Assembly (NCBI GenBank): GCA_947259495.1
Contig: CAMYLV010000013.1
Span: 1-64,000, forward strand
DNA length: 64,000 nt
Origin: an uncultured Desulfobacterales bacterium
GTDB lineage: Bacteria > Desulfobacterota > Desulfobacteria > Desulfobacterales > JAHEIW01
Reading direction: 5' to 3'
The notes beneath the pieces are model-generated. The model saw nothing but the letters and a program-made list of their open reading frames with translations. It was not told the DNA's origin and did not search any database. The translations under genes and the position numbers were made by a program. Positions 1 to 64,000 of this stretch are shown piece by piece (within the stretch, counting starts at the first letter, position 1; each line of letters begins with the position of its first letter).

Positions 1-1
1 C

Positions 2-841
2 GAAATCCTGTATGGCCGTCGCATTAAAACCGCCTTTCGCCTGGGCAGCCACATCATTGTTTTAAAAACAGATGAAGAAGAGTGGGAAAGATTGAAAGCC
101 GTCCCCGCACAGGAGCGCCGGATCGATGTGTGGTGGTGGGATGATGCCAGCAGCCATTTGATGCTGTTGCTGGCCTATCTGACGACCCGCAATAAAGACT
201 GGCAAGGGGCCAGCATCCGCGTCCTGGCACCCAGCTTTGATCACCCGACCGAAGACGCAATGGCGGATTTCCGCCAGAAGCTGGAGAACGCCCGTATTGA
301 TGCCGAGCCTGAAATGGTTTTTAATGCCAAACCCAGCAACGTCATCGGATATGCAAAAGGGACGTCCCTCGTATTTTTACCGTTCCGCCTGAAAGGCAAT
401 CAGCCCGTGGATACATTTGACCGGCCGGTCGAACAAATTCTTTCCGATCTGCCGCTGACGGCGCTGGTGCTGGCGGCCGAGGATGTCGAACTGGAGGCCG
501 AACCCGAAGACGGCAAAGCGGCTGAGATCGCCGCAGCGGCGGATGCCGCGTCTGATGCCGAAAAGCGCGTGCAGACTGCAGAAAAAGATGCTGAAACAGC
601 CGCCACTGCTGCCGCAAACGCCAAAGAAAAACTGCAGCAGCAAATTGACACTGAAGCCGGTGAAGCGCAAGTTGACGGGTCCAAAATTGATGCGCTCGAG
701 TCAGAATTGAAAGTTGCTGAAAAAGAGGCCGAAAAAGCTGCACGCCGGTCTGCGAAAGCCAAAGCAAAAGCAGAGGCGGCCGCCAAAGCCGGTGAAGCGC
801 TGGGCGTGCCAATCGCAAAAACCGGCGACAATTCTATATAA
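2..841 (+). CDS. C-terminal part of an SLC12-type (cation-chloride cotransporter-like) APC-superfamily permease, 5'-truncated
   Basis: The reading frame is already open at base 2, so this is the 3' end of a longer gene; a TTG at 92 is only an internal codon. The visible 279 residues lack membrane helices and correspond to the cytosolic C-terminal domain that follows the 12-TM core in SLC12-like permeases. The stretch IDVWWWDDASSHLMLLLAY followed by a WQGASIRVL segment matches the family pattern IDVWW-hDGGLMLLLPYLL / W-k-c-k-l-R-I-f. The last ~110 residues are an Ala/Lys/Glu-rich tail predicted to be helical or coiled coil, which is not part of the domain. Substrate cannot be judged without the membrane part; amino-acid permease is the main alternative. 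The stop is followed 74 bp later by the DUF748 gene on the same strand. Confidence 0.7.
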   Translation, partial: EILYGRRIKTAFRLGSHIIVLKTDEEEWERLKAVPAQERRIDVWWWDDASSHLMLLLAYLTTRNKDWQGASIRVLAPSFDHPTEDAMADFRQKLENARIDAEPEMVFNAKPSNVIGYAKGTSLVFLPFRLKGNQPVDTFDRPVEQILSDLPLTALVLAAEDVELEAEPEDGKAAEIAAAADAASDAEKRVQTAEKDAETAATAAANAKEKLQQQIDTEAGEAQVDGSKIDALESELKVAEKEAEKAARRSAKAKAKAEAAAKAGEALGVPIAKTGDNSI

Positions 842-915
842 CCATCACCTCTTGACACCAACTAATTCTGACACACCTTATTTAAAACCCGCCCGAACAA
901 AACCCAAAACTATAG

Positions 916-3249
916 ATGGTCGCCATGGAAAAACCCAACACAAAAACAGATAACGTACTCGTAAATATGCTCAGAAAGCGTATTCTGTGGATCCTCTTTG
1001 GCCTGGCGCTGTTAGGGGGATTGCTGCTGGTTGCAATGCCTTTCGGCATCGAATACGGGTTCAAGCGCTACTTGCTCAGTCAAGGGGTAGATCAAACCGA
1101 TTTGGAAGATGTGGACTTCAATCCCTTCACCCGTCGCCTGGTCGTAAAAAACCTGATCGTTAAAGTGGGCGCTGAACAGGTTTTGAACGTTTCCGAAGCC
1201 GGTTTTACCCTTGCCTGGTCTCCCTTTTTTAAAAAACGTTTTGTTTTGGAAAAAGTCGATCTCATCAATTCCACGATCACAATCGAAGAATTGCCGGATG
1301 GACGCTGGCGGCTTGGCGGTCTCTCGCTCACACCGTCTGAGGATAAGTCAGCCGCCTCGTCCTGGGGTTTTGGTCTTGCTGAGCTTCAGGTTCAAAACAG
1401 CCGGGTGAAATTTCACAGCACGCAGCTGACTTCCGAATTTAGCATTGAGCAGGCCCGGCTGGTGCGCTTGAGAAGCTGGCGCCCCGATCAGAAGGCCCGC
1501 CTCGAGTTGAAGGGTCAAATCAATGACGGCGCCCTGCAATTTCAGGGTGATTTTACAACCTTTGGCAGCGCAACGACAGTCGACGGTTCTTTAAAGCTGC
1601 AAGGGTTGTCCCTTACCCCCTTCGCGCAACTGATCACCGCCAATCCGGGCACGCTGCAGGGTCGACTGGACAGCGATGTCCGCATTCAAACCCAATACAA
1701 TTCTGCAAAAGGACTCGATTTTGACCAAAGTGGACGTCTGGCCATAACACAGGCCCGCCTGCGCTTCGGTGATCTCGAGCTTGCCGATGAAAACTTCACC
1801 TGGGATGGGTCGGTTCAGGTGAAATTGCCGGCTGCTTCCGACATTCTCCAGATAACAGTCGCCGGGCAATTGGAAGGCAAAGGCGGTTTTGTAAATCCGA
1901 CACCGGATAAATTAGCGTTTCAGCACAAGGGGCTGGGCTGGAACGGCAAATTTGTTCTGGACCGCAAAACACAGAAGGCTGACTATAACTTCGATGGTGC
2001 CCTGGCGCTTCAGGATTTTAAAATGGCCACCCCCGAGATGAATCTGGCCGATGAAAGCCTTCGCTGGGACGGCGACGTCCGAATCACCTTGCCGGGTTCG
2101 CCCGGTGTGCCTTTTATTACAGCCGCGGGACAGCTGGCGGGAAAAGGGGCATCCCTGGGTATGCCATCGGCGAATTTTAAGCTTCAGGGCAATGGCCTGA
2201 ATTACAACGGAAAGTTTGCCTTTGCCGCAGAAAAGGAAACAACCGACATCAAAATGGACGGCGACCTGAAGTTCGCAAAGCTAGAGGTCACCACCGCTGA
2301 TGTGCTTGTGGCCGAAGAAGACCTCACCTGGGACGGAAACTTTCAAATCTTGCTGCCTGAAAATAAGGCCGCGCAGCGGTTGACGACCAACGGGAAACTC
2401 GAATCCAGACGCCAAATCGTCACTATGCTGCGGGAAAATTTGAGGCTGGCAAATGAAAACCTCGCATGGGAGGGTCGCTTCAACTGCGGGCTGCAGGATG
2501 TTGCGGCCGGCCTGGCGGCTGAAGGGGATTTCCGCTTAACCGATCTGGCAATCACCGATTCCCAAAAAAAATTAAGGCTGTTGGCGTCCAAAGCGGTCAA
2601 CTTAAAATCGATCAAAGGAGACGCAAAAACACAATTCAGAATCGCCACAGCCAAGATCACCGGCCTGGATCTTGTCGGTCAAACGGGCTCGCCTGAAAAG
2701 GCTTCACTGTTCAGCGCCGCCGAGGTGCATGTTGACACCGTAAAACTCGAGCAGCTCAAACAGGTTTCGATCGAATCGGCCCGCATCGTCGCTGCCATGG
2801 GGGTGTTGCATCACAAAAGTAACGGGCGCTGGCGCTTTATCGAGGATCTGACAACCTTTCTGGCCGATTCCGGCACCAGCGCACAAAAAAAACCATCGCT
2901 AAACAGGGTGGCAGAAAAAACTCGGTCCCCTGCAAAAGAAAAAGGCGTTGAATTCGGAATCCGCATCGGGAGCCTGGAAATTGACGGAGACAGCGTGCTG
3001 CATTTTAAAGATGAAACCGTCAGCCCGGCATTCGTTACCGAGGTGCGCCTGACAAAAGCACTTCTGACGGGCGTCAACAGTCTTACGCCCGAACAATCCA
3101 GTCCATTTTCCCTCCAGGCGGCGTCCCGAAAGTACACAAGCCTGAAGCTGCAGGGCAACGTTCAGCCTTTCGGCGAGCGCATCAGCATGGACCTCAAAGG
3201 CAAGATCAGAGCTCTTGAAATGCCGCCGCTGTCGCCCTATACAATCTGA
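916..3249 (+). CDS. DUF748 / AsmA-like envelope protein, N-terminal portion (frameshifted)
   Basis: A 777-residue ORF with one N-terminal membrane helix (about residues 22-46), then a long beta-rich periplasmic body with recurring segments such as ADESLRWDGDV, AEEDLTWDGNF and ANENLAWEGRF, typical of DUF748 proteins related to AsmA/TamB-type envelope proteins. It ends abruptly at MPPLSPYTI, a position where DUF748 proteins continue into the conserved DADIDL...LRDKNNDVRL segment. That segment lies in another frame just downstream, so the gene is split by a frameshift plus probably a short deletion. The start at 916 (MVAMEK) could instead be the ATG at 925. Role: inferred from the family only, envelope or lipid-related and inner-membrane anchored. 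Confidence 0.75.
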   Translation: MVAMEKPNTKTDNVLVNMLRKRILWILFGLALLGGLLLVAMPFGIEYGFKRYLLSQGVDQTDLEDVDFNPFTRRLVVKNLIVKVGAEQVLNVSEAGFTLAWSPFFKKRFVLEKVDLINSTITIEELPDGRWRLGGLSLTPSEDKSAASSWGFGLAELQVQNSRVKFHSTQLTSEFSIEQARLVRLRSWRPDQKARLELKGQINDGALQFQGDFTTFGSATTVDGSLKLQGLSLTPFAQLITANPGTLQGRLDSDVRIQTQYNSAKGLDFDQSGRLAITQARLRFGDLELADENFTWDGSVQVKLPAASDILQITVAGQLEGKGGFVNPTPDKLAFQHKGLGWNGKFVLDRKTQKADYNFDGALALQDFKMATPEMNLADESLRWDGDVRITLPGSPGVPFITAAGQLAGKGASLGMPSANFKLQGNGLNYNGKFAFAAEKETTDIKMDGDLKFAKLEVTTADVLVAEEDLTWDGNFQILLPENKAAQRLTTNGKLESRRQIVTMLRENLRLANENLAWEGRFNCGLQDVAAGLAAEGDFRLTDLAITDSQKKLRLLASKAVNLKSIKGDAKTQFRIATAKITGLDLVGQTGSPEKASLFSAAEVHVDTVKLEQLKQVSIESARIVAAMGVLHHKSNGRWRFIEDLTTFLADSGTSAQKKPSLNRVAEKTRSPAKEKGVEFGIRIGSLEIDGDSVLHFKDETVSPAFVTEVRLTKALLTGVNSLTPEQSSPFSLQAASRKYTSLKLQGNVQPFGERISMDLKGKIRALEMPPLSPYTI

Positions 3250-3260
3250 TCAGCGGAGAG

Positions 3261-4052
3261 ATGGATGCCGACATCGATCTCAAAATAACGGTCGGCAAGC
3301 TGGAGGGCGAAGGTGATCTGAAATTAAACAATCCCATCGTCGAAGCCGTCAATCCGGAAAAATTAAAAAATGAAAAAGGTATGTTTATTCCATTGCAGAG
3401 CGCCTTGAAAGTACTGCGCGACAAAAACAATGACGTCCGCTTAAAAACGCCGATCTCCGGTGATGTGAGCGATCCGAAATTCAACATTTCGGATGCCATC
3501 AACCAGGCCGTTATCAAAGGTCTCACTTTGGCCACGCTGTCTTATCTGAAATATATGCTGGGGCCTTACGGTACCGCTATTGCGATCGTCGAGCTGGGCG
3601 CCAAGGTTGGCGCAAAAGCGCTGACCGGCATCCGACTCAAGCCGGTTGAATTCCAGCCCGGCACTTCCGATCTGGATGCCACCGCCCAGGAATACATGGA
3701 CAAATTGGCGGCCATTCTGAACGAAAAAAAGGATTTGCGCGTCAGGTTGTGCGGGTGGGCGACGGAAAGCGATCGAACTGGGCAGCGCGAAACGGCGCCC
3801 GAAGCGGCAGCACCGTCAGGGTCAGCACCCCTGGATACAAAATCAGCACCCGGCAGACAGAGTGATTCGCAAAAAGAACCCCGCTTTCCATTGAGTGAAG
3901 AAGATATGCTGGCGCTTGCTGAACAACGCGCCGACTTGATCGAAGATATCCTGGTCAGCCGGCATGGTATCAAAGATGAGCGCATTTTTATTTGCAAGCC
4001 GGAAATCGATAAAAGCCCTGAAGCAAAGCCCCGGGTAGAATTGGTGTTTTAA
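3261..4052 (+). CDS. DUF748 protein, C-terminal portion after frameshift (OmpA-like end)
   Basis: This 263-residue frame continues the preceding DUF748 ORF. The frame is open upstream of its first ATG and reads NLISGEMDADIDLKI, which aligns with the part missing from the previous ORF. LRDKNNDVRLKTPISGDVSD is a hallmark of the DUF748 C-terminus. The last ~120 residues (FQPGTSDLDATAQEYMDKLA... ending RVELVF) resemble the OmpA-like module common at the end of these proteins, here with an inserted Pro/Ser/Ala-rich linker around residues 170-205. It is unlikely to be an independent gene: no Shine-Dalgarno site with good spacing was seen and it has no signal peptide. Read it with the preceding entry as one broken gene, or as one intact gene if the shift is a sequencing error. 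Confidence 0.7.
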   Translation: MDADIDLKITVGKLEGEGDLKLNNPIVEAVNPEKLKNEKGMFIPLQSALKVLRDKNNDVRLKTPISGDVSDPKFNISDAINQAVIKGLTLATLSYLKYMLGPYGTAIAIVELGAKVGAKALTGIRLKPVEFQPGTSDLDATAQEYMDKLAAILNEKKDLRVRLCGWATESDRTGQRETAPEAAAPSGSAPLDTKSAPGRQSDSQKEPRFPLSEEDMLALAEQRADLIEDILVSRHGIKDERIFICKPEIDKSPEAKPRVELVF

Positions 4053-4141
4053 CTCTAAAGATCTTTCATCCGCTTCGGTCGATGCTGCCTGCGCCTGAAT
4101 GATTCATAGGGCATAAAAAGAAAATCTTTTTTGATTTTTTT

Positions 4142-5227
4142 CTATAACCATTTTTTGCGTTTAAAATAAAGCAACATACCCAAAAAAATCACGATCAACA
4201 AAATCCACAGAACCGGGTAAGACCATTTCCATTCGAGCTCCGGCATAAATTTGAAATTCATCCCGTAGATGCCGGCCACAAAAGTCAGCGGGATGAAAAT
4301 GGTGGCCATGATGGTCAACACTTTCATGACTTCATTCATTCTGTTACTGAGGGTGGACAGATACAAGTCCATCATTCCCCCAATAATATCCCGGAAGGAT
4401 TCGATCGTATCGATCACCTGGATGGTGTGATCGTAAACATCGCTGATAAATACTTTATGGGCTTCCTGCATCAAAGGGGATTCTGTCTTTTGCCATACGT
4501 TTAAAACCTCCCTGATCGGCCAGACCTGCTTGCGAAAATAAATAATTTCTCTTTTCAAGGCATGGATATTTTGCAGGACTTCCGGCGTCGGTTCCGAATG
4601 GACTCGGTCTTCGAACAGCTCTATTTTTTCACCGATTTTTTCAAGAATTAAAAAATAGTGGTCGACAACCGCATCGATCAGCGCATAGGCCAAATAATCC
4701 GGCCCGGATTTGCGGATCCGCACCCGCCCCTTGCGGATGCGCTCGCGCACAAAATTGAAGACATCTCCTGCGGCTTCCTGAAATGAAATCAGATAATGCG
4801 GGCCCAGAATCAAACTGACCTGCTCGGAGGCAATATGGCCGGTCGTATCGTCAAATTTCAGCATTTTGAAAACCAGATAAATGTAATCTTCGAAATCATC
4901 TACCTTTGGGCGTTGACCGGTATTGACGATGTCCTCCAAGGTCAACGAGTGGATGCCGAAATGGGCGCCGATTTTTTCAATCAACTCGACATCATGAAGC
5001 CCGTCGATATTGATCCAGGTCACCGGCGGCGTGTCCTTATAAGCATAAGATTCATCGATGCGCTTTAATTGCTTTTCTTCCAGGCGATCCGGATCGTAAT
5101 TCATTATGCTGATCAGGGCCTTATCGATCTTCTGTTCTCCGACATGCACGAGGGACCCCGGAGACATGCCGGCCTTTTTGGATGATCGTTTTATAAATTT
5201 AGACGATTTTTTGATGATCTTTCGCAT
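4142..5227 (-). CDS. corA: CorA-family magnesium/divalent cation transporter
   Basis: 361 residues, normal length for the CorA family. A large cytosolic N-terminal domain is followed by two C-terminal membrane helices; the signature YGMNF lies at residues 321-325, at the end of the first helix, and the chain ends in a basic tail (YFKRKKWL) as usual. A strong ribosome site (AGGAGG, about 8 nt before ATG) fixes the start. It mediates passive Mg2+ (or Co2+/Ni2+) influx across the inner membrane as a pentamer. Its neighbours on the same strand include MgtE, two CNNM-type genes within the window and a Na+/Ca2+ antiporter, so several divalent-cation systems lie together. Confidence 0.93.
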   Translation of the reverse strand: MRKIIKKSSKFIKRSSKKAGMSPGSLVHVGEQKIDKALISIMNYDPDRLEEKQLKRIDESYAYKDTPPVTWINIDGLHDVELIEKIGAHFGIHSLTLEDIVNTGQRPKVDDFEDYIYLVFKMLKFDDTTGHIASEQVSLILGPHYLISFQEAAGDVFNFVRERIRKGRVRIRKSGPDYLAYALIDAVVDHYFLILEKIGEKIELFEDRVHSEPTPEVLQNIHALKREIIYFRKQVWPIREVLNVWQKTESPLMQEAHKVFISDVYDHTIQVIDTIESFRDIIGGMMDLYLSTLSNRMNEVMKVLTIMATIFIPLTFVAGIYGMNFKFMPELEWKWSYPVLWILLIVIFLGMLLYFKRKKWL

Positions 5228-5279
5228 ATGTAAACACCTCCTAACCCGTTAAAATACCGTTATTACCGATTGACGAATT

Positions 5280-5513
5280 TTAAAAGTTCAACGAACGCTT
5301 ACAGAGACGCGATTGAGGACATGATAACCTTGCGCTCCGTGCCGACAAGCGCCTGTTCAAAAAAAAGGCATTAATATTTGAAGACAACCTCGAGATGGCA
5401 GACTCCAGATCGGGTTGAATATCAGAAAATCGAATCGGATTGTCTTCCCCAAATAATAAGCAGGGCGTCAAAACGACTGTTAAACCGATCAATAAACACA
5501 GTGCTTTTATCAT
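5280..5513 (-). CDS. Small putative exported protein, possibly truncated
   Basis: A 77-residue frame with a clear signal-peptide-like start (MIKALCLLIGLTVVLTPCLLFGED) and a ribosome site (GAGG about 9 nt before ATG). After about residue 40 the sequence becomes Ser/Arg/Leu-rich and atypical (LNRRLSARSARLSCPQSR), which suggests a frameshift or decayed 3' end. No family was recognised. It lies between the CaCA antiporter and corA on the same strand. Confidence 0.35.
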   Translation of the reverse strand: MIKALCLLIGLTVVLTPCLLFGEDNPIRFSDIQPDLESAISRLSSNINAFFLNRRLSARSARLSCPQSRLCKRSLNF

Positions 5514-5557
5514 TTAGTTGATCCTCATTTTAATTTAAAAAAGTGCTTAAATCGCTA

Positions 5558-6517
5558 TCAATCGTTGACGATGAGAAAGGTGACATAGCAAAAATAAAGT
5601 ACCAAACAAACAATTCCCTCCCAGCGGTCCAAAGAACGCTTTTTTCCGGTGAACATAAAGAAAAACAGCATTAAACTGGAGACAATCACCACACCGATAT
5701 CGACATTATTTTTGGTTTGAAACGGCAGCGGCTTAATAGTGGCGCTGATGCCGAGGACGAAAAAGATGTTGAAAATATTTGATCCCACGACATTGCCCAC
5801 CGCAATTTCCGGATTTTTTTTATAAGCGGCCACAGCCGAGGTGGCCAGTTCGGGCAAAGATGTTCCCACAGCGACAATGGTTAATCCGATCAATGACTCG
5901 CTCAGCCCCAATTTTGTGGCAAGGACAAGGGCGCCGTCTACGATCCATTTCCCGCCGATGATTAAGCCGGCCAGGCCCGCAGCAATAAACAGCAATGACC
6001 GCAGCCAACTATGATGCTTGGCGGGTATATGCTCCTCCACCCCTTCAACCCGCGCGGCGATGGAAAATGTATAATAGATAAAAATCGTAAAAAAGCAGAA
6101 AAAAATGAGCCCGTCAATTCTCGTCAATGCGGATGCGCCGGCATCATCTAGGATCTGATCATTGGCCATAAACAATAGGACGATGGCGGCCAGCAAGCTA
6201 AACGGAATTTCTTTCCAGACGGTGCCCTTAGTAACCGATAGAGGATAAATGACCGAGGATACACCGAGGATGAGGAAAATATTCGCAATGTTGCTTCCCA
6301 GCACATTACCGATGGCAATGTCGGTATTGCCTTTGAAGCTGGCAATGATGTTGACAAACAATTCCGGCGTCGACGTGCCAAAGGCGACCACCGTCAACCC
6401 GATGACCAGGTCGGACACATTCAGGCTTCTGGCAACCGAAGCAGCGCCGTCAACCAGAAAGTCCGCGCCTTTGATTAAAAAGACGAAGCCGATGGCAAGC
6501 AGGATATAGGTCATCAT
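5558..6517 (-). CDS. Calcium/sodium antiporter, CaCA family (YrbG-like)
   Basis: 319 residues, about ten predicted membrane helices in two inverted halves. Each half carries the family alpha repeat: GTSTPELFVN near residue 48 and VGTSLPELATSAVAA near residue 217, both followed by GN-V-GSNI-NI-hVLG. The acidic residues of these repeats bind the exchanged Na+ and Ca2+ in characterised CaCA exchangers. It acts in the inner membrane and probably extrudes Ca2+ at the expense of the sodium gradient; K+ dependence cannot be judged. The gene is followed by the small exported ORF and corA on the same strand. Confidence 0.92.
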   Translation of the reverse strand: MMTYILLAIGFVFLIKGADFLVDGAASVARSLNVSDLVIGLTVVAFGTSTPELFVNIIASFKGNTDIAIGNVLGSNIANIFLILGVSSVIYPLSVTKGTVWKEIPFSLLAAIVLLFMANDQILDDAGASALTRIDGLIFFCFFTIFIYYTFSIAARVEGVEEHIPAKHHSWLRSLLFIAAGLAGLIIGGKWIVDGALVLATKLGLSESLIGLTIVAVGTSLPELATSAVAAYKKNPEIAVGNVVGSNIFNIFFVLGISATIKPLPFQTKNNVDIGVVIVSSLMLFFFMFTGKKRSLDRWEGIVCLVLYFCYVTFLIVND

Positions 6518-6584
6518 GGCATACCGTCTGCTAAAATAAAGCGGCTGTTCATATCATGATACAAACGCATGCGCTGCCGGATTT

Positions 6585-7532
6585 TTAAGGTACGATACAG
6601 ACCGCCATGTCCGCTGCCTGTTCTAAAACCTTTTTGGTGATGCTGCCCATAGCATAATCTTTGACGTTCGAATATCCTTTTTTGCCCAGGATAATCGTAC
6701 CGATGGCATTTTCTTCCGCTTCCTTTAAAATATCTCTGGCCGCACTGCGGCCGCCATCCACCACCTTGACTGAAATCTGATTTTCAGCCAGACCGGCTCT
6801 GACGAGCGACTCACGGGCTTTGGTCATGTAAGGCGCAACCACTTCTCCGGCTTTGCTTTGCCAGAATTTCTGAATCTCCGGAAACTCTTGCAGCACTTCT
6901 TTGGGAACAAAACGCCTCAGGTCCCGTTTTGAATGAAATACCGTAACATTTACATCGGTGCCCGCAAGCATAAAGCCGGCGTGATCCACAGCCCGCATGG
7001 TATTTTCTGAATTGTCCACTGCCAGCAAGACATTATTACTTTTCACCGTACCCTTGACCATCCAAACCGGACAGGCCTTTACACATTCCAGCACCTTGTT
7101 GGCAACCTCGCCAGTAAAAAAAGCCTCCAGGCGGCTTCGCCCGCGTGAGGAGATGAAAATGGCGTCCGCCTTTTTGTTGTTCTCGGACCAGCTGCAGATA
7201 TCGCGGGCTACGCCGATCTCTATTTTTCGAAAAACCGCCTCGACTGCTTCTTTGCTAAATCCGATATTCATCAGCCGGCCTTTCGCATCGGTCAATATGC
7301 GCTCGGCCATCTGGCTGTTTCTCTTCTCGATTTCCCGCAACTGATTGATGGTTTGGCGGCTTTTTTTGATTTCTTCGACAAGAATCGGCGGCAGTTTCGG
7401 CATAAGATATACCAGTGATAATCTTACATGGTGTTTGATTCCAAAAATACGGTTAATATAATCCAGGGACTTCAATGCATTCTGTGAGCCATCGACTGGC
7501 ACAACGATTATTTTTTCTATTTGCTTAACCAT
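6585..7532 (-). CDS. Universal stress protein with two tandem Usp domains
   Basis: 315 residues with two Usp (rossmann-like) domains, about residues 5-160 and 165-315. The second ends with LGKKGYSNVKDYAMGSITKK, the G-x2-G-x9-G-(S/T) ATP-binding pattern. The first has a related SSRGRSRLEAFFTGEVANKV. A good ribosome site (GAGGAG, 8 nt before ATG) fixes the start. Tandem Usps act in the cytosol in stress survival and often regulate partner proteins by binding ATP. It sits 67 bp upstream of the CaCA antiporter on the same strand, so co-transcription and a role in controlling ion transport are plausible inferences. Confidence 0.9.
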   Translation of the reverse strand: MVKQIEKIIVVPVDGSQNALKSLDYINRIFGIKHHVRLSLVYLMPKLPPILVEEIKKSRQTINQLREIEKRNSQMAERILTDAKGRLMNIGFSKEAVEAVFRKIEIGVARDICSWSENNKKADAIFISSRGRSRLEAFFTGEVANKVLECVKACPVWMVKGTVKSNNVLLAVDNSENTMRAVDHAGFMLAGTDVNVTVFHSKRDLRRFVPKEVLQEFPEIQKFWQSKAGEVVAPYMTKARESLVRAGLAENQISVKVVDGGRSAARDILKEAEENAIGTIILGKKGYSNVKDYAMGSITKKVLEQAADMAVCIVP

Positions 7533-7563
7533 GTTTTTTCTCCTCTTTCATAAAAATGCCTTT

Positions 7564-7882
7564 TTAAAGGTCAGTACTTTTCTGATTTCTCTTTAGATCC
7601 GTGATGCGGAGTGCTTCGTCTTTCACCAGGGCGATGACCGCCTCACCATTACTGATGGATAGATAACATCAAAGAACGGCAATCGGTGTTTAAAATCCCA
7701 TCGCCGGTGTCATGCCAATAATAATACCCTGCGCAAAACCCAACGCATTTTCCCTGAGCCAGCCCCTGATTTCTTACAACGCTTTCATACACTCTGCGCA
7801 AGGTTCTACCGATTCGGAAATAAATGCCACTAAACGTTAAAAGAGATTCTTTTTCATCAGGCCGAGCCAGGGCCTCTACCAA
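7564..7882 (-). pseudogene. Possible decayed gene (unrecognised; C-terminal part MOP/TOBE-like)
   Basis: The 448-bp gap between the Usp gene and the DUF21 gene contains no convincing intact gene. On the minus strand a frame from 7882 (VEALARPDEKESLLTF...) stops at 7649. After a one-base shift another frame reads SISNGEAVIALVKDEALRIT to a stop at 7564, which resembles the end of a molybdate-binding MOP/TOBE domain. This looks like a gene remnant, but the upstream part was not recognised and the match is by eye only. Confidence 0.25.
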
Positions 7883-7980
7883 AACCGCCGGCTCCTTATT
7901 GCCAACAAATCAAACGACGGCTGGCATGATGACTGCCTGGTAGCTGTTCCCCGGTTATCAGCCAATTAAAAAATAAAAGC

Positions 7981-9000
7981 CTAGATGCCCTTTAGCAGCC
8001 TACCCAAAATGTCTGCACCGGTTATTACCCGCTTCTCCTCCTTTCCCCATACAAGAATGATGTCTCGATCGATGACATCCCCGCCGGCACGTTGATAGTG
8101 TGATTTCAGGCGCCACAATACATTGCCCAGCGCTAACCGTGTATCTTTTACAATGATCGGTCGATGACAATACAGGAGAGGCCGAATTTCCGCATCTTTA
8201 AATAATGCATCCCTTAAAAAGCCGTCTGAGTCTAGCACAAAATGTGGCTCTCCTTCAGCATCTGCAATAATGACCCATTTTTTACCGGAAACCTCAATTT
8301 GTCGTAGGAACGGGTCGGAGGTTGTGCGTTTAAAATTGGGGAAAACAGGCATGTCATTTTCCAAGGGAAGTGTTATCACACTTCGGGGGTCTATCGTTTC
8401 TCCTTCTTCTATGACCATGAGGTCATCGATGGCCAAAAAATTTAGCGCACCAATGCCTTCCAGGCGGTCTACATCGGACACATCGGCCTCAATGTGTTTT
8501 TTGATGACTTCCCTGAGACTGTGCTCCCGGAAATACTGGATTCCTTCGGCTCCCAGCCAGGCGTCCAATATTTTGGCAGTCGGCTTGGCAGCTGGAAATA
8601 ACAGGATCTGGTAAAATTTCAGCACCGGTGCGAGCAACGAGGCCATGCGCAACGCATGGCGCGAAAAATAAGCCTGAGGCATAATTTCGCCCATTATGGT
8701 GATGATGACAGTGGAAAAGAAAAAAGCAGATATTCCTGCCAGTACCGAATTGGAAAGCAGCGTTAGCAGGACATTGATGCCAACATTACCCCATAGAACC
8801 GTGGTCAATAAAAAATTAGAATCTTTGCGCATGTTCAGAATTTTAGAAGCATCACGATTCCCAAGGTCGGCTTCCACTTCCAACCTGAGTCTACTGATGC
8901 TAAACAGAGCCAAATTCATGCCGGAAAACATGGCGGACTGTGACATGCAGAAAAATATCCCGATCCAGGTAAGCAAATTTATAAATGCCGTGGTACCCAT
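7981..9000 (-). CDS. DUF21 (CNNM transmembrane domain) membrane protein
   Basis: 339 residues. The first ~165 are the DUF21/CNNM membrane domain, with three to four helices and the characteristic small-residue N-terminal segment (SAMFSGMNLALFSISRLRL) and a GEIMPQA motif (family: GEIlPka). The rest is a soluble region with weak CBS-like character; the CorC/HlyC C-terminal domain of the longer homologue at about 46 kb was not seen. Proteins of this family are implicated in Mg2+/Co2+ export or Na+-coupled Mg2+ transport. The start has only a weak ribosome site. It lies between ftsH and the Usp gene on the same strand. Confidence 0.75.
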   Translation of the reverse strand: MGTTAFINLLTWIGIFFCMSQSAMFSGMNLALFSISRLRLEVEADLGNRDASKILNMRKDSNFLLTTVLWGNVGINVLLTLLSNSVLAGISAFFFSTVIITIMGEIMPQAYFSRHALRMASLLAPVLKFYQILLFPAAKPTAKILDAWLGAEGIQYFREHSLREVIKKHIEADVSDVDRLEGIGALNFLAIDDLMVIEEGETIDPRSVITLPLENDMPVFPNFKRTTSDPFLRQIEVSGKKWVIIADAEGEPHFVLDSDGFLRDALFKDAEIRPLLYCHRPIIVKDTRLALGNVLWRLKSHYQRAGGDVIDRDIILVWGKEEKRVITGADILGRLLKGI

Positions 9001-9168
9001 TGAGAAAACCCCAAGTTCGATAATTTTCCTTATAAAATTTACATATGGCTGTATCCAGTGTTAAGCTCCGTTGAGAATTGACGATCAATTCTGCATGACC
9101 CATCGATTTACAGCCTGTTTCGTTCGCTGCCTGTCAACATCCTTCTTTCTTTTCCATTGTGAGGATCC

Positions 9169-11001
9169 TCATGCTTTCTGCTGACGGCCCTCAGTCGATT
9201 GCGATGCGGTTTCGCCCATCAGGATCTCCAGTTCCGTTCCTTCAATTTTTTCTTTTTCCAGGAGCAACTGAGCGCCTTTGTCGAGAACATCTCTTCGTTG
9301 TTCAAGAATTTCCCGCGTCTTTGCATACTGAGTATTGATAATCTCCCGGACCTCATTGTCGATCAGCTCGGCGGTAGCCTCGCTGTATTCGGCCGCACCT
9401 TCCATGGGGATATTCAGAAACTGATTTCTTTTTTCCCTGGCAAAATAGACCTGGCCGACTTTTGCGCTCATGCCGTATTCTTTGACCATGCTGCGGGCAA
9501 TGTCGGTGGCGCGCGCCAGATCGTTGTGGGCGCCGGTGGAAATGTCTTCGAATACGATTTCTTCAGCCGCCCGCCCGCCCAGCAGGGTGGCGATCTTGTT
9601 GAGCAATTCGGTTTTGGTCATCAAAAAGCGATCTTCGGTCGGGGTTTGCAGGGTGTATCCAAGCGCGGCGATCCCGCGCGGGATGATCGATATTTTCTGG
9701 ACCGGATCGGCACCGGGCAAAGACAATGCCACAATGGCATGGCCCATTTCGTGATAGGCCACAATTTTTTTCTCTTTTGGATTTATCAGACGATTTTTCT
9801 TCTCAAGTCCCGCTATTACCCGCTCAACCGCCTCTTCGAATTCGGCCATGCCGGCCTTTTTCTTTTTGCGACGGACCGCCAGCAGGGCGGCCTCGTTGAC
9901 CAGGTTGGCCAGATCGGCCCCGACCATGCCCGGTGTCATGCCGGCCAGGACTGATAGATCGACATCTTTGGAAACTTTGATGTTTTTCAAATGCACCTTT
10001 AAAATTTCTTCGCGCCCTTTTTTATCCGGCCGATCCACCAGAATGTTGCGATCAAAACGCCCCGGCCGCAGCAACGCCGGATCCAGTATTTCGGGTCGGT
10101 TGGTGGCCGCCAGCAAAATCACACCCACGTTGGGGTCAAAACCGTCCATTTCGACCAAGAGCTGGTTGAGGGTCTGCTCGCGCTCATCGTGGCCGCCCAC
10201 CGTGCCGAAGCCACGCGCCTTGCCGAGCGCATCGAGTTCATCGATGAATATGATACAGGGAGCCTTTTGCTTGGCCTGTTCAAAAAGATCCCTGACGCGG
10301 GCCGCGCCCAGCCCGACAAACATCTCCACAAATTCCGATCCGCTCATGCTGAAAAAAGGCACACCGCTTTCACCGGCAACCGCCTTGGCCAGCATTGTTT
10401 TGCCAGTTCCCGGCGGACCCACCAGCAAAATGCCCTTGGGGATTTGACCGCCGATCTCGGTGAATTTGCCCGGCTCCGACAGAAATTCAACGACTTCCAT
10501 CAGCTCCTGCTTGGCTTCGTCCACGCCGGCCACATCCTCAAAATTCACATCGATGTCTTCCTGCACGTAAATTTTGGCTTTGTTTTTACCCAGGCTCATA
10601 AAACCGGGCTGCTGACCGGCCATGCGCTTCATCAGAAAAAACCAGAGGCCGAAAAACAAAACCACCGGCACAATCCATGAAAGCAGAGTCGGAAGAAATT
10701 GCGATTCGATTTCACCTTTAAAATTGACGCTATATTGCTCCAGAAGATTGGATGTGTCCGGGTCCACTCTTACCGTTTTGAACAGCTGTTCTTTTCCGGC
10801 GGCATCATCTTTGATCTTGCCCTGGATCTGGTTAGCACTGATGGCAACCTCGATAACTTTATTTTCCTTCAACAATTTTAAGAATTCGCTGTACGGGATT
10901 GTTTTTATCGCGAACATGGTGGTGAGATAATTTTGTAAAATCAAAACAACCCAGATCCCCAACAGCACATACCAGATGGAAAATTTCTGTCGCTTTTCCA
11001 T
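9169..11001 (-). CDS. ftsH: ATP-dependent zinc metalloprotease FtsH
   Basis: 610 residues, full length. Two N-terminal membrane helices (about 9-31 and 105-124) flank a small periplasmic domain. The AAA+ module has Walker A GPPGTGKT (195-202), Walker [10 protein letters not shown] (about 250) and the second region of homology with LLRPGRFDR. The peptidase M41 zinc site is HEMGH (417-421), with HEMGH instead of the commoner HEAGH, and the third ligand Asp lies in [11 protein letters not shown] strong ribosome site (GGAGGGAG) precedes ATG. It degrades misfolded membrane proteins and short-lived regulators. The gene follows mgtE by 29 bp on the same strand, so they are probably co-transcribed. 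This may be a second, island-type FtsH rather than the housekeeping copy. Confidence 0.95.
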
Positions 11002-11030
11002 GATTCTCCCTCCTTACCATATCGTAAAAG

Positions 11031-12404
11031 CTATCCGGATAATTTGGGCAGCAGGAACGACGCAAAACTCAAGACAAAGAAAAATCCGCACATGTCGGTA
11101 ATGGTCGTCAATAGCGGTCCGGATGCCAGGGCCGGATCGGTGTGCAGGCCCCTTAAAATAAGTGGAACCAGGCCCCCAAAACTCACCGCCACCAAAGTAT
11201 TGGCGGCTAGAGACACCCCCACCACCAGCCCGAGATAAGGATTGCCTTTCCACAACAACGCCGCCCCACCGAGCAGACATCCCAGCGCGATGCCGTTGAC
11301 AATGCCGATTGCGGATTCTTTACTCAGAACCCGCCATATTTCACGCGGTCGCACCAGCCCCAGCGTCAACTCGCGTATGCTGACGGCCACGGCCTGATTT
11401 CCCGAGCAACCGCTCATGTCCGAAATAATCGGTAAGAACACGGCCAGCACGATCGCTCTTTCAAGGGTATCCTGATACAAAGCAATAACGCTGGCAGCAA
11501 TAATATTCAATACAATATTGATGCTCAGCCAGGATAGGCGCCTCGAGGATCGTTTGAACAGCGACATGGTCCTGAATTCTTCGCCTCCAACGATACCGGC
11601 AAATTTTAAAAACATCTGGTTGTTGCGCTTATTGGCCGCCTCCCGCACCAAAGCGCTGCGGACAATGCCGACCAATTTGCCCTCCTTGTCGGTGACCGGT
11701 ACACCCAGGAAGGAATACTGCCGGAAAAAATCCCTTAACTCCTGAAAGGACGCATCAACATCGACCTTCAATAGTTTTTTTATCATGATTTCGCTGATCA
11801 GCCTGTCTTTTGGGGACAGCAAAAGATCTCGCAACCGCAAAACACCGAGGAGCTTTCCCGTGTCGGAAACCACATAAACATATTGAACGTCAAAATCTGA
11901 GTATTTTTCACTGTGCCGCTGAAAATCGTCCAGCACATCTTTTACCTGCTGTTTGCCGGTGTAGGAGAGAAAGTCAGTTATCATCAAACCGCCGGCTGTA
12001 TTCTCGGGATACCGCATCAATTGCCGAATTTGTCGGGCACGAACAGCCCCCATGTCCTGTAAGATGGACTCGGCATTATCTTCTTTGAGTTTCTGCAACA
12101 CATCGGCCTGGCGGTCGCTGCGCATCTCTTCGATGATCGAAACGGCCTGGACATGCGGAATCTGCTCGACAATGTTGGGACCGCCTACATCCGAAATTTT
12201 TGAAATCAGACCGGCTGATTTTTCGTAGCCGATGATTTCGAGCAGACGGGTCCGGTCTTCTTTATCCAATCTGGAAAAGGCGCGGGCCAGATCGACGGTC
12301 GACAGATTTTCCATGAATACATCCAGTTTGGGTCTGTCATTTTGATGAATTAACGTTTCAAGGGTCGTCCGATTGTCCTGTTTTTCTTCAGCTACGACTT
12401 CCAT
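11031..12404 (-). CDS. mgtE: Magnesium transporter MgtE
   Basis: 457 residues with the MgtE order: an N-terminal helical superhelix (about 15-130; EEMRSDRQADVLQ is typical), two CBS domains (about 135-260), a connecting plug helix, and five C-terminal membrane helices (about 285-455) with the conserved PIISDMSGCSGNQA segment. The soluble domains sense cytosolic Mg2+ and close the channel when it is high. A GAAGGGG ribosome site precedes ATG. It lies just upstream of ftsH on the same strand. Confidence 0.95.
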   Translation of the reverse strand: MEVVAEEKQDNRTTLETLIHQNDRPKLDVFMENLSTVDLARAFSRLDKEDRTRLLEIIGYEKSAGLISKISDVGGPNIVEQIPHVQAVSIIEEMRSDRQADVLQKLKEDNAESILQDMGAVRARQIRQLMRYPENTAGGLMITDFLSYTGKQQVKDVLDDFQRHSEKYSDFDVQYVYVVSDTGKLLGVLRLRDLLLSPKDRLISEIMIKKLLKVDVDASFQELRDFFRQYSFLGVPVTDKEGKLVGIVRSALVREAANKRNNQMFLKFAGIVGGEEFRTMSLFKRSSRRLSWLSINIVLNIIAASVIALYQDTLERAIVLAVFLPIISDMSGCSGNQAVAVSIRELTLGLVRPREIWRVLSKESAIGIVNGIALGCLLGGAALLWKGNPYLGLVVGVSLAANTLVAVSFGGLVPLILRGLHTDPALASGPLLTTITDMCGFFFVLSFASFLLPKLSG

Positions 12405-12485
12405 ATTTGGTCCCCTTCAATTGAAGCATTTCTAAAGCAAAGACCTTTTCTGATTATATCTGCAAAGGATACTGAAAGGTCTGTG

Positions 12486-13430
12486 CTAATCCGTCGGAAA
12501 ATATTGCAGGTTGACGGCGAAAAAAAGTGATACGGAAATAAAGCAGGAAATTGCCGGTGTCAGAAACCAGCCGATCAGTATGTTCAATAACGTTCGTCGG
12601 CTGACGGTATTAATGCCTTTGACAATGCCCACGCCCAGAACGGCTCCAATCACTGCCTGGGAGGTTGAGACCGGAACGCCCACAAAAGTGAAGAAATGGA
12701 CCGTAAAGGCTTCGGCCAGCACGACAACAAGCGCGGAGAATGGGTCCAGACGCACCAGTTTTCTGCCGACCGTCTCCATCACTGGTCGACTGAATGTTAA
12801 TATGCCCAGAGCGATGCTCAACCCGCCGATAAGGGTCGCCGAAAACACACTGATCTGGCCGGCTCCCACAAACACCGCGGTGACGTTGGCAACGTTGTTG
12901 GCCCCCAGGGCATAAGCCGCATAGGAGCCCGCCACGATTAAAAAGATACGAATCAGGATGTCGGTCCGGAAGAGATCGATATTCAACCGGTTGAATACAG
13001 CTGAAAGGAGCTTGCAAACGATGACAGCAATTATCAAACCGCCAACCGGCGTGCCAATCCAACAGGCGACGACCTTGCTCAATCCGGTTAGATCCAGTTG
13101 CCGATTTAAAAATCCAATGCCTAAAAGCGCACCGACAACGGCCTGGGATGTTGAGACCGGAAGCCCCAACAGCGTCATGAGCGTCACGGTAAGGGCTGCC
13201 GCAACCGATGCCACCGTGGCCTTTTTTATGCTCAATTGGGTCAAGCCCTGCAAGGTGTCGATTCCGGCCTGGCCTTCCAAAATTGAACCCAGCAAAACAA
13301 AAATCGAGGCTAAAACCGCAGCGGTCCAGAACCTGACCATTTTGGAAGCCACCGCCGAACCAAATGCATTGCCCGCATCGTTGGCGCCCAGCGACCACCC
13401 CAAAAATATTCCACCCAGAAGCGATAGCAT
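12486..13430 (-). CDS. Inorganic phosphate transporter, PiT family
   Basis: 314 residues and about ten helices, short for the family but typical of many bacterial PiT proteins. Both signature repeats are present: WSLGANDAGNAFGSAVA near the N-terminus and YALGANNVANVTAVFVGAG in the second half. These PHO4 signatures carry the residues that bind metal phosphate and the driving cation. The ATG overlaps the stop of the upstream DUF47 gene (TAATG), so translation is coupled. DUF47 proteins commonly accompany and control low-affinity PiT transporters. Confidence 0.92.
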   Translation of the reverse strand: MLSLLGGIFLGWSLGANDAGNAFGSAVASKMVRFWTAAVLASIFVLLGSILEGQAGIDTLQGLTQLSIKKATVASVAAALTVTLMTLLGLPVSTSQAVVGALLGIGFLNRQLDLTGLSKVVACWIGTPVGGLIIAVIVCKLLSAVFNRLNIDLFRTDILIRIFLIVAGSYAAYALGANNVANVTAVFVGAGQISVFSATLIGGLSIALGILTFSRPVMETVGRKLVRLDPFSALVVVLAEAFTVHFFTFVGVPVSTSQAVIGAVLGVGIVKGINTVSRRTLLNILIGWFLTPAISCFISVSLFFAVNLQYFPTD

Positions 13431-14080
13431 TAGAACCGCCGTTTAATGGTCATGATGTTGACCCGTTTGGAAACCCGGTCGACCTGGTCCGATATTTCGC
13501 CCAAAACGATAACCAGCTCTTTGAGCTGGAATTTGACAAACGGTTCCAGCGCTGAATCAAAAAGTTTGGTGATCATTCGACGTTCGATATGGTCACAGTG
13601 GCTTTCATTTTGATCGATGGTCGACAGCAAGGCCCTGACCCCGGATTTTTTCTTGATCATGACATCGATTTGCTTGACCATCAGGTCGCAGCTTTCCATG
13701 GAAACCCGGATGAGCTCCTGGATGTCGAGAACCAGAAAATCGGGAAAAGTAATTTTTCCCGTTCGTATCATGTTTAAGATCTGTTCGAAAAATCGCGGAA
13801 TCGCATCAACTCTTTCCAGCAGATCCATAATGTCCTCGCGGGATTCGGGGATCAGCGCCCGACTGTACATCAACTCATTGATTTCATCCCGCAGGTCATC
13901 GGCTCTGGATTCATACTTGTGGGCCTGATCCATGAGAAAACAAAAATCGTCACTGACACCCGCTTTCAGACAGATATTCATGGCCTTGACAAAGTGGTTT
14001 TGAATCTTGCCGATATTTTCCAGGTAACTGTAAATCAGCGATTCGAGCTGACGCTCTTTTTTGAAAAAAAATTCCAGCAT
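13430..14080 (-). CDS. DUF47 (PhoU-like) family protein, PiT partner
   Basis: 216 residues, entirely alpha-helical, related to PhoU (TIGR00153/DUF47). Charged stretches such as HKYESRADDLRDEINELMY and NESHCDHIERRMITKLFD carry the E-x3-D-type metal-binding pattern of PhoU-like four-helix bundles. It is cytosolic and is inferred to regulate the adjacent PiT transporter, with which it is translationally coupled through a TAATG overlap. Ribosome site CCGGAG. Confidence 0.9.
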   Translation of the reverse strand: MLEFFFKKERQLESLIYSYLENIGKIQNHFVKAMNICLKAGVSDDFCFLMDQAHKYESRADDLRDEINELMYSRALIPESREDIMDLLERVDAIPRFFEQILNMIRTGKITFPDFLVLDIQELIRVSMESCDLMVKQIDVMIKKKSGVRALLSTIDQNESHCDHIERRMITKLFDSALEPFVKFQLKELVIVLGEISDQVDRVSKRVNIMTIKRRF

Positions 14081-14133
14081 GACAGACTCCGGTTACATGG
14101 GTTTTTCAAAAATGGAACAGGACACCAGATAGA

Positions 14134-14562
14134 CTACTTTCCGTCAGCAAAAAATTGTCTGACTTTAGCGGCAATCTGCCGTTCGGTCATTTTATCTGAC
14201 GGCTCCACTGTAATTTTTTTTAACGTGAACTCCCTGGATTTTTGCAATTCTTTCTTTAATTCGGTCTTGGCTTCACCGGGGCCAAAAATCAAGATTTTAT
14301 TGGCATCTTGAATTCTTCGAATAATTTCTTGAAAGTACTGGCGCAGCTGTCGTTTGATCCGTTCTTCCTGTTTGCCGTCGACGGAAACCTGCTGAGGCCC
14401 ATAGGGCGTCTTACCGGTACGGGATCCGCCGGACAATCTGACTTTGCGTTCGATATCAGACTGGATTCGCTCGACGAATTCCCCTAGATCGTTAATGGAC
14501 ACCACAATTGCCTGGCGACGGTCCAGCCAGAGACCTGCATCATTTCTGCGATACGCTTTCAT
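14134..14562 (-). CDS. eRF1-like / BaeRF-family small protein (probable)
   Basis: 142 residues. The segment ILIFGPGEAKTELKKEL is characteristic of the third domain of archaeal/eukaryal release factor 1 and its bacterial relatives (BaeRF, host-attachment-like proteins); IVVSINDLGEFVERIQSDIE fits the N-terminal part. These bacterial proteins are thought to act at the ribosome in stress, but their function is largely inferred. A good ribosome site (GGAGAAACGC) precedes ATG. It lies between the DUF47/PiT pair and two hsp20 genes on the same strand, consistent with a stress role. Confidence 0.55.
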   Translation of the reverse strand: MKAYRRNDAGLWLDRRQAIVVSINDLGEFVERIQSDIERKVRLSGGSRTGKTPYGPQQVSVDGKQEERIKRQLRQYFQEIIRRIQDANKILIFGPGEAKTELKKELQKSREFTLKKITVEPSDKMTERQIAAKVRQFFADGK

Positions 14563-14889
14563 TGCGTTTCTCCATTTTGTTCATTTTAAACGACTAGAAA
14601 CAAAGGTTTCTTTCAACAGGCAATTGGCTCATCATACGAATTAGCGCGGGCTACGCCCAGGCAGAAGAGAATAGCCTGATTAAGGAGCTCTTATCAAAGG
14701 CAGAGTCGAGAGATAGCCTTTGTTACGAATTTGAGCTGAAATGACAATGCGCCACCACCCGTTATTTGCGCGGGTTAGGTTCAAAATTTAGAATAGATTT
14801 GCCGGGATACGGTTTCACCGCATCCCGGCTGTGTAGCTGCCACATGTCTTCATTAAGGCGCACAAGAAAATTTCCTTCAGGTCAGACGT
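14563..14889. other. Intergenic, no gene seen
   Basis: No convincing coding frame was found between the second hsp20 gene and the eRF1-like gene. The only clear structure is an inverted repeat given separately (14801-14829). The rest includes a short GC-rich stretch around 14,640 and nothing else recognisable. Confidence 0.5.
14801..14829 (-). terminator. Probable terminator hairpin after the hsp20 pair
   Basis: GCCGGGAT and ATCCCGGC form an 8-bp stem with an inner CGG/CCG pair, 61 nt after the stop of the second hsp20 gene on the minus strand. On that strand it is followed by AAATCTATTCTAAATTTT, a moderate rather than ideal U-tract. Confidence 0.45.
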
Positions 14890-15300
14890 TTATCCGGCTT
14901 TGACGGTGATCTTCCTCGGTGTCGCTTTTTCAACTTTTGGCAGATGTAATCGCAATACCCCGTCGTTTAACTGGGCATCAATCTTATTCTGATCAATGAG
15001 CTCCGACAGGGTGAACTGCCGATAGTAGGTACCGACCTCGTATTCGATCAGAAGGTCTTCCTCATCGGGTCCTTCGAAAGGCTTGACTTCTCCGACCAGC
15101 GTTAGGACGTCGTCGCTAAGGTCGATGGTCAGATGCTCTGTCTTCACCCCCGGAAGGTCGGCAAGCAGGGTAAGTTCTTTTTCGGTTTCAAAAATATCCA
15201 CCGCCGGTGTAAAGACTTTGCCCGGCTTAGTTTGTTCCGCAGGCGGCGCTGCTTCCATTTTCTCTTTCGCCTGCAGCTCTTTGGTTGCGGTCTCAGTCAT
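14890..15300 (-). CDS. Small heat shock protein, Hsp20/alpha-crystallin family
   Basis: 136 residues. A Lys/Glu/Ala-rich N-terminal arm is followed by an alpha-crystallin domain (about 30-125) with FTPAVDIFETEKELTL at its start and the family motif DGVLRLHLPK. It binds unfolded proteins as an ATP-independent holdase. The ribosome site AGGAGG is strong. It lies 39 bp downstream of a second hsp20 gene, so the two are an operon; paralogous pairs often form mixed oligomers. Confidence 0.92.
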   Translation of the reverse strand: MTETATKELQAKEKMEAAPPAEQTKPGKVFTPAVDIFETEKELTLLADLPGVKTEHLTIDLSDDVLTLVGEVKPFEGPDEEDLLIEYEVGTYYRQFTLSELIDQNKIDAQLNDGVLRLHLPKVEKATPRKITVKAG

Positions 15301-15339
15301 AATATTTTCCTCCTTTGAAATTGAAGCGGATATTCAATT

Positions 15340-15795
15340 TTATTTCACCGTTATTTGTTTGGGCTTTGCCGCTTCAGCTTTCGGAATGGTGACCGTTAAG
15401 ACGCCGTCCACCAGTCCGGCTTCAACTTGGTCAACCTCAATGTCGCCCGGTAAAGCAATGATGCGATTAAAACTGCCGGCTCCGCGCTCTCTTCGGTGGT
15501 AATTTGCGTCATCGCCCTTGAAGGAGATCTTGCGTTCGCCGGATAGGATCAGATTTCGGCCGGTTGCTGAGATGTTTAATCCTTCGGCTTTCAGCCCGGG
15601 CAATTCGGCCCTGACAAAATAATTGTCTTTATTTTCGGTTAGATTAATTAATGGAAATACACCGGCGGTCTCCGGACGATAGGCTCTTCCCAGCACATGA
15701 TGAAACATCCGGTCCATGTCACGCCGCGTGCGTTCAAGGTCTTCAAACGCACTTCTCCAGCCAACAGTTGGTATATTAAATCTTCTGACAATCAT
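15340..15795 (-). CDS. Small heat shock protein, Hsp20/alpha-crystallin family
   Basis: 151 residues. The N-terminal arm (RDMDRMFHHVLG) and alpha-crystallin domain (about 45-150) are typical of class-A bacterial Hsp20: LINLTENKDNYFVRAELPG opens the domain, RRERGAGSFNRIIALP is the central conserved block, and VDGVLTVTIPKAE is the A-x-x-x-G-V-L motif. The C-terminal I-x-I/V element is short (KQITVK). AGGAGA precedes ATG. It is the first gene of the hsp20 pair. Confidence 0.93.
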   Translation of the reverse strand: MIVRRFNIPTVGWRSAFEDLERTRRDMDRMFHHVLGRAYRPETAGVFPLINLTENKDNYFVRAELPGLKAEGLNISATGRNLILSGERKISFKGDDANYHRRERGAGSFNRIIALPGDIEVDQVEAGLVDGVLTVTIPKAEAAKPKQITVK

Positions 15796-16155
15796 AATTT
15801 TAATCTCCTTTCTTTTCTTCGCCTAAATAAAGAAATTGAAACGAATCATATCGGTTATAAAACCGGATCGGCCTTATCAACAATAGCAACGGTCGTACCA
15901 AAATATAACTTGTTGGAATAACTTGAAAAATTATGAGGGGGCATCAAGATGCGAACCGGTGTGACCGGTTTCGGTAATAAATTAGGTGTGAAGTGATCGC
16001 GATAAAACCGATCATTTACATAATGGCTTGAAATCAATACAAAAAAAACAAGACTTGGCAGTTCCTATTTTTCTTTTTACGGAATCTTTACTTCTTATTT
16101 GGACGATCGAATTATCAGGTGCCAATTCGTTCACATTTTATCATTTCAAATTTAA

Positions 16156-16184
16156 ATAATCGGCAATTTTAAAATTGGTTCAAG
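16156..16184 (-). promoter_or_regulatory. Possible heat-shock (sigma-32-like) promoter for the hsp20 pair
   Basis: On the minus strand CTTGAA and CCGATTAT are separated by 15 nt, close to the sigma-32 consensus CTTGAA - CCCCATnT. It lies about 360 bp upstream of the first hsp20 gene, a long leader, so this is tentative. Confidence 0.25.
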
Positions 16185-16212
16185 TCTCGTGTCCCAGAGA
16201 TAACTTACAATA

Positions 16213-16292
16213 GCCTTTCGGATGTGAATCGCTGTCGCTCAGATGTCGCAGCGGTTAGCGCTGCGAGACGGGCATGTTATTTTCTGAAAGGC
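16213..16292. repeat. Nested inverted repeats, possible structured RNA element
   Basis: GCCTTTC (16213-16219) pairs perfectly with GAAAGGC (16286-16292). Between them lies a perfect 8-bp hairpin, TCGCAGCG-GTTAG-CGCTGCGA (16246-16266). This region has no coding frame and lies between glgP and the hsp20 genes. Function unknown. Confidence 0.45.
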
Positions 16293-16328
16293 GATATGCG
16301 CATGATCCGCCCGAAAGCAGCGTCGTGA

Positions 16329-16401
16329 CCCGATATTTGGGATGTTGGGCACCCAAGTATTGGATCCCACCCAAGGCGTGGGTCTAATCCCAAATATCGG
16401 G
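16329..16401. repeat. Large imperfect cruciform: 15-bp perfect inverted repeat enclosing two hairpins
   Basis: CCCGATATTTGGGAT (16329-16343) and ATCCCAAATATCGGG (16387-16401) are perfect complements. The 43-nt interior holds two more inverted repeats, TTGG-GCAC-CCAA and CCCAC-CCAAGGC-GTGGG. If transcribed it folds as a three-way junction. It lies 86 bp downstream of the glgP stop, so it may end or stabilise the glgP transcript, or be a small mobile palindromic unit. No T-tract follows it on either strand. Confidence 0.7.
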
Positions 16402-16486
16402 GCACCGGCACCCTAAAGATCCATAGCGCCTTACAGGAAATGACATGACCGGCTCTAATTTTATAAGTTATTTCTGGGACGGCACA

Positions 16487-18622
16487 CTAGATGCTTTTTA
16501 ATGCTTTTTTATAAAACTTTTCAACGTACGCCTTAACCATCCGGCGGGCCGAGAATTTGGCGGCATTGCTCTTTATGGACGCTTTCATTATTTTCACCCA
16601 GTCAGCGGGGATTCCCTCTTCGGCAACATTGTAATACAGCGGTATAATTTCTTCTTCCAAAAGGCGATAAATCTCGGTGGCATCCGCCTGATCGCGATTG
16701 TCGTCTGTTTCTCGATGATCTACGGCCCAGCCGTTTTTGCCGTCGTAGCCCTCCATCCACCAGCCGTCCATGATGCTCAGCTGCGGCACCCCGTTGAGTG
16801 CCGCCTTCATGCCGCTGGTGCCGCTGGCCTCCATCGGTGGAATGGGGTTGTTCAGCCACACGTCCACCCCATGAACCAGATACTGGGCCAACTGCTCTCC
16901 GTAATCTTCGACAAATGCAATGCGGCCCCCCATGTCAGGATCGCGGCCGGCATTGAAAATACGCTGCAGGACGCGCTTTCCGGGATCGTCGGCCGGATGC
17001 GCTTTACCTGCGAATATGATCTGTATGGGCCGCCAGCGATCATTGAGAAGTGTTTTCAGGCGTTCAAGATCATAAAAAATCAAGTCCGCACGTTTATAGG
17101 TCGCAAAACGGCGCGCGAATCCGAGGGTCAGCACCGCAGGATCCAGCAGTGTTCCGCCGGCCAGTACAACAGATGAGTTGGAGCGGTCTATGGCCCAGCG
17201 CAGACGGGATCTTTCCCGGATGGCATCAATCAACTTGATTTTCAACCAGTAATGGGTTTGCCAGAGCTCCGCATCGGGTATCTTTTCCACCAACTCCCAG
17301 ATGACAGGATTGTCGTGATCCGCCATCCAGCCGGACACCAGATATTTATCATAAAGAAGCTTCATCTTCGGTTCAATCCAGGTCGGAACGTGGACACCAT
17401 TGGTCACATGATCGATCGAAATCTGTTCGGCGGGCAGATCCTGCCAGAGGCTTTGCCATACTTTGCGTGATACTTCGCCGTGCTTCTTGCTGACCCCATT
17501 GCGGTAGTTGGAGAGTCTCAAGGCCAGGGCGGTCATGTTAAAGCCGGCTTCCGGTTGTTGCGGATGAATTCCGAGTTTCAGAAAGGCATCGTGGTCCAGC
17601 CCCAAAGCCGGCCAGTAAGTGTGAAAATATTTCTCCATCAGGTGAAACGGAAACACATCGTGGCCGGCAGGCACCGGTGTATGGGTCGTAAAAACAGACG
17701 TATTGCGCACCCAATCCAGGGCCTTTTGGAAGTCCATTCCCTGGTCAACCCGGTCCCGCAGCTGTTCAAGCAAAGCAAAGGCAGCATGTCCTTCATTCAA
17801 ATGCAGGACAAAGCGTTTGATCCCCAGGACCTCCAATATTTCGGCACCGCCGATGCCCAGGACGATCTCCTGGCGCAGGCGTTGCTCCAGATCGCCGGTG
17901 TAAAGTCGCGCGGATATCCCGCGATTCCACGGGTCGTTGATTTCAATATCGGTGTCCATCAGATAAAAGGGCACCCGTCCCACAGTCACTTTCCAAACCG
18001 CCACATGGATGGCCGGATCCATCAGAGGAATTCTGACAATCAGCTGGTTTTCATCTGCGCCCCAAACTCTTTGAATGGGAGCTGCATCCCGATCGAGCGT
18101 TTCGGTAATATTTTCCTGCCAGCCGTCTTCCCGAATGGTCTGGTGCAGATATCCCTGCGGATACATAAAGCCCACCGCCACCAGAGGTATGTTCAAATCA
18201 CTGCATTCTTTGAGGTGATCTCCGGCTAAAAACCCCAATCCGCCGGCATAAAACGGCAGCGATCGATGAAGGCCGTATTCGGCTGAAAAATAGGCAATCG
18301 CAGAATCCCCCGAATCCGGCTGATCAGACAAAAGCGGGCATCCCTTCGTTTCCATATATTGTTTAAACTCTGACATCACCACGTCATAATTTCGCAAATA
18401 ATGCTCGTCGGCGACGGCCCGCTCGAAAATTTCCCGGGGCAGCTCTTTAAGCATTTTATCGGGATTGTAAACGCTTTCCTTCCAGGCCTGCCGGTCCAGC
18501 GTCTTAAACAGCATGCGGGCAGCCGGATTCCAGCTCCACCACAGGTTTTCTGCCAGCTCACCCAGCCCGCTTACCCGCTGAGGCAGGTTTGGAAAGATAT
18601 TCTGCTGAATGTCCATATCCAC
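16487..18622 (-). CDS. glgP: Alpha-glucan (glycogen/maltodextrin) phosphorylase, GT35
   Basis: 711 residues, the shorter type of bacterial alpha-glucan phosphorylase (TIGR02094-like). The N-terminus (LGELAENLWWSWNPAARMLF) is the DUF3417-type start, and the core has AYFSAEYGLHRSLPFYAGGL and HLNEGHAAF. The pyridoxal-phosphate lysine lies in EASGTSGMKAALNG (K about 606). It releases glucose-1-phosphate from alpha-1,4-glucans in the cytosol. The ribosome site is AAGGAAGG. It is followed by an inverted-repeat region and preceded by korB on the same strand, linking storage glucan breakdown to 2-oxoacid oxidation by position only. Confidence 0.93.
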   Translation of the reverse strand: MDMDIQQNIFPNLPQRVSGLGELAENLWWSWNPAARMLFKTLDRQAWKESVYNPDKMLKELPREIFERAVADEHYLRNYDVVMSEFKQYMETKGCPLLSDQPDSGDSAIAYFSAEYGLHRSLPFYAGGLGFLAGDHLKECSDLNIPLVAVGFMYPQGYLHQTIREDGWQENITETLDRDAAPIQRVWGADENQLIVRIPLMDPAIHVAVWKVTVGRVPFYLMDTDIEINDPWNRGISARLYTGDLEQRLRQEIVLGIGGAEILEVLGIKRFVLHLNEGHAAFALLEQLRDRVDQGMDFQKALDWVRNTSVFTTHTPVPAGHDVFPFHLMEKYFHTYWPALGLDHDAFLKLGIHPQQPEAGFNMTALALRLSNYRNGVSKKHGEVSRKVWQSLWQDLPAEQISIDHVTNGVHVPTWIEPKMKLLYDKYLVSGWMADHDNPVIWELVEKIPDAELWQTHYWLKIKLIDAIRERSRLRWAIDRSNSSVVLAGGTLLDPAVLTLGFARRFATYKRADLIFYDLERLKTLLNDRWRPIQIIFAGKAHPADDPGKRVLQRIFNAGRDPDMGGRIAFVEDYGEQLAQYLVHGVDVWLNNPIPPMEASGTSGMKAALNGVPQLSIMDGWWMEGYDGKNGWAVDHRETDDNRDQADATEIYRLLEEEIIPLYYNVAEEGIPADWVKIMKASIKSNAAKFSARRMVKAYVEKFYKKALKSI

Positions 18623-18746
18623 CTTCCTTGGCTTACTGCTAAAATTTATTTTTCAGCCGTTCAAACTGTCTGGCTGCCATTCTAATGCAATCTTTCTTTT
18701 TTTATGACGAGGATGATCCTTTTGGAACGCAACGGTGTTAAAAAAG

Positions 18747-19619
18747 TCATTTGAAGGACTCAAATATACTGCTAAAAGACTCAGAATCAATCTGCTGGGT
18801 TACCAGACTTTGCCCGGTGATCGCCGATAACTGTCCATCCAGGGTGGGCCTGCCTTGACGGTAGATAATCCCTATCGGAATTCGATCCCCCCACTGCAGG
18901 GCCTTGGTAAAAGCCGTTATTCTATCGGAAGAATCGTAACCAGGGCCATCATCGACAGGATAAACCCGGTCGGCATACCATTTAAAGGTGTTGACCCGAT
19001 TGAATGTAACGCAGGGTTGTAAAATATCGATAAAAGCGAAGCCTTTGTGAAGAATGGCGTCTTTGATTAGAGCGGTCAGGTGTTCGACCTCTCCGGCAAA
19101 TCCGCGGGCGACAAAGCTGCAATCCGAAGCAATTGCAAGCAGCAACGGGTTCAGCTGCGGGCTGGTTGAACCTGTCGGGGAGGTTTTGGTGACAAAGCCC
19201 AATCCACTGGTCGGTGATGTTTGCCCCTTGGTCAGGCCGTAGACCTGATTGTTGTGTACCAGGTACGTCATATCGATGTTTCGGCGCATGGCATGCAGAA
19301 AATGGTTGCCGCCTTCCGCATACCCGTCACCGTCTCCGCCTTCGGCCAACACCGTCAGGTCATGGTTGGCCAGCTTAATTCCAGTGGCCACCGGCAGTGT
19401 TCTGCCGTGCAGGCCATTAAATGCATTACACCGTAGATAATGCGGGGTTTTCGGTGCCTGCCCGATCCCGGATACGATGGCAATCTCATGGGGCTTTTTA
19501 CCTAATTCGACGAATGCCTGTTTGAGTGCTTTGAGAATCGAAAAATTTCCGCAGCCCGGACACCAGGCAATCGGATCATCGCTTTCAAAATCTTGCACAG
19601 AAACAATTTTCTTCTTCAT
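18747..19619 (-). CDS. korB: 2-oxoacid:ferredoxin oxidoreductase, beta subunit (KorB-like)
   Basis: 290 residues. The thiamine-pyrophosphate-binding subunit begins with WCPGCGNFSILKALKQAF (Cys 20 and 23) and carries the GDGDGYAEGG TPP/Mg2+ motif followed by NNQVYGLTKGQTSPTS. With the alpha subunit it oxidatively decarboxylates a 2-oxoacid (2-oxoglutarate most likely from similarity, pyruvate or branched-chain acids possible) to the acyl-CoA, reducing ferredoxin. Its ATG overlaps the end of korA by 4 nt (ATGA), so the two are translated together. Confidence 0.9.
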   Translation of the reverse strand: MKKKIVSVQDFESDDPIAWCPGCGNFSILKALKQAFVELGKKPHEIAIVSGIGQAPKTPHYLRCNAFNGLHGRTLPVATGIKLANHDLTVLAEGGDGDGYAEGGNHFLHAMRRNIDMTYLVHNNQVYGLTKGQTSPTSGLGFVTKTSPTGSTSPQLNPLLLAIASDCSFVARGFAGEVEHLTALIKDAILHKGFAFIDILQPCVTFNRVNTFKWYADRVYPVDDGPGYDSSDRITAFTKALQWGDRIPIGIIYRQGRPTLDGQLSAITGQSLVTQQIDSESFSSIFESFK

Positions 19620-21340
19620 ATCTGTTCTTTCACCTGTTTGACGATTTCCTGAGGCGCAAACGGTCGGCCGTCGTATTTTAGTATCTTATGAAAAATAGAA
19701 ATGCCTGTTTGCTGCGTGAATATATCTGCGAACTGCCCGGTAAAATTGTTTTCCACCGCGAAGATTTTTGTTTTTTTCTTTAAATTCGTTAAAAATGGGA
19801 CCGCACTGAACGGAAAAATCTCACTGAAATGGATCATTTGAGCGTCAATGCCCTCATGATTTAGGAGCTGCACTGTTTCTTTGATCGCGCCATAAATTGA
19901 TCCCCAACCCAAAAGCACGATATCAGATTTCTTCGACGGAGAAATTTTGGGCGACGCCATTTGGCGGCGTATGCCCTCCAGTTTCCGCATCCGTTTATTG
20001 ACCATTCGGATTCGAATATCGGCACTTTCCGTGATGTGCCCCGCTTCCGTGTGCTCGTCGCTGTCGGCATACAACACCGCCTCAGATAAACCCGGCAAAA
20101 TTCTGGGCGAAATGCCCGTTTCCTGCCCGGCGTATCGTTTGTAATCTTTGACTGAAGATATCTGATCGTCAAAACGAATGCTGCCGCGATCAATGGGTAT
20201 TTGATCCAGAGCTAAATGGTCTACCGTATAATATGAATCATTGAGATGCTGGTCTCCTAAAACAATTACCGGTGTCTGATAGCTTTCGGCCAGATTGAAA
20301 GCTTTGGCCATCAAATAAAAGGCCTGCTCCGCATGGCCCGGAGCAAGAACTGCCCGGGGAAACTCACCGTGAGAGGCATGGATCACAAATTGTAAATCGC
20401 CCTGTTCGGTTCTGGTGGGCAGCCCGGTGGCCGGGCCCGGACGCTGGGCAACCACCACGACAGCCGGAGTCTCGGTCATTCCGGCCAAACCCAGCCCCTC
20501 GACCATCAGGCTGAAACCTCCACCGGAAGTGGCCGTCATGGCCCTGACACCGGCAAACGCTGCCCCGATAACCATGTTAATAGCGGCAATTTCGTCTTCG
20601 GCCTGTTCGAGGATAATGTTATATTGATCTGTCACTGACGCAATAAGTTCCATGATCGGTGTAGCCGGCGACATCGGGTAGCCCGAATAAAACTTCAGTC
20701 CTGAACAAATAGCACCCAAAGCCATGGCCTGACTGCCATTTAATAACAATTTTTGCTTTTTAAACGGTCCGGTCGGTATTTGATTAGCTGAAATGCCTTT
20801 AAAATTATTTTTGACGTAACGATAACCGCTTGAAGCGCTGTTTTGATTATTTTCAACGACCTCGCCACCCTTGGCTGCAAATTCTTCTTTAAGACGATCC
20901 AGCAGCGGCTGCAATTCAAACCCCATCAGGGCAAATGCTGCGCCGGTAGCCACCGAATTCACCATGATTTTACTTTTACCCGCCTGCTCTGCAAATTGCT
21001 CAAGCGGAATTGAGAAATGATGGGAATTGCCGGATTGAAAATTTGATTTCTCACCATCATAGATCATAATACCGTTTTCGTCGAGATCCGGCAGATCGGA
21101 GTCTACAGCATTTCCGTCCAGGCAGATCAAGTAGTCCACTTTGTCGCCAATCGCATAAACAGGCTGGTCTTTGACCCTTATCTGATCAAAGTTGTGTCCA
21201 CCTCGAATGCGGGATTCGGCGTCCTGATTGATAAAAACGTAGTAGCCATGACGGGTGAAAATCTTTCCCATAATGGCACTGATGGACTGAATGCCCTGAC
21301 CTGCCTGGCCGGATATCCGAATCGATACATCCACAGCCAT
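19616..21340 (-). CDS. korA: 2-oxoacid:ferredoxin oxidoreductase, fused gamma-alpha subunit (KorA-like)
   Basis: 574 residues. Residues 1 to ~190 are the gamma domain (RISGQAGQGIQSISAIMGK, then DAESRIRGGHNFDQIRV). After the linker, residues ~200-574 form the alpha domain with GNQAMALGA-like GSQAMALGAICSGLKFYSGY, MTATSGGGFSLM and the C-terminal transketolase-like region. This gamma-alpha fusion is the usual KorA form in bacteria and archaea. A good ribosome site (GGAGAAAAACG) precedes ATG. A remnant of an acyl-CoA synthetase gene lies 48 bp upstream on the same strand. Confidence 0.92.
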   Translation of the reverse strand: MAVDVSIRISGQAGQGIQSISAIMGKIFTRHGYYVFINQDAESRIRGGHNFDQIRVKDQPVYAIGDKVDYLICLDGNAVDSDLPDLDENGIMIYDGEKSNFQSGNSHHFSIPLEQFAEQAGKSKIMVNSVATGAAFALMGFELQPLLDRLKEEFAAKGGEVVENNQNSASSGYRYVKNNFKGISANQIPTGPFKKQKLLLNGSQAMALGAICSGLKFYSGYPMSPATPIMELIASVTDQYNIILEQAEDEIAAINMVIGAAFAGVRAMTATSGGGFSLMVEGLGLAGMTETPAVVVVAQRPGPATGLPTRTEQGDLQFVIHASHGEFPRAVLAPGHAEQAFYLMAKAFNLAESYQTPVIVLGDQHLNDSYYTVDHLALDQIPIDRGSIRFDDQISSVKDYKRYAGQETGISPRILPGLSEAVLYADSDEHTEAGHITESADIRIRMVNKRMRKLEGIRRQMASPKISPSKKSDIVLLGWGSIYGAIKETVQLLNHEGIDAQMIHFSEIFPFSAVPFLTNLKKKTKIFAVENNFTGQFADIFTQQTGISIFHKILKYDGRPFAPQEIVKQVKEQI

Positions 21341-21388
21341 CGTTTTTCTCCAATTTGTTTCTCAATCTGGTTTTGGTGACCACGGGTC

Positions 21389-21532
21389 TCAGCTTTGCAG
21401 CAGAATGCGTGCATCAGCCACCACACACTTTGCAGAGGTACCCATGACAGGATTCAAGTCTATGGATTCCAAGTCGTTTTCAATTGCCACGTCCAGTTCT
21501 GAAAACGGGTGATATCTATGCCGGCCGATTCA
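21389..21532 (-). pseudogene. 3' remnant of an ADP-forming acyl-CoA synthetase (ATP-grasp subunit) gene
   Basis: On the minus strand, immediately upstream of korA, the frame ending at the TGA at 21389 reads FSELDVAIENDLESIDLNP followed by VMGTSAKCVVADARILLQS. This closely matches the C-terminus of the ATP-grasp subunit of NDP-forming acyl-CoA synthetases (consensus ...ElDiNPv...g..AvDARi). An in-frame TGA lies about 30 bases further up, and the hairpin cluster replaces the rest of the gene. It once could have converted KorAB acyl-CoA products to acid plus ATP. The match is by eye but specific. Confidence 0.65.
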
Positions 21533-21602
21533 AAAGCCGGTGCGCGCGCCAACGCAGTGGCTTCTCAAACAACCTAACAAACAGACTGTGAAGAGTCAAC
21601 GA

Positions 21603-21790
21603 CCACCCGCACAGCGGGTGGCTTGGATTTTACCGCCATAGGCGGTAAAAAACAGGGGTGCGAAGTGCCCCGATCGTTGCGGGTTAAACCGGGTGCGCGG
21701 CAATGACCATGCCGCTCGATGAGCGGGATGGTTTGGATGCCCGGCCCTAGGACGGAAATCCAAGCGAACGTTAGTTCGCAATCATTGCGT
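21603..21790. repeat. Cluster of short-loop perfect hairpins
   Basis: Consecutive perfect inverted repeats with 3-7-nt loops: CCACCCGC/GCGGGTGG (21603-21621, loop 3), TTTTACCGCC/GGCGGTAAAA (21628-21650, loop 3), GCGGCA/TGCCGC (21697-21715), CCGCTC/GAGCGG (21712-21726, loop 3, overlapping the previous), and GCGAAC/GTTCGC (21764-21779, loop 4). No conserved coding frame runs through it. It directly abuts the decayed acyl-CoA synthetase gene. Identity unknown; it resembles a palindrome-rich mobile or structured RNA element. Confidence 0.6.
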
Positions 21791-21917
21791 TTGTGACCGC
21801 GTGCGCAGCACCCGGGCACAAACAACCACCCGGTTTGTAAACCCAATCAATAAGATAACCCCACGATCGGATTAGAAATTTCATCCAGCGGTTGCAAACG
21901 AATGAAATTTAGATCGC

Positions 21918-21980
21918 TTATAGTGGTTGTCAAAAAAACGTTCCGATTGCGGGACGTTTTTTTGCTACAACACTTATGCC
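21918..21980. repeat. Dispersed palindromic element, copy A
   Basis: A 15-bp stem (CAAAAAAACGTTCCG / CGGGACGTTTTTTTG with one G-T pair, loop ATTG) flanked by less perfect inverted arms (TTATAGTGGTTGT and CTACAACACTTAT). A second diverged copy lies at 48214-48276 with the same A7-CGT core and outer arms. The A-tract/T-tract stem could end transcription in both directions. It lies 70 bp downstream of the exported hypothetical gene on the minus strand. Confidence 0.65.
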
Positions 21981-22049
21981 GCCATCCTTTTTTTGGTGCT
22001 TGACATCGACAGGATCCGATCATTTCAAATCCGAAGACGATTCAATTGT

Positions 22050-22646
22050 CTAATTTGTTTTCAGCGTCGCCGTATTCTCGGAAGTGTAAGCGTCGATAAA
22101 ACTGTCTACCAACTTTTTTATATCTTCCCGAATAAAGGTCAGACGTCTCATCCCAACCGATTCAGTCTGCCAGGTGATAGAAAAAACCTTTGCAGAGGGA
22201 TCTCGCTGCAAGGCGACCAGCTGGCGGAGATTGAGACGAATGGCATAAACATACCTTTTTTTCACATCGACTTTTTCGATGATGTCTTCCTTTTTATCCA
22301 AAGATGGAAATTGTTTTTTAGCGGGTTCCGGATCCACAAATTTGAGCCTCACGTTCAGAACGCCCTCATATTCCGTGCGACCCGCAGCTTCCATTGAAAG
22401 GACCGGGATGCCGGCCTTTTTTAACTGTTGTTCGATTATAGCTTCAAGGGCGCTTGCGGTCACACCGATCTTTTCTAATTCAGTTTGCCATTCAGGCTCC
22501 GCCGAGTGAACGATGACTACAACCGCCTGAATGCCGCGCAGTGTTGCACGGTCCCGGGCTTTATCGTCAGCCCGGCAAGGCAAAACAGACATCACCATTA
22601 GAAAAACAAAAAAAATAAGAAGAAAAGTCTTGCAAAAGGTTTTCAT
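22050..22646 (-). CDS. Exported hypothetical protein
   Basis: 198 residues with a signal peptide (KTFCKTFLLIFFVFLMVMS, cleavage likely after PCRA). The mature part is a single alpha/beta domain without membrane segments or cysteine motifs: AVVVIVHSAEPEWQTELE near the start, an I-I-E-QL-KAGIPV segment, and a C-terminal DIKKLVDSFIDAYTSEN helix. No family was recognised with confidence. The layout resembles periplasmic proteins of unknown function with a TolB-N-like fold. A strong ribosome site (AAGGAG) precedes ATG. It is a single-gene unit next to the palindromic element. Confidence 0.75.
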   Translation of the reverse strand: MKTFCKTFLLIFFVFLMVMSVLPCRADDKARDRATLRGIQAVVVIVHSAEPEWQTELEKIGVTASALEAIIEQQLKKAGIPVLSMEAAGRTEYEGVLNVRLKFVDPEPAKKQFPSLDKKEDIIEKVDVKKRYVYAIRLNLRQLVALQRDPSAKVFSITWQTESVGMRRLTFIREDIKKLVDSFIDAYTSENTATLKTN

Positions 22647-22827
22647 ATTGTTTGCTCCTTAAGCTTGAAAGAAAAAAATTGTTGCTAAACGGCGTGCATG
22701 ACATTCGGGATTTGGACCCTGACTCATATGAAATACTTGACAAAAGGGCTCTTTAATGAATAAAGTCGCTGTAAGTAAAGAACTGGCACACGAAGATCCT
22801 GCAGAATCTTAGCGAAGGAGATCGAAT

Positions 22828-23175
22828 ATGGGCAGTTATTTTAAAGCGATATTTTTGCTAATTGTTCTGGTCGGATTGGTAACATTTGGCATCAACAACC
22901 TTGAGACTATCCGACTGCATTATTATTTCGACTTGAGCAGCATGCCATTGCCGCTTTATGGTGTTGTGTACGGCGCCATTGTCATCGGCATTTTTATTGG
23001 AATGATGGTGGGTATCAATTCCAGGTTTTCCCAGCGAAAAAAAATCAAGGTGTTACGGAAAGAAAATCGCGAACTGCATAAAAAAGTCGGCGCTGAGCCC
23101 GTGGAAGAAAAATCGTGGGATGAGCAACCCGAAAAACCAACTGAAGATGAACCGCAAAATAAAGAAGAGCCATAA
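22828..23175 (+). CDS. LapA-family (DUF1049) inner-membrane protein with charged tail
   Basis: 115 residues: a first helix (about 4-24) with the NNLETIRLHYYFD segment typical of LapA (lipopolysaccharide assembly protein A), a second helix (about 45-65), and a Lys/Glu/Pro-rich cytosolic tail. LapA proteins are linked to control of LpxC/LPS assembly through LapB and FtsH in enterobacteria; here only the family is visible. An ideal ribosome site (AAGGAGATCGAAT) and a downstream terminator define a single-gene unit. Confidence 0.8.
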   Translation: MGSYFKAIFLLIVLVGLVTFGINNLETIRLHYYFDLSSMPLPLYGVVYGAIVIGIFIGMMVGINSRFSQRKKIKVLRKENRELHKKVGAEPVEEKSWDEQPEKPTEDEPQNKEEP

Positions 23176-23209
23176 AGCGAGTTAATAAACAGCGACTACC
23201 CGTCAATCA

Positions 23210-23254
23210 CCGCAGGGCACTTTGGCTTTGCCGAGGGTTCTGCGGCGTTTTTTT
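23210..23254 (+). terminator. Rho-independent terminator after the LapA-like gene
   Basis: CCGCAG and CTGCGG form the stem base around an inner G/C-rich loop, followed by CG and seven T residues, 35 nt after the stop. Confidence 0.75.
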
Positions 23255-23362
23255 AGCGCGTATCTCGCCTGCCCCGATATTTTCCGGGCACCTCTGATCC
23301 ATCACCATCGTTGCTTTATCGCAAAACCTAAATGAAAACAGTTGACCCGTCAGATTCACCCA

Positions 23363-23566
23363 TCAGTCGGCCGTGTCCTTTTTTCGGCCCGGTAATTTCA
23401 GCAGCCAGCCCCCGATGAGTCCGATCGCCAGAGTCCCGAATAACATTAATGCACGAGACATCGAAAGGGTCCAGAACAGAAACCGGACTTCAACGACCTG
23501 GGTGTTTTGAACCACAAAAATAAGGACCAAACTGATCAGACATAATAAAATAATATTTCGAATCAT
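23363..23566 (-). CDS. Small LapA-family (DUF1049) membrane protein
   Basis: 67 residues with two membrane helices and the LapA signature QNTQVVEVRFLFW between them; it ends in a short basic tail (KLPGRKKDTAD). A strong ribosome site (AAGGAGGGG) precedes ATG. It lies 29 bp after the ATP-grasp gene on the same strand and is probably the last gene of that operon. A second LapA-like gene on the other strand lies 190 bp away. Confidence 0.75.
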   Translation of the reverse strand: MIRNIILLCLISLVLIFVVQNTQVVEVRFLFWTLSMSRALMLFGTLAIGLIGGWLLKLPGRKKDTAD

Positions 23567-23595
23567 GAACCCCTCCTTGAAAGACTTATAAAAAA

Positions 23596-24537
23596 TTAAG
23601 CTCTAAAATGCTGTTTAGAAAAAGCGATTCGGTCTTCGATATTGGATAATTCTTGCTTATGCTGTTCAACGAATTGCAAACGCGGCAACAAGCCGGCTCG
23701 ATTGGCAATCTGGATATTGAGGCCCGGACGAGCGTTGATTTCCAGAAGTAAAGGCCCCTTGTCCTTATCCAAAACCAGATCAACGCCAACATACCCCAGT
23801 CCGGTAAGTTCATTACACTGCGCAGCAATCTTTAACAAGGTATTCCAGCTCGGAATTTTGACACCGGCGACCGGATTGCCGTTATCCGGATGCTCGTTGA
23901 CTATGGTATTGCGCCACACCGCCGAAAGGGTGGTACCGGTAGCCATATCGATTCCCGCGCCAAGGGCCCCCTGATGCAGGTTAGCTTTGCCGCCGGACAT
24001 CCGCGTGGGCAATCGGACCATGGACATAACCGGCACGCCGAGAAATACGATGACCCGAATATCGGGCACCCCCTGGTGGCTGATGGTCTCAAAAACCGGG
24101 TCAAATTGCACCCGATATTCAATCAGGGCCTTATCCGGCTGCCCTCCCAGACTGTATATGCCGCTGATAATATTAGACACATAATAACCGATTTCTTCCC
24201 GGGTCAACAGTACGCCATCAACTTTGCGATACATGTCCCTAGAGCGCCCGGCAATAACCAGAATGCCGTTTCCGCCCGAGCCTCTGGACGGCTTGATGGC
24301 GAAATCCGTATGTGATTGAATAACGGCATCCAACTGACGAACCTGATATTCGGTCTCGATAACGCCGTAAAGCTTCGGTACAGCGATCCCGGCTTTTTGT
24401 GCAAGTTTTTTGGTGAGCAGTTTATCATCCACCAGCGGATAGCGATTGCGCGAATTGTATTTGAGGGTAAATTCGGCGTTTCTCCGGTTGATCCCCAGCA
24501 CACCGATCTTATTAAGTTGTCTTTTAACGCTAAACAT
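23596..24537 (-). CDS. ATP-grasp alpha-L-glutamate ligase-related protein (RimK/TIGR02291 type)
   Basis: 313 residues. N-terminal region (VLGINRRNAEFTLKYNSRN, then DDKLLTKKLAQKAGI) and the ATP-grasp core: IKPSRGSGGNGILVI with the nucleotide-binding Gly loop, and the Mg2+/phosphate residues in YVGVDLVLDKDKGPLLLEIN followed by ARPGLNIQ. This matches the RimK-related ligases that always travel with an inactive transglutaminase-7TM protein and a retropepsin-like protease, as here. It likely forms amide bonds between an amino acid (glutamate suggested by the family name) and an unknown acceptor. It overlaps the 7TM gene by 8 nt. Confidence 0.88.
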   Translation of the reverse strand: MFSVKRQLNKIGVLGINRRNAEFTLKYNSRNRYPLVDDKLLTKKLAQKAGIAVPKLYGVIETEYQVRQLDAVIQSHTDFAIKPSRGSGGNGILVIAGRSRDMYRKVDGVLLTREEIGYYVSNIISGIYSLGGQPDKALIEYRVQFDPVFETISHQGVPDIRVIVFLGVPVMSMVRLPTRMSGGKANLHQGALGAGIDMATGTTLSAVWRNTIVNEHPDNGNPVAGVKIPSWNTLLKIAAQCNELTGLGYVGVDLVLDKDKGPLLLEINARPGLNIQIANRAGLLPRLQFVEQHKQELSNIEDRIAFSKQHFRA

Positions 24538-26065
24538 CGGATTTTATCTCTGTCATCGATTTAAAGCGCGGCAACTCCAGTAATCTTAACCCGGTATAGC
24601 GACCCAGCCACAGGGTCGCAGCCAGCAGGAGAAGCAGCAGCTCCGGAAAAACAGACACTAAATGTTCCAGGTAGCCAATTGTCATCACCACATAAGCCAG
24701 CATTGCTGCAGCAAGCGACCAGGCACCCTGCTTCAAGGTTTCCAATGCCCCCAGTTCCTCCCAGACAACGGACATTCGTTCAATGGTCATGGTTAAAATC
24801 ACCATTGGGAAAAGTGCCACTGAAAGCCCCCGTTCCAGACCGAGTTTGTGGGTCAAAATGCTGAACAGGGCCATCAGGCCAATGACGACGATTAAAACGG
24901 CAGCCAGACGGGGTACAACCAGCAACTTCAGGTGGGCCAGATATAAGCGTATGACAAGTCCTATCGCAATCAAAGCCGTAAAGAAAATGACCCCCCATAA
25001 AAGATGGGTTTCGCGAAACGCCAGGGCAATTAACACCGGCATAAATGTGCCGAAGGTCCGGATACCGATGACATTGCGCAGGATAACCAGTAGAAAGACA
25101 CCGACCGGTACCAGTAAAATCACGTGATAGACCGCCTGGGTCTCAACTGGCAGGCTGAGCAGCGAAAAGTTTAGCAAAAATGGCTTCTTAAGCTCACCGG
25201 TTTCTAAGGCCGCCTGTACGGCCGGCATCTCACTGCGGGCTATCGAAAGATTGACGAGAGGGCTTTTGACCCCTTGAGAGAGCACCAGCGGTTCCATACC
25301 CCGCCACCAGGCCAAATAATCCTCAGAAATACCCGGTTTGGCCGTCAAGGGGTCATAGGATAGCCATTGTTTTTGATCATACACTTCCAGCCAGTGGAAC
25401 ATAGGGGCATTGCGTTTTTGGTCTTCCAGCCGGATACCGTGCACACTGCGCGCATGGATGCCGGCAAGCGCCAGCAGCTGGACGGTTAAATCGACTTTTT
25501 TCTGAACCGAAGCTTTTTTCCCGAGCAGCAGCGTGACATTATCATCGGGTTGCGGAGCGTTAAAATGGCGCAAGAGTTCCAGGACGATACCTTCGACATC
25601 GGCGGATTTTGCGCGCGCCTCTGAGACAAGTGTTTCGGAGGCTTCACGATAGGCGCCATTAAACTCGGGCTCTTTGAGACCGGATTTTTCCGGCCGTTGA
25701 ATGAGCACATCTCTATTCATTCGTCGCACCGAAGCCCGGTAGTATAGGTTTTGTGCGCCTTTTACGCTGCGAATGGACCAATGCACCCTCCTTTTACCAT
25801 CTTCGGTGGCGACATTGACACCGTATCCCCTGGAGATAAAATTTTCATTGACAAGGGCAAACTGACGAGAATTACGCGGAATGTGCATCGAGACCTTTAT
25901 GGGGTCTTTTCCGGACACAAAGCTCAGGTGCGCTTCGATATGCCAGATGTCGGATCGCGCTCTGGAAACCAGCGGAAAATCCAATACAACCGCTTTGTAT
26001 AAAAACACAGCCAGACCGATAAAAACCAGGACCAATGTCAGATAGGTGAGGTGCCTTTTCGTCAT
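24530..26065 (-). CDS. Inactive transglutaminase fused to 7 transmembrane helices
   Basis: 511 residues. One N-terminal membrane anchor (about 8-28), a periplasmic transglutaminase-like domain (about 35-260; HARSVHGIRLEDQKRNAPMF then HWLEVYDQKQWLSYDPLTAK) in which the catalytic cysteine of the papain-like fold is not apparent, then seven membrane helices (about 300-495). This is the Pfam pair Transglut_i_TM / 7TM_transglut. The family is always found with the ATP-grasp ligase and the retropepsin-like protease, and here overlaps both neighbours (ATGA upstream, 8 nt downstream). Role: probably a membrane sensor or scaffold for the ligated product; not experimentally clear to me. Confidence 0.87.
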   Translation of the reverse strand: MTKRHLTYLTLVLVFIGLAVFLYKAVVLDFPLVSRARSDIWHIEAHLSFVSGKDPIKVSMHIPRNSRQFALVNENFISRGYGVNVATEDGKRRVHWSIRSVKGAQNLYYRASVRRMNRDVLIQRPEKSGLKEPEFNGAYREASETLVSEARAKSADVEGIVLELLRHFNAPQPDDNVTLLLGKKASVQKKVDLTVQLLALAGIHARSVHGIRLEDQKRNAPMFHWLEVYDQKQWLSYDPLTAKPGISEDYLAWWRGMEPLVLSQGVKSPLVNLSIARSEMPAVQAALETGELKKPFLLNFSLLSLPVETQAVYHVILLVPVGVFLLVILRNVIGIRTFGTFMPVLIALAFRETHLLWGVIFFTALIAIGLVIRLYLAHLKLLVVPRLAAVLIVVIGLMALFSILTHKLGLERGLSVALFPMVILTMTIERMSVVWEELGALETLKQGAWSLAAAMLAYVVMTIGYLEHLVSVFPELLLLLLAATLWLGRYTGLRLLELPRFKSMTEIKSDV

Positions 26066-26592
26066 TGATCAATAGACCTCTGACAGTGGGGCTCAACCGT
26101 GAAAGTAGCTGAGGCATCCACCAGAAATGAACCTTTGAGGAAGCTGCGCCCGAGGAGCATCTGATAGTTAAATTTGCTGCGATCCTCCAGATTAACCTCA
26201 ACTTCTTTGAAAACGTTGCCCAGGCATATGCCCAGTCGGATGACGGGGCGCTCCAGAGATTCCGTGCCATGCTGTTTGATTTTGGCCATCCGCGTAACTC
26301 TGGCTTCAAAGCTCTCCTGACGACCCCGCCAGTTGGTCAGATCGAATCGAACCCAATTCGTTCCGTCACGCTCAAATGTCTCCAGGCGAGTCGCATTTAA
26401 AGATGAATGTTTGGCACCGGTGTCCAGCTTGGTCTTGATTTTCAGGTTGCCGGGAAAAATGGCGGCATATTCGATCCAACCGGCAATCTGCTTTTCCCCG
26501 GACACGGCATCGGGGATAACCATCCACAAGACGGCAAAGACAAAAATAAGGCCACAAAGTCGTTTGCTGTAATTATAAAATTTTTTCATCAT
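26062..26592 (-). CDS. Retropepsin-like aspartic protease of the RimK-associated family (annotated ATP-dependent zinc protease)
   Basis: 176 residues with a signal peptide or anchor (RLCGLIFVFAVLWMVIPDAV) and one retropepsin-like domain. The motif KTKLDTGAKHSSLNAT holds the D-T-G active-site triad; WVRFDLTNW and NYQMLLGRSFLKG are conserved family blocks. These proteins (Zn_protease/DUF785) are still often called zinc proteases, but the DTG motif argues for an aspartic mechanism. It starts the three-gene operon with the transglutaminase-7TM and ATP-grasp genes, and probably cleaves the product of the ligase in the periplasm. Confidence 0.85.
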   Translation of the reverse strand: MMKKFYNYSKRLCGLIFVFAVLWMVIPDAVSGEKQIAGWIEYAAIFPGNLKIKTKLDTGAKHSSLNATRLETFERDGTNWVRFDLTNWRGRQESFEARVTRMAKIKQHGTESLERPVIRLGICLGNVFKEVEVNLEDRSKFNYQMLLGRSFLKGSFLVDASATFTVEPHCQRSIDQ

Positions 26593-26656
26593 AAATTTCA
26601 GGAATCGGTGTATTGAGGATATATTTATTTTAAAATTTTGCGGTACATTAATCTTT

Positions 26657-27595
26657 TTACCAGTGCGGCTGATTGCCGATTCGTTTGCCCATCACCTCAA
26701 GGGTTTCGGTTACGACCACAAACGCATTCGGATCGATTTTGCGAATCAATTCCTTGAAGCGGGACAATTCTGTAAGAGTGATGACCGAATACAGAATGTG
26801 CAGCTGCTGCTTGCTGTATCCTCCCTCGCCTTGCACGATGGTCACCCCTCGCTGAAGTTTATCGATTATTTCTTGGGATATCTCTTCCCATTGAGGGGAA
26901 ATGACCATCACCGCCTTGCGCTGGTTGAGTCCGATGATGACCAGGTTAACAAAGTAGGAATTGATAAAAAGATAAATCAATGTATACAGAACAATTTCCA
27001 CGGGCAGGCGAAATAATGCCACCAGCAGCAAGATGGCATGAAAAAGCATGACTGTGGTTCCCGGTCGTATTGAAAAGCGCTTGAATAAAATAACTGAGAG
27101 GACGTCCAGGCCACCGGCAGAACCCAAAGACCTCAAAATAATGCCCGAACCGATTCCAGAAATGATTCCGGCTGCCAGGGCACTGAGCATCATATCCGCG
27201 ATCGGTAAAGCCGGGAAAGGATAAAACATAACAACCGAAAATATAACCATCCCCGCCAGGCTGTACCAAAAAAAGCGTTGTCCGACGAACATCCAGCCGA
27301 TCACGAACAACGGTATGTTGAGTAAAAAATATAGTATGCCAATCGGGATAAATCGGAATACATAATGCAGGAGAATAGCCAGACCGGTTACACCGCCGGC
27401 CAGAAATTGTTTGGGGACTAAAATGCCTTTAATTGCCAGCGCACAGATCACAGTGCCGGCAAATAAAAGCGTTAAATTCCAGCCAATCGTTTTGGAGTGA
27501 TGCAGGATCTCTTTGGATCGGGTAGACAGCTGTGATATTGTTTTGCGCTGATGGGGTATCCGATCTGCAATTTCCACCGATTGAGAACGTTTCAT
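26657..27595 (-). CDS. YitT family membrane protein (DUF161 + DUF2179)
   Basis: 312 residues. Five to six membrane helices (about 38-215) with GTVICALAIKGILVPKQFLA and GSAGGLDVLSVIL, both conserved in YitT, and a cytosolic C-terminal DUF2179 domain (about 235-305; RGVTIVQGEGGYSKQQLHIL). Function is not established in the family; a transport or second-messenger-sensing role is proposed elsewhere. The N-terminal ~30 residues are hydrophilic and unusual. It lies 64 bp upstream of the protease operon on the same strand. Confidence 0.85.
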   Translation of the reverse strand: MKRSQSVEIADRIPHQRKTISQLSTRSKEILHHSKTIGWNLTLLFAGTVICALAIKGILVPKQFLAGGVTGLAILLHYVFRFIPIGILYFLLNIPLFVIGWMFVGQRFFWYSLAGMVIFSVVMFYPFPALPIADMMLSALAAGIISGIGSGIILRSLGSAGGLDVLSVILFKRFSIRPGTTVMLFHAILLLVALFRLPVEIVLYTLIYLFINSYFVNLVIIGLNQRKAVMVISPQWEEISQEIIDKLQRGVTIVQGEGGYSKQQLHILYSVITLTELSRFKELIRKIDPNAFVVVTETLEVMGKRIGNQPHW

Positions 27596-27647
27596 TATGG
27601 AACCCGTTTACGATTTTTGAAATATGTTTTTATTAAGCTCAAAGCGC

Positions 27648-29780
27648 CTATTTTATTTTTACGACAACCAGGGTCACATCATCTTTGAATTTCTTGCCTT
27701 TGGTAAATCGATACAGCGAATCAATAAATATGTTCAAGATGCCCTTGGCACTCAACCGCGCATGGGCGCGAATAAGATCATATATTCTGTCTTTTCCAAA
27801 CATTTCGCCATTGACATTTACGGACTCCCAGAGCCCATCGGTTGCCAGAACAATGATCTGCCCTGCTGATAAACCGGCTTTTTGATTTTCCTCGTAAGCC
27901 CAGGATTCTTCAACCCCCAGGGCGATGCCCTGGCCGCCAAGCGTTGCAAACTCTCGCGTTCCGGGATCGTAGAAAATGGCAGGATCCTGGCCCGCACGCA
28001 CCCATTCCAGTGTTTTCTGTTTGGCATCGATGCGCAGGTAAAATAAGGTCATAAAATTGTTGTATTCGGCGACATCTTTGACCAGTTGGCGGTTGACATC
28101 TGAAATTATCTGACCGAGGGTTCCGGGCAACGAGACCCGCTGGCGCAAAAATGCCCGGGCGGTGGCCATCAGCAAAGCCGAAGAAATGCCATGCCCGGAT
28201 ACATCTCCCACAACGACGCACACTGTGCTGTCATTCTTCGCGTCAAATTCTAAAAAATCATAGTAGTCACCCCCGGTTTCATCGCAGTAAATGCTCTTGC
28301 CGGCAATATCCAGTCCCGGGATTTCGGGATTTCGGGCGGGCAGGAGCTTTTGCTGAACTTTCATGGCCAGATTCATGGACTGATTCAGGCGCAGATGATC
28401 CGCCAGTTTCGGTCCCATCTCATTGAAGGCCTGAATGACAAGATCGCGCTCATCACCGGTGCGCAAACCCAGTTTCACCGAAAAATCACCGCCGGACAGC
28501 TTTTTAGCAGCAGTGGCAATTCGCAGCAATGAACGTGTAATCATATAAGAGCCGATCAATGCAGACGCCGCCAGAAACAAAATGGTTAAGAGGGTGGCAG
28601 CACCGGCAAACAGGATTTGATCTTTCAAGTAGGCAAAAAAGGTATTCCGGGTTTCGTCCGGTAGCGCCATGATAACCGCTTTGGGTACAATCACCACGAA
28701 ATGGGTAAGCTCATCGATACCGGCATAGGCCCAGATGGAGTCATCATTTTTAAACGGCAAAGACGTGTATCCCGACTGCCCCAGCCCGAGCCGTTTTCCG
28801 ACGATGTCACTTCCGGCGTTCTCTGAAGCAGATAACCATTTTCCGCCCACCACCGGCACCCAGGAGCCGGAAGCGTCTTGATAGTTTTTTTGCGCTAGTA
28901 TCTGAAGGCCTGGCTGCCGGGTGGCCGGATTGGCGCTGAGGGTGACGATGAAAGAATGCGCATCGGCGGCCCAAAGCGGAGAAAGCGCACTTTTTTTCAA
29001 GGCCTCGATAAAAAGAATATCGATGGCCGCAACCCCTATAAAGCTTCCATCCGGAAGATACAGGCGCTTTGATACCGTGTAGGTCAGAAAGCCGGTGGCG
29101 GTATTGATCGCCGGCAGGGTCCAGGTCGGTAAATCTTTAGCGTCTTTGAACCAGGGCTGCCACCGTGGCTCAAAACCATCCCGATAGCCACCGTGACCGG
29201 GGTAGGACAGATAGACACCATTTTGCAAACAGATGTGGGCCCAGTGCAGGGAACCGCCAAATTGAGTTCTTAATTTCCTAAAAGTCGGCGTCAGCTGGTT
29301 CAAAAGCGCAAGCTCCCGAACAACGGTTTCTTTCTCAACGCCCGGCGCCAGCAAAAAAACAGGATGATTGAAACTGACCGGATTGTCCAGAAACCGGCCG
29401 TCATGGGTTTTTACCCGGTATTTTTGGGAAGGCAAAAAATCTTTGGGTGCTGTGCGGGGGTCTTCAAAATCACTGGCAACATAAATTGGCGTGAGTTCCG
29501 CGGGCACTTTCGAAAAGGCCAGCTCTGCTTCAGCGGCCAAAACTTCCAGATAAAACGCCATGGCCTCTTTGGTTCGTTGGATCACCTTAGCCGAATTTTC
29601 AGCAGTTTGCTGCAACTCCATTCCGACGATTTGGGTGAGCCGTTGCCGCGCCTCATCTGAAATTGTTTTGCTCAGGAGCAAGGTGCCTCGCTGGCTGACG
29701 ACGGTAACCACAATCAGCGGCGTCAAGCTGAATACGAGCAAAATAATGAAAAATTTCCAGCGGAGTTTTATTTTAAACAT
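27648..29780 (-). CDS. Cache-HAMP sensor with PP2C (SpoIIE/RsbU) phosphatase output
   Basis: 710 residues. First helix about 10-30, large periplasmic dCache-like sensor (about 35-385) with PWFKDAKDLPTWTLP and FIGVAAIDILF blocks, second helix about 390-415, HAMP (about 415-468) and a C-terminal PP2C-type serine phosphatase (about 480-710). Metal-binding motifs are visible: GDVSGHGISSALLM and the ATDGLWES segment. Such proteins dephosphorylate anti-anti-sigma or related STAS proteins in a partner-switching pathway; no STAS or RsbW gene is in the window, so its target lies elsewhere. It follows the epimerase gene by 18 bp and may be co-transcribed with it. Confidence 0.9.
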   Translation of the reverse strand: MFKIKLRWKFFIILLVFSLTPLIVVTVVSQRGTLLLSKTISDEARQRLTQIVGMELQQTAENSAKVIQRTKEAMAFYLEVLAAEAELAFSKVPAELTPIYVASDFEDPRTAPKDFLPSQKYRVKTHDGRFLDNPVSFNHPVFLLAPGVEKETVVRELALLNQLTPTFRKLRTQFGGSLHWAHICLQNGVYLSYPGHGGYRDGFEPRWQPWFKDAKDLPTWTLPAINTATGFLTYTVSKRLYLPDGSFIGVAAIDILFIEALKKSALSPLWAADAHSFIVTLSANPATRQPGLQILAQKNYQDASGSWVPVVGGKWLSASENAGSDIVGKRLGLGQSGYTSLPFKNDDSIWAYAGIDELTHFVVIVPKAVIMALPDETRNTFFAYLKDQILFAGAATLLTILFLAASALIGSYMITRSLLRIATAAKKLSGGDFSVKLGLRTGDERDLVIQAFNEMGPKLADHLRLNQSMNLAMKVQQKLLPARNPEIPGLDIAGKSIYCDETGGDYYDFLEFDAKNDSTVCVVVGDVSGHGISSALLMATARAFLRQRVSLPGTLGQIISDVNRQLVKDVAEYNNFMTLFYLRIDAKQKTLEWVRAGQDPAIFYDPGTREFATLGGQGIALGVEESWAYEENQKAGLSAGQIIVLATDGLWESVNVNGEMFGKDRIYDLIRAHARLSAKGILNIFIDSLYRFTKGKKFKDDVTLVVVKIK

Positions 29781-29798
29781 AGCTATACTATATGGTGA

Positions 29799-30869
29799 TT
29801 ATAGCGATTCCAGATCAACTCCCAGGCCCGGCTTGCCGGCCGGGTAGAGCATCCCGTTTTTGAGCCTCACGGCCCCGGCCGACGGATCATTGATTAAACC
29901 CAGATGGCCGTCCAAATCAGCGTATATCACATTGGGTCGTGCCAGCGCAAAGTGCAAACCGGCTGCAATACCCAGGGCGGCTTCATCCATGCACCCCACC
30001 ATGACTTCAAAATTGGCGGCCCGTGCCACAAAATTTATTTTAAGGGCCTCCGATATCCCGCCCACTTTCATCAATTTGACGTTGATCATATCAACCAAAT
30101 CCCTTTTCGCCAATCGAAATGCATCCCGCAGGTTCATCAGACTCTCATCGGCCATTACCGGGATCGACACTTTAGCCGTAAGTCTACCCAGCGCGTCAAG
30201 GTCTTTTCTGGATGTGGGTTGTTCGATCAATTCGAGTTTGGACGGTCGCGTTTTTTCGACCAGGCGTAGGGCATCTTTTTCCGAGTATCCCTGATTGGCG
30301 TCAAAGCGCAGTTCCACTCTGGGCCCAACAGCCTCTCTGACTTTTAGCAAGCGTTCAATATCGGTTTCGAGCTCAATGCCGCCTTTGATTTTTAATGATT
30401 TAAACCCTTGGCCGACATATTCCTTTGCCCGGGAGACCGTATCGGCGACCGGCATAATACCGATGGTGATGCTGGTCTTGATTCGGGTTCGAAACCCGCC
30501 GAGCAGTGTATAGACCGACAGCCCGCAAACTTTACCGAGAATATCATGCAGCGCCATATCAACCATGGCCACAGCCGAGGGATTGTCCCTTAAAACGGGC
30601 CTCAATCTTTCCAGCAAAAATGCGATTCTCAAAGGATCGTTTTTTATTAACCGCGGCTGTATCTCGTCGCGAAAAATTCGCAGAACACTTTCCGGGGTTT
30701 CACCCGTGACATATGCATCCGGGGCCGCACAGCCGTATCCGATAACGCCCTTTTCGGTTTCGATGCGCAAAAATACATTCGTACAGGCGCTGACTGTTTC
30801 ATAGGCAACCGTATAGGGTTCGGCCAGGCGCATCTCAACCGGCCAGGTTTCCAGCTGGACAATTTTCAT
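29799..30869 (-). CDS. Enolase-superfamily dipeptide epimerase / DgcA-like dehydratase
   Basis: 356 residues. Muconate-lactonising-enzyme-type barrel with the expected catalytic residues: KIKGG (Lys pair), [10 protein letters not shown] (Asp), ELIEQP (Glu), MADESLMN (Asp) and the opposite lysine in [10 protein letters not shown]. It is annotated generically as L-Ala-D/L-Glu epimerase. In marine Proteobacteria the homologue DgcA works with a DUF1611 N-acetyltransferase (DgcN) on N-acetyl-D-glutamate; a DUF1611 gene lies two genes upstream here, so a dehydratase or epimerase acting on a glutamate derivative is a reasonable inference. It starts 2 nt after the PP-loop/creatininase gene stop. Confidence 0.85.
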
Positions 30870-30871
30870 GT

Positions 30872-33271
30872 TTAGTAATTTCGATGGTGGATTTCTTCAA
30901 GGGTCAAATGCTTGATATCCTCTATCAGAGAGACCAGGTGAGCAATCATGATTCCCCATATCTTTTCCCCTTTGGCAGCACTGGCTTTGGTCGGGTCACC
31001 CATCACCCCGCTGCGTGAAATCTTGCGGGTGTAGGCATACCACAAAACGCCGCGCTTGGAGGTAAAGTCTAAATAGCGACTGGAAAACCTGGGAACACTT
31101 CTTTTGGCCTGATCCATTTTTACCAGTCGAGGACGTACAGCCAGCCCCGCGCTGGTTTCAATTTCACCGGCATGCACATCGTTGGGCGTCGAAACGATTT
31201 TTTCTATGTCCACATCACTGGTCTCCCCGCTGTCGACACAGACAAAGATATGGGCATCTCGGTTGATCATCTGGGCGGCATAATTCAGTGCCGGGCTGTT
31301 ACCGCCGTGACCGTTGATTATCATCAGTTTTCGGATGCCGTTGCGGGCAACACTCATCCCGATTTCATAAATCATTTGGGCAAGCGTATCATTGGATATG
31401 CCCACGGTTCCAACGAAATCGGCGTGGTGATAAGACACGCCGTAAGCGATCGCCGGAAGCACCAACGGCTTGGGATCGCTGCAGGCTTCCGCCACTCTGC
31501 GCGCCAGATAATCGGCGTCAAAGGCATCGGTATCCAGCGGCAGATGAGGTCCGTGTTGTTCGACCGCACCCACCGGCAACAAAGCGACGTCCATTTTTTT
31601 GATTCGCATCCTGGCCTCGCGCCAGGTGAACTCACCCCAGAGGTAACCGGCGGCGCCCGATGTTTTCAGGGTGTGGTTGGCTTTGTTTACCGACTTGATA
31701 GGATCGAATTCAAAAGGAAAGTTTGCATCAACAGCCGGATCCTTGAGCACGTCCACTTTTTCCCAGGTACGTCCGCTGCGCGACACGGCTCCGCCGGCAT
31801 GTTTGAGAAAAATTCGAAAAAGTGGTTTACGAAGATCGGTGGGCATCGAATTGATGGGAGAGGACTTCGAGTCGATTCGCAATTTTAGGATTTCCGGTTG
31901 CGCATTAACAGCCTTTGGGGGTAGTGCTTTTGCATCGATTAAACCCTTTTGCGCCAATAGGAAAAACAAATGCCGCGTGCCGGCTTCCTCCTGTGAAACA
32001 CCTTTGCGGGGCAATTTTTTAAGGCCATCCTGAATCTGAGAAGGGGAATAACCGCATTGAACCGGATCGGCACCGATGGCTTTTAACATGGCGACAATGC
32101 GCCGGCACTTTTCACAACGCCCGCAGGGATAAACCCGCTCGCCCTCCTTATGGGTTGCGTGACAGGAGGTCTGCTGACGCTGAAGATCCGGGTAGCGCTC
32201 GACCAGTATCTTTTCGATGAGAAGCTCTGATAATGATCTCAAGATGGAAAACTGACTGATGTTCCAACCCTTGCGCATAAAATACCGCGAAAGCGCACGA
32301 TCGAAATAGATGCTTTGATCATAGAGCCCGTCATAATGAGATATGCCATGGGACGTTCGGCGCACCGATGTGTCATACTCGTCTCCGATGAGCAACCGAC
32401 CAATACTGCGTTTGCGTAAAAGCGGTAAAACGCCGAATAGAAAAACCGCCACGGTCCACAGTCGAATCGGATACTCATCGGAACGGATATTGGCAAAATC
32501 CTTGCGGATGAACGGCATGCGCTGCAACATCCAGGAAAACAGCCGATCGGAGTTGACCCACACCCTGGCCGTGTTAGGCATGTTATCTTTAAAGTACCGG
32601 TACGCGTTCAGGGCTGTAAACCAGTGCCGCCCCGACTCGTTTACAAAAATCGGATGGGCCTCGCGACCGATTTCATTGATCAGCCCGTAGCTTAAGAGGC
32701 TGTCTTTGCCGCCGCTGGACAGGATGCAATGCCGATGCCTGTCAGTAGACCACAGCTGCCACTTTGATTTGGATTTAAGCGCGGGGGTTTCGGGAAACTT
32801 CAACGCCGCCCGTAAATACTTTTGCTTTTTTACAGCGGGCAAGTTGGCGTAGTGATCGATCAAAAACGGATTGGGCTCCATAAATTTCTTGACATAAATT
32901 TCCCGGGCGGTGTTTTCGGCCATATCCCGGATGAAGCGGCGGTCGAGCTCGTCGAAGGTCCCGTGAAAAACAATGGTTCCACAAAACAACCCGTAATTGA
33001 GGGCCACCTGGGCGGCAATCATATCCGCTAAATTCCGTGATTCCGGCTCCAGCGGATCAAATACCGTCTCTTCATAGCTGTAAATCAGCTCGGTTCGATC
33101 TTCGCGTCCGTTCCAAAAAAGACGATAAGGCGCCATCAGCCTTTTGGGTTCAATTTTAACCGGACCAATCTCCAGTCGGTCAAAGACCTGCAAGGCTGAA
33201 AACGGGTCATGCAAGGGTTTTCCGGAAGCAGATTTCCGGCTGGGTTTCGGAGGTGTTTTTTTTGAAGGCAT
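30872..33271 (-). CDS. Fusion of an ATP pyrophosphatase-like (PP-loop) domain and a creatininase-family domain
   Basis: 799 residues in one uninterrupted frame. Residues ~1-430 hold a PP-loop nucleotide-binding domain with [19 protein letters not shown] (SGGKDS is the P-loop of adenylating enzymes such as QueC) and a cysteine cluster [20 protein letters not shown] resembling the zinc site of QueC-like enzymes. Residues ~545-795 are a creatininase-family metal-dependent amidase: [17 protein letters not shown] (metal ligands E, H, D), [15 protein letters not shown] and a downstream H-A-G-E-x-E motif (VHAGEIETS). The fusion would couple ATP-driven activation to amide formation or cleavage, on an unknown substrate. 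Tightly packed between the epimerase and DUF1611 genes. Confidence 0.83.
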
Positions 33272-33282
33272 GGCTCTTCTTT

Positions 33283-34356
33283 CTATCTAAGATAGGACTT
33301 TAAAACTTTCACAATAGCACCGGCCCCATCCTTGAGTACATCAAAAGCCGGCAGACCGACCTCTTTTTCGATTGCATCGCAAACCGGCGCAATTTGATCA
33401 GCAGACAGGCCCTCGTGGTTGACGGTAACCGCCACAACCGGTTTGGCGGACAGAAGTTCGATCGCCTGAATTTGCTGTGCCAGGGGCTGTAGCGGGTATC
33501 CCGGGAACCCGTCATATTCAAGCCGTGCAGGCGCGTGCTGAAGAACAATGATGTCGGGCCGACCCGCAGCCAGGATTTCGAAGCCGCCCGGATAAGCCGG
33601 GTTCATCAAGCTGCCCTGCCCCTCAATCACAATAACATCCGGTTTTTCTTGATTCCAGGCAGTCCATACCGCATGCTCTATTTCACCGGCAACAAAATCG
33701 TTCACCAACGAGTCCATAATGATCCCGTATTTGAAGCCCTGCATCCAGGCGGTCTGGCCGGTGCCGATCATCTCTGCTGAAACGCCCTGTTCCCGGAGGC
33801 CCTTGACAATCAGCCAGGCCGTCGTGCGTTTACCGATCGCCGAATCGGTTCCCAGTACAGCGATTTTCAGGGCCTGGACCGCTTCTATTTTACCGCTGAA
33901 AAAATGTAGTTTTTGAATCCGCGGCGGCTTGCGAATATCTCGGATTTTAACACCATACTGAGCGGCAAGCTCCATCATTTCCGGGTCTTCCGCAAGGTAA
34001 TCATGCAGGCCACAATCCACGTTCAAACCATATGAAATGGCATTTTTGATATTTTGCCGCGCTGTTGGAGGCAGGCGGCCGCCATCCGGCGCCAGTCCGA
34101 CAACAAAGTGTGTGGCCGGACGGGTATGACTGTCGGCCTCCGTAAAAGCCTGTTTCAGTGAACCAAAAACCGGAATGCCGTTACCTTTACCGTCCAATAT
34201 GTCTCCGGCATCCCGGCCAGCATAACGTGAATCGACAACCGAAAGTACACGATAGCGGTTTGTGAACCTGATCAAGCCATGTGCCGTTTTGCCGTTGGGC
34301 GTGTTAAAGGCCCCCTCACAATATACGATGGCATTTCCCTCAGGCAATGCGTTCAT
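33283..34356 (-). CDS. DUF1611 protein, DgcN-like (D-glutamate N-acetyltransferase family)
   Basis: 357 residues, full-length DUF1611. N-terminal Rossmann-like region (YCEGAFNTPNGKTAHGLIRF, RYAGRDAGDILDG) and C-terminal P-loop-like domain with AVLGTDSAIGKRTTAWLIV and VIEGQGSLMNPAYPGG. DgcN was shown in marine Proteobacteria to N-acetylate D-glutamate, paired with DgcA; whether this protein has that activity is inferred from family and neighbourhood. Its ATG overlaps the end of the PLP-enzyme gene by 4 nt, and the ribosome site GGGAGGAG lies inside that gene. Confidence 0.83.
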   Translation of the reverse strand: MNALPEGNAIVYCEGAFNTPNGKTAHGLIRFTNRYRVLSVVDSRYAGRDAGDILDGKGNGIPVFGSLKQAFTEADSHTRPATHFVVGLAPDGGRLPPTARQNIKNAISYGLNVDCGLHDYLAEDPEMMELAAQYGVKIRDIRKPPRIQKLHFFSGKIEAVQALKIAVLGTDSAIGKRTTAWLIVKGLREQGVSAEMIGTGQTAWMQGFKYGIIMDSLVNDFVAGEIEHAVWTAWNQEKPDVIVIEGQGSLMNPAYPGGFEILAAGRPDIIVLQHAPARLEYDGFPGYPLQPLAQQIQAIELLSAKPVVAVTVNHEGLSADQIAPVCDAIEKEVGLPAFDVLKDGAGAIVKVLKSYLR

Positions 34357-35483
34357 GATCTCCTCCCGGTTAAGACGACAACATAGCGATCTCCCGGTAG
34401 GGAATCCCGCCGGTGCCGATCCATCAGCGCGATAAGGCCCGCCGTCGAGGCCGGCAACACCTGCAGGCCTTCCTTTTCGCGAATCAAGCGCGCATATGCG
34501 CGCATAAGTTTATCCGAAGCATCAGTCGCCCATCCGTTGGTTACGCGAATTCCTTCCAGGGTGTGATCCCCATCAATAGCGTGCCAGTTGATCAACGGCT
34601 CATTGACGCTGGTTTCTTTGATTTTTTGCGGGCTGAGGTCTTCGCAGGTCGGGGTGTTCTTCAAATAGGCCTGCACAATCGGATTTTTGCGAAACGAAGA
34701 GCCGGCCACGATTCGGGGCATCCGGGAAGTTTTGCCGCGTCGGTAGAGGCTCAAAAAACCCTTATAGATGCCCGCCAGCGTTGTTCCGTTTGAAACCGGA
34801 GCCGCGAGCGCCAGCGGTGCGTCCCGCAGTTCATCATATATTTCATAGGCGATTTGCCCGTATGCGCGGAATTGAGTAAGGGTATTATCACCGCCAGGAT
34901 TGGCATCGTAATACTCGTGTTTCTGAGCCTGCTCCTGGGAAACCGTCACCGCCTTTTCATAATCGCCGGCAACCCGGACAATGTCTGCGCCGAGCTCGGT
35001 CATCTCTTGTACCCGGTTGGTGCGATAGTTCTCCGGAATGCAAATCCGGCATCGCAGCCCGGCAAATGATGCTGCCAAAGCCATGGCCGCACCGTAGTTG
35101 CCACAGGTCGCCACCGTGATGGTATCATAGCCGCGCCGCAGGGCGTCCATGGCCTGCGCAAATGCGATCCGGTCCTTTTGCGTGCCGGTCGGGTTGCCGC
35201 CTTCGAATTTAAGAAAAATTTGGCGCAGGCCGACTTCGCGTTCAATGTTTCGCGCTCTGACCAGAGACGTATCCCCTACCTCCGAATCGAAAATATCTTC
35301 ATAAACTTCCAGGCGCTCATCCAGGGGCAGTGTTGAATTGGCTGAAATTTTACGCTGCTCGTCAAGTTCCCTGATCACCTGCAAGCCTTCGCCGGTGGCC
35401 CCATCCATCAGACTGTATGGCCTATTGTAAGGTTTAGCTTCTGCTATTCGCCCGTTGCTGTTACTTTGATTCGAATTATTCAT
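34353..35483 (-). CDS. Fold-type II PLP enzyme, threonine synthase-like
   Basis: 376 residues. The PLP lysine is in GGNPTGTQKDRIAFAQ, and AACGNYG-like VATCGNYGAAMALAA plus LALAAPVSNGTTLAG are the phosphate- and ring-binding blocks of threonine synthase/threonine dehydratase relatives. The N-terminus lacks the long extension of classical threonine synthase. Substrate is unknown; O-phosphohomoserine or a related phospho- or acetyl-amino acid is possible. First gene of a four-gene operon, so its product may feed the DUF1611, PP-loop/creatininase and epimerase enzymes. Confidence 0.83.
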   Translation of the reverse strand: MNNSNQSNSNGRIAEAKPYNRPYSLMDGATGEGLQVIRELDEQRKISANSTLPLDERLEVYEDIFDSEVGDTSLVRARNIEREVGLRQIFLKFEGGNPTGTQKDRIAFAQAMDALRRGYDTITVATCGNYGAAMALAASFAGLRCRICIPENYRTNRVQEMTELGADIVRVAGDYEKAVTVSQEQAQKHEYYDANPGGDNTLTQFRAYGQIAYEIYDELRDAPLALAAPVSNGTTLAGIYKGFLSLYRRGKTSRMPRIVAGSSFRKNPIVQAYLKNTPTCEDLSPQKIKETSVNEPLINWHAIDGDHTLEGIRVTNGWATDASDKLMRAYARLIREKEGLQVLPASTAGLIALMDRHRRDSLPGDRYVVVLTGRRS

Positions 35484-35670
35484 TGGTATGCCTCGATAAT
35501 ATGTGTGTTTGCTGGGTATTCAACGGCAAAAAATATCTTAAATTCAGGCAATAATTTCGCATACCCACTCAAGGAGCCCACACCGAGTCCAGCAAAAAAA
35601 AGAATGTATTCCACCTGAAGTGCTATCCCACTCTAAACAGAAATGCCAGTGCTTTCAAGCAGGGTCCTTC

Positions 35671-35702
35671 AAAAAAAGTGGTTCCCGGTTTTCGGGAACC
35701 AC
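35671..35702 (-). terminator. Intrinsic terminator of the pilZ unit
   Basis: A perfect 10-bp stem (GTGGTTCCCG / CGGGAACCAC, 5-nt loop) followed on the minus strand by seven T residues, 23 nt after the PilZ stop. Confidence 0.88.
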
Positions 35703-35724
35703 ATTAGTAACCGATGGAATTTGT

Positions 35725-36117
35725 TTAATAGGGTATCGGGTACCTTACACCGATGCCAAAATATGATGCCCCATCCTCAAAAAAGTCCTGACACCATTTT
35801 ACCTCTGCAAGCGAAATCGTTCTCAAGCATTCGTAACCTTCGGAATCTAAAGCCCCACAACCGGAAGCTTCTAAGCGAAATAAAATCGTCGTTCCCGGTT
35901 TGAGGGGGGATTCGCTTTTGAAATACAAACCGCTTTCGCTGAAATTTAAGACTCTGGCAGGGTAAAAAGTATCTTGACCATCATTAAATGTCGTTCGATT
36001 AAACTGGGTCCATTTAATTACGGCATCACAATCGTGCCGTCTATTTTTTCTTTTTTCGGTGGCTTTTATCATTTGATCCCCATGACCCATTAGACTTTCC
36101 TGGTGCATGACTTTCAT
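35725..36117 (-). CDS. PilZ-domain protein
   Basis: 130 residues from the ATG at 36117, which has GGAGG 9 nt upstream. The longer frame to 36174 is rejected because its first codons lie inside the -12/-24 promoter. The PilZ domain spans about residues 20-125: KNRRHDCDA (R-x2-R cyclic-di-GMP motif in variant form), FSESGLYFKS (the D/N-x-S-x3-G motif as FSESG) and FRLEASG. It may bind c-di-GMP, or be a degenerate relative. It is a single-gene unit with its own sigma-54 promoter and terminator, divergent from the activator gene. Confidence 0.8.
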   Translation of the reverse strand: MKVMHQESLMGHGDQMIKATEKRKNRRHDCDAVIKWTQFNRTTFNDGQDTFYPARVLNFSESGLYFKSESPLKPGTTILFRLEASGCGALDSEGYECLRTISLAEVKWCQDFFEDGASYFGIGVRYPIPY

Positions 36118-36162
36118 ATACCTATACCTCCGGCCCGTCAGATACATCTGACTATTAAGTAT

Positions 36163-36178
36163 GGCAACAAACATGCCA
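36163..36178 (-). promoter_or_regulatory. Sigma-54 (-24/-12) promoter P1 of the pilZ gene
   Basis: The minus strand reads TGGCATGTTTGTTGCC, with GG and GC separated by the obligatory 10 nt. Transcription would start about 35 nt before the pilZ ATG. Confidence 0.8.
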
Positions 36179-36232
36179 AATTCATAACTAATTGAAATTT
36201 ATGTGTATTGTTGATAATTGCGAAATCCTACC

Positions 36233-36379
36233 GGAACTTAATATTCCGATTTTTGTTTCACCACATATTTTTGATTTGCCTAATTGTCACATCACCAGCT
36301 CTAATATCTCGGAATTACTAAATAAGATAAGTTAAGAAGTACGGGTTCCGAAACCATAAACTTGAGAATAGATAATTCA
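36233..36379. promoter_or_regulatory. Enhancer-type palindromes upstream of P1
   Basis: Site 1 GGAACTTAATATTCC at 36233-36247 lies 54 nt above the -24 box. Site 2 AGAAGTACGGGTTCC starts at 36335, and a weaker site AGAATAGATAATTCA at 36365, 30 bp further. All fit RGAAY-N5-RTTCY (site 2 with one mismatch, the last with one). The spacing copies that at P2 and P3. The activator encoded immediately beyond is the natural binder. The remainder of this 402-bp gap holds a possible sigma-70 promoter (TTGACA at 36447) for the activator and no other gene. Confidence 0.7.
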
Positions 36380-36519
36380 CTTATTAAATGGTTGGGCTCC
36401 ATTTAAAAATTGCAGTTATTCAGAAATGATTGAGGACCTAATTTTGTTGACATTTCGTTAAAAAATATTACAAGTAAACCAGTTCATTAGCCTTAGCGTT
36501 TTCGGAATTAAGGAAAGAT

Positions 36520-37923
36520 ATGAAATCTATTCTGGTTGCCACCTCCGATCAAAAATTGTTGCCTACCATACGTTCCTGTTTCCCATCGAGTTATCGGGTG
36601 GATCGCGCATCTACGAAATACCAGGCAATAGAATTAGTGCTTAAAAGACGCTACGACCTTATATTCATTGAGCTGGACATCCTTTTTGAAAATGTTCCTG
36701 ATGAAGATTACAATGAGGCCATGCAGCCTTTCTGGCAAATATACTCCACAATTGAAATCATCATTATGGCCCCTACTAATCAGATCCGCAAAGCCATAAA
36801 AGCAGTGAAAGCCGGTGCGAGCGACTATCTTCCCTTGCCAGCAGATCCAGAGGAAGTAAAGTATGTCGCTGATAGCATTGCCGAGTCCATAATGATACAA
36901 TCGGAGCTGGATTATCTACGGGATCAATTCTGGGACCTTGATTCGCTTGAGCTTGTGCAGACAAAAAGTCCTGCAATGAAAAAAACATTCGACAAAATGC
37001 GTTCCGTTGCCCCAACTAAAAGCACCGTATTACTCATAGGGGATACGGGAACCGGTAAAAGTGTTCTGGCAAAGCTCATTCATCAGCACAGCAACCGTCG
37101 GGATGCTCAGTTCATCAGTGTTCATTGCGGTGCAATCCCGGATACACTGATTGAAAGTGAAATGTTCGGCCATGAAAAGGGCGCTTTTACCGGAGCCATA
37201 AAAAGAAAATTAGGAAAGTTTGAAATCGCCCACGGCGGCACTATTTTTCTGGATGAGATCGGTACGATTACACCATCGACCCAGATCAAATTATTACAGG
37301 TTTTACAGGATGGGACCTATCAACGCGTGGGCGGTGAAGAAATCCTTAAAACAGATGTCCGCGTGATTGCCGCCACCAATGCCGATCTGAAAAAAATGTG
37401 CGACCAGGGACAGTTTAGAAAAGATCTTTATTACCGGCTAAACGTATTTCCCATCGAAATACCGGCGTTAAGCGAACGCATTCAAGACATCCCATCGTTC
37501 ATCGAGACCTTTTTAAGGAGCCTGAATAGTTTTTCTTTAAAAAATATACGTTCAACGCATCCCCAGGTGCTGGACGCCTTCAGCAGGTATTCCTGGCCGG
37601 GCAATATCCGGGAATTAGAAAATTTGATCGAACGGGCTTATATACTGGAAACTTCAGACAAGCTAACACCGGAAAGTTTTCCCAATGAGCTCTTTGATTC
37701 CGACTCCAATCCCGTGTTTATCCCATCAAGTGAGACCCTGACGTTGACTCGGGCCCGGCAGCGCGGTGTTGAAGAAGTTGAACGAAATTATTTGAAAGAT
37801 GTTTTGGCCCGCCACAAAGGAAAGATTGGCGAATCGGCTGCGGCCGCCGGTATCAGCACCCGCCAGCTCAACAAACTGATGAATAAATATGGCATCAGAA
37901 AAGACGAATTTAAGACCCTGTAA
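36520..37923 (+). CDS. Sigma-54-dependent activator with degenerate receiver domain
   Basis: 467 residues, NtrC-type order. Residues 1-125 form a CheY-like fold whose phosphoacceptor position is Glu ([10 protein letters not shown] where the family has D), the N-terminal acidic pair is missing (ILVATSDQK), the conserved Thr/Ser is Ala (IIIMAPTN) and the Lys is replaced (LPLPADPEE). So it is probably not a phosphorylated switch. Residues ~145-385 are the AAA+ core: Walker A GDTGTGKS (about 174), GAFTGA (221-226, the sigma-54 contact), Walker [11 protein letters not shown] (about 240). The C-terminal Fis-type HTH ([20 protein letters not shown]) should bind the palindromes near its neighbours. 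Ribosome site AAGGAAAG. Confidence 0.92.
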
Positions 37924-37952
37924 ACCTATCCTGCAGCTTTTTTTGTTAAATC

Positions 37953-38100
37953 AGAACCGGTGATTCCGAGAACAGTTAATTTCGGAATTCCGATTTCCTG
38001 TCCGTATTTTCCTTGAGCGGACGACCTTTCTGCGTGCACTCTTACCATTTTTAATCCATTTCTTGGGTTGTCATTTTTAAATTTAGGAACTGTCGGTTCT
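37953..38100. promoter_or_regulatory. Enhancer-type palindromes upstream of P2
   Basis: AGAACCGGTGATTCC (37953-37967) and GGAATTCCGATTTCC (37984-37998) are 31 bp apart start to start; GGAACTGTCGGTTCT (38086-38100) lies 54 nt above the -24 box. The remaining 307-bp gap shows no gene; a minus-strand frame across it looks spurious. Confidence 0.75.
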
Positions 38101-38154
38101 GACGACAATTTTAATAAATTAAATATCTAATATAATATCAATGATTTATTAAGT

Positions 38155-38170
38155 TGGCATGGTGGTTGCT
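38155..38170 (+). promoter_or_regulatory. Sigma-54 (-24/-12) promoter P2
   Basis: TGGCATGGTGGTTGCT, with GG-N10-GC spacing and a near-consensus -12 (TTGCT). It precedes the 38231 gene by 60 nt. Confidence 0.87.
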
Positions 38171-38230
38171 GAGATTTGAGGTCAACTGACGATCAAAAAT
38201 GGGTCAGCAAACGGTAAATAGAGGGCAACA

Positions 38231-38467
38231 ATGATCTGTGTAGAAGGCATTATCATACCGGCCAGCTGGGACAATAAAGGTAACGTGCTTGATCTGATCA
38301 TCGCAACGCGGGATGAAGAGGAATATTTGCTGGTCGATAAGGACCAGATCGCCAAATTAAAACCACTTTTAAGGCAGGAGGTAGAGATAAAAGGAATTTT
38401 GCATACCAAAGAGGGGAGAAAGGCTATTCAGGTCAAAAAATTCAGCAAATTGAAAAGCCAGGTGTAA
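38231..38467 (+). CDS. Small cytosolic beta-rich protein (paralogue of the 41704 product)
   Basis: 78 residues, no signal peptide. Predicted beta strands (VEGIIIPASWDNKGNVLD, EEYLLVDKD, EVEIKGILHTKEGRKAIQVK) fit a small OB-fold-like barrel. It is clearly homologous to the protein encoded at 41704 (both begin GII-P-xW-x2-G and end with V-x-G-L/I-x9-G-R-x-A/I-x-V). No known family or function was recognised. It is the first gene behind P2, followed 59 bp later by its exported partner. The ribosome site is weak (AGAGGG). Confidence 0.75.
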   Translation: MICVEGIIIPASWDNKGNVLDLIIATRDEEEYLLVDKDQIAKLKPLLRQEVEIKGILHTKEGRKAIQVKKFSKLKSQV

Positions 38468-38526
38468 CACCTCAACCAGTTGCCTTTAAGGCGGCGTCAA
38501 CAACCTGAACCATAGAGGAATATAAA

Positions 38527-38814
38527 ATGAAAGTTAACATGAAGAGAATCTTTTTAGGGGTTTTAATCATCGGTTTAACCGTCTTTCTATCAGGGATCGT
38601 GGTGGCCGGATCGGAAGTCAGCATCTTGGGCATGATCAACGAAGACGGCCAGCTGGTCGATAATGACGGTATGGCCTATGATATTGCCGAAAACGATGAG
38701 GGCAATGAAGTCATGGAAATGGTCGGCCAAAAAGTTACCGTCAAAGGCACGGTGATGGAGGCTGACGGGACGAAGATGATAACCATCACATCTTTTAAAA
38801 TTATGGAAGAATAG
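38527..38814 (+). CDS. Small exported OB-fold-like protein (paralogue of the 41348 product)
   Basis: 95 residues. Signal peptide with hydrophobic core ILIGLTVFLSGIVV-like (residues about 8-27, cleavage probably after VVA). The mature ~65 residues read as a compact beta barrel: VSILGMINEDGQLVDNDGMA, then EMVGQKVTVKGTVMEADGT and ITITSFKI. The pattern VxVxGxVxxxxGxxxIxVxSFKI is shared with the 41348 product and resembles periplasmic bacterial OB-fold (BOF) proteins. Function unknown. Good ribosome site (GAGGAATATAAA). Confidence 0.8.
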   Translation: MKVNMKRIFLGVLIIGLTVFLSGIVVAGSEVSILGMINEDGQLVDNDGMAYDIAENDEGNEVMEMVGQKVTVKGTVMEADGTKMITITSFKIMEE

Positions 38815-38830
38815 ACACTTGACTTCAGGG

Positions 38831-38856
38831 AAGAGAGGGGATTTCCCCTCTCTTTT
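38831..38856 (+). terminator. Intrinsic terminator within the P2 operon
   Basis: AAGAGAGGGGA and TCCCCTCTCTT pair almost completely, followed by TT and a weak T-run. It lies between the exported OB-fold-like gene and the 38889 gene and may only attenuate. Confidence 0.65.
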
Positions 38857-38888
38857 GCAAAACATCAGAGAAAAAAAGGAAAAACCCA

Positions 38889-39242
38889 ATGAGCTGGAAA
38901 TTTTGGAAAACTGAAAATAATAATGACCGCAGTTTAGACCAAAGGTCTGCAAAGCTGCCGAAACCTAAAGATTTACCGGAGCGGGTTGGGATGTATTTGG
39001 TTACGCAGTTAAACCTGGATCCGGATTGGGTTTGGTCGTTGAAGGGGGTTGCGCGACCCACCACAGAAAAACACAACTTTGAAATAAGGGTGTTCGATCC
39101 CAAGGAGGCCGTCACCAGTGATTTGATAATCAGGGACTTTCACTCCCTGGATGACTATCCGGAAGTGGTTCTTTTTGAGGGAAGTTATAACAAGAACACC
39201 GGCTGGATCGATATCAAGAGAAACATAAACAAGGCCGCTTGA
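38889..39242 (+). CDS. Hypothetical protein, unrecognised
   Basis: 117 residues, no signal peptide or membrane helix. It opens MSWKFWKTENNN and has a central block VTQLNLDPDWVWSLKGVARP and a C-terminal beta-rich part (FEIRVFDPKEAVTSDLII, EVVLFEGSYNKNTGWIDI). No family recognised. A good ribosome site (AAGGAAAAACCC) supports it. It lies 74 bp beyond the P2 operon's OB-fold gene, after an intrinsic hairpin, and is followed by another terminator. Confidence 0.65.
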   Translation: MSWKFWKTENNNDRSLDQRSAKLPKPKDLPERVGMYLVTQLNLDPDWVWSLKGVARPTTEKHNFEIRVFDPKEAVTSDLIIRDFHSLDDYPEVVLFEGSYNKNTGWIDIKRNINKAA

Positions 39243-39315
39243 GCATTTGCATCAATTCACTATCGAAACCGAATTCAAGGTGCATGCGGAATAATGCAAT
39301 AAACCAATTTCTGAA

Positions 39316-39343
39316 GAAGGGGGGGAACCCCCTTTTTATTTTG
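39316..39343 (+). terminator. Intrinsic terminator after the 38889 gene
   Basis: AAGGGGG and CCCCCTT around a short loop, then TTTATTTT. Confidence 0.75.
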
Positions 39344-39350
39344 TACACCC

Positions 39351-39548
39351 ATGGCCGCAGGTCATCAGATTACATTTGATTATTCCAGCACCATGCATAA
39401 TTTCGAATGGGAAATGAATTGTGCGTGCGGAACAAATAAATGTAGACGGCAGGTGAAAAATTATGTAGAGCTTCCGCAAGAGGTTCAGGTGAGATACATC
39501 AAACTGGGAATTATTGCCCCGTACATTTTAAACAAACTGGATCGGTAA
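39351..39548 (+). pseudogene. C-terminal fragment of a SET-domain protein
   Basis: 65 residues that match only the end of a SET-domain protein: GHQITFDYSSTMHNFEWEMN is the Y-phenylalanine active-site and DYS strand, followed by CACGTNKCRR (post-SET cysteine cluster) and PQEVQVRYIKLGIIAPYI. The catalytic N-terminal part (RxNH-C motif) is absent, no ribosome site is seen, and the frame begins right after a terminator. It is probably a remnant; a separately folded fragment is less likely. Confidence 0.55.
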
Positions 39549-39645
39549 ACAAAAGGTAGCTTTTGGTACCATTCATCATTTACGTAAAATCCGGGATGGA
39601 ACTTGCCCGAGTGAAGAAACAAGAAGTCGTGATTTTCAAATAAAA

Positions 39646-40908
39646 ATGCACAAAAATATTGGATTCATATCAACCCGTTTTGCAGGAACCGATGGCGTCA
39701 CGCTGGAGGCCAGTAAATGGGCCGCCGTTTTCAAGCAATGTGGGCATCGTTATTTCTGGTTCGCCGGCTTGTTGGACCGCAGTCCGGAGCACAGCTTTCT
39801 GGTACCCGAAGCCTTTTTTCAACACGAAAAAAATAAATGGATCACCTCGCAGGTATTCGGCAAAAAACGGCGGGATCCCGCCATTACCGATGCCATTCAT
39901 GCGTTAAAAACCTATTTAAAAAAACAGCTCAAGGAATTTATCCAAACCTTTGAGATCGATCTTCTGGTGGCCGAAAACATCCTGACCATCCCCATGCACA
40001 TTCCCTTAGGCATCGCCCTGACCGAAATAATCGCCGAAACCCAGATGCCCACGATTGCCCATCATCATGACTTTTACTGGGAAAGAACCCGCTTCACGGT
40101 AAATGCGGTCGGTGATTATCTGCGAATGGCGTTTCCGCCGAATCTGCCCAACATCCAACACGTGGTCATCAATTCGGCCGCTCAAGAGGAACTGGCCCTG
40201 CGAACGGGCATTTCATCAATTATCATCCCCAATGTTCTGGATTTCGAAAACCCGCCTGCAGTCGATGAAAAACATACCGTTGCGTTTTGGAATTCGTTGG
40301 GATTGAAAGCAGAGGATGTGATGCTTTTGCAACCCACCCGGATCATTCAACGCAAAGGGATTGAACACGCCATCGAACTGGTCGAAGAACTTAGAGATCC
40401 CCGCTATAAACTAATCATTTCCCATGAAGCCGGAGATGAGGGTTTTGAATATGCCGAATGGCTGAAAGAAGATGCGAAACAACGCGGGGTTGACCTGCGC
40501 ACCATTAACATCCATATGTCCGACCCCATGAATCCGGATACCAATTATCCCGATACTTATTCTTTGTGGGACATTTATCCGCACGCAGACTTCATAACCT
40601 ACCCCAGTCTATATGAGGGCTTCGGCAATGCCTTCCTTGAGGCCATATATTTTAAAAAACCTTTGTTAATTAACCGCTATGCTACTTTTGTGCAGGATAT
40701 CGAGCCGAAAGGATTTGATTTGATTGCCATGGATGGTTACCTGACACGTGGCACCGTGCAAAAGGTCAAAGAGGTGCTGGAATCTCCTGAAAGACGAGCA
40801 AAAATGGTAGACACTAATTATGATGTCGCATCACGACATTACGCCTATGCCGTGCTCCGAAGATGGCTGAATATCATGTTGACCAATTTTTTTGGTGCGA
40901 ACCAATAG
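39646..40908 (+). CDS. Glycosyltransferase, GT4-like (GT-B fold)
   Basis: 420 residues with two Rossmann-like domains. N-terminal half: IGFISTRFAGTDGVTLEASK, with acceptor-site GG-like loop, and ENILTIPMHIPLG. C-terminal half: MLLQPTRIIQRKGIEHAIEL (donor-binding K) and the E-x7-E pattern in YPSLYEGFGNAFLEAI. This is a retaining GT4 nucleotide-sugar glycosyltransferase; the sugar and acceptor are unknown. No good ribosome site is seen, and no sigma-54 site was found in its 100-bp upstream spacer. It lies between the two OB-fold operons on the same strand. Confidence 0.82.
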   Translation: MHKNIGFISTRFAGTDGVTLEASKWAAVFKQCGHRYFWFAGLLDRSPEHSFLVPEAFFQHEKNKWITSQVFGKKRRDPAITDAIHALKTYLKKQLKEFIQTFEIDLLVAENILTIPMHIPLGIALTEIIAETQMPTIAHHHDFYWERTRFTVNAVGDYLRMAFPPNLPNIQHVVINSAAQEELALRTGISSIIIPNVLDFENPPAVDEKHTVAFWNSLGLKAEDVMLLQPTRIIQRKGIEHAIELVEELRDPRYKLIISHEAGDEGFEYAEWLKEDAKQRGVDLRTINIHMSDPMNPDTNYPDTYSLWDIYPHADFITYPSLYEGFGNAFLEAIYFKKPLLINRYATFVQDIEPKGFDLIAMDGYLTRGTVQKVKEVLESPERRAKMVDTNYDVASRHYAYAVLRRWLNIMLTNFFGANQ

Positions 40909-40914
40909 CCTACC

Positions 40915-41057
40915 GGAACTTTAAATTCCGACCCGACATAAAACCGGAACTTAAGATTCCGATTTTATTATCAATTATTCTAAAAGTTTAGATATCAATC
41001 TCCCCTATTGCCTCCGCATGTGCTTATTCAACTGTAGTTTTCGGAACAGACAGTTCC
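40915..41057. promoter_or_regulatory. Enhancer-type palindromes upstream of P3
   Basis: GGAACTTTAAATTCC (40915-40929) and GGAACTTAAGATTCC (40946-40960) are 31 bp apart; GGAACAGACAGTTCC (41043-41057) is a perfect palindrome 54 nt above the -24 box. The first two are flanked on both sides by CC-GG-like extensions (CCGGAAC...ATTCCGA). Confidence 0.8.
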
Positions 41058-41111
41058 CTAAAATCAGCCAATAATTTAAATATTAACAATTATATCGTCT
41101 AGTTATCAATT

Positions 41112-41127
41112 TGGCACAGCTGTTGCT
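41112..41127 (+). promoter_or_regulatory. Sigma-54 (-24/-12) promoter P3
   Basis: TGGCACAGCTGTTGCT, closely matching the consensus TGGCAC-N5-TTGCT. It precedes the 41348 gene by about 220 nt, leaving a long leader. Confidence 0.9.
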
Positions 41128-41141
41128 CTATAATGATTGTA

Positions 41142-41270
41142 ATGCCGCATGCTCAGCACCGAACAAAAAACGGACATGCAGCGCGGCTCGCCCGTACCGT
41201 GACCCCCATCCCTAAACAATCTGGTATGGGCGAGTTCGCAAATAAGAATCACGGAATGAGTAAAAGCTAA
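41142..41270 (+). CDS. Short leader ORF, doubtful
   Basis: A 42-codon frame (MPHAQHRTKNGHAARLARTV...) immediately downstream of P3 in the leader of the OB-fold operon. There is no ribosome site before it and no recognisable family, so it is probably non-coding leader. Confidence 0.15.
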   Translation: MPHAQHRTKNGHAARLARTVTPIPKQSGMGEFANKNHGMSKS

Positions 41271-41347
41271 AGTGCTTGATGTAAGCTTTGCTCAAGTTAC
41301 TGCGATAAAACTTAAAGCTGAAAACGAAAGTTTAGGAGAAATTTCTG

Positions 41348-41635
41348 ATGGAAGCACGAAATAAAATTTTATTTTTAGGGCTTTTGTGTTTTTCAATAAC
41401 GTTTTTAGTATATTCATATGTTGTTTTCGCAGCTGAGATTACCGTTGTCGGAGAGGTCAACGACACCTTTCAAATTGTGGCGAATAATACAATTTATGAA
41501 GTTGCCGAAACGCCAATGGGCGATGACCTGGTAAAAAACTATATCGCCGAAAAGGTAGAGGTAATCGGAACAGTCGAAGAAACAGATGAGGGGAAAATAA
41601 TCACCGTAAAGTCATTTAAAATTGTGCCGGAATAA
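41348..41635 (+). CDS. Small exported OB-fold-like protein (paralogue of the 38527 product)
   Basis: 95 residues, the same length as its paralogue. Signal peptide core ILFLGLLCFSITFLVYSYVV (cleavage probably after VFA). The mature part is a small beta barrel: EITVVGEVNDTFQIVANNTI, then AEKVEVIGTVEETDEGKIIT and VKSFKI. The sequence shares V-x-V-x-G-x-V and the VKSFKIVPE / ITSFKIMEE end with the 38527 product. Strong ribosome site (AGGAG). First gene behind P3. Confidence 0.8.
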   Translation: MEARNKILFLGLLCFSITFLVYSYVVFAAEITVVGEVNDTFQIVANNTIYEVAETPMGDDLVKNYIAEKVEVIGTVEETDEGKIITVKSFKIVPE

Positions 41636-41703
41636 ACACAACCATCCCTCAGTGCTATCATCTGCGATCTACCGGATGAATTCGAATCAGATGGAGGTGA
41701 GTT

Positions 41704-42006
41704 TTGCATACCAAAAAACACAAAAAAACACCCGGTCCGCCGCCAATAACTGGAATCATCTTGCCGTCGAAATGGAACGAGCAGGGCAAACCGGCCCGAA
41801 TTGCCCTCCATACGGACGACCGCAAAGAATATGAAATCGACTTTGGTGGCGCCGGCAAGGAATTATTAGATTTGACTTATAAGAAAGTGGCCGTTCAGGG
41901 TAAACTCAGACAGCAACTGAATGGTCGGGCAATCCTCAGTGTTCGACAGTACCAGATCATAAAAGATGCGCCTGAGGATAGCGTGTCGAGCCCACAGGCA
42001 GTCTAA
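41704..42006 (+). CDS. Small cytosolic beta-rich protein (paralogue of the 38231 product)
   Basis: 100 residues from a TTG start that has GGAGGTGA just upstream. A Lys/His/Pro-rich N-terminal extension precedes the conserved ITGIILPSKWNEQGKPARIA, EYEIDFGG and KKVAVQGKLRQQLNGRAILS blocks, homologous to the 38231 product. No signal peptide. It follows its exported partner by 68 bp; in the P2 operon the two types are in the reverse order. Confidence 0.75.
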   Translation: MHTKKHKKTPGPPPITGIILPSKWNEQGKPARIALHTDDRKEYEIDFGGAGKELLDLTYKKVAVQGKLRQQLNGRAILSVRQYQIIKDAPEDSVSSPQAV

Positions 42007-42055
42007 TGTTGAAGCGGTTGGCAATTTTGTTCGCCCCAGCTGAAAGAGAGCTGTA

Positions 42056-42166
42056 GTGAAGAGAGAAGCCTATTTCCCCAATACCAATGCATTGGAAGAT
42101 CCATCTGATGAATCTGACGATGGCATCGACATTTTGGCGCAGCTGATCTACTTTAAGCGTGCATAA
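42056..42166 (+). CDS. Small ORF, 36 residues
   Basis: GTG start, preceded by GAAAGAGAG. Product reads MKREAYFPNTNALEDPSDES then DDGIDILAQLIYFKRA: acidic, no family recognised. It lies between the cytosolic OB-fold-like gene and dksA-like gene. Position and a weak ribosome site are the only support. Confidence 0.3.
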   Translation: MKREAYFPNTNALEDPSDESDDGIDILAQLIYFKRA

Positions 42167-42205
42167 GCATAAACCTGCTCAAACAGACAGATTGGAACGT
42201 TACAG

Positions 42206-42568
42206 ATGGAAGAACATGAACTGTCGTATTTTAAAGATCTTCTGACCAACTGGTTGCAGGAGCTATTAGATAATGCTGACAGTACCGTCGGCGGTCTTTT
42301 AGAATGGGATTTCAATTCGGCTGAGTATTTGGATCGCGCCTCTTTTGAAACCGACAGAAGCACCTTGCTTCGCATTAGAGACCGGGAAAGCATGCTGATC
42401 AGCAAAATCAGAAAATCATTAGAGGATATCGATAACGGGGAGTATGGCACCTGCGAAGATTGCGGTCACAAAATCGCCATCGCACGACTCAAAGCCAGAC
42501 CGATCGCAAAGCACTGCATAAAATGCAAAACCAGACAGGAGGTTTTTGAGAGAATAGTCGGTGCTTAG
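42206..42568 (+). CDS. DksA/TraR-family zinc-finger protein
   Basis: 120 residues. N-terminal coiled coil (about 1-75; LLRIRDRESMLISKIRKSLE) and C-terminal zinc finger with CEDCG (C-x2-C) and CIKC (C-x2-C) ligands. The IDNGEYGTCEDCGHKI block is family-typical. Such proteins bind RNA polymerase secondary channel and adjust transcription, usually with ppGpp. The coiled-coil tip residues differ from E. coli DksA (no DXXDXA seen), so it may be an alternative member. It is the last gene before a strong terminator and could be part of the P3 unit. Confidence 0.85.
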   Translation: MEEHELSYFKDLLTNWLQELLDNADSTVGGLLEWDFNSAEYLDRASFETDRSTLLRIRDRESMLISKIRKSLEDIDNGEYGTCEDCGHKIAIARLKARPIAKHCIKCKTRQEVFERIVGA

Positions 42569-42673
42569 GAAATTGAAATGAAAGAAATCAAGTCATCAAA
42601 GGCACCCCGCTTTGTCCCCAGCAAGTCATTAAAGAATACTCTCAATTAGTTTGGACAGAATACCACATCTCAC

Positions 42674-42702
42674 TTGCGGCAGAGCTTCAGGCTCTGCCGC
42701 AA
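42674..42702 (+). terminator. Strong terminator after the dksA-like gene
   Basis: Perfect 12-bp stem TTGCGGCAGAGC / GCTCTGCCGCAA with a 5-nt loop, followed by CTGTTTTA. It closes the possible P3 operon. Confidence 0.85.
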
Positions 42703-42820
42703 CTGTTTTATGGCAACAGCCAATATATTTTTTGCCGATTTGAAAGCCTAAGGAAATTCGCGTATAGTATTAACCATAGAAACCATAAAATGATGGCTCG
42801 GTTCAACTACCGGGGATGTA

Positions 42821-43816
42821 ATGGAATCAAAGAACATACGATTACGATACTCCGTTTTCATGTTAGTCGGCATTATTGTCTTCGGCACATGCGGATATTC
42901 TTTGGTTGAGCGCATGCCGCTTTTTGAAGCCTTTTATATGACCATCATCACCATTTCCACGGTCGGTTATGCCGAAATTGTACCCCTGTCGCAAACCGGA
43001 CGCACCCTCACCATCATTATCATCATCCTTGGCATTACCGTCGGTGCTTATACCATCGGTTTGCTGGTTCGCGCTTTTGTCGAAGGGGAACTGGCCAAAA
43101 TGGTTGGGAGAAGAAAAGTGCAAAAACAAATTTTGAGTTTAAAAAATCATTTCATCGTGTGCGGATTTGGACGCATCGGCCGCATTATGTGTAGTGAGCT
43201 TGCTGCGGATAATATTGATTTTGTTGTCATCGAACAGGACCCGGCGGCCATCGAAGACATTGAAATTCAACGATACCTTTTTATCATGATGGATGCAACT
43301 TCTGAGGAAGCCCTGCTGGCGGCCGGCATTATGAAGGCCAAGGGTATTGCGACAGCCGTTAATTCCGATGCCAACAATGTGTTTATCACCATGACGGCCA
43401 AGAGCCTGCGGCCGGATATATTTGTGCTGGCCAGGGCCTCAGAAGAAAAAAATGAAGACAAACTTGTGCGCGCCGGGGCTAGCCGGGTCGTGTCGCCTTA
43501 CCTAATCGGTGGTCGCCGTATGGCCCAGATGCTCAAAAAGCCGACCGTCGTCGATTTTATCGATATTGCCATGATGGGCAGTCACCTGGGTTTGATGATG
43601 GAAGAGGCCAAAATCGGCAAAAACTCCAATCTGATCGGTAAAAATCTCATTGACAGCCAGCTCAGAAAGGACTTCGGCGTCATTATTGTGGCCATTAAAA
43701 AAATATCCGGTGACATGATCTTTAACCCCATGGCGTCTGAAACCCTCGAAGCCGGGGATGTCATCGTGGTCATCGGCAAACGCGAAGACCTGCAACGGAT
43801 GAATGCCGTTATGTGA
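42821..43816 (+). CDS. Potassium channel protein with RCK/TrkA domains
   Basis: 331 residues. Two membrane helices (about 7-27, 62-85) frame a pore loop with filter TVGYAE (usual TVGYGE; the second Gly is Ala). The RCK N-domain begins HFIVCGFGRIGRIMCSELAA (Rossmann G-x-G-x2-G), then a C-terminal RCK/TrkA-C lobe (about 250-331). It resembles bacterial Kch/MthK-like channels gated by ligand binding to the RCK ring. The altered filter could weaken K+ selectivity or reflect a subfamily. Single-gene unit after a terminator. Confidence 0.85.
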   Translation: MESKNIRLRYSVFMLVGIIVFGTCGYSLVERMPLFEAFYMTIITISTVGYAEIVPLSQTGRTLTIIIIILGITVGAYTIGLLVRAFVEGELAKMVGRRKVQKQILSLKNHFIVCGFGRIGRIMCSELAADNIDFVVIEQDPAAIEDIEIQRYLFIMMDATSEEALLAAGIMKAKGIATAVNSDANNVFITMTAKSLRPDIFVLARASEEKNEDKLVRAGASRVVSPYLIGGRRMAQMLKKPTVVDFIDIAMMGSHLGLMMEEAKIGKNSNLIGKNLIDSQLRKDFGVIIVAIKKISGDMIFNPMASETLEAGDVIVVIGKREDLQRMNAVM

Positions 43817-44060
43817 GTCAATCCGCCCACCTCGAGCCCACTGAGTGTCAACGCTATCGTCAGCCGCTGCTCGTACCCAAAGCTGTTCTAAATCCTCTGG
43901 CTTTTATTGACACATCGACTGCAACATGATAGCCGGTAACAGCAAAAAACATGAAAGACTCCGGAAAATTCGTTTTGATAGAAGTTGTACCGTTTTCCAT
44001 AATAATGTTCCGGTATAAGCGGGTTCATGATTTTTAATCTGTTGATCGATAAGGAGGCCT

Positions 44061-44603
44061 ATGCGGCTTTTTTTCAGTCGTTTTTTGCGGGCGGCAAAGC
44101 TCGATGTTACGCTATACCAAGAAGTTGCAGCGGATCCGCTGCTGCTGAATCAGGCCTGGATTACAGTTTTGATCTACGCAATGTTGTCCTCCTGGGGAAG
44201 CTTCGGCCGGGCCGGTGCTGTCGGCAGCAATATCGCCATGATATCCAGCCTGATCGGCTGGTATGTCTGGGCTTTTTTTACCTATTTTCTCGCAACAAAA
44301 TTGTTTCGTGAAACATCGGCCGAAACTCAACGCACTGATCGCAAAGCCGTCATCCGGGTAATGGGATTTGCCACCGCACCGGGCGTGATCCGCCTTCTGG
44401 GAATCATACCGGGTCTGGGAATTGCGGTTTTAGTGGTGGCTTCAATCTGGATGATCGCCGCCGCCACGATAGCCGTTAAGCAGGCGTTAGCTATAGAAAG
44501 CACTGCGCGTGCCGCCGGGGCCTGCATCATCGGATGGATCATCGGCGCTATCCTTCAGGGGTTGCTGATAGTTGTATTGCTTTCAGTTTTCGGCGTATCT
44601 TGA
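44061..44603 (+). CDS. Yip1-family membrane protein
   Basis: 180 residues with five or so membrane helices and the Yip1 pattern (AWITVLIYAML, GWYVWAFFTYFLATKLF with the conserved polar residues, then VMGFATAPGVIRLLGIIPG). Yip1 bacterial members have no established function. A GGAGG ribosome site lies close to ATG. Confidence 0.8.
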   Translation: MRLFFSRFLRAAKLDVTLYQEVAADPLLLNQAWITVLIYAMLSSWGSFGRAGAVGSNIAMISSLIGWYVWAFFTYFLATKLFRETSAETQRTDRKAVIRVMGFATAPGVIRLLGIIPGLGIAVLVVASIWMIAAATIAVKQALAIESTARAAGACIIGWIIGAILQGLLIVVLLSVFGVS

Positions 44604-44687
44604 GAATCGCCACCATCCCCCGGGCGCAAAACAAAAAACGACCGCCATCCGGTTTAGAGCATAAATTCAGTACCGCCAACAGCGTTT

Positions 44688-45755
44688 ATGGCACCCCGTA
44701 AGATGAGCAACATGCCGTCTGTCAATCCTTCAAAACTGCTGTTTGAAAGTCAATCGGTTTCTGCGAAGTTTATCGATCCATCCGGCGAAATCGTAGAGCG
44801 ACAAATTGAAATCCGCACCCATCCCATTACCGGGCGCACCTGCCGCATCTCATTTAGCCGTATCGATGAAAAAGAGCCCGGTACCGAATCGCTGCCCCGG
44901 AGACCGCCGGGTGCAGATCAAACTGACGCATGCCCGTTTTGCCGGCCCCGGGTAAGCTCCCAAACACCTCAGTTGCATCCCGATTTGTCATCCGCAGGGC
45001 GACTGAGCCGGGGTGATTCGCTTCTGTTTCCCAATCTGTTTCCATACGGCAGCTATTCCGCCGTCAGCCTTTTCGGCAATACACATTTTGTTGAAATCGG
45101 GCATGCCGCCGCTGACTCATATGCAAACAGTTTTATCAATTGCAGCCAATATCTGGCAAAAATCAAAAAACACGACCCCCGGGCGATCTATATGGCCATC
45201 ACCCAGAATCATCTGCCTTCCGCCGGCGGGTCCTTACTTCATCCGCACCTGCAAATAAACGCCGACCGCTTGCCGGCCAACCATCAGCGCGTACTGCTGC
45301 AACGGGCCAATGATTTTTATCACCAATGCAACAGCTATCTGTTTTCGAGCTATCTTGATCATGAGATCGCTGAAGGATCCCGTTTGATCGGAACAACGGG
45401 AGCGTGGGAATGGATGGCCGCCTTTGCGCCCGAGGGATTCTTTGAGATATGGGGCATTCTGCCGCAAAAGACCTCATTTCAGCAGGTCGCAGCGGCAGAC
45501 TGGCAGGATCTGGCCCGCGGCATTCTGAACACTCAGCGATTTTATCGCAAGTTGTGCCGCAACGGCTACAACCTGGGAATTTTGGCAGTTGAAATGCCTT
45601 CCAGCCGACTCGAGTTGCGGATCGTTATGATGGTGCGATCGAATTACGCTCCCTGGGTCCGCAGTGATCATACCGGGTTTGAGGTGATGCTTGGAGATAT
45701 GACCACATTTAACGGCCCGGAACAAACGGCCGAATGGGCCCGCCCTTTCTTTTAA
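44688..45755 (+). CDS. Galactose-1-phosphate uridylyltransferase-like (HIT superfamily)
   Basis: 355 residues. CPFC (about residues 83-86) gives the zinc ligands, and AGGSLLHPHLQINADR carries the H-x-H-x-Q catalytic triad (second His is the nucleotidyl acceptor). ITQNHLPSAGGS and a C-terminal GYNLGILAVEMPSSRLELR segment are GalT-like. It may transfer a nucleotide to a sugar phosphate; the non-standard spacing leaves diadenosine-type activity possible. ATG at 44703 is an alternative start; no clear ribosome site. Confidence 0.8.
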   Translation: MAPRKMSNMPSVNPSKLLFESQSVSAKFIDPSGEIVERQIEIRTHPITGRTCRISFSRIDEKEPGTESLPRRPPGADQTDACPFCRPRVSSQTPQLHPDLSSAGRLSRGDSLLFPNLFPYGSYSAVSLFGNTHFVEIGHAAADSYANSFINCSQYLAKIKKHDPRAIYMAITQNHLPSAGGSLLHPHLQINADRLPANHQRVLLQRANDFYHQCNSYLFSSYLDHEIAEGSRLIGTTGAWEWMAAFAPEGFFEIWGILPQKTSFQQVAAADWQDLARGILNTQRFYRKLCRNGYNLGILAVEMPSSRLELRIVMMVRSNYAPWVRSDHTGFEVMLGDMTTFNGPEQTAEWARPFF

Positions 45756-45874
45756 GCATAGCCCTCCAACACCTTATTCTATCATGGGCAAATCCCGGCC
45801 GCAGTTTTTTTGACCCCATCATTGGGGATATAATTAAAAACATCAGCTATCGACATCTGCTCAGCAAACAAAAG

Positions 45875-45898
45875 CGGCAGGGCAAAATCGCCCTGCCG
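45875..45898 (-). terminator. Terminator hairpin of the CorC/HlyC-type gene
   Basis: CGGCAGGGC / GCCCTGCCG, 9-bp stem, 6-nt loop; on the minus strand followed by CTTTTGTTTG, 33 nt after the stop. Confidence 0.75.
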
Positions 45899-45930
45899 AT
45901 TCCGATAACCATTGAAGATATAAACGCCGT

Positions 45931-47184
45931 TTAAGCCGATGATGTGTTTGCCTGCATCGCGGCCTTTTTCTGGCGAACGATGTATTCGTTGATACGGTTG
46001 CCGTCCATCGCATTGACAGTGATCAAAAAATCGCCCAGCGGAATTTCTTCTTTTTCCTGAGGGATTCTGCCGATTTGATTGAGAACATATCCGGAAAAAG
46101 TGTCGTACTCTTTTAAATCCGGAATATTCATAGGTATCTTTTCGTTGACCTCATCAATTTCGGATTTGCCCAGAACCCGCCACCCATCCGGTTTGAGCTT
46201 TACGATATTCGGTTCGAATGTGTCGGTCTCGTCAACGATCTCGCCGACGATTTCTTCAAGCGCATCTTCAAGGGTTATCAAACCGGACACCCCCCCGTGT
46301 TCATCAACGACAATGGCCAGGTGCTGTTTTCGTTTTTTAAATTGCTTTAGCAAACTGTCCAGTTTTTTATTTTCAGGGACAAAATACGGTTTGCGCATGA
46401 TTTTGCGCGCATCAACCGCAGCATCGGATGTGGCCTGGTGTTTGAGTAGATCTTTGACGTTTAAAATACCCACAACATGATCGATATCGTCATCGATAAC
46501 CGGAATTCGCGTATAACCGGATTGAACAATCTCTTCCAGCCTTAATGCTTCATTGCCTTCGATGACAAACATATCGGCTCTGGGGGTCATAATTTCAGAC
46601 GCATTAGTATCGTCAAATTCAAATATATTTTCAATCAACTCCTTTTCTTCCTCTTCGATCCCCCCTTCCTCTTCGACAACTTCGACAAATGTCATCAATT
46701 CTTCTTCGGTCACAATCGGCTTCTTATGAATTTTCCCGGTCAGTTTGGGAATGAAATTTAAAAATAAAATCAAGGGAGTTAGTAAAATTGAAAGCCAGTA
46801 CAGCGGAAAGATGACGAACCGCGCAATTAAAATGTTGTTACGGGTGGCAATGGATTTGGGAAAGATTTCGCCGAAAATTAAAATCAGAAAGGTCATGACA
46901 CCGGTGGCAATACCGACTGCATGGCTGGCAACCAGATTAAAGGTAATGGCGGTGGCAATGGCAGAGGCACCGACATTGACAAAGTTGTTGCCAATCAGAA
47001 TGGTAGAAAGAAGCCGGTGCGGGTCATCTTTCATCTTTTTGATCAGCCGATTGGTCGCTCCCTTTTGTTTGGCCAGATGGATGGCCCTGACTTTGCTGAT
47101 GGAAAACAGCGCGGTCTCAGCGGAAGAGAAAAATCCGGAGAGCAAAAGCAGAACTATTAAGATGAAAACTTGGTTCGATAGCAT
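45931..47184 (-). CDS. CNNM/CorC-type hemolysin family protein (DUF21, CBS pair, CorC_HlyC)
   Basis: 417 residues. DUF21 membrane domain (about 1-180; SGFFSSAETALFSISKVRA and IFGEIFPKSIATRN), CBS pair (about 205-330; NASEIMTPRADMFVIEGNEA), and C-terminal CorC_HlyC transporter-associated domain (about 345-410; LPLGDFLITVNAMDGNRI). Such proteins are Mg2+ or Na+/Mg2+ transport-related. It is a longer relative of the DUF21 gene at about 8 kb. It ends in a hairpin terminator. Confidence 0.92.
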   Translation of the reverse strand: MLSNQVFILIVLLLLSGFFSSAETALFSISKVRAIHLAKQKGATNRLIKKMKDDPHRLLSTILIGNNFVNVGASAIATAITFNLVASHAVGIATGVMTFLILIFGEIFPKSIATRNNILIARFVIFPLYWLSILLTPLILFLNFIPKLTGKIHKKPIVTEEELMTFVEVVEEEGGIEEEEKELIENIFEFDDTNASEIMTPRADMFVIEGNEALRLEEIVQSGYTRIPVIDDDIDHVVGILNVKDLLKHQATSDAAVDARKIMRKPYFVPENKKLDSLLKQFKKRKQHLAIVVDEHGGVSGLITLEDALEEIVGEIVDETDTFEPNIVKLKPDGWRVLGKSEIDEVNEKIPMNIPDLKEYDTFSGYVLNQIGRIPQEKEEIPLGDFLITVNAMDGNRINEYIVRQKKAAMQANTSSA

Positions 47185-47484
47185 GAATGCTGTTAATATA
47201 ACCTTCTGAAAGAACGCCCGGCGACCGGTCTCGCCGCTCGAGATGGAAAAACCGGATTGCTGCGGTGCAGAAGACCGGTAGCAGTTTTAATCTTGCTAAG
47301 ATTTACGTTTAGGGGTTGAACTCTGTTATATGTCAACGAACGTCTTTTGTCCAATAGTATAATGATATTCAATTGGTCTGTCAATTCAGAGACCCTTTGA
47401 AAACGCATCGTTGCATCGTTATAATAATGCCCTGACGAATAAACCGGGGAATAAATTAACGACGCGACAACAACTATTCTGGAA

Positions 47485-48153
47485 TCATACCAGTGACGGA
47501 CGCCGGCGCTGGCGCTTTGTGCTGAACCCGATTAAAAAACCTACAATCAGTACCGCCGAGCCGGCCAGAAACCATTTAATGGCGTAATTTATTTCCATCC
47601 TGGACACCTGCTCTTCAAGCTTTTTGGCCTTCGCAGTCTGTTCGACCAGCTGCGAAGCCGCACGTTCATAATTGGTTTTAAGGGTTAAAAATTCAGCGGC
47701 TTCTGATTTCAGGGTTTCGTACTCGGTGCTGGTTTGTTGCATCTGTTTTTGATTGGTTTCAAACTCGGTTCTGAGTTTTCTACTTTCGGCTTTCAGCTTA
47801 TTATTTTCCTCGATTAATGCGGCGGCCTGGGCCGTCAGATTTTTATGCTTGCCCGCCAGTTTTTCCAGCCTGAGATTATGCGTTGCATTGGGGATTAGAT
47901 ACCGGCTTAGAACCCAGCCCTCTTTCCCATTGGCCTGTCGGACCTGGGTCCATTCATCACCCAAATTAATAACTTCAACTACCTGCCCGGATTCAAGCAC
48001 CGCCAGTATTTTGTTTTGGGTACTCGGTCCGGATCGCATTGTTATTTTCAACTTGTCAGAAACATACATTGTTTTCGCGTGTATCGCAGTGGCAAATAGA
48101 CATAGTACCAGCAACAACCCAAATACTCCGAAACGCTTGAACAAATAATTCAT
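47485..48153 (-). CDS. TIGR04211-type SH3-domain, coiled-coil, C-terminally anchored protein
   Basis: 222 residues from the ATG at 48153, chosen because GGAAAGG lies upstream and a signal peptide (FKRFGVFGLLLVLCLFATAI) follows; the longer frame to 48228 adds an implausible extension. The SH3b domain (about 26-92; VSDKLKITMRSGPSTQNKIL) precedes a long coiled coil (about 100-190), then one membrane helix (about 193-213) and a basic tail. Family function is unknown; periplasmic domain and inner-membrane C-terminal anchor. Confidence 0.88.
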   Translation of the reverse strand: MNYLFKRFGVFGLLLVLCLFATAIHAKTMYVSDKLKITMRSGPSTQNKILAVLESGQVVEVINLGDEWTQVRQANGKEGWVLSRYLIPNATHNLRLEKLAGKHKNLTAQAAALIEENNKLKAESRKLRTEFETNQKQMQQTSTEYETLKSEAAEFLTLKTNYERAASQLVEQTAKAKKLEEQVSRMEINYAIKWFLAGSAVLIVGFLIGFSTKRQRRRPSLV

Positions 48154-48529
48154 ATCAGGCCCTTTCCGAATCGTTTTTAATGAGCACTCATTAAACGGGA
48201 TAAACAACGGATCTATAGAGCTTGTCAAAAAAACGTCCGGTATTCAAACGTTTTTTTCTGCAACCACTTATACCGCAATTCCGTATTTGGGTAAATTGTT
48301 ATGGAAAACGGTGAAACTTGCTTGCGGCGTGGGTCAATCCGATTTATCAGCGCTGAATTCTGCTCTGTGTTTTATTTTACAACATTCTGTTAAATTAGTA
48401 AAATATGATCATAACGCCTTTAAATTTATTGACAAATGTGTTAATTTTAAGTTAACTGTTCGATGCCAATTGAATATTATTGGGTTTTTCAAATTGTTTC
48501 GACCAATCCAGTAATGGTGGTGGTGCTAT
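48154..48529. other. Divergent intergenic region, no gene seen
   Basis: Apart from palindromic copy B, no coding frame or recognisable promoter stands out. The stretch from 48,350 to 48,480 is AT-rich. Confidence 0.4.
48214..48276. repeat. Dispersed palindromic element, copy B
   Basis: AAAAAAACG / CGTTTTTTT, 9-bp stem with a 13-nt interior, flanked by TATAGAGCTTGT and CTGCAACCACTTATACCGC. Matches copy A at 21918-21980. It lies in the divergent spacer upstream of the SH3 gene and the DUF1178 gene, so it is not positioned as a normal terminator. Confidence 0.65.
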
Positions 48530-48949
48530 ATGATCGCTTATGATTTGCAATGTATCGACGGCCATGCTTTTGAAGGCTGGTTTGAGGACAGCGCAGCCTA
48601 TCAGAGCCAGAAACAGAAAGGCTTGATCGCCTGCCCGGTGTGCAACAGCATCCGTGTGTCCAGAATACCCTCCACTTTTGCGATCAAATCATCTCAAATC
48701 CCAAAAAAAGTTTCGCTAGAGGAAGAACATCTGAAAAAGGTGGGCAAAGAAATAGTTGATTTTGTTGATAAAAATTTTGATGACGTCGGGTGTGATTTCG
48801 CAAAAGAAGCGTTGAAAATCCATTACGGCGTCGAAGAGCCGCGCAATATCCGTGGTGTCAGTACCAAAGAAGAAGAAAAAATGCTCAAAGAAGAAGGCAT
48901 TCAATTTCTTAAAATCCCCATGCCGGAACGGCCTGACACGGACGCCTAA
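48530..48949 (+). CDS. DUF1178 family protein
   Basis: 139 residues with the family start MIAYDLQCIDGHAFEGWF and IACPVCNSIRVSRIPSTFAI (zinc-ribbon cysteines C-x2-C with the earlier C). The C-terminal half is Lys/Glu-rich, ending EEGIQFLKIPMPER. Function unknown; the protein is widespread in proteobacteria. A GGTGGT-like ribosome site lies upstream of ATG. Confidence 0.9.
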   Translation: MIAYDLQCIDGHAFEGWFEDSAAYQSQKQKGLIACPVCNSIRVSRIPSTFAIKSSQIPKKVSLEEEHLKKVGKEIVDFVDKNFDDVGCDFAKEALKIHYGVEEPRNIRGVSTKEEEKMLKEEGIQFLKIPMPERPDTDA

Positions 48950-49043
48950 TCCCTTCTGATAAGCTATTTTAACCCTGTAATTTATCACCCTCCAAAGTAT
49001 CGTCTCAGGACCGGTTTATTTGATCTGAACCGGTCATGTCATT

Positions 49044-50468
49044 CTATACAAGCGCGCGGGCGGCAGCTTCGGCAAGCTCGAGCAGAAAGGCCGGATAAAT
49101 ACCCAGCCCGATTATGGCAAGGATCAGCACAGCGGTGAGCAGCTTCAGCGGCGGGGAAAGCCGCAGTTCCGGCTGGGCAGTGCCCGGTTTGAGCAGATAG
49201 GCGGCTTTTAATATCAACAGGTAGTAATAGAGGGAAATCAAAACATTAATCATGGCGATGAACACCAGCGTGAAGTAACCCTGTTCCATGGCGGCCAAAA
49301 AGACGAAAAGCTTGGCGCTAAAACCAATGGTTGGCGGAATGCCGGCCAGGCTGAAAATGGATACCATCAGGGCCATCGCCAGGAGCGGAGAACGCTGGTG
49401 CAATCCGGCCAGTTCATCAATCTGTATATTACGGTCATCATCGGCCACCTTGACCACCACCAGGAATGCGGTGAACTTCATTATTAATAAAGCCCCTGCA
49501 TAAAAAATAACGCTGCCATAGCCGGCTGGGCTCATGCTTAAAATGCCGATCAACAGGTAACCGGCATGGGCGACAGTCGAGTATGCCAGCAGCCGTTTGA
49601 TATCTTTCTGGACGATGGCGGCCAGGTTGCCCACGGTCATCGAAACGATCGCAAGCGTCACCAGAGCGTGCACCAGATAATTGCCGGCGGCACCGCTGCC
49701 CGCTGTAGCGACCATCCGGATTAAAAGTGCAATGGCAGCTACCTTGGAAGCCGTGGCGATATAAGCCGTGACCTGATTGGCGGCACCCTGGTACACATCC
49801 GGCGCCCAGAAATGAAACGGGAAAACCGCCAGCTTGAAAAAGAATCCGCTGAGCGTCAGCAGCAGCCCGACAATAACAGCGGGCTGGTCGATCACGGCGG
49901 GAATTACGCGAAGCATATCATCGACATGGGTGGCCTGGGTGGTGGCATAAAGCAAAGCCAGGCCGAAAAGCATCACCGCCGAAGCGCTGATTCCGATCAG
50001 GAAATATTTCACACCGGCTTCAATTCCCAGATCTTTATCGCTTCTCAATGCTACCAGAATGTAAAGGGCATAGCTGGAAAGTTCAAGGGATACATACATC
50101 GCCAACAGGTGCACGCTGCTGACCAACAGCAACATCGCCAGGGTGCAGACAAACAATAACAAATAAAAATCCGAATGGTGCTTTTCACTGACTCCTCTAA
50201 AATTCGGGCACAGACAAACGATCAGAAACAGCCCCAAAGACAGCAAAACCTTAAACACCTGTGAAAACAAATCAATCTGATAGGCGTTGATAAAAAGAAG
50301 GCCTTCTGATTTGACCGTGATCAGGCAAACCAGCACACCGCCGGCCGCCAGAAACAATGCGCTGAAATAATCGCGTCTGGAATTTGAACGCGGCATCATC
50401 GACAGCGCCAGAAACCACAGGCTGACCAGAAGGTAATAAATTTCGGGACTGAAAATCATCCACTTCAT
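49044..50468 (-). CDS. nuoN: NADH-quinone oxidoreductase subunit N
   Basis: 474 residues, about 14 membrane helices of the proton-antiporter-like family. KDLGIEAGVKYFLIGISAS and FKLAVFPFHFWAPDVYQGA are typical NuoN/Mrp motifs with the conserved Lys and Glu of the channel. Its start overlaps nuoM's stop (TGATG), so translation is coupled. It is the last gene of the operon; one of the proton-pumping antiporter subunits. Confidence 0.96.
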   Translation of the reverse strand: MKWMIFSPEIYYLLVSLWFLALSMMPRSNSRRDYFSALFLAAGGVLVCLITVKSEGLLFINAYQIDLFSQVFKVLLSLGLFLIVCLCPNFRGVSEKHHSDFYLLLFVCTLAMLLLVSSVHLLAMYVSLELSSYALYILVALRSDKDLGIEAGVKYFLIGISASAVMLFGLALLYATTQATHVDDMLRVIPAVIDQPAVIVGLLLTLSGFFFKLAVFPFHFWAPDVYQGAANQVTAYIATASKVAAIALLIRMVATAGSGAAGNYLVHALVTLAIVSMTVGNLAAIVQKDIKRLLAYSTVAHAGYLLIGILSMSPAGYGSVIFYAGALLIMKFTAFLVVVKVADDDRNIQIDELAGLHQRSPLLAMALMVSIFSLAGIPPTIGFSAKLFVFLAAMEQGYFTLVFIAMINVLISLYYYLLILKAAYLLKPGTAQPELRLSPPLKLLTAVLILAIIGLGIYPAFLLELAEAAARALV

Positions 50469-51952
50469 CAGGGTAACCCGTTAATGAATGGAACTGTTGC
50501 CGTATCGATCACATCAAACAGGAGAGACGGAAAAAGCCCGAAAAACACTAGAACGGCCAGCAGGATCATACGGGGCACCCCCAGTCTGATGGATACATCC
50601 GGCAGCTGCTCATATTTCGTATTTATAGGACCGTAAAATGTTTTTTGCACGACCCGCAGCATAAACAAGGCACTGATCACAAGGGCAACAACGGCCATCG
50701 AGCCGCGGACCGGATAGACCTTGAAAGCCGAGATAAAAACCACTAACTCTCCCCAGAAGCTGGCCAGACAGGGGATCCCCATACTCGCCATCGCCGCCAC
50801 AATGAAATAAGTCGAAGCCACAGGCATGATACGGCTCAGGCCACCCAGCTCGCCAATCGCCTTTGTATGGGTCCGATCGTAAATATAGCCCACCGAAGAA
50901 AAGAACAAGGCGGTCATCACCCCATGGGCAAACATCTGAAAAATGGCGCCATTGAGGCCATCAACGCTAACGGTTGACAATCCCAGGCCAACAATGCCCA
51001 TGTGAGAAACGCTGGAGTATCCAATCACATATTTAAGATCGGTCTGGCGCAGGCCGGCCAGTGCGCCATAAACGATACCCACCGCGGCCAAAGTGGCCAT
51101 CAGTTTCGACCAGTATTGCCAGCCCTCCGGACAAAGAAAAATAGCCACCCGCAACACGCCGAAAGCACCGATTTTCATTAATACACCGGCATGAACCATG
51201 CTGACCGCGTGCGGGGCGGCAACATGACCAACCGGTGACCAGGTATGGAAGGGCCAAACGGCCGCCAGGATACCGAAACCCACAAAAAGCAGTATAAACG
51301 CAAATATTTGCTGATCGGCAGTAAAAGTTCCCGGCTGCATCAGCGAGACAATATCAAATGTATTCAGACCGGATTTGACAAAAAGGTAGACAATCGCCGG
51401 CAAAATCAGGGCACTCCCGGCCAGCAGATACAACGTTAATTTCATGGCTGCATATTCTTTGCGTGTCGTGCCCCAGACAGCAATCAGCAAATACATGGGA
51501 AACAAAGAAACATCATACCAGACGAAAATAAAAAACAAATCCATGCTCATGAAAAGCCCGAAGACACCGGTGACCATTACAAAATAAAGCACGTAAAACT
51601 CTTTGACGCGGGTTTGAATTTCCCACATCGTCAACACACCGGTAAAAAAAACAATTCCGGTCAGCAGCAAATTGGGCAGATTGAATCCATCGGCCGCATT
51701 ATAATAGGTGATACCCAGGGACTTGACCCACAGGACTTTTTCCACAAACTGAAGCCCACCCTGGCTTTTGTCATAGGCAAAAAACAAATACAGGGCTAGT
51801 GCCAGCGTGATTCCGGAAAAAACCGCAGCCACCCATTTGATCGGCTGCGAATGACGCTCAGGGGTAAACAGCATTATCAATATGCCAATCACGCAACTCA
51901 GCAGGATGCATGAAAGATATGGAAATTCGGCAAACGCCATTTGCATCGGCAT
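50468..51952 (-). CDS. nuoM: NADH-quinone oxidoreductase subunit M
   Basis: 494 residues, 14 helices. LLFVGFGILAAVWPFHTWSP with Lys/His-type channel residues and GYSSVSHMGIVGLGLSTVS are typical. The marked start (MPMQM) lies right next to the AAGG site; ATG at 51946 (MQMAFAEF) has better ribosome-site spacing and may be the true start. It is followed directly by nuoN and lies 21 bp from nuoL. Confidence 0.96.
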   Translation of the reverse strand: MPMQMAFAEFPYLSCILLSCVIGILIMLFTPERHSQPIKWVAAVFSGITLALALYLFFAYDKSQGGLQFVEKVLWVKSLGITYYNAADGFNLPNLLLTGIVFFTGVLTMWEIQTRVKEFYVLYFVMVTGVFGLFMSMDLFFIFVWYDVSLFPMYLLIAVWGTTRKEYAAMKLTLYLLAGSALILPAIVYLFVKSGLNTFDIVSLMQPGTFTADQQIFAFILLFVGFGILAAVWPFHTWSPVGHVAAPHAVSMVHAGVLMKIGAFGVLRVAIFLCPEGWQYWSKLMATLAAVGIVYGALAGLRQTDLKYVIGYSSVSHMGIVGLGLSTVSVDGLNGAIFQMFAHGVMTALFFSSVGYIYDRTHTKAIGELGGLSRIMPVASTYFIVAAMASMGIPCLASFWGELVVFISAFKVYPVRGSMAVVALVISALFMLRVVQKTFYGPINTKYEQLPDVSIRLGVPRMILLAVLVFFGLFPSLLFDVIDTATVPFINGLP

Positions 51953-51973
51953 TACCTTCTAAAATTAATGAGA

Positions 51974-53875
51974 TTAAAATAAAAAATACACAGCCAACAA
52001 AACCAGGACGATAAAAATTACCAGCAGCCGGTATTGCACCATCCCCAGATGCAAACGGGACAGGATCCTGCCGCCGGCAACGGTTACTTTGCTCAGACCG
52101 TCAATGCTGCCGTCGATGACATGATCGTCATTTTGCTTACAAAAGTTGGCAAATCCCTTATAAACGATATATTTCAGACACAGGCGATAGAAGTCGTCGA
52201 TATACCAGCGTCGCGCAAAAAGCGTGTTGAGTGCTGGAATTTTCTCTACAAAACCGACCCGCGCAGCATTCCGACGACCAAATTCCAGCCAGGCCAAGCC
52301 CACCCCGGCCGCCGCGACGGCCAGAGCCAAAAAGGGCAGCCACCCATGGTGGGCAGCGGCGGTAACATCGCTTGCCGGCTGACCCGTGATAAAATGATTC
52401 AGCGGTTCCTGATATAAACCCAGCACCACGGTAGCCGCTGCCAGAATGATCAGCGGCCAGGCCATCAGCCCATAATGGGCCGGGTTGTGTTCGCTGGCAT
52501 TATCGTGGGCCGCTGCGTTGGAGGCGGGCGGCATGGGCGCGTCGGGAAATATCAGAATAAAAATCAATCGGAAGGTATAATAGGCGGTCAAAAAAGCGCC
52601 GAGCAGCCCTGCCACCAGCCAGATGGGATTGTTTAAATTCGCCAGGCTGGCCAGGATCAATTCTTTGCTGAAAAATCCGGACAACGGCGGCAGACCGGCC
52701 AGAGCGGCGGCGGCAATAATAATACAGATCGTCGGGGTTTTCAGGTTGCGCCCGCCCCGAAGGCTGATCTCAAAAATATCATTGGATTCATAGGCATGGA
52801 TAAAAACACCGGAACACAAAAAGAGCAACGATTTGAACGCAGCATGGGTCGTCAGATGATAAACACCGGCGAAATAGCTGCCGGCCGCAAGACCCATGAT
52901 CATAAAGCCCAGCTGGCTGATGGTTGAATAGGCCCACACCTGCTTGATGTCCCGACTGACCATTGCCATGGTAGATGCCATCAACATGCTGATGGTGCCG
53001 ATCACCAGGAAAATCAGCATGGCGGTGGGCGATAGGCTGAAATACGGGAACAGACGGGCAAACAGATAGACACCGGCGGCAACCATTGTGGCCGAGTGCA
53101 GCAAGGCACTGACCGGCGTCGGGCCTTCCATGGCGTCCGGCAGCCAGGTCAGCAGTGGAAACTGAGCGCTTTTACCAGCAATGCCGCAGAAAATCAGCAG
53201 AGCCGAAACAGTGATGAGGCCCGCCGGCATCTGGGTGCCGTTATGCGGCCCGTTGATTTCCAATATGTTCAGATTGCCCAGGTACATCAAGACCAGAAGC
53301 AATCCAATAAAAAAGGCCACATCTCCCAGCCGCGTCATGACAAATGCTTTTTTGCCGGCCTCAGTCGCACTGAATTTATCATACCAGAAACCGATCAACA
53401 GATAGGAAGAAAGCCCCACCAGCTCCCAGAAAATGTAGAGCTGCAACATGGTGGGCGCAAGCGTCAGACTCATCATCGCCCAGGCAAAAAGGGACATAAA
53501 GGCATAGTAGCGGGAAAACCCCGGATCACCGGCCATGTAACCGACAGAATAGACCTGTACCAAAAAACTGATCACCGTCACCACCACAAGCATCAGCATG
53601 CTGACCGGGTCCAGCAGGTAACCAAAGGGAATCTGAATGTCACCGCTGACAACCCAGCGAAAGGTGTACGTGATGGGCGATGTCAACCCCCAGTGTTTGA
53701 CAATCAGAAAAAGAGCGCTCAGCAATGACATTCCAATCGCTGTGATCGACAACCCTGCTGAAAACCGCGGCCAGGCTCGGATAAACACCATGATGATGAC
53801 AAACGCCGCCAGCGGCAGCAGGGTGGTCAGCATCGCCGCAATCAAAGTCGGATCGTTTATCCCTGGTGAGGTCAT
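51974..53875 (-). CDS. nuoL: NADH-quinone oxidoreductase subunit L
   Basis: 633 residues. Antiporter-like core with FMSLFAWAMMSLTLAPTMLQ, LYIFWELVGLSSYLLIGFWY and LTWLPDAMEGPTPVSALLHS, then the long lateral helix and final anchor expected in NuoL (C-terminal FIVLVLLAVYFLF). It is a proton-translocating membrane-arm subunit. The 245-bp spacer to nuoK holds a repeat element. Confidence 0.96.
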   Translation of the reverse strand: MTSPGINDPTLIAAMLTTLLPLAAFVIIMVFIRAWPRFSAGLSITAIGMSLLSALFLIVKHWGLTSPITYTFRWVVSGDIQIPFGYLLDPVSMLMLVVVTVISFLVQVYSVGYMAGDPGFSRYYAFMSLFAWAMMSLTLAPTMLQLYIFWELVGLSSYLLIGFWYDKFSATEAGKKAFVMTRLGDVAFFIGLLLVLMYLGNLNILEINGPHNGTQMPAGLITVSALLIFCGIAGKSAQFPLLTWLPDAMEGPTPVSALLHSATMVAAGVYLFARLFPYFSLSPTAMLIFLVIGTISMLMASTMAMVSRDIKQVWAYSTISQLGFMIMGLAAGSYFAGVYHLTTHAAFKSLLFLCSGVFIHAYESNDIFEISLRGGRNLKTPTICIIIAAAALAGLPPLSGFFSKELILASLANLNNPIWLVAGLLGAFLTAYYTFRLIFILIFPDAPMPPASNAAAHDNASEHNPAHYGLMAWPLIILAAATVVLGLYQEPLNHFITGQPASDVTAAAHHGWLPFLALAVAAAGVGLAWLEFGRRNAARVGFVEKIPALNTLFARRWYIDDFYRLCLKYIVYKGFANFCKQNDDHVIDGSIDGLSKVTVAGGRILSRLHLGMVQYRLLVIFIVLVLLAVYFLF

Positions 53876-53966
53876 ACGTATTCTTTCGAATCAGTATTAG
53901 TAAATAAGAAGCACCTGAAGATTAAATACCAAATTCCAGGCACCAACTCTTTGGGTTTCAGATGCC

Positions 53967-54073
53967 AGGTGTCAGAAAACAGAGAACAGAGGTCAGACGA
54001 CAGAAGACATATGATAAAAACTGGAAGCCGGACCATCTTATCTGACTTCTGTTTTCCGTCATCCGTCATCTTT
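53967..54073. repeat. Class A (CAGA-type) inverted short-word repeat, copy 1
   Basis: A left arm rich in CAGAAAACAGAGAACAGAG-type words (53971 on) and a right arm rich in TCTGACTTCTGTTTTCC-type words (54039 on). These arms are largely complementary and lie in the nuoK-nuoL spacer. Confidence 0.6.
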
Positions 54074-54120
54074 TTACAGACACCTTGATTTTGTGATTTG
54101 ATACTTGCCGTTGCAGTCCT

Positions 54121-54423
54121 CTATTTTAGAAGATTGTACCGGGCCGGATCAAACGACCCGGTTCGCCGATAGGCGTAGACGATCAACGCCAGTCCAACGG
54201 ACACCTCGGCGGCAGCCACCGCTAAAATGAACAGCACAAACACCTGGCCTTCAAGGTGTTGCCAGCGCAATGCCGCTGCAACGAAAGCGATCGAGGCGCC
54301 ATTTAACATAATTTCTACGCCCAGCACCATCATGATCAAATTGCGCCGCACCAAGACGCAAAAAATCCCCATCAGAAAGAGGATTCCCGCTAGAATGAGC
54401 ACATGGCCAAATGGAACGATCAT
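54121..54423 (-). CDS. nuoK: NADH-quinone oxidoreductase subunit K
   Basis: 100 residues, the standard length. Three helices with LIMMVLGVEIMLNGASIAF (conserved Glu in helix 2) and FILAVAAAEVSVGLALIV. Ribosome site AAGGATAG. Confidence 0.97.
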   Translation of the reverse strand: MIVPFGHVLILAGILFLMGIFCVLVRRNLIMMVLGVEIMLNGASIAFVAAALRWQHLEGQVFVLFILAVAAAEVSVGLALIVYAYRRTGSFDPARYNLLK

Positions 54424-54505
54424 GATCTATCCTTAATTCGCTGGTTTTTTGAAACCTAAGTTGAGGTGTAAATTAAATTACCGCTTTTCCGATCAGAATT
54501 ATTTA

Positions 54506-54582
54506 TCACCACGAAGGACGCGAAGTTCACGAAGTTTTAAATAAAATTTTATAAATTCATTCTTCGTGATCTTCGTGGTTAA
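54506..54582. repeat. Class B (CACGAAG-type) inverted short-word repeat, copy 1
   Basis: CACCACGAAGGACGCGAAG and TTCACGAAG on the left, TCTTCGTGATCTTCGTGGT on the right, in the nuoJ-nuoK spacer. Confidence 0.6.
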
Positions 54583-54622
54583 ACTTTAATTTGCTTTCAG
54601 GTTGTGCGAAAAGCACTGCTTT

Positions 54623-55129
54623 TCAAATATCGTCCTCAGCCTTCTTGCGACCCAGATAAAGTGCGCCCACCAGGGCTACCAACAGTAACAGCGAGATAAT
54701 CTCAATCGCCAGCCAGTGTCTTTGAAAAAGATATTCGCCAAACGCTTCGGGTCTGGCCAGCGCGATTTTCAGCATCACCTGATTTCCGGGAGCCGAAGAA
54801 ACGATGAGAGCACCAATCACCAGATAAACCACCCCTATTAAGGCAACGGGCAACCATTGTCGGAACGGAAACAGCCGTTCTTCGAATGTTTCCGTTTTGA
54901 CCATCATGATAATGAACAAAAATAAAATCATGATGGCGCCGGCGTAAATGATTACTTCCAGCACCGCCAGAAGGGGGGCCCCAAACAGGTAAAACAACAT
55001 GGCACTGCCGAAAAATGAAAAAACCAGATACACCACGACATGCACCAGGTTACGACGGGTAATCGCCAAACCGGTGGTCACGACGATAACGGCGGCTAAA
55101 ACATAGAATATAATGGCGTATAGTGTCAT
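54623..55129 (-). CDS. nuoJ: NADH-quinone oxidoreductase subunit J
   Basis: 168 residues with five helices. ITRRNLVHVVVYLVFSFFG and GAPLLAVLEVIIYAGAIMIL (the conserved Tyr/Gly pi-bulge helix) identify it. It sits between nuoK and nuoI, in the expected order. Confidence 0.95.
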   Translation of the reverse strand: MTLYAIIFYVLAAVIVVTTGLAITRRNLVHVVVYLVFSFFGSAMLFYLFGAPLLAVLEVIIYAGAIMILFLFIIMMVKTETFEERLFPFRQWLPVALIGVVYLVIGALIVSSAPGNQVMLKIALARPEAFGEYLFQRHWLAIEIISLLLLVALVGALYLGRKKAEDDI

Positions 55130-55135
55130 AGATTT

Positions 55136-55205
55136 AAAAACCAGAGAACAGAGGTCAGATTAATATCGTTATCATCATTTTTTCTGACTTCTGTCTTCTG
55201 TCACC
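55136..55205. repeat. Class A inverted short-word repeat, copy 2
   Basis: CCAGAGAACAGAGGTCAGA and TTCTGACTTCTGTCTTCTG in the nuoI-nuoJ spacer. Confidence 0.6.
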
Positions 55206-55209
55206 CGCA

Positions 55210-55746
55210 TTATGGTAAATTCGACTTGATATTAACCGGCCGCTCCTCTTTCACGTGTTCGCCTTTCTTGCCAACCTCAGTTGCCACGCCTGCGTATTTG
55301 TAATAATTGTATTCTTTGTCTTTTCCCTGGTGGTCTACCAGCAGATTTTTTTTCTCATAGACCAGCGCTAAGATATCATTTTCACAGTTTTCAAACTCCG
55401 GGGTCAACTGAATCGCCGAGGTCGGGCAGGCCTCTTCGCACAGACCGCAATAGATGCAGCGCGCAAAGTTAATCCGAAACCATTGAGCATAGCGCCGCCC
55501 GTCCTCATTTTCGGCCGATTGCATGGAAATGCAACTGACCGGACATACGGCTGAACACAGATAGCAGGCCACGCAACGTTCAGCGCCATCCGGGTCCCGG
55601 GTCAAAATGATGCGCGCCCGGCTGCGCGCCGGCAGCGGCCGTTTATATTCGGGGTATTCTTCCGTTATGGGTTTGCGAAAGAGATGTTTGAAAGTCGTAG
55701 CAAAACCAATCGCAAGCGCCTTAACCGCTTCTACTGCATCATTCAT
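55210..55746 (-). CDS. nuoI: NADH-quinone oxidoreductase subunit I (two 4Fe-4S clusters)
   Basis: 178 residues. ERCVACYLCSAVCPVSCI and FARCIYCGLCEEACPTSA are the two C-x2-C-x2-C-x3-C ferredoxin motifs (N6a, N6b) that carry electrons to NuoB. The N-terminal helix anchors it to the membrane arm. A normal-length subunit. Confidence 0.96.
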   Translation of the reverse strand: MNDAVEAVKALAIGFATTFKHLFRKPITEEYPEYKRPLPARSRARIILTRDPDGAERCVACYLCSAVCPVSCISMQSAENEDGRRYAQWFRINFARCIYCGLCEEACPTSAIQLTPEFENCENDILALVYEKKNLLVDHQGKDKEYNYYKYAGVATEVGKKGEHVKEERPVNIKSNLP

Positions 55747-55795
55747 AGATCATTTGCATCCTTTTTTAATCCGTATGTATTTAAACGCGATGTTG

Positions 55796-55888
55796 GTTGT
55801 TCGTCGTCCTTTGTCCGTTGACGGTTTCGCGCGTTTTTTGCTTTCTTCAATTAAATCCACAGCTCAATCACAATGGACAACGAACAAC
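55796..55888. repeat. Class C (TTGTCCGT-type) inverted repeat, copy 1
   Basis: GTTGTTCGTCGTCCTTTG (55796-55813) pairs with CAATGGACAACGAACAAC (55871-55888) with 3 mismatches in 18, in the nuoH-nuoI spacer. Confidence 0.65.
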
Positions 55889-55904
55889 AAGCATCGGACA
55901 GACC

Positions 55905-56891
55905 CTAGATTAATAGAATTGCTCCCGTTACCATAATATTCACCAGGGCTAATGGAATGAGAACCTTCCAGCCCAACGCCATGAGTTGATCATAGCGCAG
56001 CCGCGGCAGGGTTCCGCGAACCCAGATCATAATGAGCGCCACAAAAATCATTTTCATAAAAAGCCATACCGGCGGCGGCAAAATGGGCCCTCGCCAACCG
56101 CCCAGAAACAGGACCGCCACCAGCGCACCCAATATCTGCAAATGCACATATTCGCCCAGAAAAAAAAGGCCGAAACGGATGCCACTGTATTCGGTATGAT
56201 ATCCGGCACCCAGCTCATTTTCAGCTTCGGGTAGATCAAAGGGTATCCGTTTACTTTCAGCCATGGCACTGATCATAAAAATGACAAACGCAAAGGGCTG
56301 AACGATGATAAACGGGTACTTCGCCTGAGCATTCACAATATCCACGATACTGAAAGAGCCCGCCAGCATGACCACCGGAACCAGTGAAAGACCCAGAGCA
56401 AGCTCGTAGCTGATCATTTGAGCCGCACCGCGGATACCACCCAGGAGGCTGTATTTCGAGTTGGAAGCCCAGCCCCCCATGGCGACACCGTAGACCCCCA
56501 GCGATGATAGGGCAAAAACATAAAGCAGCCCCACATTGAGGTCCGTAATAACGAGCGGGATTTGCCGGCCCCAGAGCGTTAAATGACTGCCGAATGGAAC
56601 AACAGCAAACATCATGAGGGCCGTTGTGGCAACCACCGCGGGGGCCAGCAGAAAGATGAAACGATCGGCTGCCGCCGGGACGATGTCTTCCTTGGTGAGC
56701 ATCTTAATGGTATCGGCAATCGGCTGCAGCAGCCCAAACTTTCCGGCCCGGTTCGGGCCGTAGCGGATCTGTAATCTGGCCAGGAACTTGCGTTCCAGCC
56801 ACACAAGGTATGCAGCCAGCAACAGCAAAACCAGAAGCACGACTCCCAATTTTACAATCAATATGGTGAATCCAACAATCCAGTTTAACAT
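55905..56891 (-). CDS. nuoH: NADH-quinone oxidoreductase subunit H
   Basis: 328 residues with about eight helices. RIGPNRAG-like LQIRYGPNRAGKFGLLQPIA, AESKRIPFDLPEAENELGAG (quinone-cavity loop) and the final LRYDQLMALGWKVLIPLALV are diagnostic. It joins the hydrophilic and membrane arms. Confidence 0.97.
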   Translation of the reverse strand: MLNWIVGFTILIVKLGVVLLVLLLLAAYLVWLERKFLARLQIRYGPNRAGKFGLLQPIADTIKMLTKEDIVPAAADRFIFLLAPAVVATTALMMFAVVPFGSHLTLWGRQIPLVITDLNVGLLYVFALSSLGVYGVAMGGWASNSKYSLLGGIRGAAQMISYELALGLSLVPVVMLAGSFSIVDIVNAQAKYPFIIVQPFAFVIFMISAMAESKRIPFDLPEAENELGAGYHTEYSGIRFGLFFLGEYVHLQILGALVAVLFLGGWRGPILPPPVWLFMKMIFVALIMIWVRGTLPRLRYDQLMALGWKVLIPLALVNIMVTGAILLI

Positions 56892-56900
56892 GCTGTTTGC

Positions 56901-56930
56901 CTGTTGTCCGTTGTCCGTTGTCTGTTGTTA
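56901..56930. repeat. Class C short-word repeat, copy 2
   Basis: Tandem words CTGTTGTCCGTTGTCCGTTG then TCTGTTGTT in the nuoG-nuoH spacer. Confidence 0.5.
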
Positions 56931-56955
56931 ACAAAAATCATTCAATCGTTTTCGT

Positions 56956-59457
56956 TTAATCCTTTAGTTTTCGGATTTGATCTTTGTGAACAAAAGTTTT
57001 GTCAGTGTTCATTTTTTGCCAATCGAGATCCTTGTGGCGCGGGATGATTAACATGCCGGCCGCCATATTGGCGGTCACCTGTAATCTGGCCTCGACGGCG
57101 CCGCCGTTTAATTCAACAGATACACGATCCCCATCAGTCAGGTTTAACTGTTTGGCATCGCTTGAATACATGAAAATAACAGGGGAACCGGCAAGCGCTT
57201 TCAAACACGCTGAATCGGCTGAAAGCTCTTCGGTACCAAATGTCATTTCAACGGCCATAACCTCCAGTTGGCCATCATTGTCCGCACCGCCGATTGGCCG
57301 CTCACGCAAAAAGCGCTCGGCAGCGTGCGGCGCCTGAAAAAAACGCGCGCCCTGCGGTTGAATATCCGCAACGCACGGCAGCGCTTTGAATCCGGAATCG
57401 ATTTTTGCCAGCCATTGCCAAATTTCAGCTCGCAGATCTTCTGCCGTCAACGGCTGCCCGGTGCCAATCAAATGGGCCAGCAGCTGCCAGGCGGCTTGTG
57501 GCTCGGCACCCGGAATTTCCGTGCCATAGACCCGGGGGGGATGGTCTCCATGGCCCGTCTGCGCGATGGGAATGCCGCCTTGATAAGCAGGTTTTACCCC
57601 CTGAGCCCGTCCTTCCTGGTTGACGTAGACGCCCCCTGTTTCATAAAGGGTTGTGGTCGGCAGAAAAATATCAGCTTTCTGAGCCACCTCAGAATTGATA
57701 TAATCCATTACGACCAGCACTTCCAGTTGCTGCAAGGCCTGTTCAAGCCGGTGCCGATCCGGAAATTGCCAGAGAGGATTACTTTCGACCAGGATGAGCA
57801 TCTTAATTGAACCCTTTTCAATTCCCGCAATAAGCGTTTCAACCGAAACATCTTCATCCGCGAGCAGTCCGGCCGCAAATCCATTGGCGCCGGGCATTAC
57901 ATAAAACAAACCGACCGATTTTCCGGCGGCCTGCATGAGCAAAGCATAATCGGCTGCCAGCGCCGGGGTCTGCCGACGCACCATTTCGGTGCCGCAAACG
58001 ATAATAGGTCGCTGACTGGCCTTTAGCAGTTCAGCCAGCGCGACAATTTCTGCCTGCCGTGCAGCCGAAATCTGTTTGACAGTCGCAAGGGACGCATAAA
58101 ATTCGCGGGCTGACCCGTCCAGTTTTTTAAGCGCCGCGGGCTCGAGCGCCGCATTGAGCAATGCGCCGAGGTCAGTCTGAATCATATCCAGATTCGCGGG
58201 CAGGTGCTTGAATTCAAACGGCAAAAAAATAGGCCGGGGATCAAAAACGGCAACGGTTGCACCCTTGCGCTGCGCCTGCCGCAAGGCCAGCGCCAGCATC
58301 GGCGCTTCGTTCAGCGGATCGGCACCGAGAACTGCGATAAAGTCGGCTGATTCAATCTCGCGCAGCGAAACCGTCAAATCCGGTTCAAGCCTTGAAATAG
58401 CGGATTTCAGTTTGTAAGTGGCGGCGGCATCTTCAAAATAGGCCGGCGGCTGCCAGCGGTTGGTTTGACACACATGTTTGACCATGGCCAGCGTTTCAAG
58501 ACTGTTGCGGGTCGAGCCGGCACAGGCAACCGCCTGTGCGCGGTCCTTATCCGCGAAGGTTTCCAGTTTTTGCTTTACCGCCGCAAGCGCCTGATCGACA
58601 GATGTGGTCTGATCGTCGACAATGCAACTGCGTGGTCTTTGCGCCAGACTGTTGTAAAAAAATCCATAACGGCCCCGGTCACAAATAAAATGCCCGTTCA
58701 CCGATTCGCTCAGCCGGGCCTCCTGCCGGACGACTTTGCGATAACGGCAACTGACAACCGTCTGACAGCCTAAAGAGCAGTTAATACACAGCGACGGGCT
58801 GCGTTCATAATCCCAGCGCCGGCCAAAATAGCGCGATGGCTTGTCGGTATAGACGCCGGTCGGGCAGATATCGATGAGATTGCCTGAAAAGGGGCTCTCC
58901 AGAATCCCTTCTTCGAACCGTCCAAAATAGGTCTGGTTGGCGGATTGCATTGCGCCCAGGTCGTGATAGCCGCCAAAATCCTGATAAAATCTGGAACAGC
59001 GATAACAATGGATGCAGCGATTCATTTCGTGCTGAATCAACGGACCCAGATACTGGTCTGGATAGGTGCGCTTTTTTCCCAGGTATCTTCGGATGCCATG
59101 GCCGCCGGACACCGTCATATCCTGCAGCAGACAGTGCCCGCCTGCATCGCAAACCGGGCAATCATGAGGATGATGCAGCATGAGACATTCAATCACGTAT
59201 TTGCGAAAGGCCACCGCTTCTTTATCGGTGGTCGATACGACCATATCATCCTGCGCATCGACCATGCAGCTCATCTGCACGCCTTTAAACGGGCCCTGCA
59301 AAAATTTAACGGCACAGACACGGCAGGCCCCTACGGATCCAAGAGCCGGATGGTAGCAAAACCGCGGAATCATAATTCCCAGCTGCTCAGCCGCTTCGAT
59401 CACCTTGGTTCCCGGTGCGACTTCGATTTCACGATCATCGATGATAATTGTGGGCAT
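56956..59457 (-). CDS. nuoG: NADH-quinone oxidoreductase subunit G
   Basis: 833 residues. N-terminal [2Fe-2S] domain (CYHPALGSVGACRVCAVKF), the N5 ligands in HHPHDCPVCDAGGHCLLQD, the N4-type CIHCYRCSRFYQD, and CINCSLGCQTVVSC. The molybdopterin-type domain that follows is the non-catalytic scaffold of NuoG. It accepts electrons from NuoF and passes them to NuoI. Normal length for a longer NuoG. Confidence 0.95.
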   Translation of the reverse strand: MPTIIIDDREIEVAPGTKVIEAAEQLGIMIPRFCYHPALGSVGACRVCAVKFLQGPFKGVQMSCMVDAQDDMVVSTTDKEAVAFRKYVIECLMLHHPHDCPVCDAGGHCLLQDMTVSGGHGIRRYLGKKRTYPDQYLGPLIQHEMNRCIHCYRCSRFYQDFGGYHDLGAMQSANQTYFGRFEEGILESPFSGNLIDICPTGVYTDKPSRYFGRRWDYERSPSLCINCSLGCQTVVSCRYRKVVRQEARLSESVNGHFICDRGRYGFFYNSLAQRPRSCIVDDQTTSVDQALAAVKQKLETFADKDRAQAVACAGSTRNSLETLAMVKHVCQTNRWQPPAYFEDAAATYKLKSAISRLEPDLTVSLREIESADFIAVLGADPLNEAPMLALALRQAQRKGATVAVFDPRPIFLPFEFKHLPANLDMIQTDLGALLNAALEPAALKKLDGSAREFYASLATVKQISAARQAEIVALAELLKASQRPIIVCGTEMVRRQTPALAADYALLMQAAGKSVGLFYVMPGANGFAAGLLADEDVSVETLIAGIEKGSIKMLILVESNPLWQFPDRHRLEQALQQLEVLVVMDYINSEVAQKADIFLPTTTLYETGGVYVNQEGRAQGVKPAYQGGIPIAQTGHGDHPPRVYGTEIPGAEPQAAWQLLAHLIGTGQPLTAEDLRAEIWQWLAKIDSGFKALPCVADIQPQGARFFQAPHAAERFLRERPIGGADNDGQLEVMAVEMTFGTEELSADSACLKALAGSPVIFMYSSDAKQLNLTDGDRVSVELNGGAVEARLQVTANMAAGMLIIPRHKDLDWQKMNTDKTFVHKDQIRKLKD

Positions 59458-59537
59458 AAATCAAGTTCTTATTGAGTAATCTATTTATCCAAACATGAAT
59501 TGAGATCTTTTTGGCATAGTAATGCCTAGTTATACTA

Positions 59538-59668
59538 AAATTCGAAATTCGAATATCGAAACTCGAAACAAATTCACATATCAAATGACCCAAACTCAAA
59601 GGTTTTGAATATTTAAATTAGGTATTTCGATATTGTTTCCGTATTTCGGATTTCGTGTTTCAAATTTA
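59538..59668. repeat. Class D (TTCGAA-type) short-word repeat
   Basis: TTCGAAATTCGAATATCGAA and ACTCGAAACAAATTC on the left, then TATTTCGATATTGTTTCC, GTATTTCGGATTTCGTGTTT on the right, in the nuoF-nuoG spacer. The arms are loosely complementary. Confidence 0.5.
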
Positions 59669-60940
59669 TTGCTTGAACGGACATTTTTTTTGACCGATAT
59701 GCTCCTCGACTTCCTCCCTGAAATGTATCAGCAAACTTTGCAGCGGCGCTGCGGCCCCCGGTGCGAAAGCGCAATATGCGCTCCAGAGGTGTTTGCCCAT
59801 GTCTTCCAGGATCGGTATCATATCTTCCTCGCCATCGCCATTTTCCAGGCGTAAAAGCAAATCACAGACATACGGCAGCCCTTCACGACAGGGGGTACAC
59901 CACCCACAGGATTCCCGGGCAAAAAATTCGGTCAAATTCAGCGTGGCATCGACCAGGCACGTATTCTGATCAAACACCATGATAGCACCGGTACCCAGGC
60001 GATTGCCCACCTTTTTCAGAGATTCAAAATCCATCTCAATGTCATAATGCGCTTTGGGTAAAAATCCGGTGGATGCCCCGCCCGGCAGACAGGCCTTAAA
60101 TTCGGATCCTGCTGGCATCCCGCCGGCATACTTTTCGATGATTTCATTCAGGCGGATTCCCATGGGCAATTCATAAACACCCGGCCGGTTAACCCTGCCA
60201 CTGATACAGAATAGTTTGGTTCCCGCACCGGTGTCGGTGCTGGCGAGACCTTTAAACCAATCCGGCCCCTGGCGCACAATATGCGGTATGCAGGCAAAGG
60301 TTTCCACATTGCTCAGCACAGTGGGCAGACCCCACACGCCTTTTTCGGTCGGATACGGTGGCGGTTGCATCGGATTGGGCCGTTTGCCCATCATCGCATT
60401 TAATTGTGCGGTTACCTCTCCGCAGATATAGCGCCCACCGCTGCGGTGAACAACGATTTCCAGAGAGTAGTCACTGCCGAGAATGTTTTTCCCCAGATAA
60501 CCCGCTTCTTGAGCCCGTCTTACTTCTCGCTCAAGGATTTTCGCCCCGCTTTCATACTCGGGCCGGATGAAAATGATGCCTTTCTCGGCCTTAATGGTAT
60601 ATCCGGCAATGATCATGCCTTCGATCATCATGTGCGGATTGGTGTGAATCAATACCCGATCTTTGAACGTGCCGGGCTCCATTTCATCGGCATTGCAGAC
60701 AAGGTATCTTGGAAACGGTGCATCTGCGGCCACTGTTTTCAATTTAAAGCCCGTTGGAAAAGCCGCACCGCCACGACCCAGCAGATTGGCATCCTCAATC
60801 ATTTGAATGATATCAGATTCACTGTGCTGTTTAAGCGTCTCTTTTAGCGCCACATAGCCACTATTTTGCTCGTATTCCTTCAGCGTGATGATGCGGTCCG
60901 GTTTACGATTTTCCAATAAGATCTGCGGATAGGTTTCCAT
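59666..60940 (-). CDS. nuoF: NADH-quinone oxidoreductase subunit F (NADH/FMN)
   Basis: 424 residues. GRGGAAFPTGFK is the NADH/FMN-binding Gly-rich loop, then NADEMEPGTFKDR and a C-terminal 4Fe-4S motif ESCGWCTPCREGL (N3). It is the entry site for electrons from NADH. No extra ferredoxin or NuoE fusion is present. Confidence 0.96.
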   Translation of the reverse strand: METYPQILLENRKPDRIITLKEYEQNSGYVALKETLKQHSESDIIQMIEDANLLGRGGAAFPTGFKLKTVAADAPFPRYLVCNADEMEPGTFKDRVLIHTNPHMMIEGMIIAGYTIKAEKGIIFIRPEYESGAKILEREVRRAQEAGYLGKNILGSDYSLEIVVHRSGGRYICGEVTAQLNAMMGKRPNPMQPPPYPTEKGVWGLPTVLSNVETFACIPHIVRQGPDWFKGLASTDTGAGTKLFCISGRVNRPGVYELPMGIRLNEIIEKYAGGMPAGSEFKACLPGGASTGFLPKAHYDIEMDFESLKKVGNRLGTGAIMVFDQNTCLVDATLNLTEFFARESCGWCTPCREGLPYVCDLLLRLENGDGEEDMIPILEDMGKHLWSAYCAFAPGAAAPLQSLLIHFREEVEEHIGQKKCPFKQ

Positions 60941-60957
60941 AATCGTTTAGTTTACGA

Positions 60958-60985
60958 AAATCGATCTTCGTGTTCTTCGTGGTAA
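60958..60985. repeat. Class B short-word repeat, copy 2
   Basis: ATCTTCGTGTTCTTCGTGGT in the nuoE-nuoF spacer; only one arm is present. Confidence 0.5.
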
Positions 60986-61021
60986 AATTTTTCTCTCCGA
61001 ACACTGATTTCAGGGTTCACA

Positions 61022-61495
61022 TTAGGCTTCGGATCGAAACTTTTCCAATATCTGATCGATCTTTTCCGGCGTGAGGTCGCCATAGACCTTCCGGTTAATC
61101 AGCATGGCCGGAGCCTGATCACAATATCCGATGCAACAGACCGGCAAAAGTGTAAACAAACCGTCGGTGGAAGTGCCGCCCACTTCGATATTGAGCTTTT
61201 CGCAGAGATAATTCTTTACGGATTCATACCCGTCCATCCAGCAAATCAGACTGTCGCAAACATGAATCACATATTTGCCCACCGGTTCGCGGTAAATGAA
61301 GGTATAGAAGGTGGCCAGCTCTTCCACTTCCAGAGCCGACATGCCCAGCAGCGATGCAGCCTCTTCCACGGCTGCATCGCTTAAATAGCCATAGTGATCC
61401 TGGAGAGCCAGCATGGCGTCAACCACCAGCTCTCGCGGATGATCCGTATGGGCAATCTGTTTTTCCAAAGTTTTTTTTAGCTTGTCCGGTAGCAT
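61022..61495 (-). CDS. nuoE: NADH-quinone oxidoreductase subunit E
   Basis: 157 residues. [2Fe-2S] (N1a) ligands are C-x4-C in VCDSLIC and C-x3-C in CCIGYC; the N-terminal helical region EEAASLLGMSALEVEELATF is typical. With NuoF it forms the NADH dehydrogenase module. Confidence 0.95.
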   Translation of the reverse strand: MLPDKLKKTLEKQIAHTDHPRELVVDAMLALQDHYGYLSDAAVEEAASLLGMSALEVEELATFYTFIYREPVGKYVIHVCDSLICWMDGYESVKNYLCEKLNIEVGGTSTDGLFTLLPVCCIGYCDQAPAMLINRKVYGDLTPEKIDQILEKFRSEA

Positions 61496-61539
61496 AGGGT
61501 GTTTATATCTGTGGTTTTAGCTTTTCAAAGGTTTCGGGT

Positions 61540-61656
61540 TTCAGGTGTCAGAGGACAGAGGTCAGATGACAGAAGACAGCTGGTTAATTCCGGAAGATGA
61601 ATCAGCTATTCTGACTTCTGTTTTCTGTCTTCTGTTCTCTGTTTTCTGGCATCTGA
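61540..61656. repeat. Class A inverted short-word repeat, copy 3
   Basis: GTGTCAGAGGACAGAGGTCA on the left and CTGACTTCTGTTTTCTGTCT with further TTCTGTTCTCTG words on the right, in the nuoBCD-nuoE spacer. The longest and clearest copy. Confidence 0.65.
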
Positions 61657-61659
61657 ACC

Positions 61660-64000
61660 CTAACGATCGATGTCCGGTAAAATATAATCAACCGATCCGA
61701 TGATGGCGATTAAATCCGCAATACTCTCACCTACGGCCATCAACGGCATGACCTGGACATTGGCAAACCCGGGCCCGCGAATGCGCACTCGATAGGCATA
61801 ACCCAGGCCGTCGCTGACCACATAATACCCCTGCTCTCCTCTGGGAATTTCACACGCGGCATGCGCTTCGCCCCGGGGGATTTTAGGACCCCGGGTCACA
61901 TTTATAAAATGATGGATCAGGCTTTCGATATCCTTAAGCATGTCCGCACGCTCAGGGATCCCATAACGGTAATCATCTGTTTTGTACCGGCCGGCCGGCA
62001 TGTTGTCGGCCGCCTGTTGGATGATGCGAATACTCTGTCGCATTTCTTCAACCCGCACCAGATAACGGGCATAACAATCGCCTTCAGTGGCAGTTGGCAC
62101 GTCAAACTCAAAATTTTCGTAACCCGAATAGGGCATTTTTTTGCGCAGGTCCCACTCCAGCCCGCAGCTCCGCAAATTGGGCCCGGTTACTCCCCAATCC
62201 ATGGCATCTTGCAAAGAAATCCGGCCAACACCCTGTGTGCGCGCCTTAAAAATGGGGTTTTTGCGGATTAAATTTTCGTATTCCTGCAAGCGCTCCGGAA
62301 ATATTTTGACAAACTGATCAACCGCCTGTTGCCAACCTTCAGGTAAATCGGCAGCCACTCCACCGATTCTGAACCAGGATGGATGTAACCGCCCCCCCGT
62401 GATCAGCTCGACAATATCCAAAATCATCTCCCGCTCGCGAAAGGTGTAGAAATTGGGGGTCATGGCGCCGACATCGTGAGCATAGGTGGCAAACCAGACC
62501 AGATGGTTGCTCAGGCGAAACAGCTCGCTGAGCATCACTCGAATCACCTGAGCCCGTTGCGGAACTTTGACATCCGCCAATTTTTCGACCGCCAAAAGAT
62601 AGGGTAAATCATTGGCTGCGCCGGCCAGGTAGTCGACCCGGGCCAGATAAGGGATGAACTGGTGCCAGGTTTGACGCTCACCGATCTTTTCGACAGCCCG
62701 ATGGTGATAGCCGATCTCCAATTCCAGGCCGGTAATTACTTCGCCTTTCAAAGAAGCAACATAGCGCAACAACCCGTGGGTGCTGACGTGATGGGGGCCG
62801 ATATTTAGAATCAACGGGTGTTCACCATCCTCTGTTTTAGCATAAACGCCGCCGTCCACTGGCTGCAGCTGCTCGGCGTCTTTACGGGTATAAGGCGTCA
62901 TTTCGGTGGCCCGACCCGGATGGCTTTTTCTCAAGGGATGGCCTTTCCAATCCGGCGGCATGATAATCCGGCGCAGATTCGGATGGCCTTCAAATCGAAT
63001 TCCCATTAGATCAAATACTTCCCGTTCATACCAGTTGGCCGAATGCCAGACATCCGTAATGCTGCAGGTAACCGGATCCTGGCCCTGCAAAGGCACTTTC
63101 ACCCGCAGCCGGCTGGCAGAATCAAATGACAGCAGATGATAAACCATGGTGTAGTCCGGATAGTTTTCCGGTTGCCGGCGGGCGGATTCATCAATTGCGG
63201 TCAGGTCATCCAGGCGTTGATATTTAGGTGTGGCTTCAGCCTTCAGATAATGCAGCACATCTTTTAACCGGTTTTCAGCTACCTGAAGGGTAAGCATGTC
63301 GGAGGTCGGCTTCAGTAGCCGGACGGCATCACCAAATCGGGTGCTCAAATCCCGGAACAGGTTCTGATCGGATGAATTGAGTTCGATCTGCCGCGGCGGC
63401 GGGGTCCACATGAGGTCAGAGCGGCTGCCCCAGAAATCAGGTGGAATAACTGAAGTCCCCCGGATAGCGGTACCCTCCATACCAGGACCCCGGGGATCGC
63501 GGGATTTGGTTCGGCCATCCACCCGTATGGGTTTAACGCTTCCCTGGGTTCCACCTTTTAAATGAAAGATCGAACGGGCAGGGCTTTCGGTTTCAATTTT
63601 CTTTTGCAGTTCCACAAGGCCCTGCAGGACGGCCTCCGGCCGCGGGGGGCATCCGGGGATGTAAACATCTACCGGTAAGATTTGATCGATTCCCTGCACA
63701 ACGCTGTACACATCGTACATTCCCCCGCAGTTGGCACAGGAACCCATCGAAATCACCCATTTGGGTTCGGCCATCTGCTCGTAGAGACGTAAAACAACCG
63801 GTGCAATCTTTTTAAAAACCGTGCCGGAGATAATGAGCAAGTCGGCCTGCCGGGGTGAAGGGCGTAGGACCTCGGCGCCGAAACGGGCCATGTCGTAACG
63901 GGCCGTCAGGGCGGTGGCCTTCTCGACAAAACAGCAGGAGAGCCCGAAAAACATGGGCCACAGGCTGTACTTGCGTGACCAGTTAATCAGGGCATCTGTG
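61660..64000 (-). CDS. nuoBCD: Fused NADH-quinone oxidoreductase subunits B-C-D (5'-truncated)
   Basis: At least 764 residues, with the frame still open to the window edge ([20 protein letters not shown]). NuoB part: [12 protein letters not shown] and PGCPPRP hold the four Cys of cluster N2. NuoC part (about residues 195-350): [20 protein letters not shown]. NuoD part (about 380-764): [31 protein letters not shown] and the C-terminal [12 protein letters not shown]. NuoC-NuoD fusion is known in many bacteria; the three-way B-C-D fusion is rarer but described. It carries the electron path to quinone. Confidence 0.93.

Follow-up and report, generated by a model that had tools for sequence, protein, structure and literature searches.

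In the window, the whole 64,000-nucleotide stretch of DNA from an uncultured Desulfobacterales bacterium, four genes lie on the reverse strand (−) in the order PALP – DUF1611 – fusion – enolase-superfamily enzyme, with gaps of 2-11 bp or a 4-bp overlap between them. The first gene of this operon (34353..35483, −) encodes a PLP-dependent threonine-synthase-like enzyme (PALP; NF004996, 423 bits against a cut-off of 266), and the host genome contains further threonine synthases besides it. It is followed by the gene of a DUF1611 protein related to the D-Glu N-acetyltransferase DgcN (33283..34356, −), by the gene of a 799-residue protein in which a MurL/QatC/QueC-type PP-loop enzyme is fused to a creatininase-family amidohydrolase (30872..33271, −), and by the gene of a dipeptide-epimerase-like member of the enolase superfamily (29799..30869, −).

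When 84,980 species genomes were scanned with an alignment of the N half of the fusion, 129 relatives came to light, from which the best 80 loci were kept. Beyond the four operon genes, recurrent neighbors in these loci are patchy, such as DUF2179/YitT-type membrane proteins or a sigma-54-type regulator, and give no clear functional clue. In the window, the gene of this sigma-54-type response regulator (36520-37923, +) diverges from the operon, near which it is found in 16 of the 80 loci; matches to a sigma-54 promoter for the operon were no better than chance. Downstream (23596-29780, −) lie genes for a SpoIIE phosphatase, a YitT/DUF2179 membrane protein, an RloA-type retropepsin, an RloB-type inactive transglutaminase-7TM protein and a RimK-like ligase, the last four of which also follow the operon epimerase gene in another genome of the order (G125, L049).

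The fusion gene reads from ATG to stop without interruption, in agreement with the original prediction of a single 799-residue frame joining two domains. A search for further fusions found the complete protein in one frame in 63 of the 80 independent loci, spread over many phyla. Both halves are under purifying selection, with dN/dS values against one same-genus relative of ~0.14 (N half) and ~0.06 (C half). Since so many loci share the fusion in one frame and dN/dS is low, the join is no frameshift artefact, and a false join of this kind was discarded as an explanation. The AF2 model of the whole fusion has a pLDDT of 86 and a pTM of 0.79. In Pfam the creatininase domain alone scores above its cut-off, and no Pfam family does so for the N half. 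The gene, as read from its sequence, encodes one real enzyme that combines a putative carboxylate-activating ATPase half with a predicted creatininase-type amide hydrolase.

The N-terminal, predicted ATP-dependent enzyme spans residues 22-520 (31712..33208, −) and comprises an N-terminal alpha/beta domain, a PP-loop core and a C-terminal helical part. AF2 models these ~500 residues with high confidence (pLDDT 92, pTM 0.91), and we therefore regard most of the stretch at 430-545, which the original prediction had taken for a linker, as domain: at a pLDDT of 85-98 it is largely folded and forms part of the N-terminal enzyme. The model thus describes the N half as a complete enzyme and not as a small PP-loop domain plus linker. 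The real flexible linker covers residues 523-540 (31652..31705, −), which are weakly conserved, have a pLDDT below 50 (model residues 502-519) and, against the same-genus relative, a dN far above that of either domain. In the phosphate-binding PP-loop SSGGKDS (residues 185-191; 32699..32719, −), SGGK and the last Ser are invariant among 54 aligned sequences and the Asp is kept in at least 90%. All four Cys of the set C370-x12-C383-GxC386-xxC389 (32105..32164, −) are likewise invariant in the 54 sequences; this set has the same CxxCxxC end as QueC and MurL-type proteins and probably binds zinc. Sequence and model together indicate that the ATP site of the N half is intact.

By sequence, MurL is the sole recurrent NCBIfam match of the N half, present in 53 of the 54 members (best E 5e-9), the other family listed being one chance match. 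The fusion itself scores 22.6 bits with the MurL model NF041275, below the cut-off of 700. Profile comparison relates the N half to MurL-type proteins from the PP-loop to the Cys cluster (E 7e-7) and also to an unnamed family of 450-470 aa (E 7e-8; L052 3801-5219, −; L054 2453-3811, −). The members of this unnamed family carry an SFGKDSL/SYGKDSL PP-loop and a CHxCxxC Cys set, and profile comparison relates them to MurL as well. Weak Pfam matches occur to QueC (PF06508) in 29 of the 54 members (best E 7e-4) and to DUF6395 in 18, and the fusion protein does not reach the PF06508 gathering score. By fold, QatC is the best whole-length match among solved structures (Z 15.1 over 314 residues, N-terminal extension included), with QueC (Z 13-14, 13.8) and Cap9 (Z 13.2) close by and TtuA, LarE and TilS lower at 9-10; a search by sequence found no solved MurL structure.

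With MurL the fusion shares the domain order, a GGKD PP-loop, a (D/N)E motif, an SFLRPLS(D/E)L-type motif and the SC...CxxCxxC Cys set. It differs from MurL in its score far below the family cut-off, in the creatininase joined to it and in its setting: MurL is recognized beside MurD2 in genomes without murI, whereas the fusion has PALP, DUF1611 and epimerase genes as neighbors and a host genome with murI. The reviews consulted restrict MurD2/MurL to Gamma- and Alphaproteobacteria and to rare actinobacteria. We note that a true MurL-like gene lies beside a MurD-type gene in two genomes of the host's order (G093 and G038; L053 978-4277 and L034 483-3174), the first without a murI match and the second with a weak one only. 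With QatC, QueC and Cap9 (PF06508) the fusion has in common the SGGxDS PP-loop core (residues 186-191) and a Cys cluster ending in CxxCxxC (CGxCxxRR in QatC), and with QatC also the fold of the N-terminal extension. Unlike the QueC zinc motif C(x)8CxxCxxC, the four Cys of the fusion are spaced C(x)12CxxCxxC. Furthermore, no deazaguanine or defense genes lie beside the fusion, and metabolic genes stand where qatABCD would have QatA, QatB and QatD.

The C half (residues 545-799; 30872..31639, −) matches PF02633 at residues 547-783 (E 2.5e-70, 237 bits against a gathering score of 31.3) and resembles creatininases in fold (Z 26). A PP-loop of the adenylating type, accompanied by a QueC-like Cys cluster, is indeed joined to a creatininase-family hydrolase, with the motifs intact. 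As in creatininase, MftE, IolN and ArfB, the E/H/D/H/E residues are kept: E571, H573, D582, H655 and E705, beside which H700 was also noted in this domain, are invariant in 67 of 67 sequences and align with E34/H36/D45/H120/E183 of creatininase, which we take to be its metal-binding residues. The metal ligands were predicted to be intact, and this held for these five; the position of creatininase E122 is Gly657 in the fusion and, among the 67 sequences, Gly in 53 and Asp in 14. Because Gly657 replaces E122, creatinine is, on sequence grounds, an unlikely substrate. Unlike the named subfamilies, whose cut-offs it does not reach, the C half scores 108 bits with creatininase proper (TIGR04448, cut-off 235) and 156 bits with its nearest subfamily, MftE (TIGR03964, cut-off 172); no mycofactocin genes are among the identified neighbors of the fusion. 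Sequence and model agree in assigning the C half to the creatininase-type metallo-amidohydrolases, here joined to an ATP-dependent enzyme.

The best solved relatives of the enolase-superfamily enzyme are the dipeptide epimerases 3jva, 1jpm (YkfB) and 3rit. K160, K162, E216, D241, K265 and D318xD320 are invariant in 56 of 56 sequences, so that the catalytic set of dipeptide epimerases (KxK, the D/E/D metal ligands and the opposite-face Lys) is kept together with the DxD motif, which in known dipeptide epimerases holds the amino group of the dipeptide. The specificity loop differs: the operon enzyme has Glu24 (53 of 56) where YkfB has Arg24. It also has an invariant C-x-DE motif, which reads CMDE in 3rit, presumably a cationic-dipeptide enzyme. 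The DUF1611 protein matches PF07755 with E 1e-65, and its solved relatives are 2g0t, 2obn and 7xrj, the last of which we take to be DgcN. The operon shares with the DgcN-DgcA pathway the joint encoding of a DUF1611 protein with an epimerase of the enolase superfamily. Both operon proteins, however, score far under the cut-offs for DgcN and DgcA (the DUF1611 protein matches the DgcN model NF041892 with E 1e-46 and 159 bits against 480), and the operon has the PALP and the PP-loop–creatininase enzyme in addition.

The fusion is no one-off, because it is part of a strongly conserved operon found across many phyla. The 53 aligned fusions are 55-71% identical; the other loci among the 80 are in several cases cut by a contig edge, have the two halves as neighboring or distant genes, or are without the C half. 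Where there is enough flank, PALP is found in 64 of 67 loci, DUF1611 in 60 of 67, the creatininase in cis in 67 of 73, the epimerase in 48 of 57 and all four together in 39 of 50, the PALP and PP-loop genes being the most tightly linked pair. At least 13 phylum labels, which are submitter names, many of them from MAGs, are represented (Thermodesulfobacteriota, Myxococcota, Acidobacteriota, Bacteroidota, Gemmatimonadota, Planctomycetota, Ignavibacteriota, Zixiibacteriota, Latescibacterota, Calditrichota and others), and the named strains include Desulfosarcina alkanivorans, D. widdelii and Flexithrix dorotheae. The labels are patchy and scattered on a poorly resolved tree, with 28 label changes where 12 would be the minimum, which suggests transfer but falls short of proof.

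Within the host's order, the fusion or its pieces occur in 13 of 146 Desulfobacterales genomes (63-84% identical); in a phylum-wide sample, the fusion is present in 5 of 247 genomes, the host's own counted, and a remote relative in one more. Among the 146 genomes an orthologous PALP is found in exactly these 13. Twelve of the 13 also have an orthologous DUF1611 and twelve an orthologous epimerase; outside the 13, the DUF1611 recurs in G043 and the epimerase in G043 and G014. The exception is G054, where the operon versions of both are missing and a more distantly related epimerase-DUF1611 pair, its two genes adjacent, lies ~85 kb away. In G043, which has neither fusion nor PALP, the orthologous epimerase directly follows an apparent GNAT-type acetyltransferase gene (L145 5482-7093), hinting at an N-acyl substrate.

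Loci in which the fusion is split reveal how its halves are grouped. The halves are neighboring genes in L076, L108 and L128. L080 and L125 have, elsewhere in their genomes (in L125 on a short contig), a creatininase of 61-69% identity that adjoins the epimerase gene. In the broken loci (L080/L142), PALP, DUF1611 and the N half stay together, as do creatininase and epimerase; the fusion therefore joins two sub-modules. No close creatininase domain was detected in the draft genomes of L104, L116, L118 and L120, and the epimerase is absent from the locus in L122, L123 and L132. Neither creatininase nor epimerase is strictly required, since four loci do without the one and three without the other. 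In G125, the fusion gene is broken into an N part (residues ~12-229; L048 8325-9437) and a C end (residues 710-799; L049 7729-8154). They are separated by 1.4 Mb of a single contig, and each retains its own side of the operon intact; this may be a true rearrangement or an assembly error.

Our preferred, if tentative, reading is that the fusion is a two-active-site enzyme of a small-molecule pathway, with adenylation of a carboxylate followed by epimerization or amide transfer in the N half and amide hydrolysis in the C half. MurL uses ATP, yields AMP and acts one way, and an acyl-adenylate intermediate has been proposed for it (PMC8788868, PMC5808125); QueC and Cap9 use ATP to activate a carboxylate, to which an amine is then attached, yielding amides. 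Because MurL converts ATP to AMP and QueC and Cap9 activate a carboxylate, we infer by analogy that carboxylate adenylation is the best-supported first step of the N half. The N half would thus turn ATP into AMP and PPi and adenylate a carboxylate; the most likely one, as proposed for MurL, is the alpha-carboxylate that the C-terminal residue carries in a small peptide or an N-acyl amino acid. Adenylation would acidify the alpha-proton and lead to one-way epimerization (our first choice) or to hand-over to an amine. On the same metabolite, the C half may then hydrolyze an amide bond or else a ring that activation has closed, and reversible movement of the same stereocenter would fall to the enolase-superfamily enzyme. 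The original suggestion that the protein activates a carboxylate and transfers it, or processes its own product, is possible in these terms.

The nearest characterized relatives by sequence of the N half, the DUF1611 protein and the epimerase act on the alpha center of amino acids or peptides, on its carboxylate or amine, which is why an amino-acid conversion pathway is proposed, one that would assemble, invert or salvage an amino acid by way of N-acyl or dipeptide intermediates. Three relatives (MurL, DgcN and L-Ala-D/L-Glu epimerase) suggest, by analogy, glutamate as substrate; plain L-Ala-D/L-Glu is disfavored, since the operon epimerase has Glu24 where YkfB has Arg24. We favor epimerization over amide synthesis, not strongly, because the sequence tie of the N half is to MurL. 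Against MurL-like epimerization stands that the similarity to MurL is remote (22 bits) and that family membership does not fix the chemistry, as the amides formed by QueC and Cap9 illustrate. It would also be odd for a MurL-like domain and a dipeptide-epimerase-like enzyme to share one operon if both epimerize the same center.

An amide synthetase is a rival that we take seriously, though we doubt it: the N half would adenylate a carboxylate and join it to ammonia or an amino acid, giving a pseudo-peptide, for example an osmolyte, which the creatininase edits or matures and whose stereochemistry the enolase-superfamily enzyme sets. NAD synthetase, QueC and Cap9 offer models, the latter two forming amides from the activated carboxylate, and the N half is similar in fold to QueC, Cap9 and QatC; PALP enzymes often make unusual amino acids, and the PALP gene is the one most tightly linked to the PP-loop gene. 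Yet the closest relative by sequence is MurL, which is no ligase, and neither a glutaminase or ammonia donor nor a known osmolyte gene stood out among the recurrent neighbors. Recovery of murein-type D-Glu (or D-Asp) peptides, in which DUF1611 protein and epimerase act as DgcN and DgcA, whose route turns D-Glu into L-Glu, and the creatininase supplies the missing deacylase or dipeptidase, is improbable. DgcN-like and epimerase-like genes adjoin in the operon and, as a 40% identical pair, elsewhere in G002, G054 and G141, in some loci near peptide transporters or peptidases, and G054 has this alternative pair instead of the operon's own; such recovery leaves the ATP-consuming MurL-like domain and the PALP unexplained, and both the low scores, far under the cut-offs of DgcN and DgcA, and Glu24 in place of the Glu-binding Arg of YkfB tell against it.

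The remaining two proposals fare worse. A QueC-like system that modifies proteins or nucleobases, comparable to Cap9 in type IV CBASS or to the role proposed for QatC, is very unlikely: QatC is the best fold match over the whole length, but all operon partners are small-molecule metabolic enzymes, and no PADLOC, phage or plasmid match was found for the N half that would indicate a role in defense or mobile elements. That the fusion is a bona fide MurL making D-Glu for peptidoglycan, as the homology of the N half might imply, is scarcely credible. The host genome has murI (223 bits, cut-off 147) and the role is therefore not D-Glu supply for peptidoglycan; true MurL loci have a MurD-type gene, none of which is among the neighboring operon genes analyzed, and 22 bits stand against a 700-bit cut-off. 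Host murI and this far too low family score rule out MurL function proper.

The two-active-site enzyme that we prefer appears to be new in its combination of parts. As had been expected, no characterized enzyme that pairs a PP-loop with a creatininase domain was found in the literature searched, and the open-access full-text literature yielded no account of either fusion or operon, an absence that is no proof; neither MurL nor creatininase comes up in a survey of the QueC family from 2026. As far as found, the operon is undescribed, and it probably marks an undescribed pathway for peptide-like or D-amino-acid metabolites. The broader proposition, which we would place only just short of an even chance, is that PALP, DUF1611, MurL-like/creatininase and epimerase-like proteins form a widespread, unrecognized pathway through which a new peptide-like or D-amino-acid metabolite is made or remodeled; in it, one polypeptide would spend ATP on activating and inverting (or coupling) a substrate and, in its second active site, hydrolyze an amide of the same metabolite.

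In sum, the N half represents a separate, well-conserved branch of the MurL/QatC/QueC-type PP-loop enzymes with a high-confidence model, and the family offers new material for how a PP-loop enzyme may epimerize or couple a carboxylate. That at least 13 phyla have kept the four genes together, at ~55-80% identity, points to a metabolic pathway that is, as far as found, undescribed.
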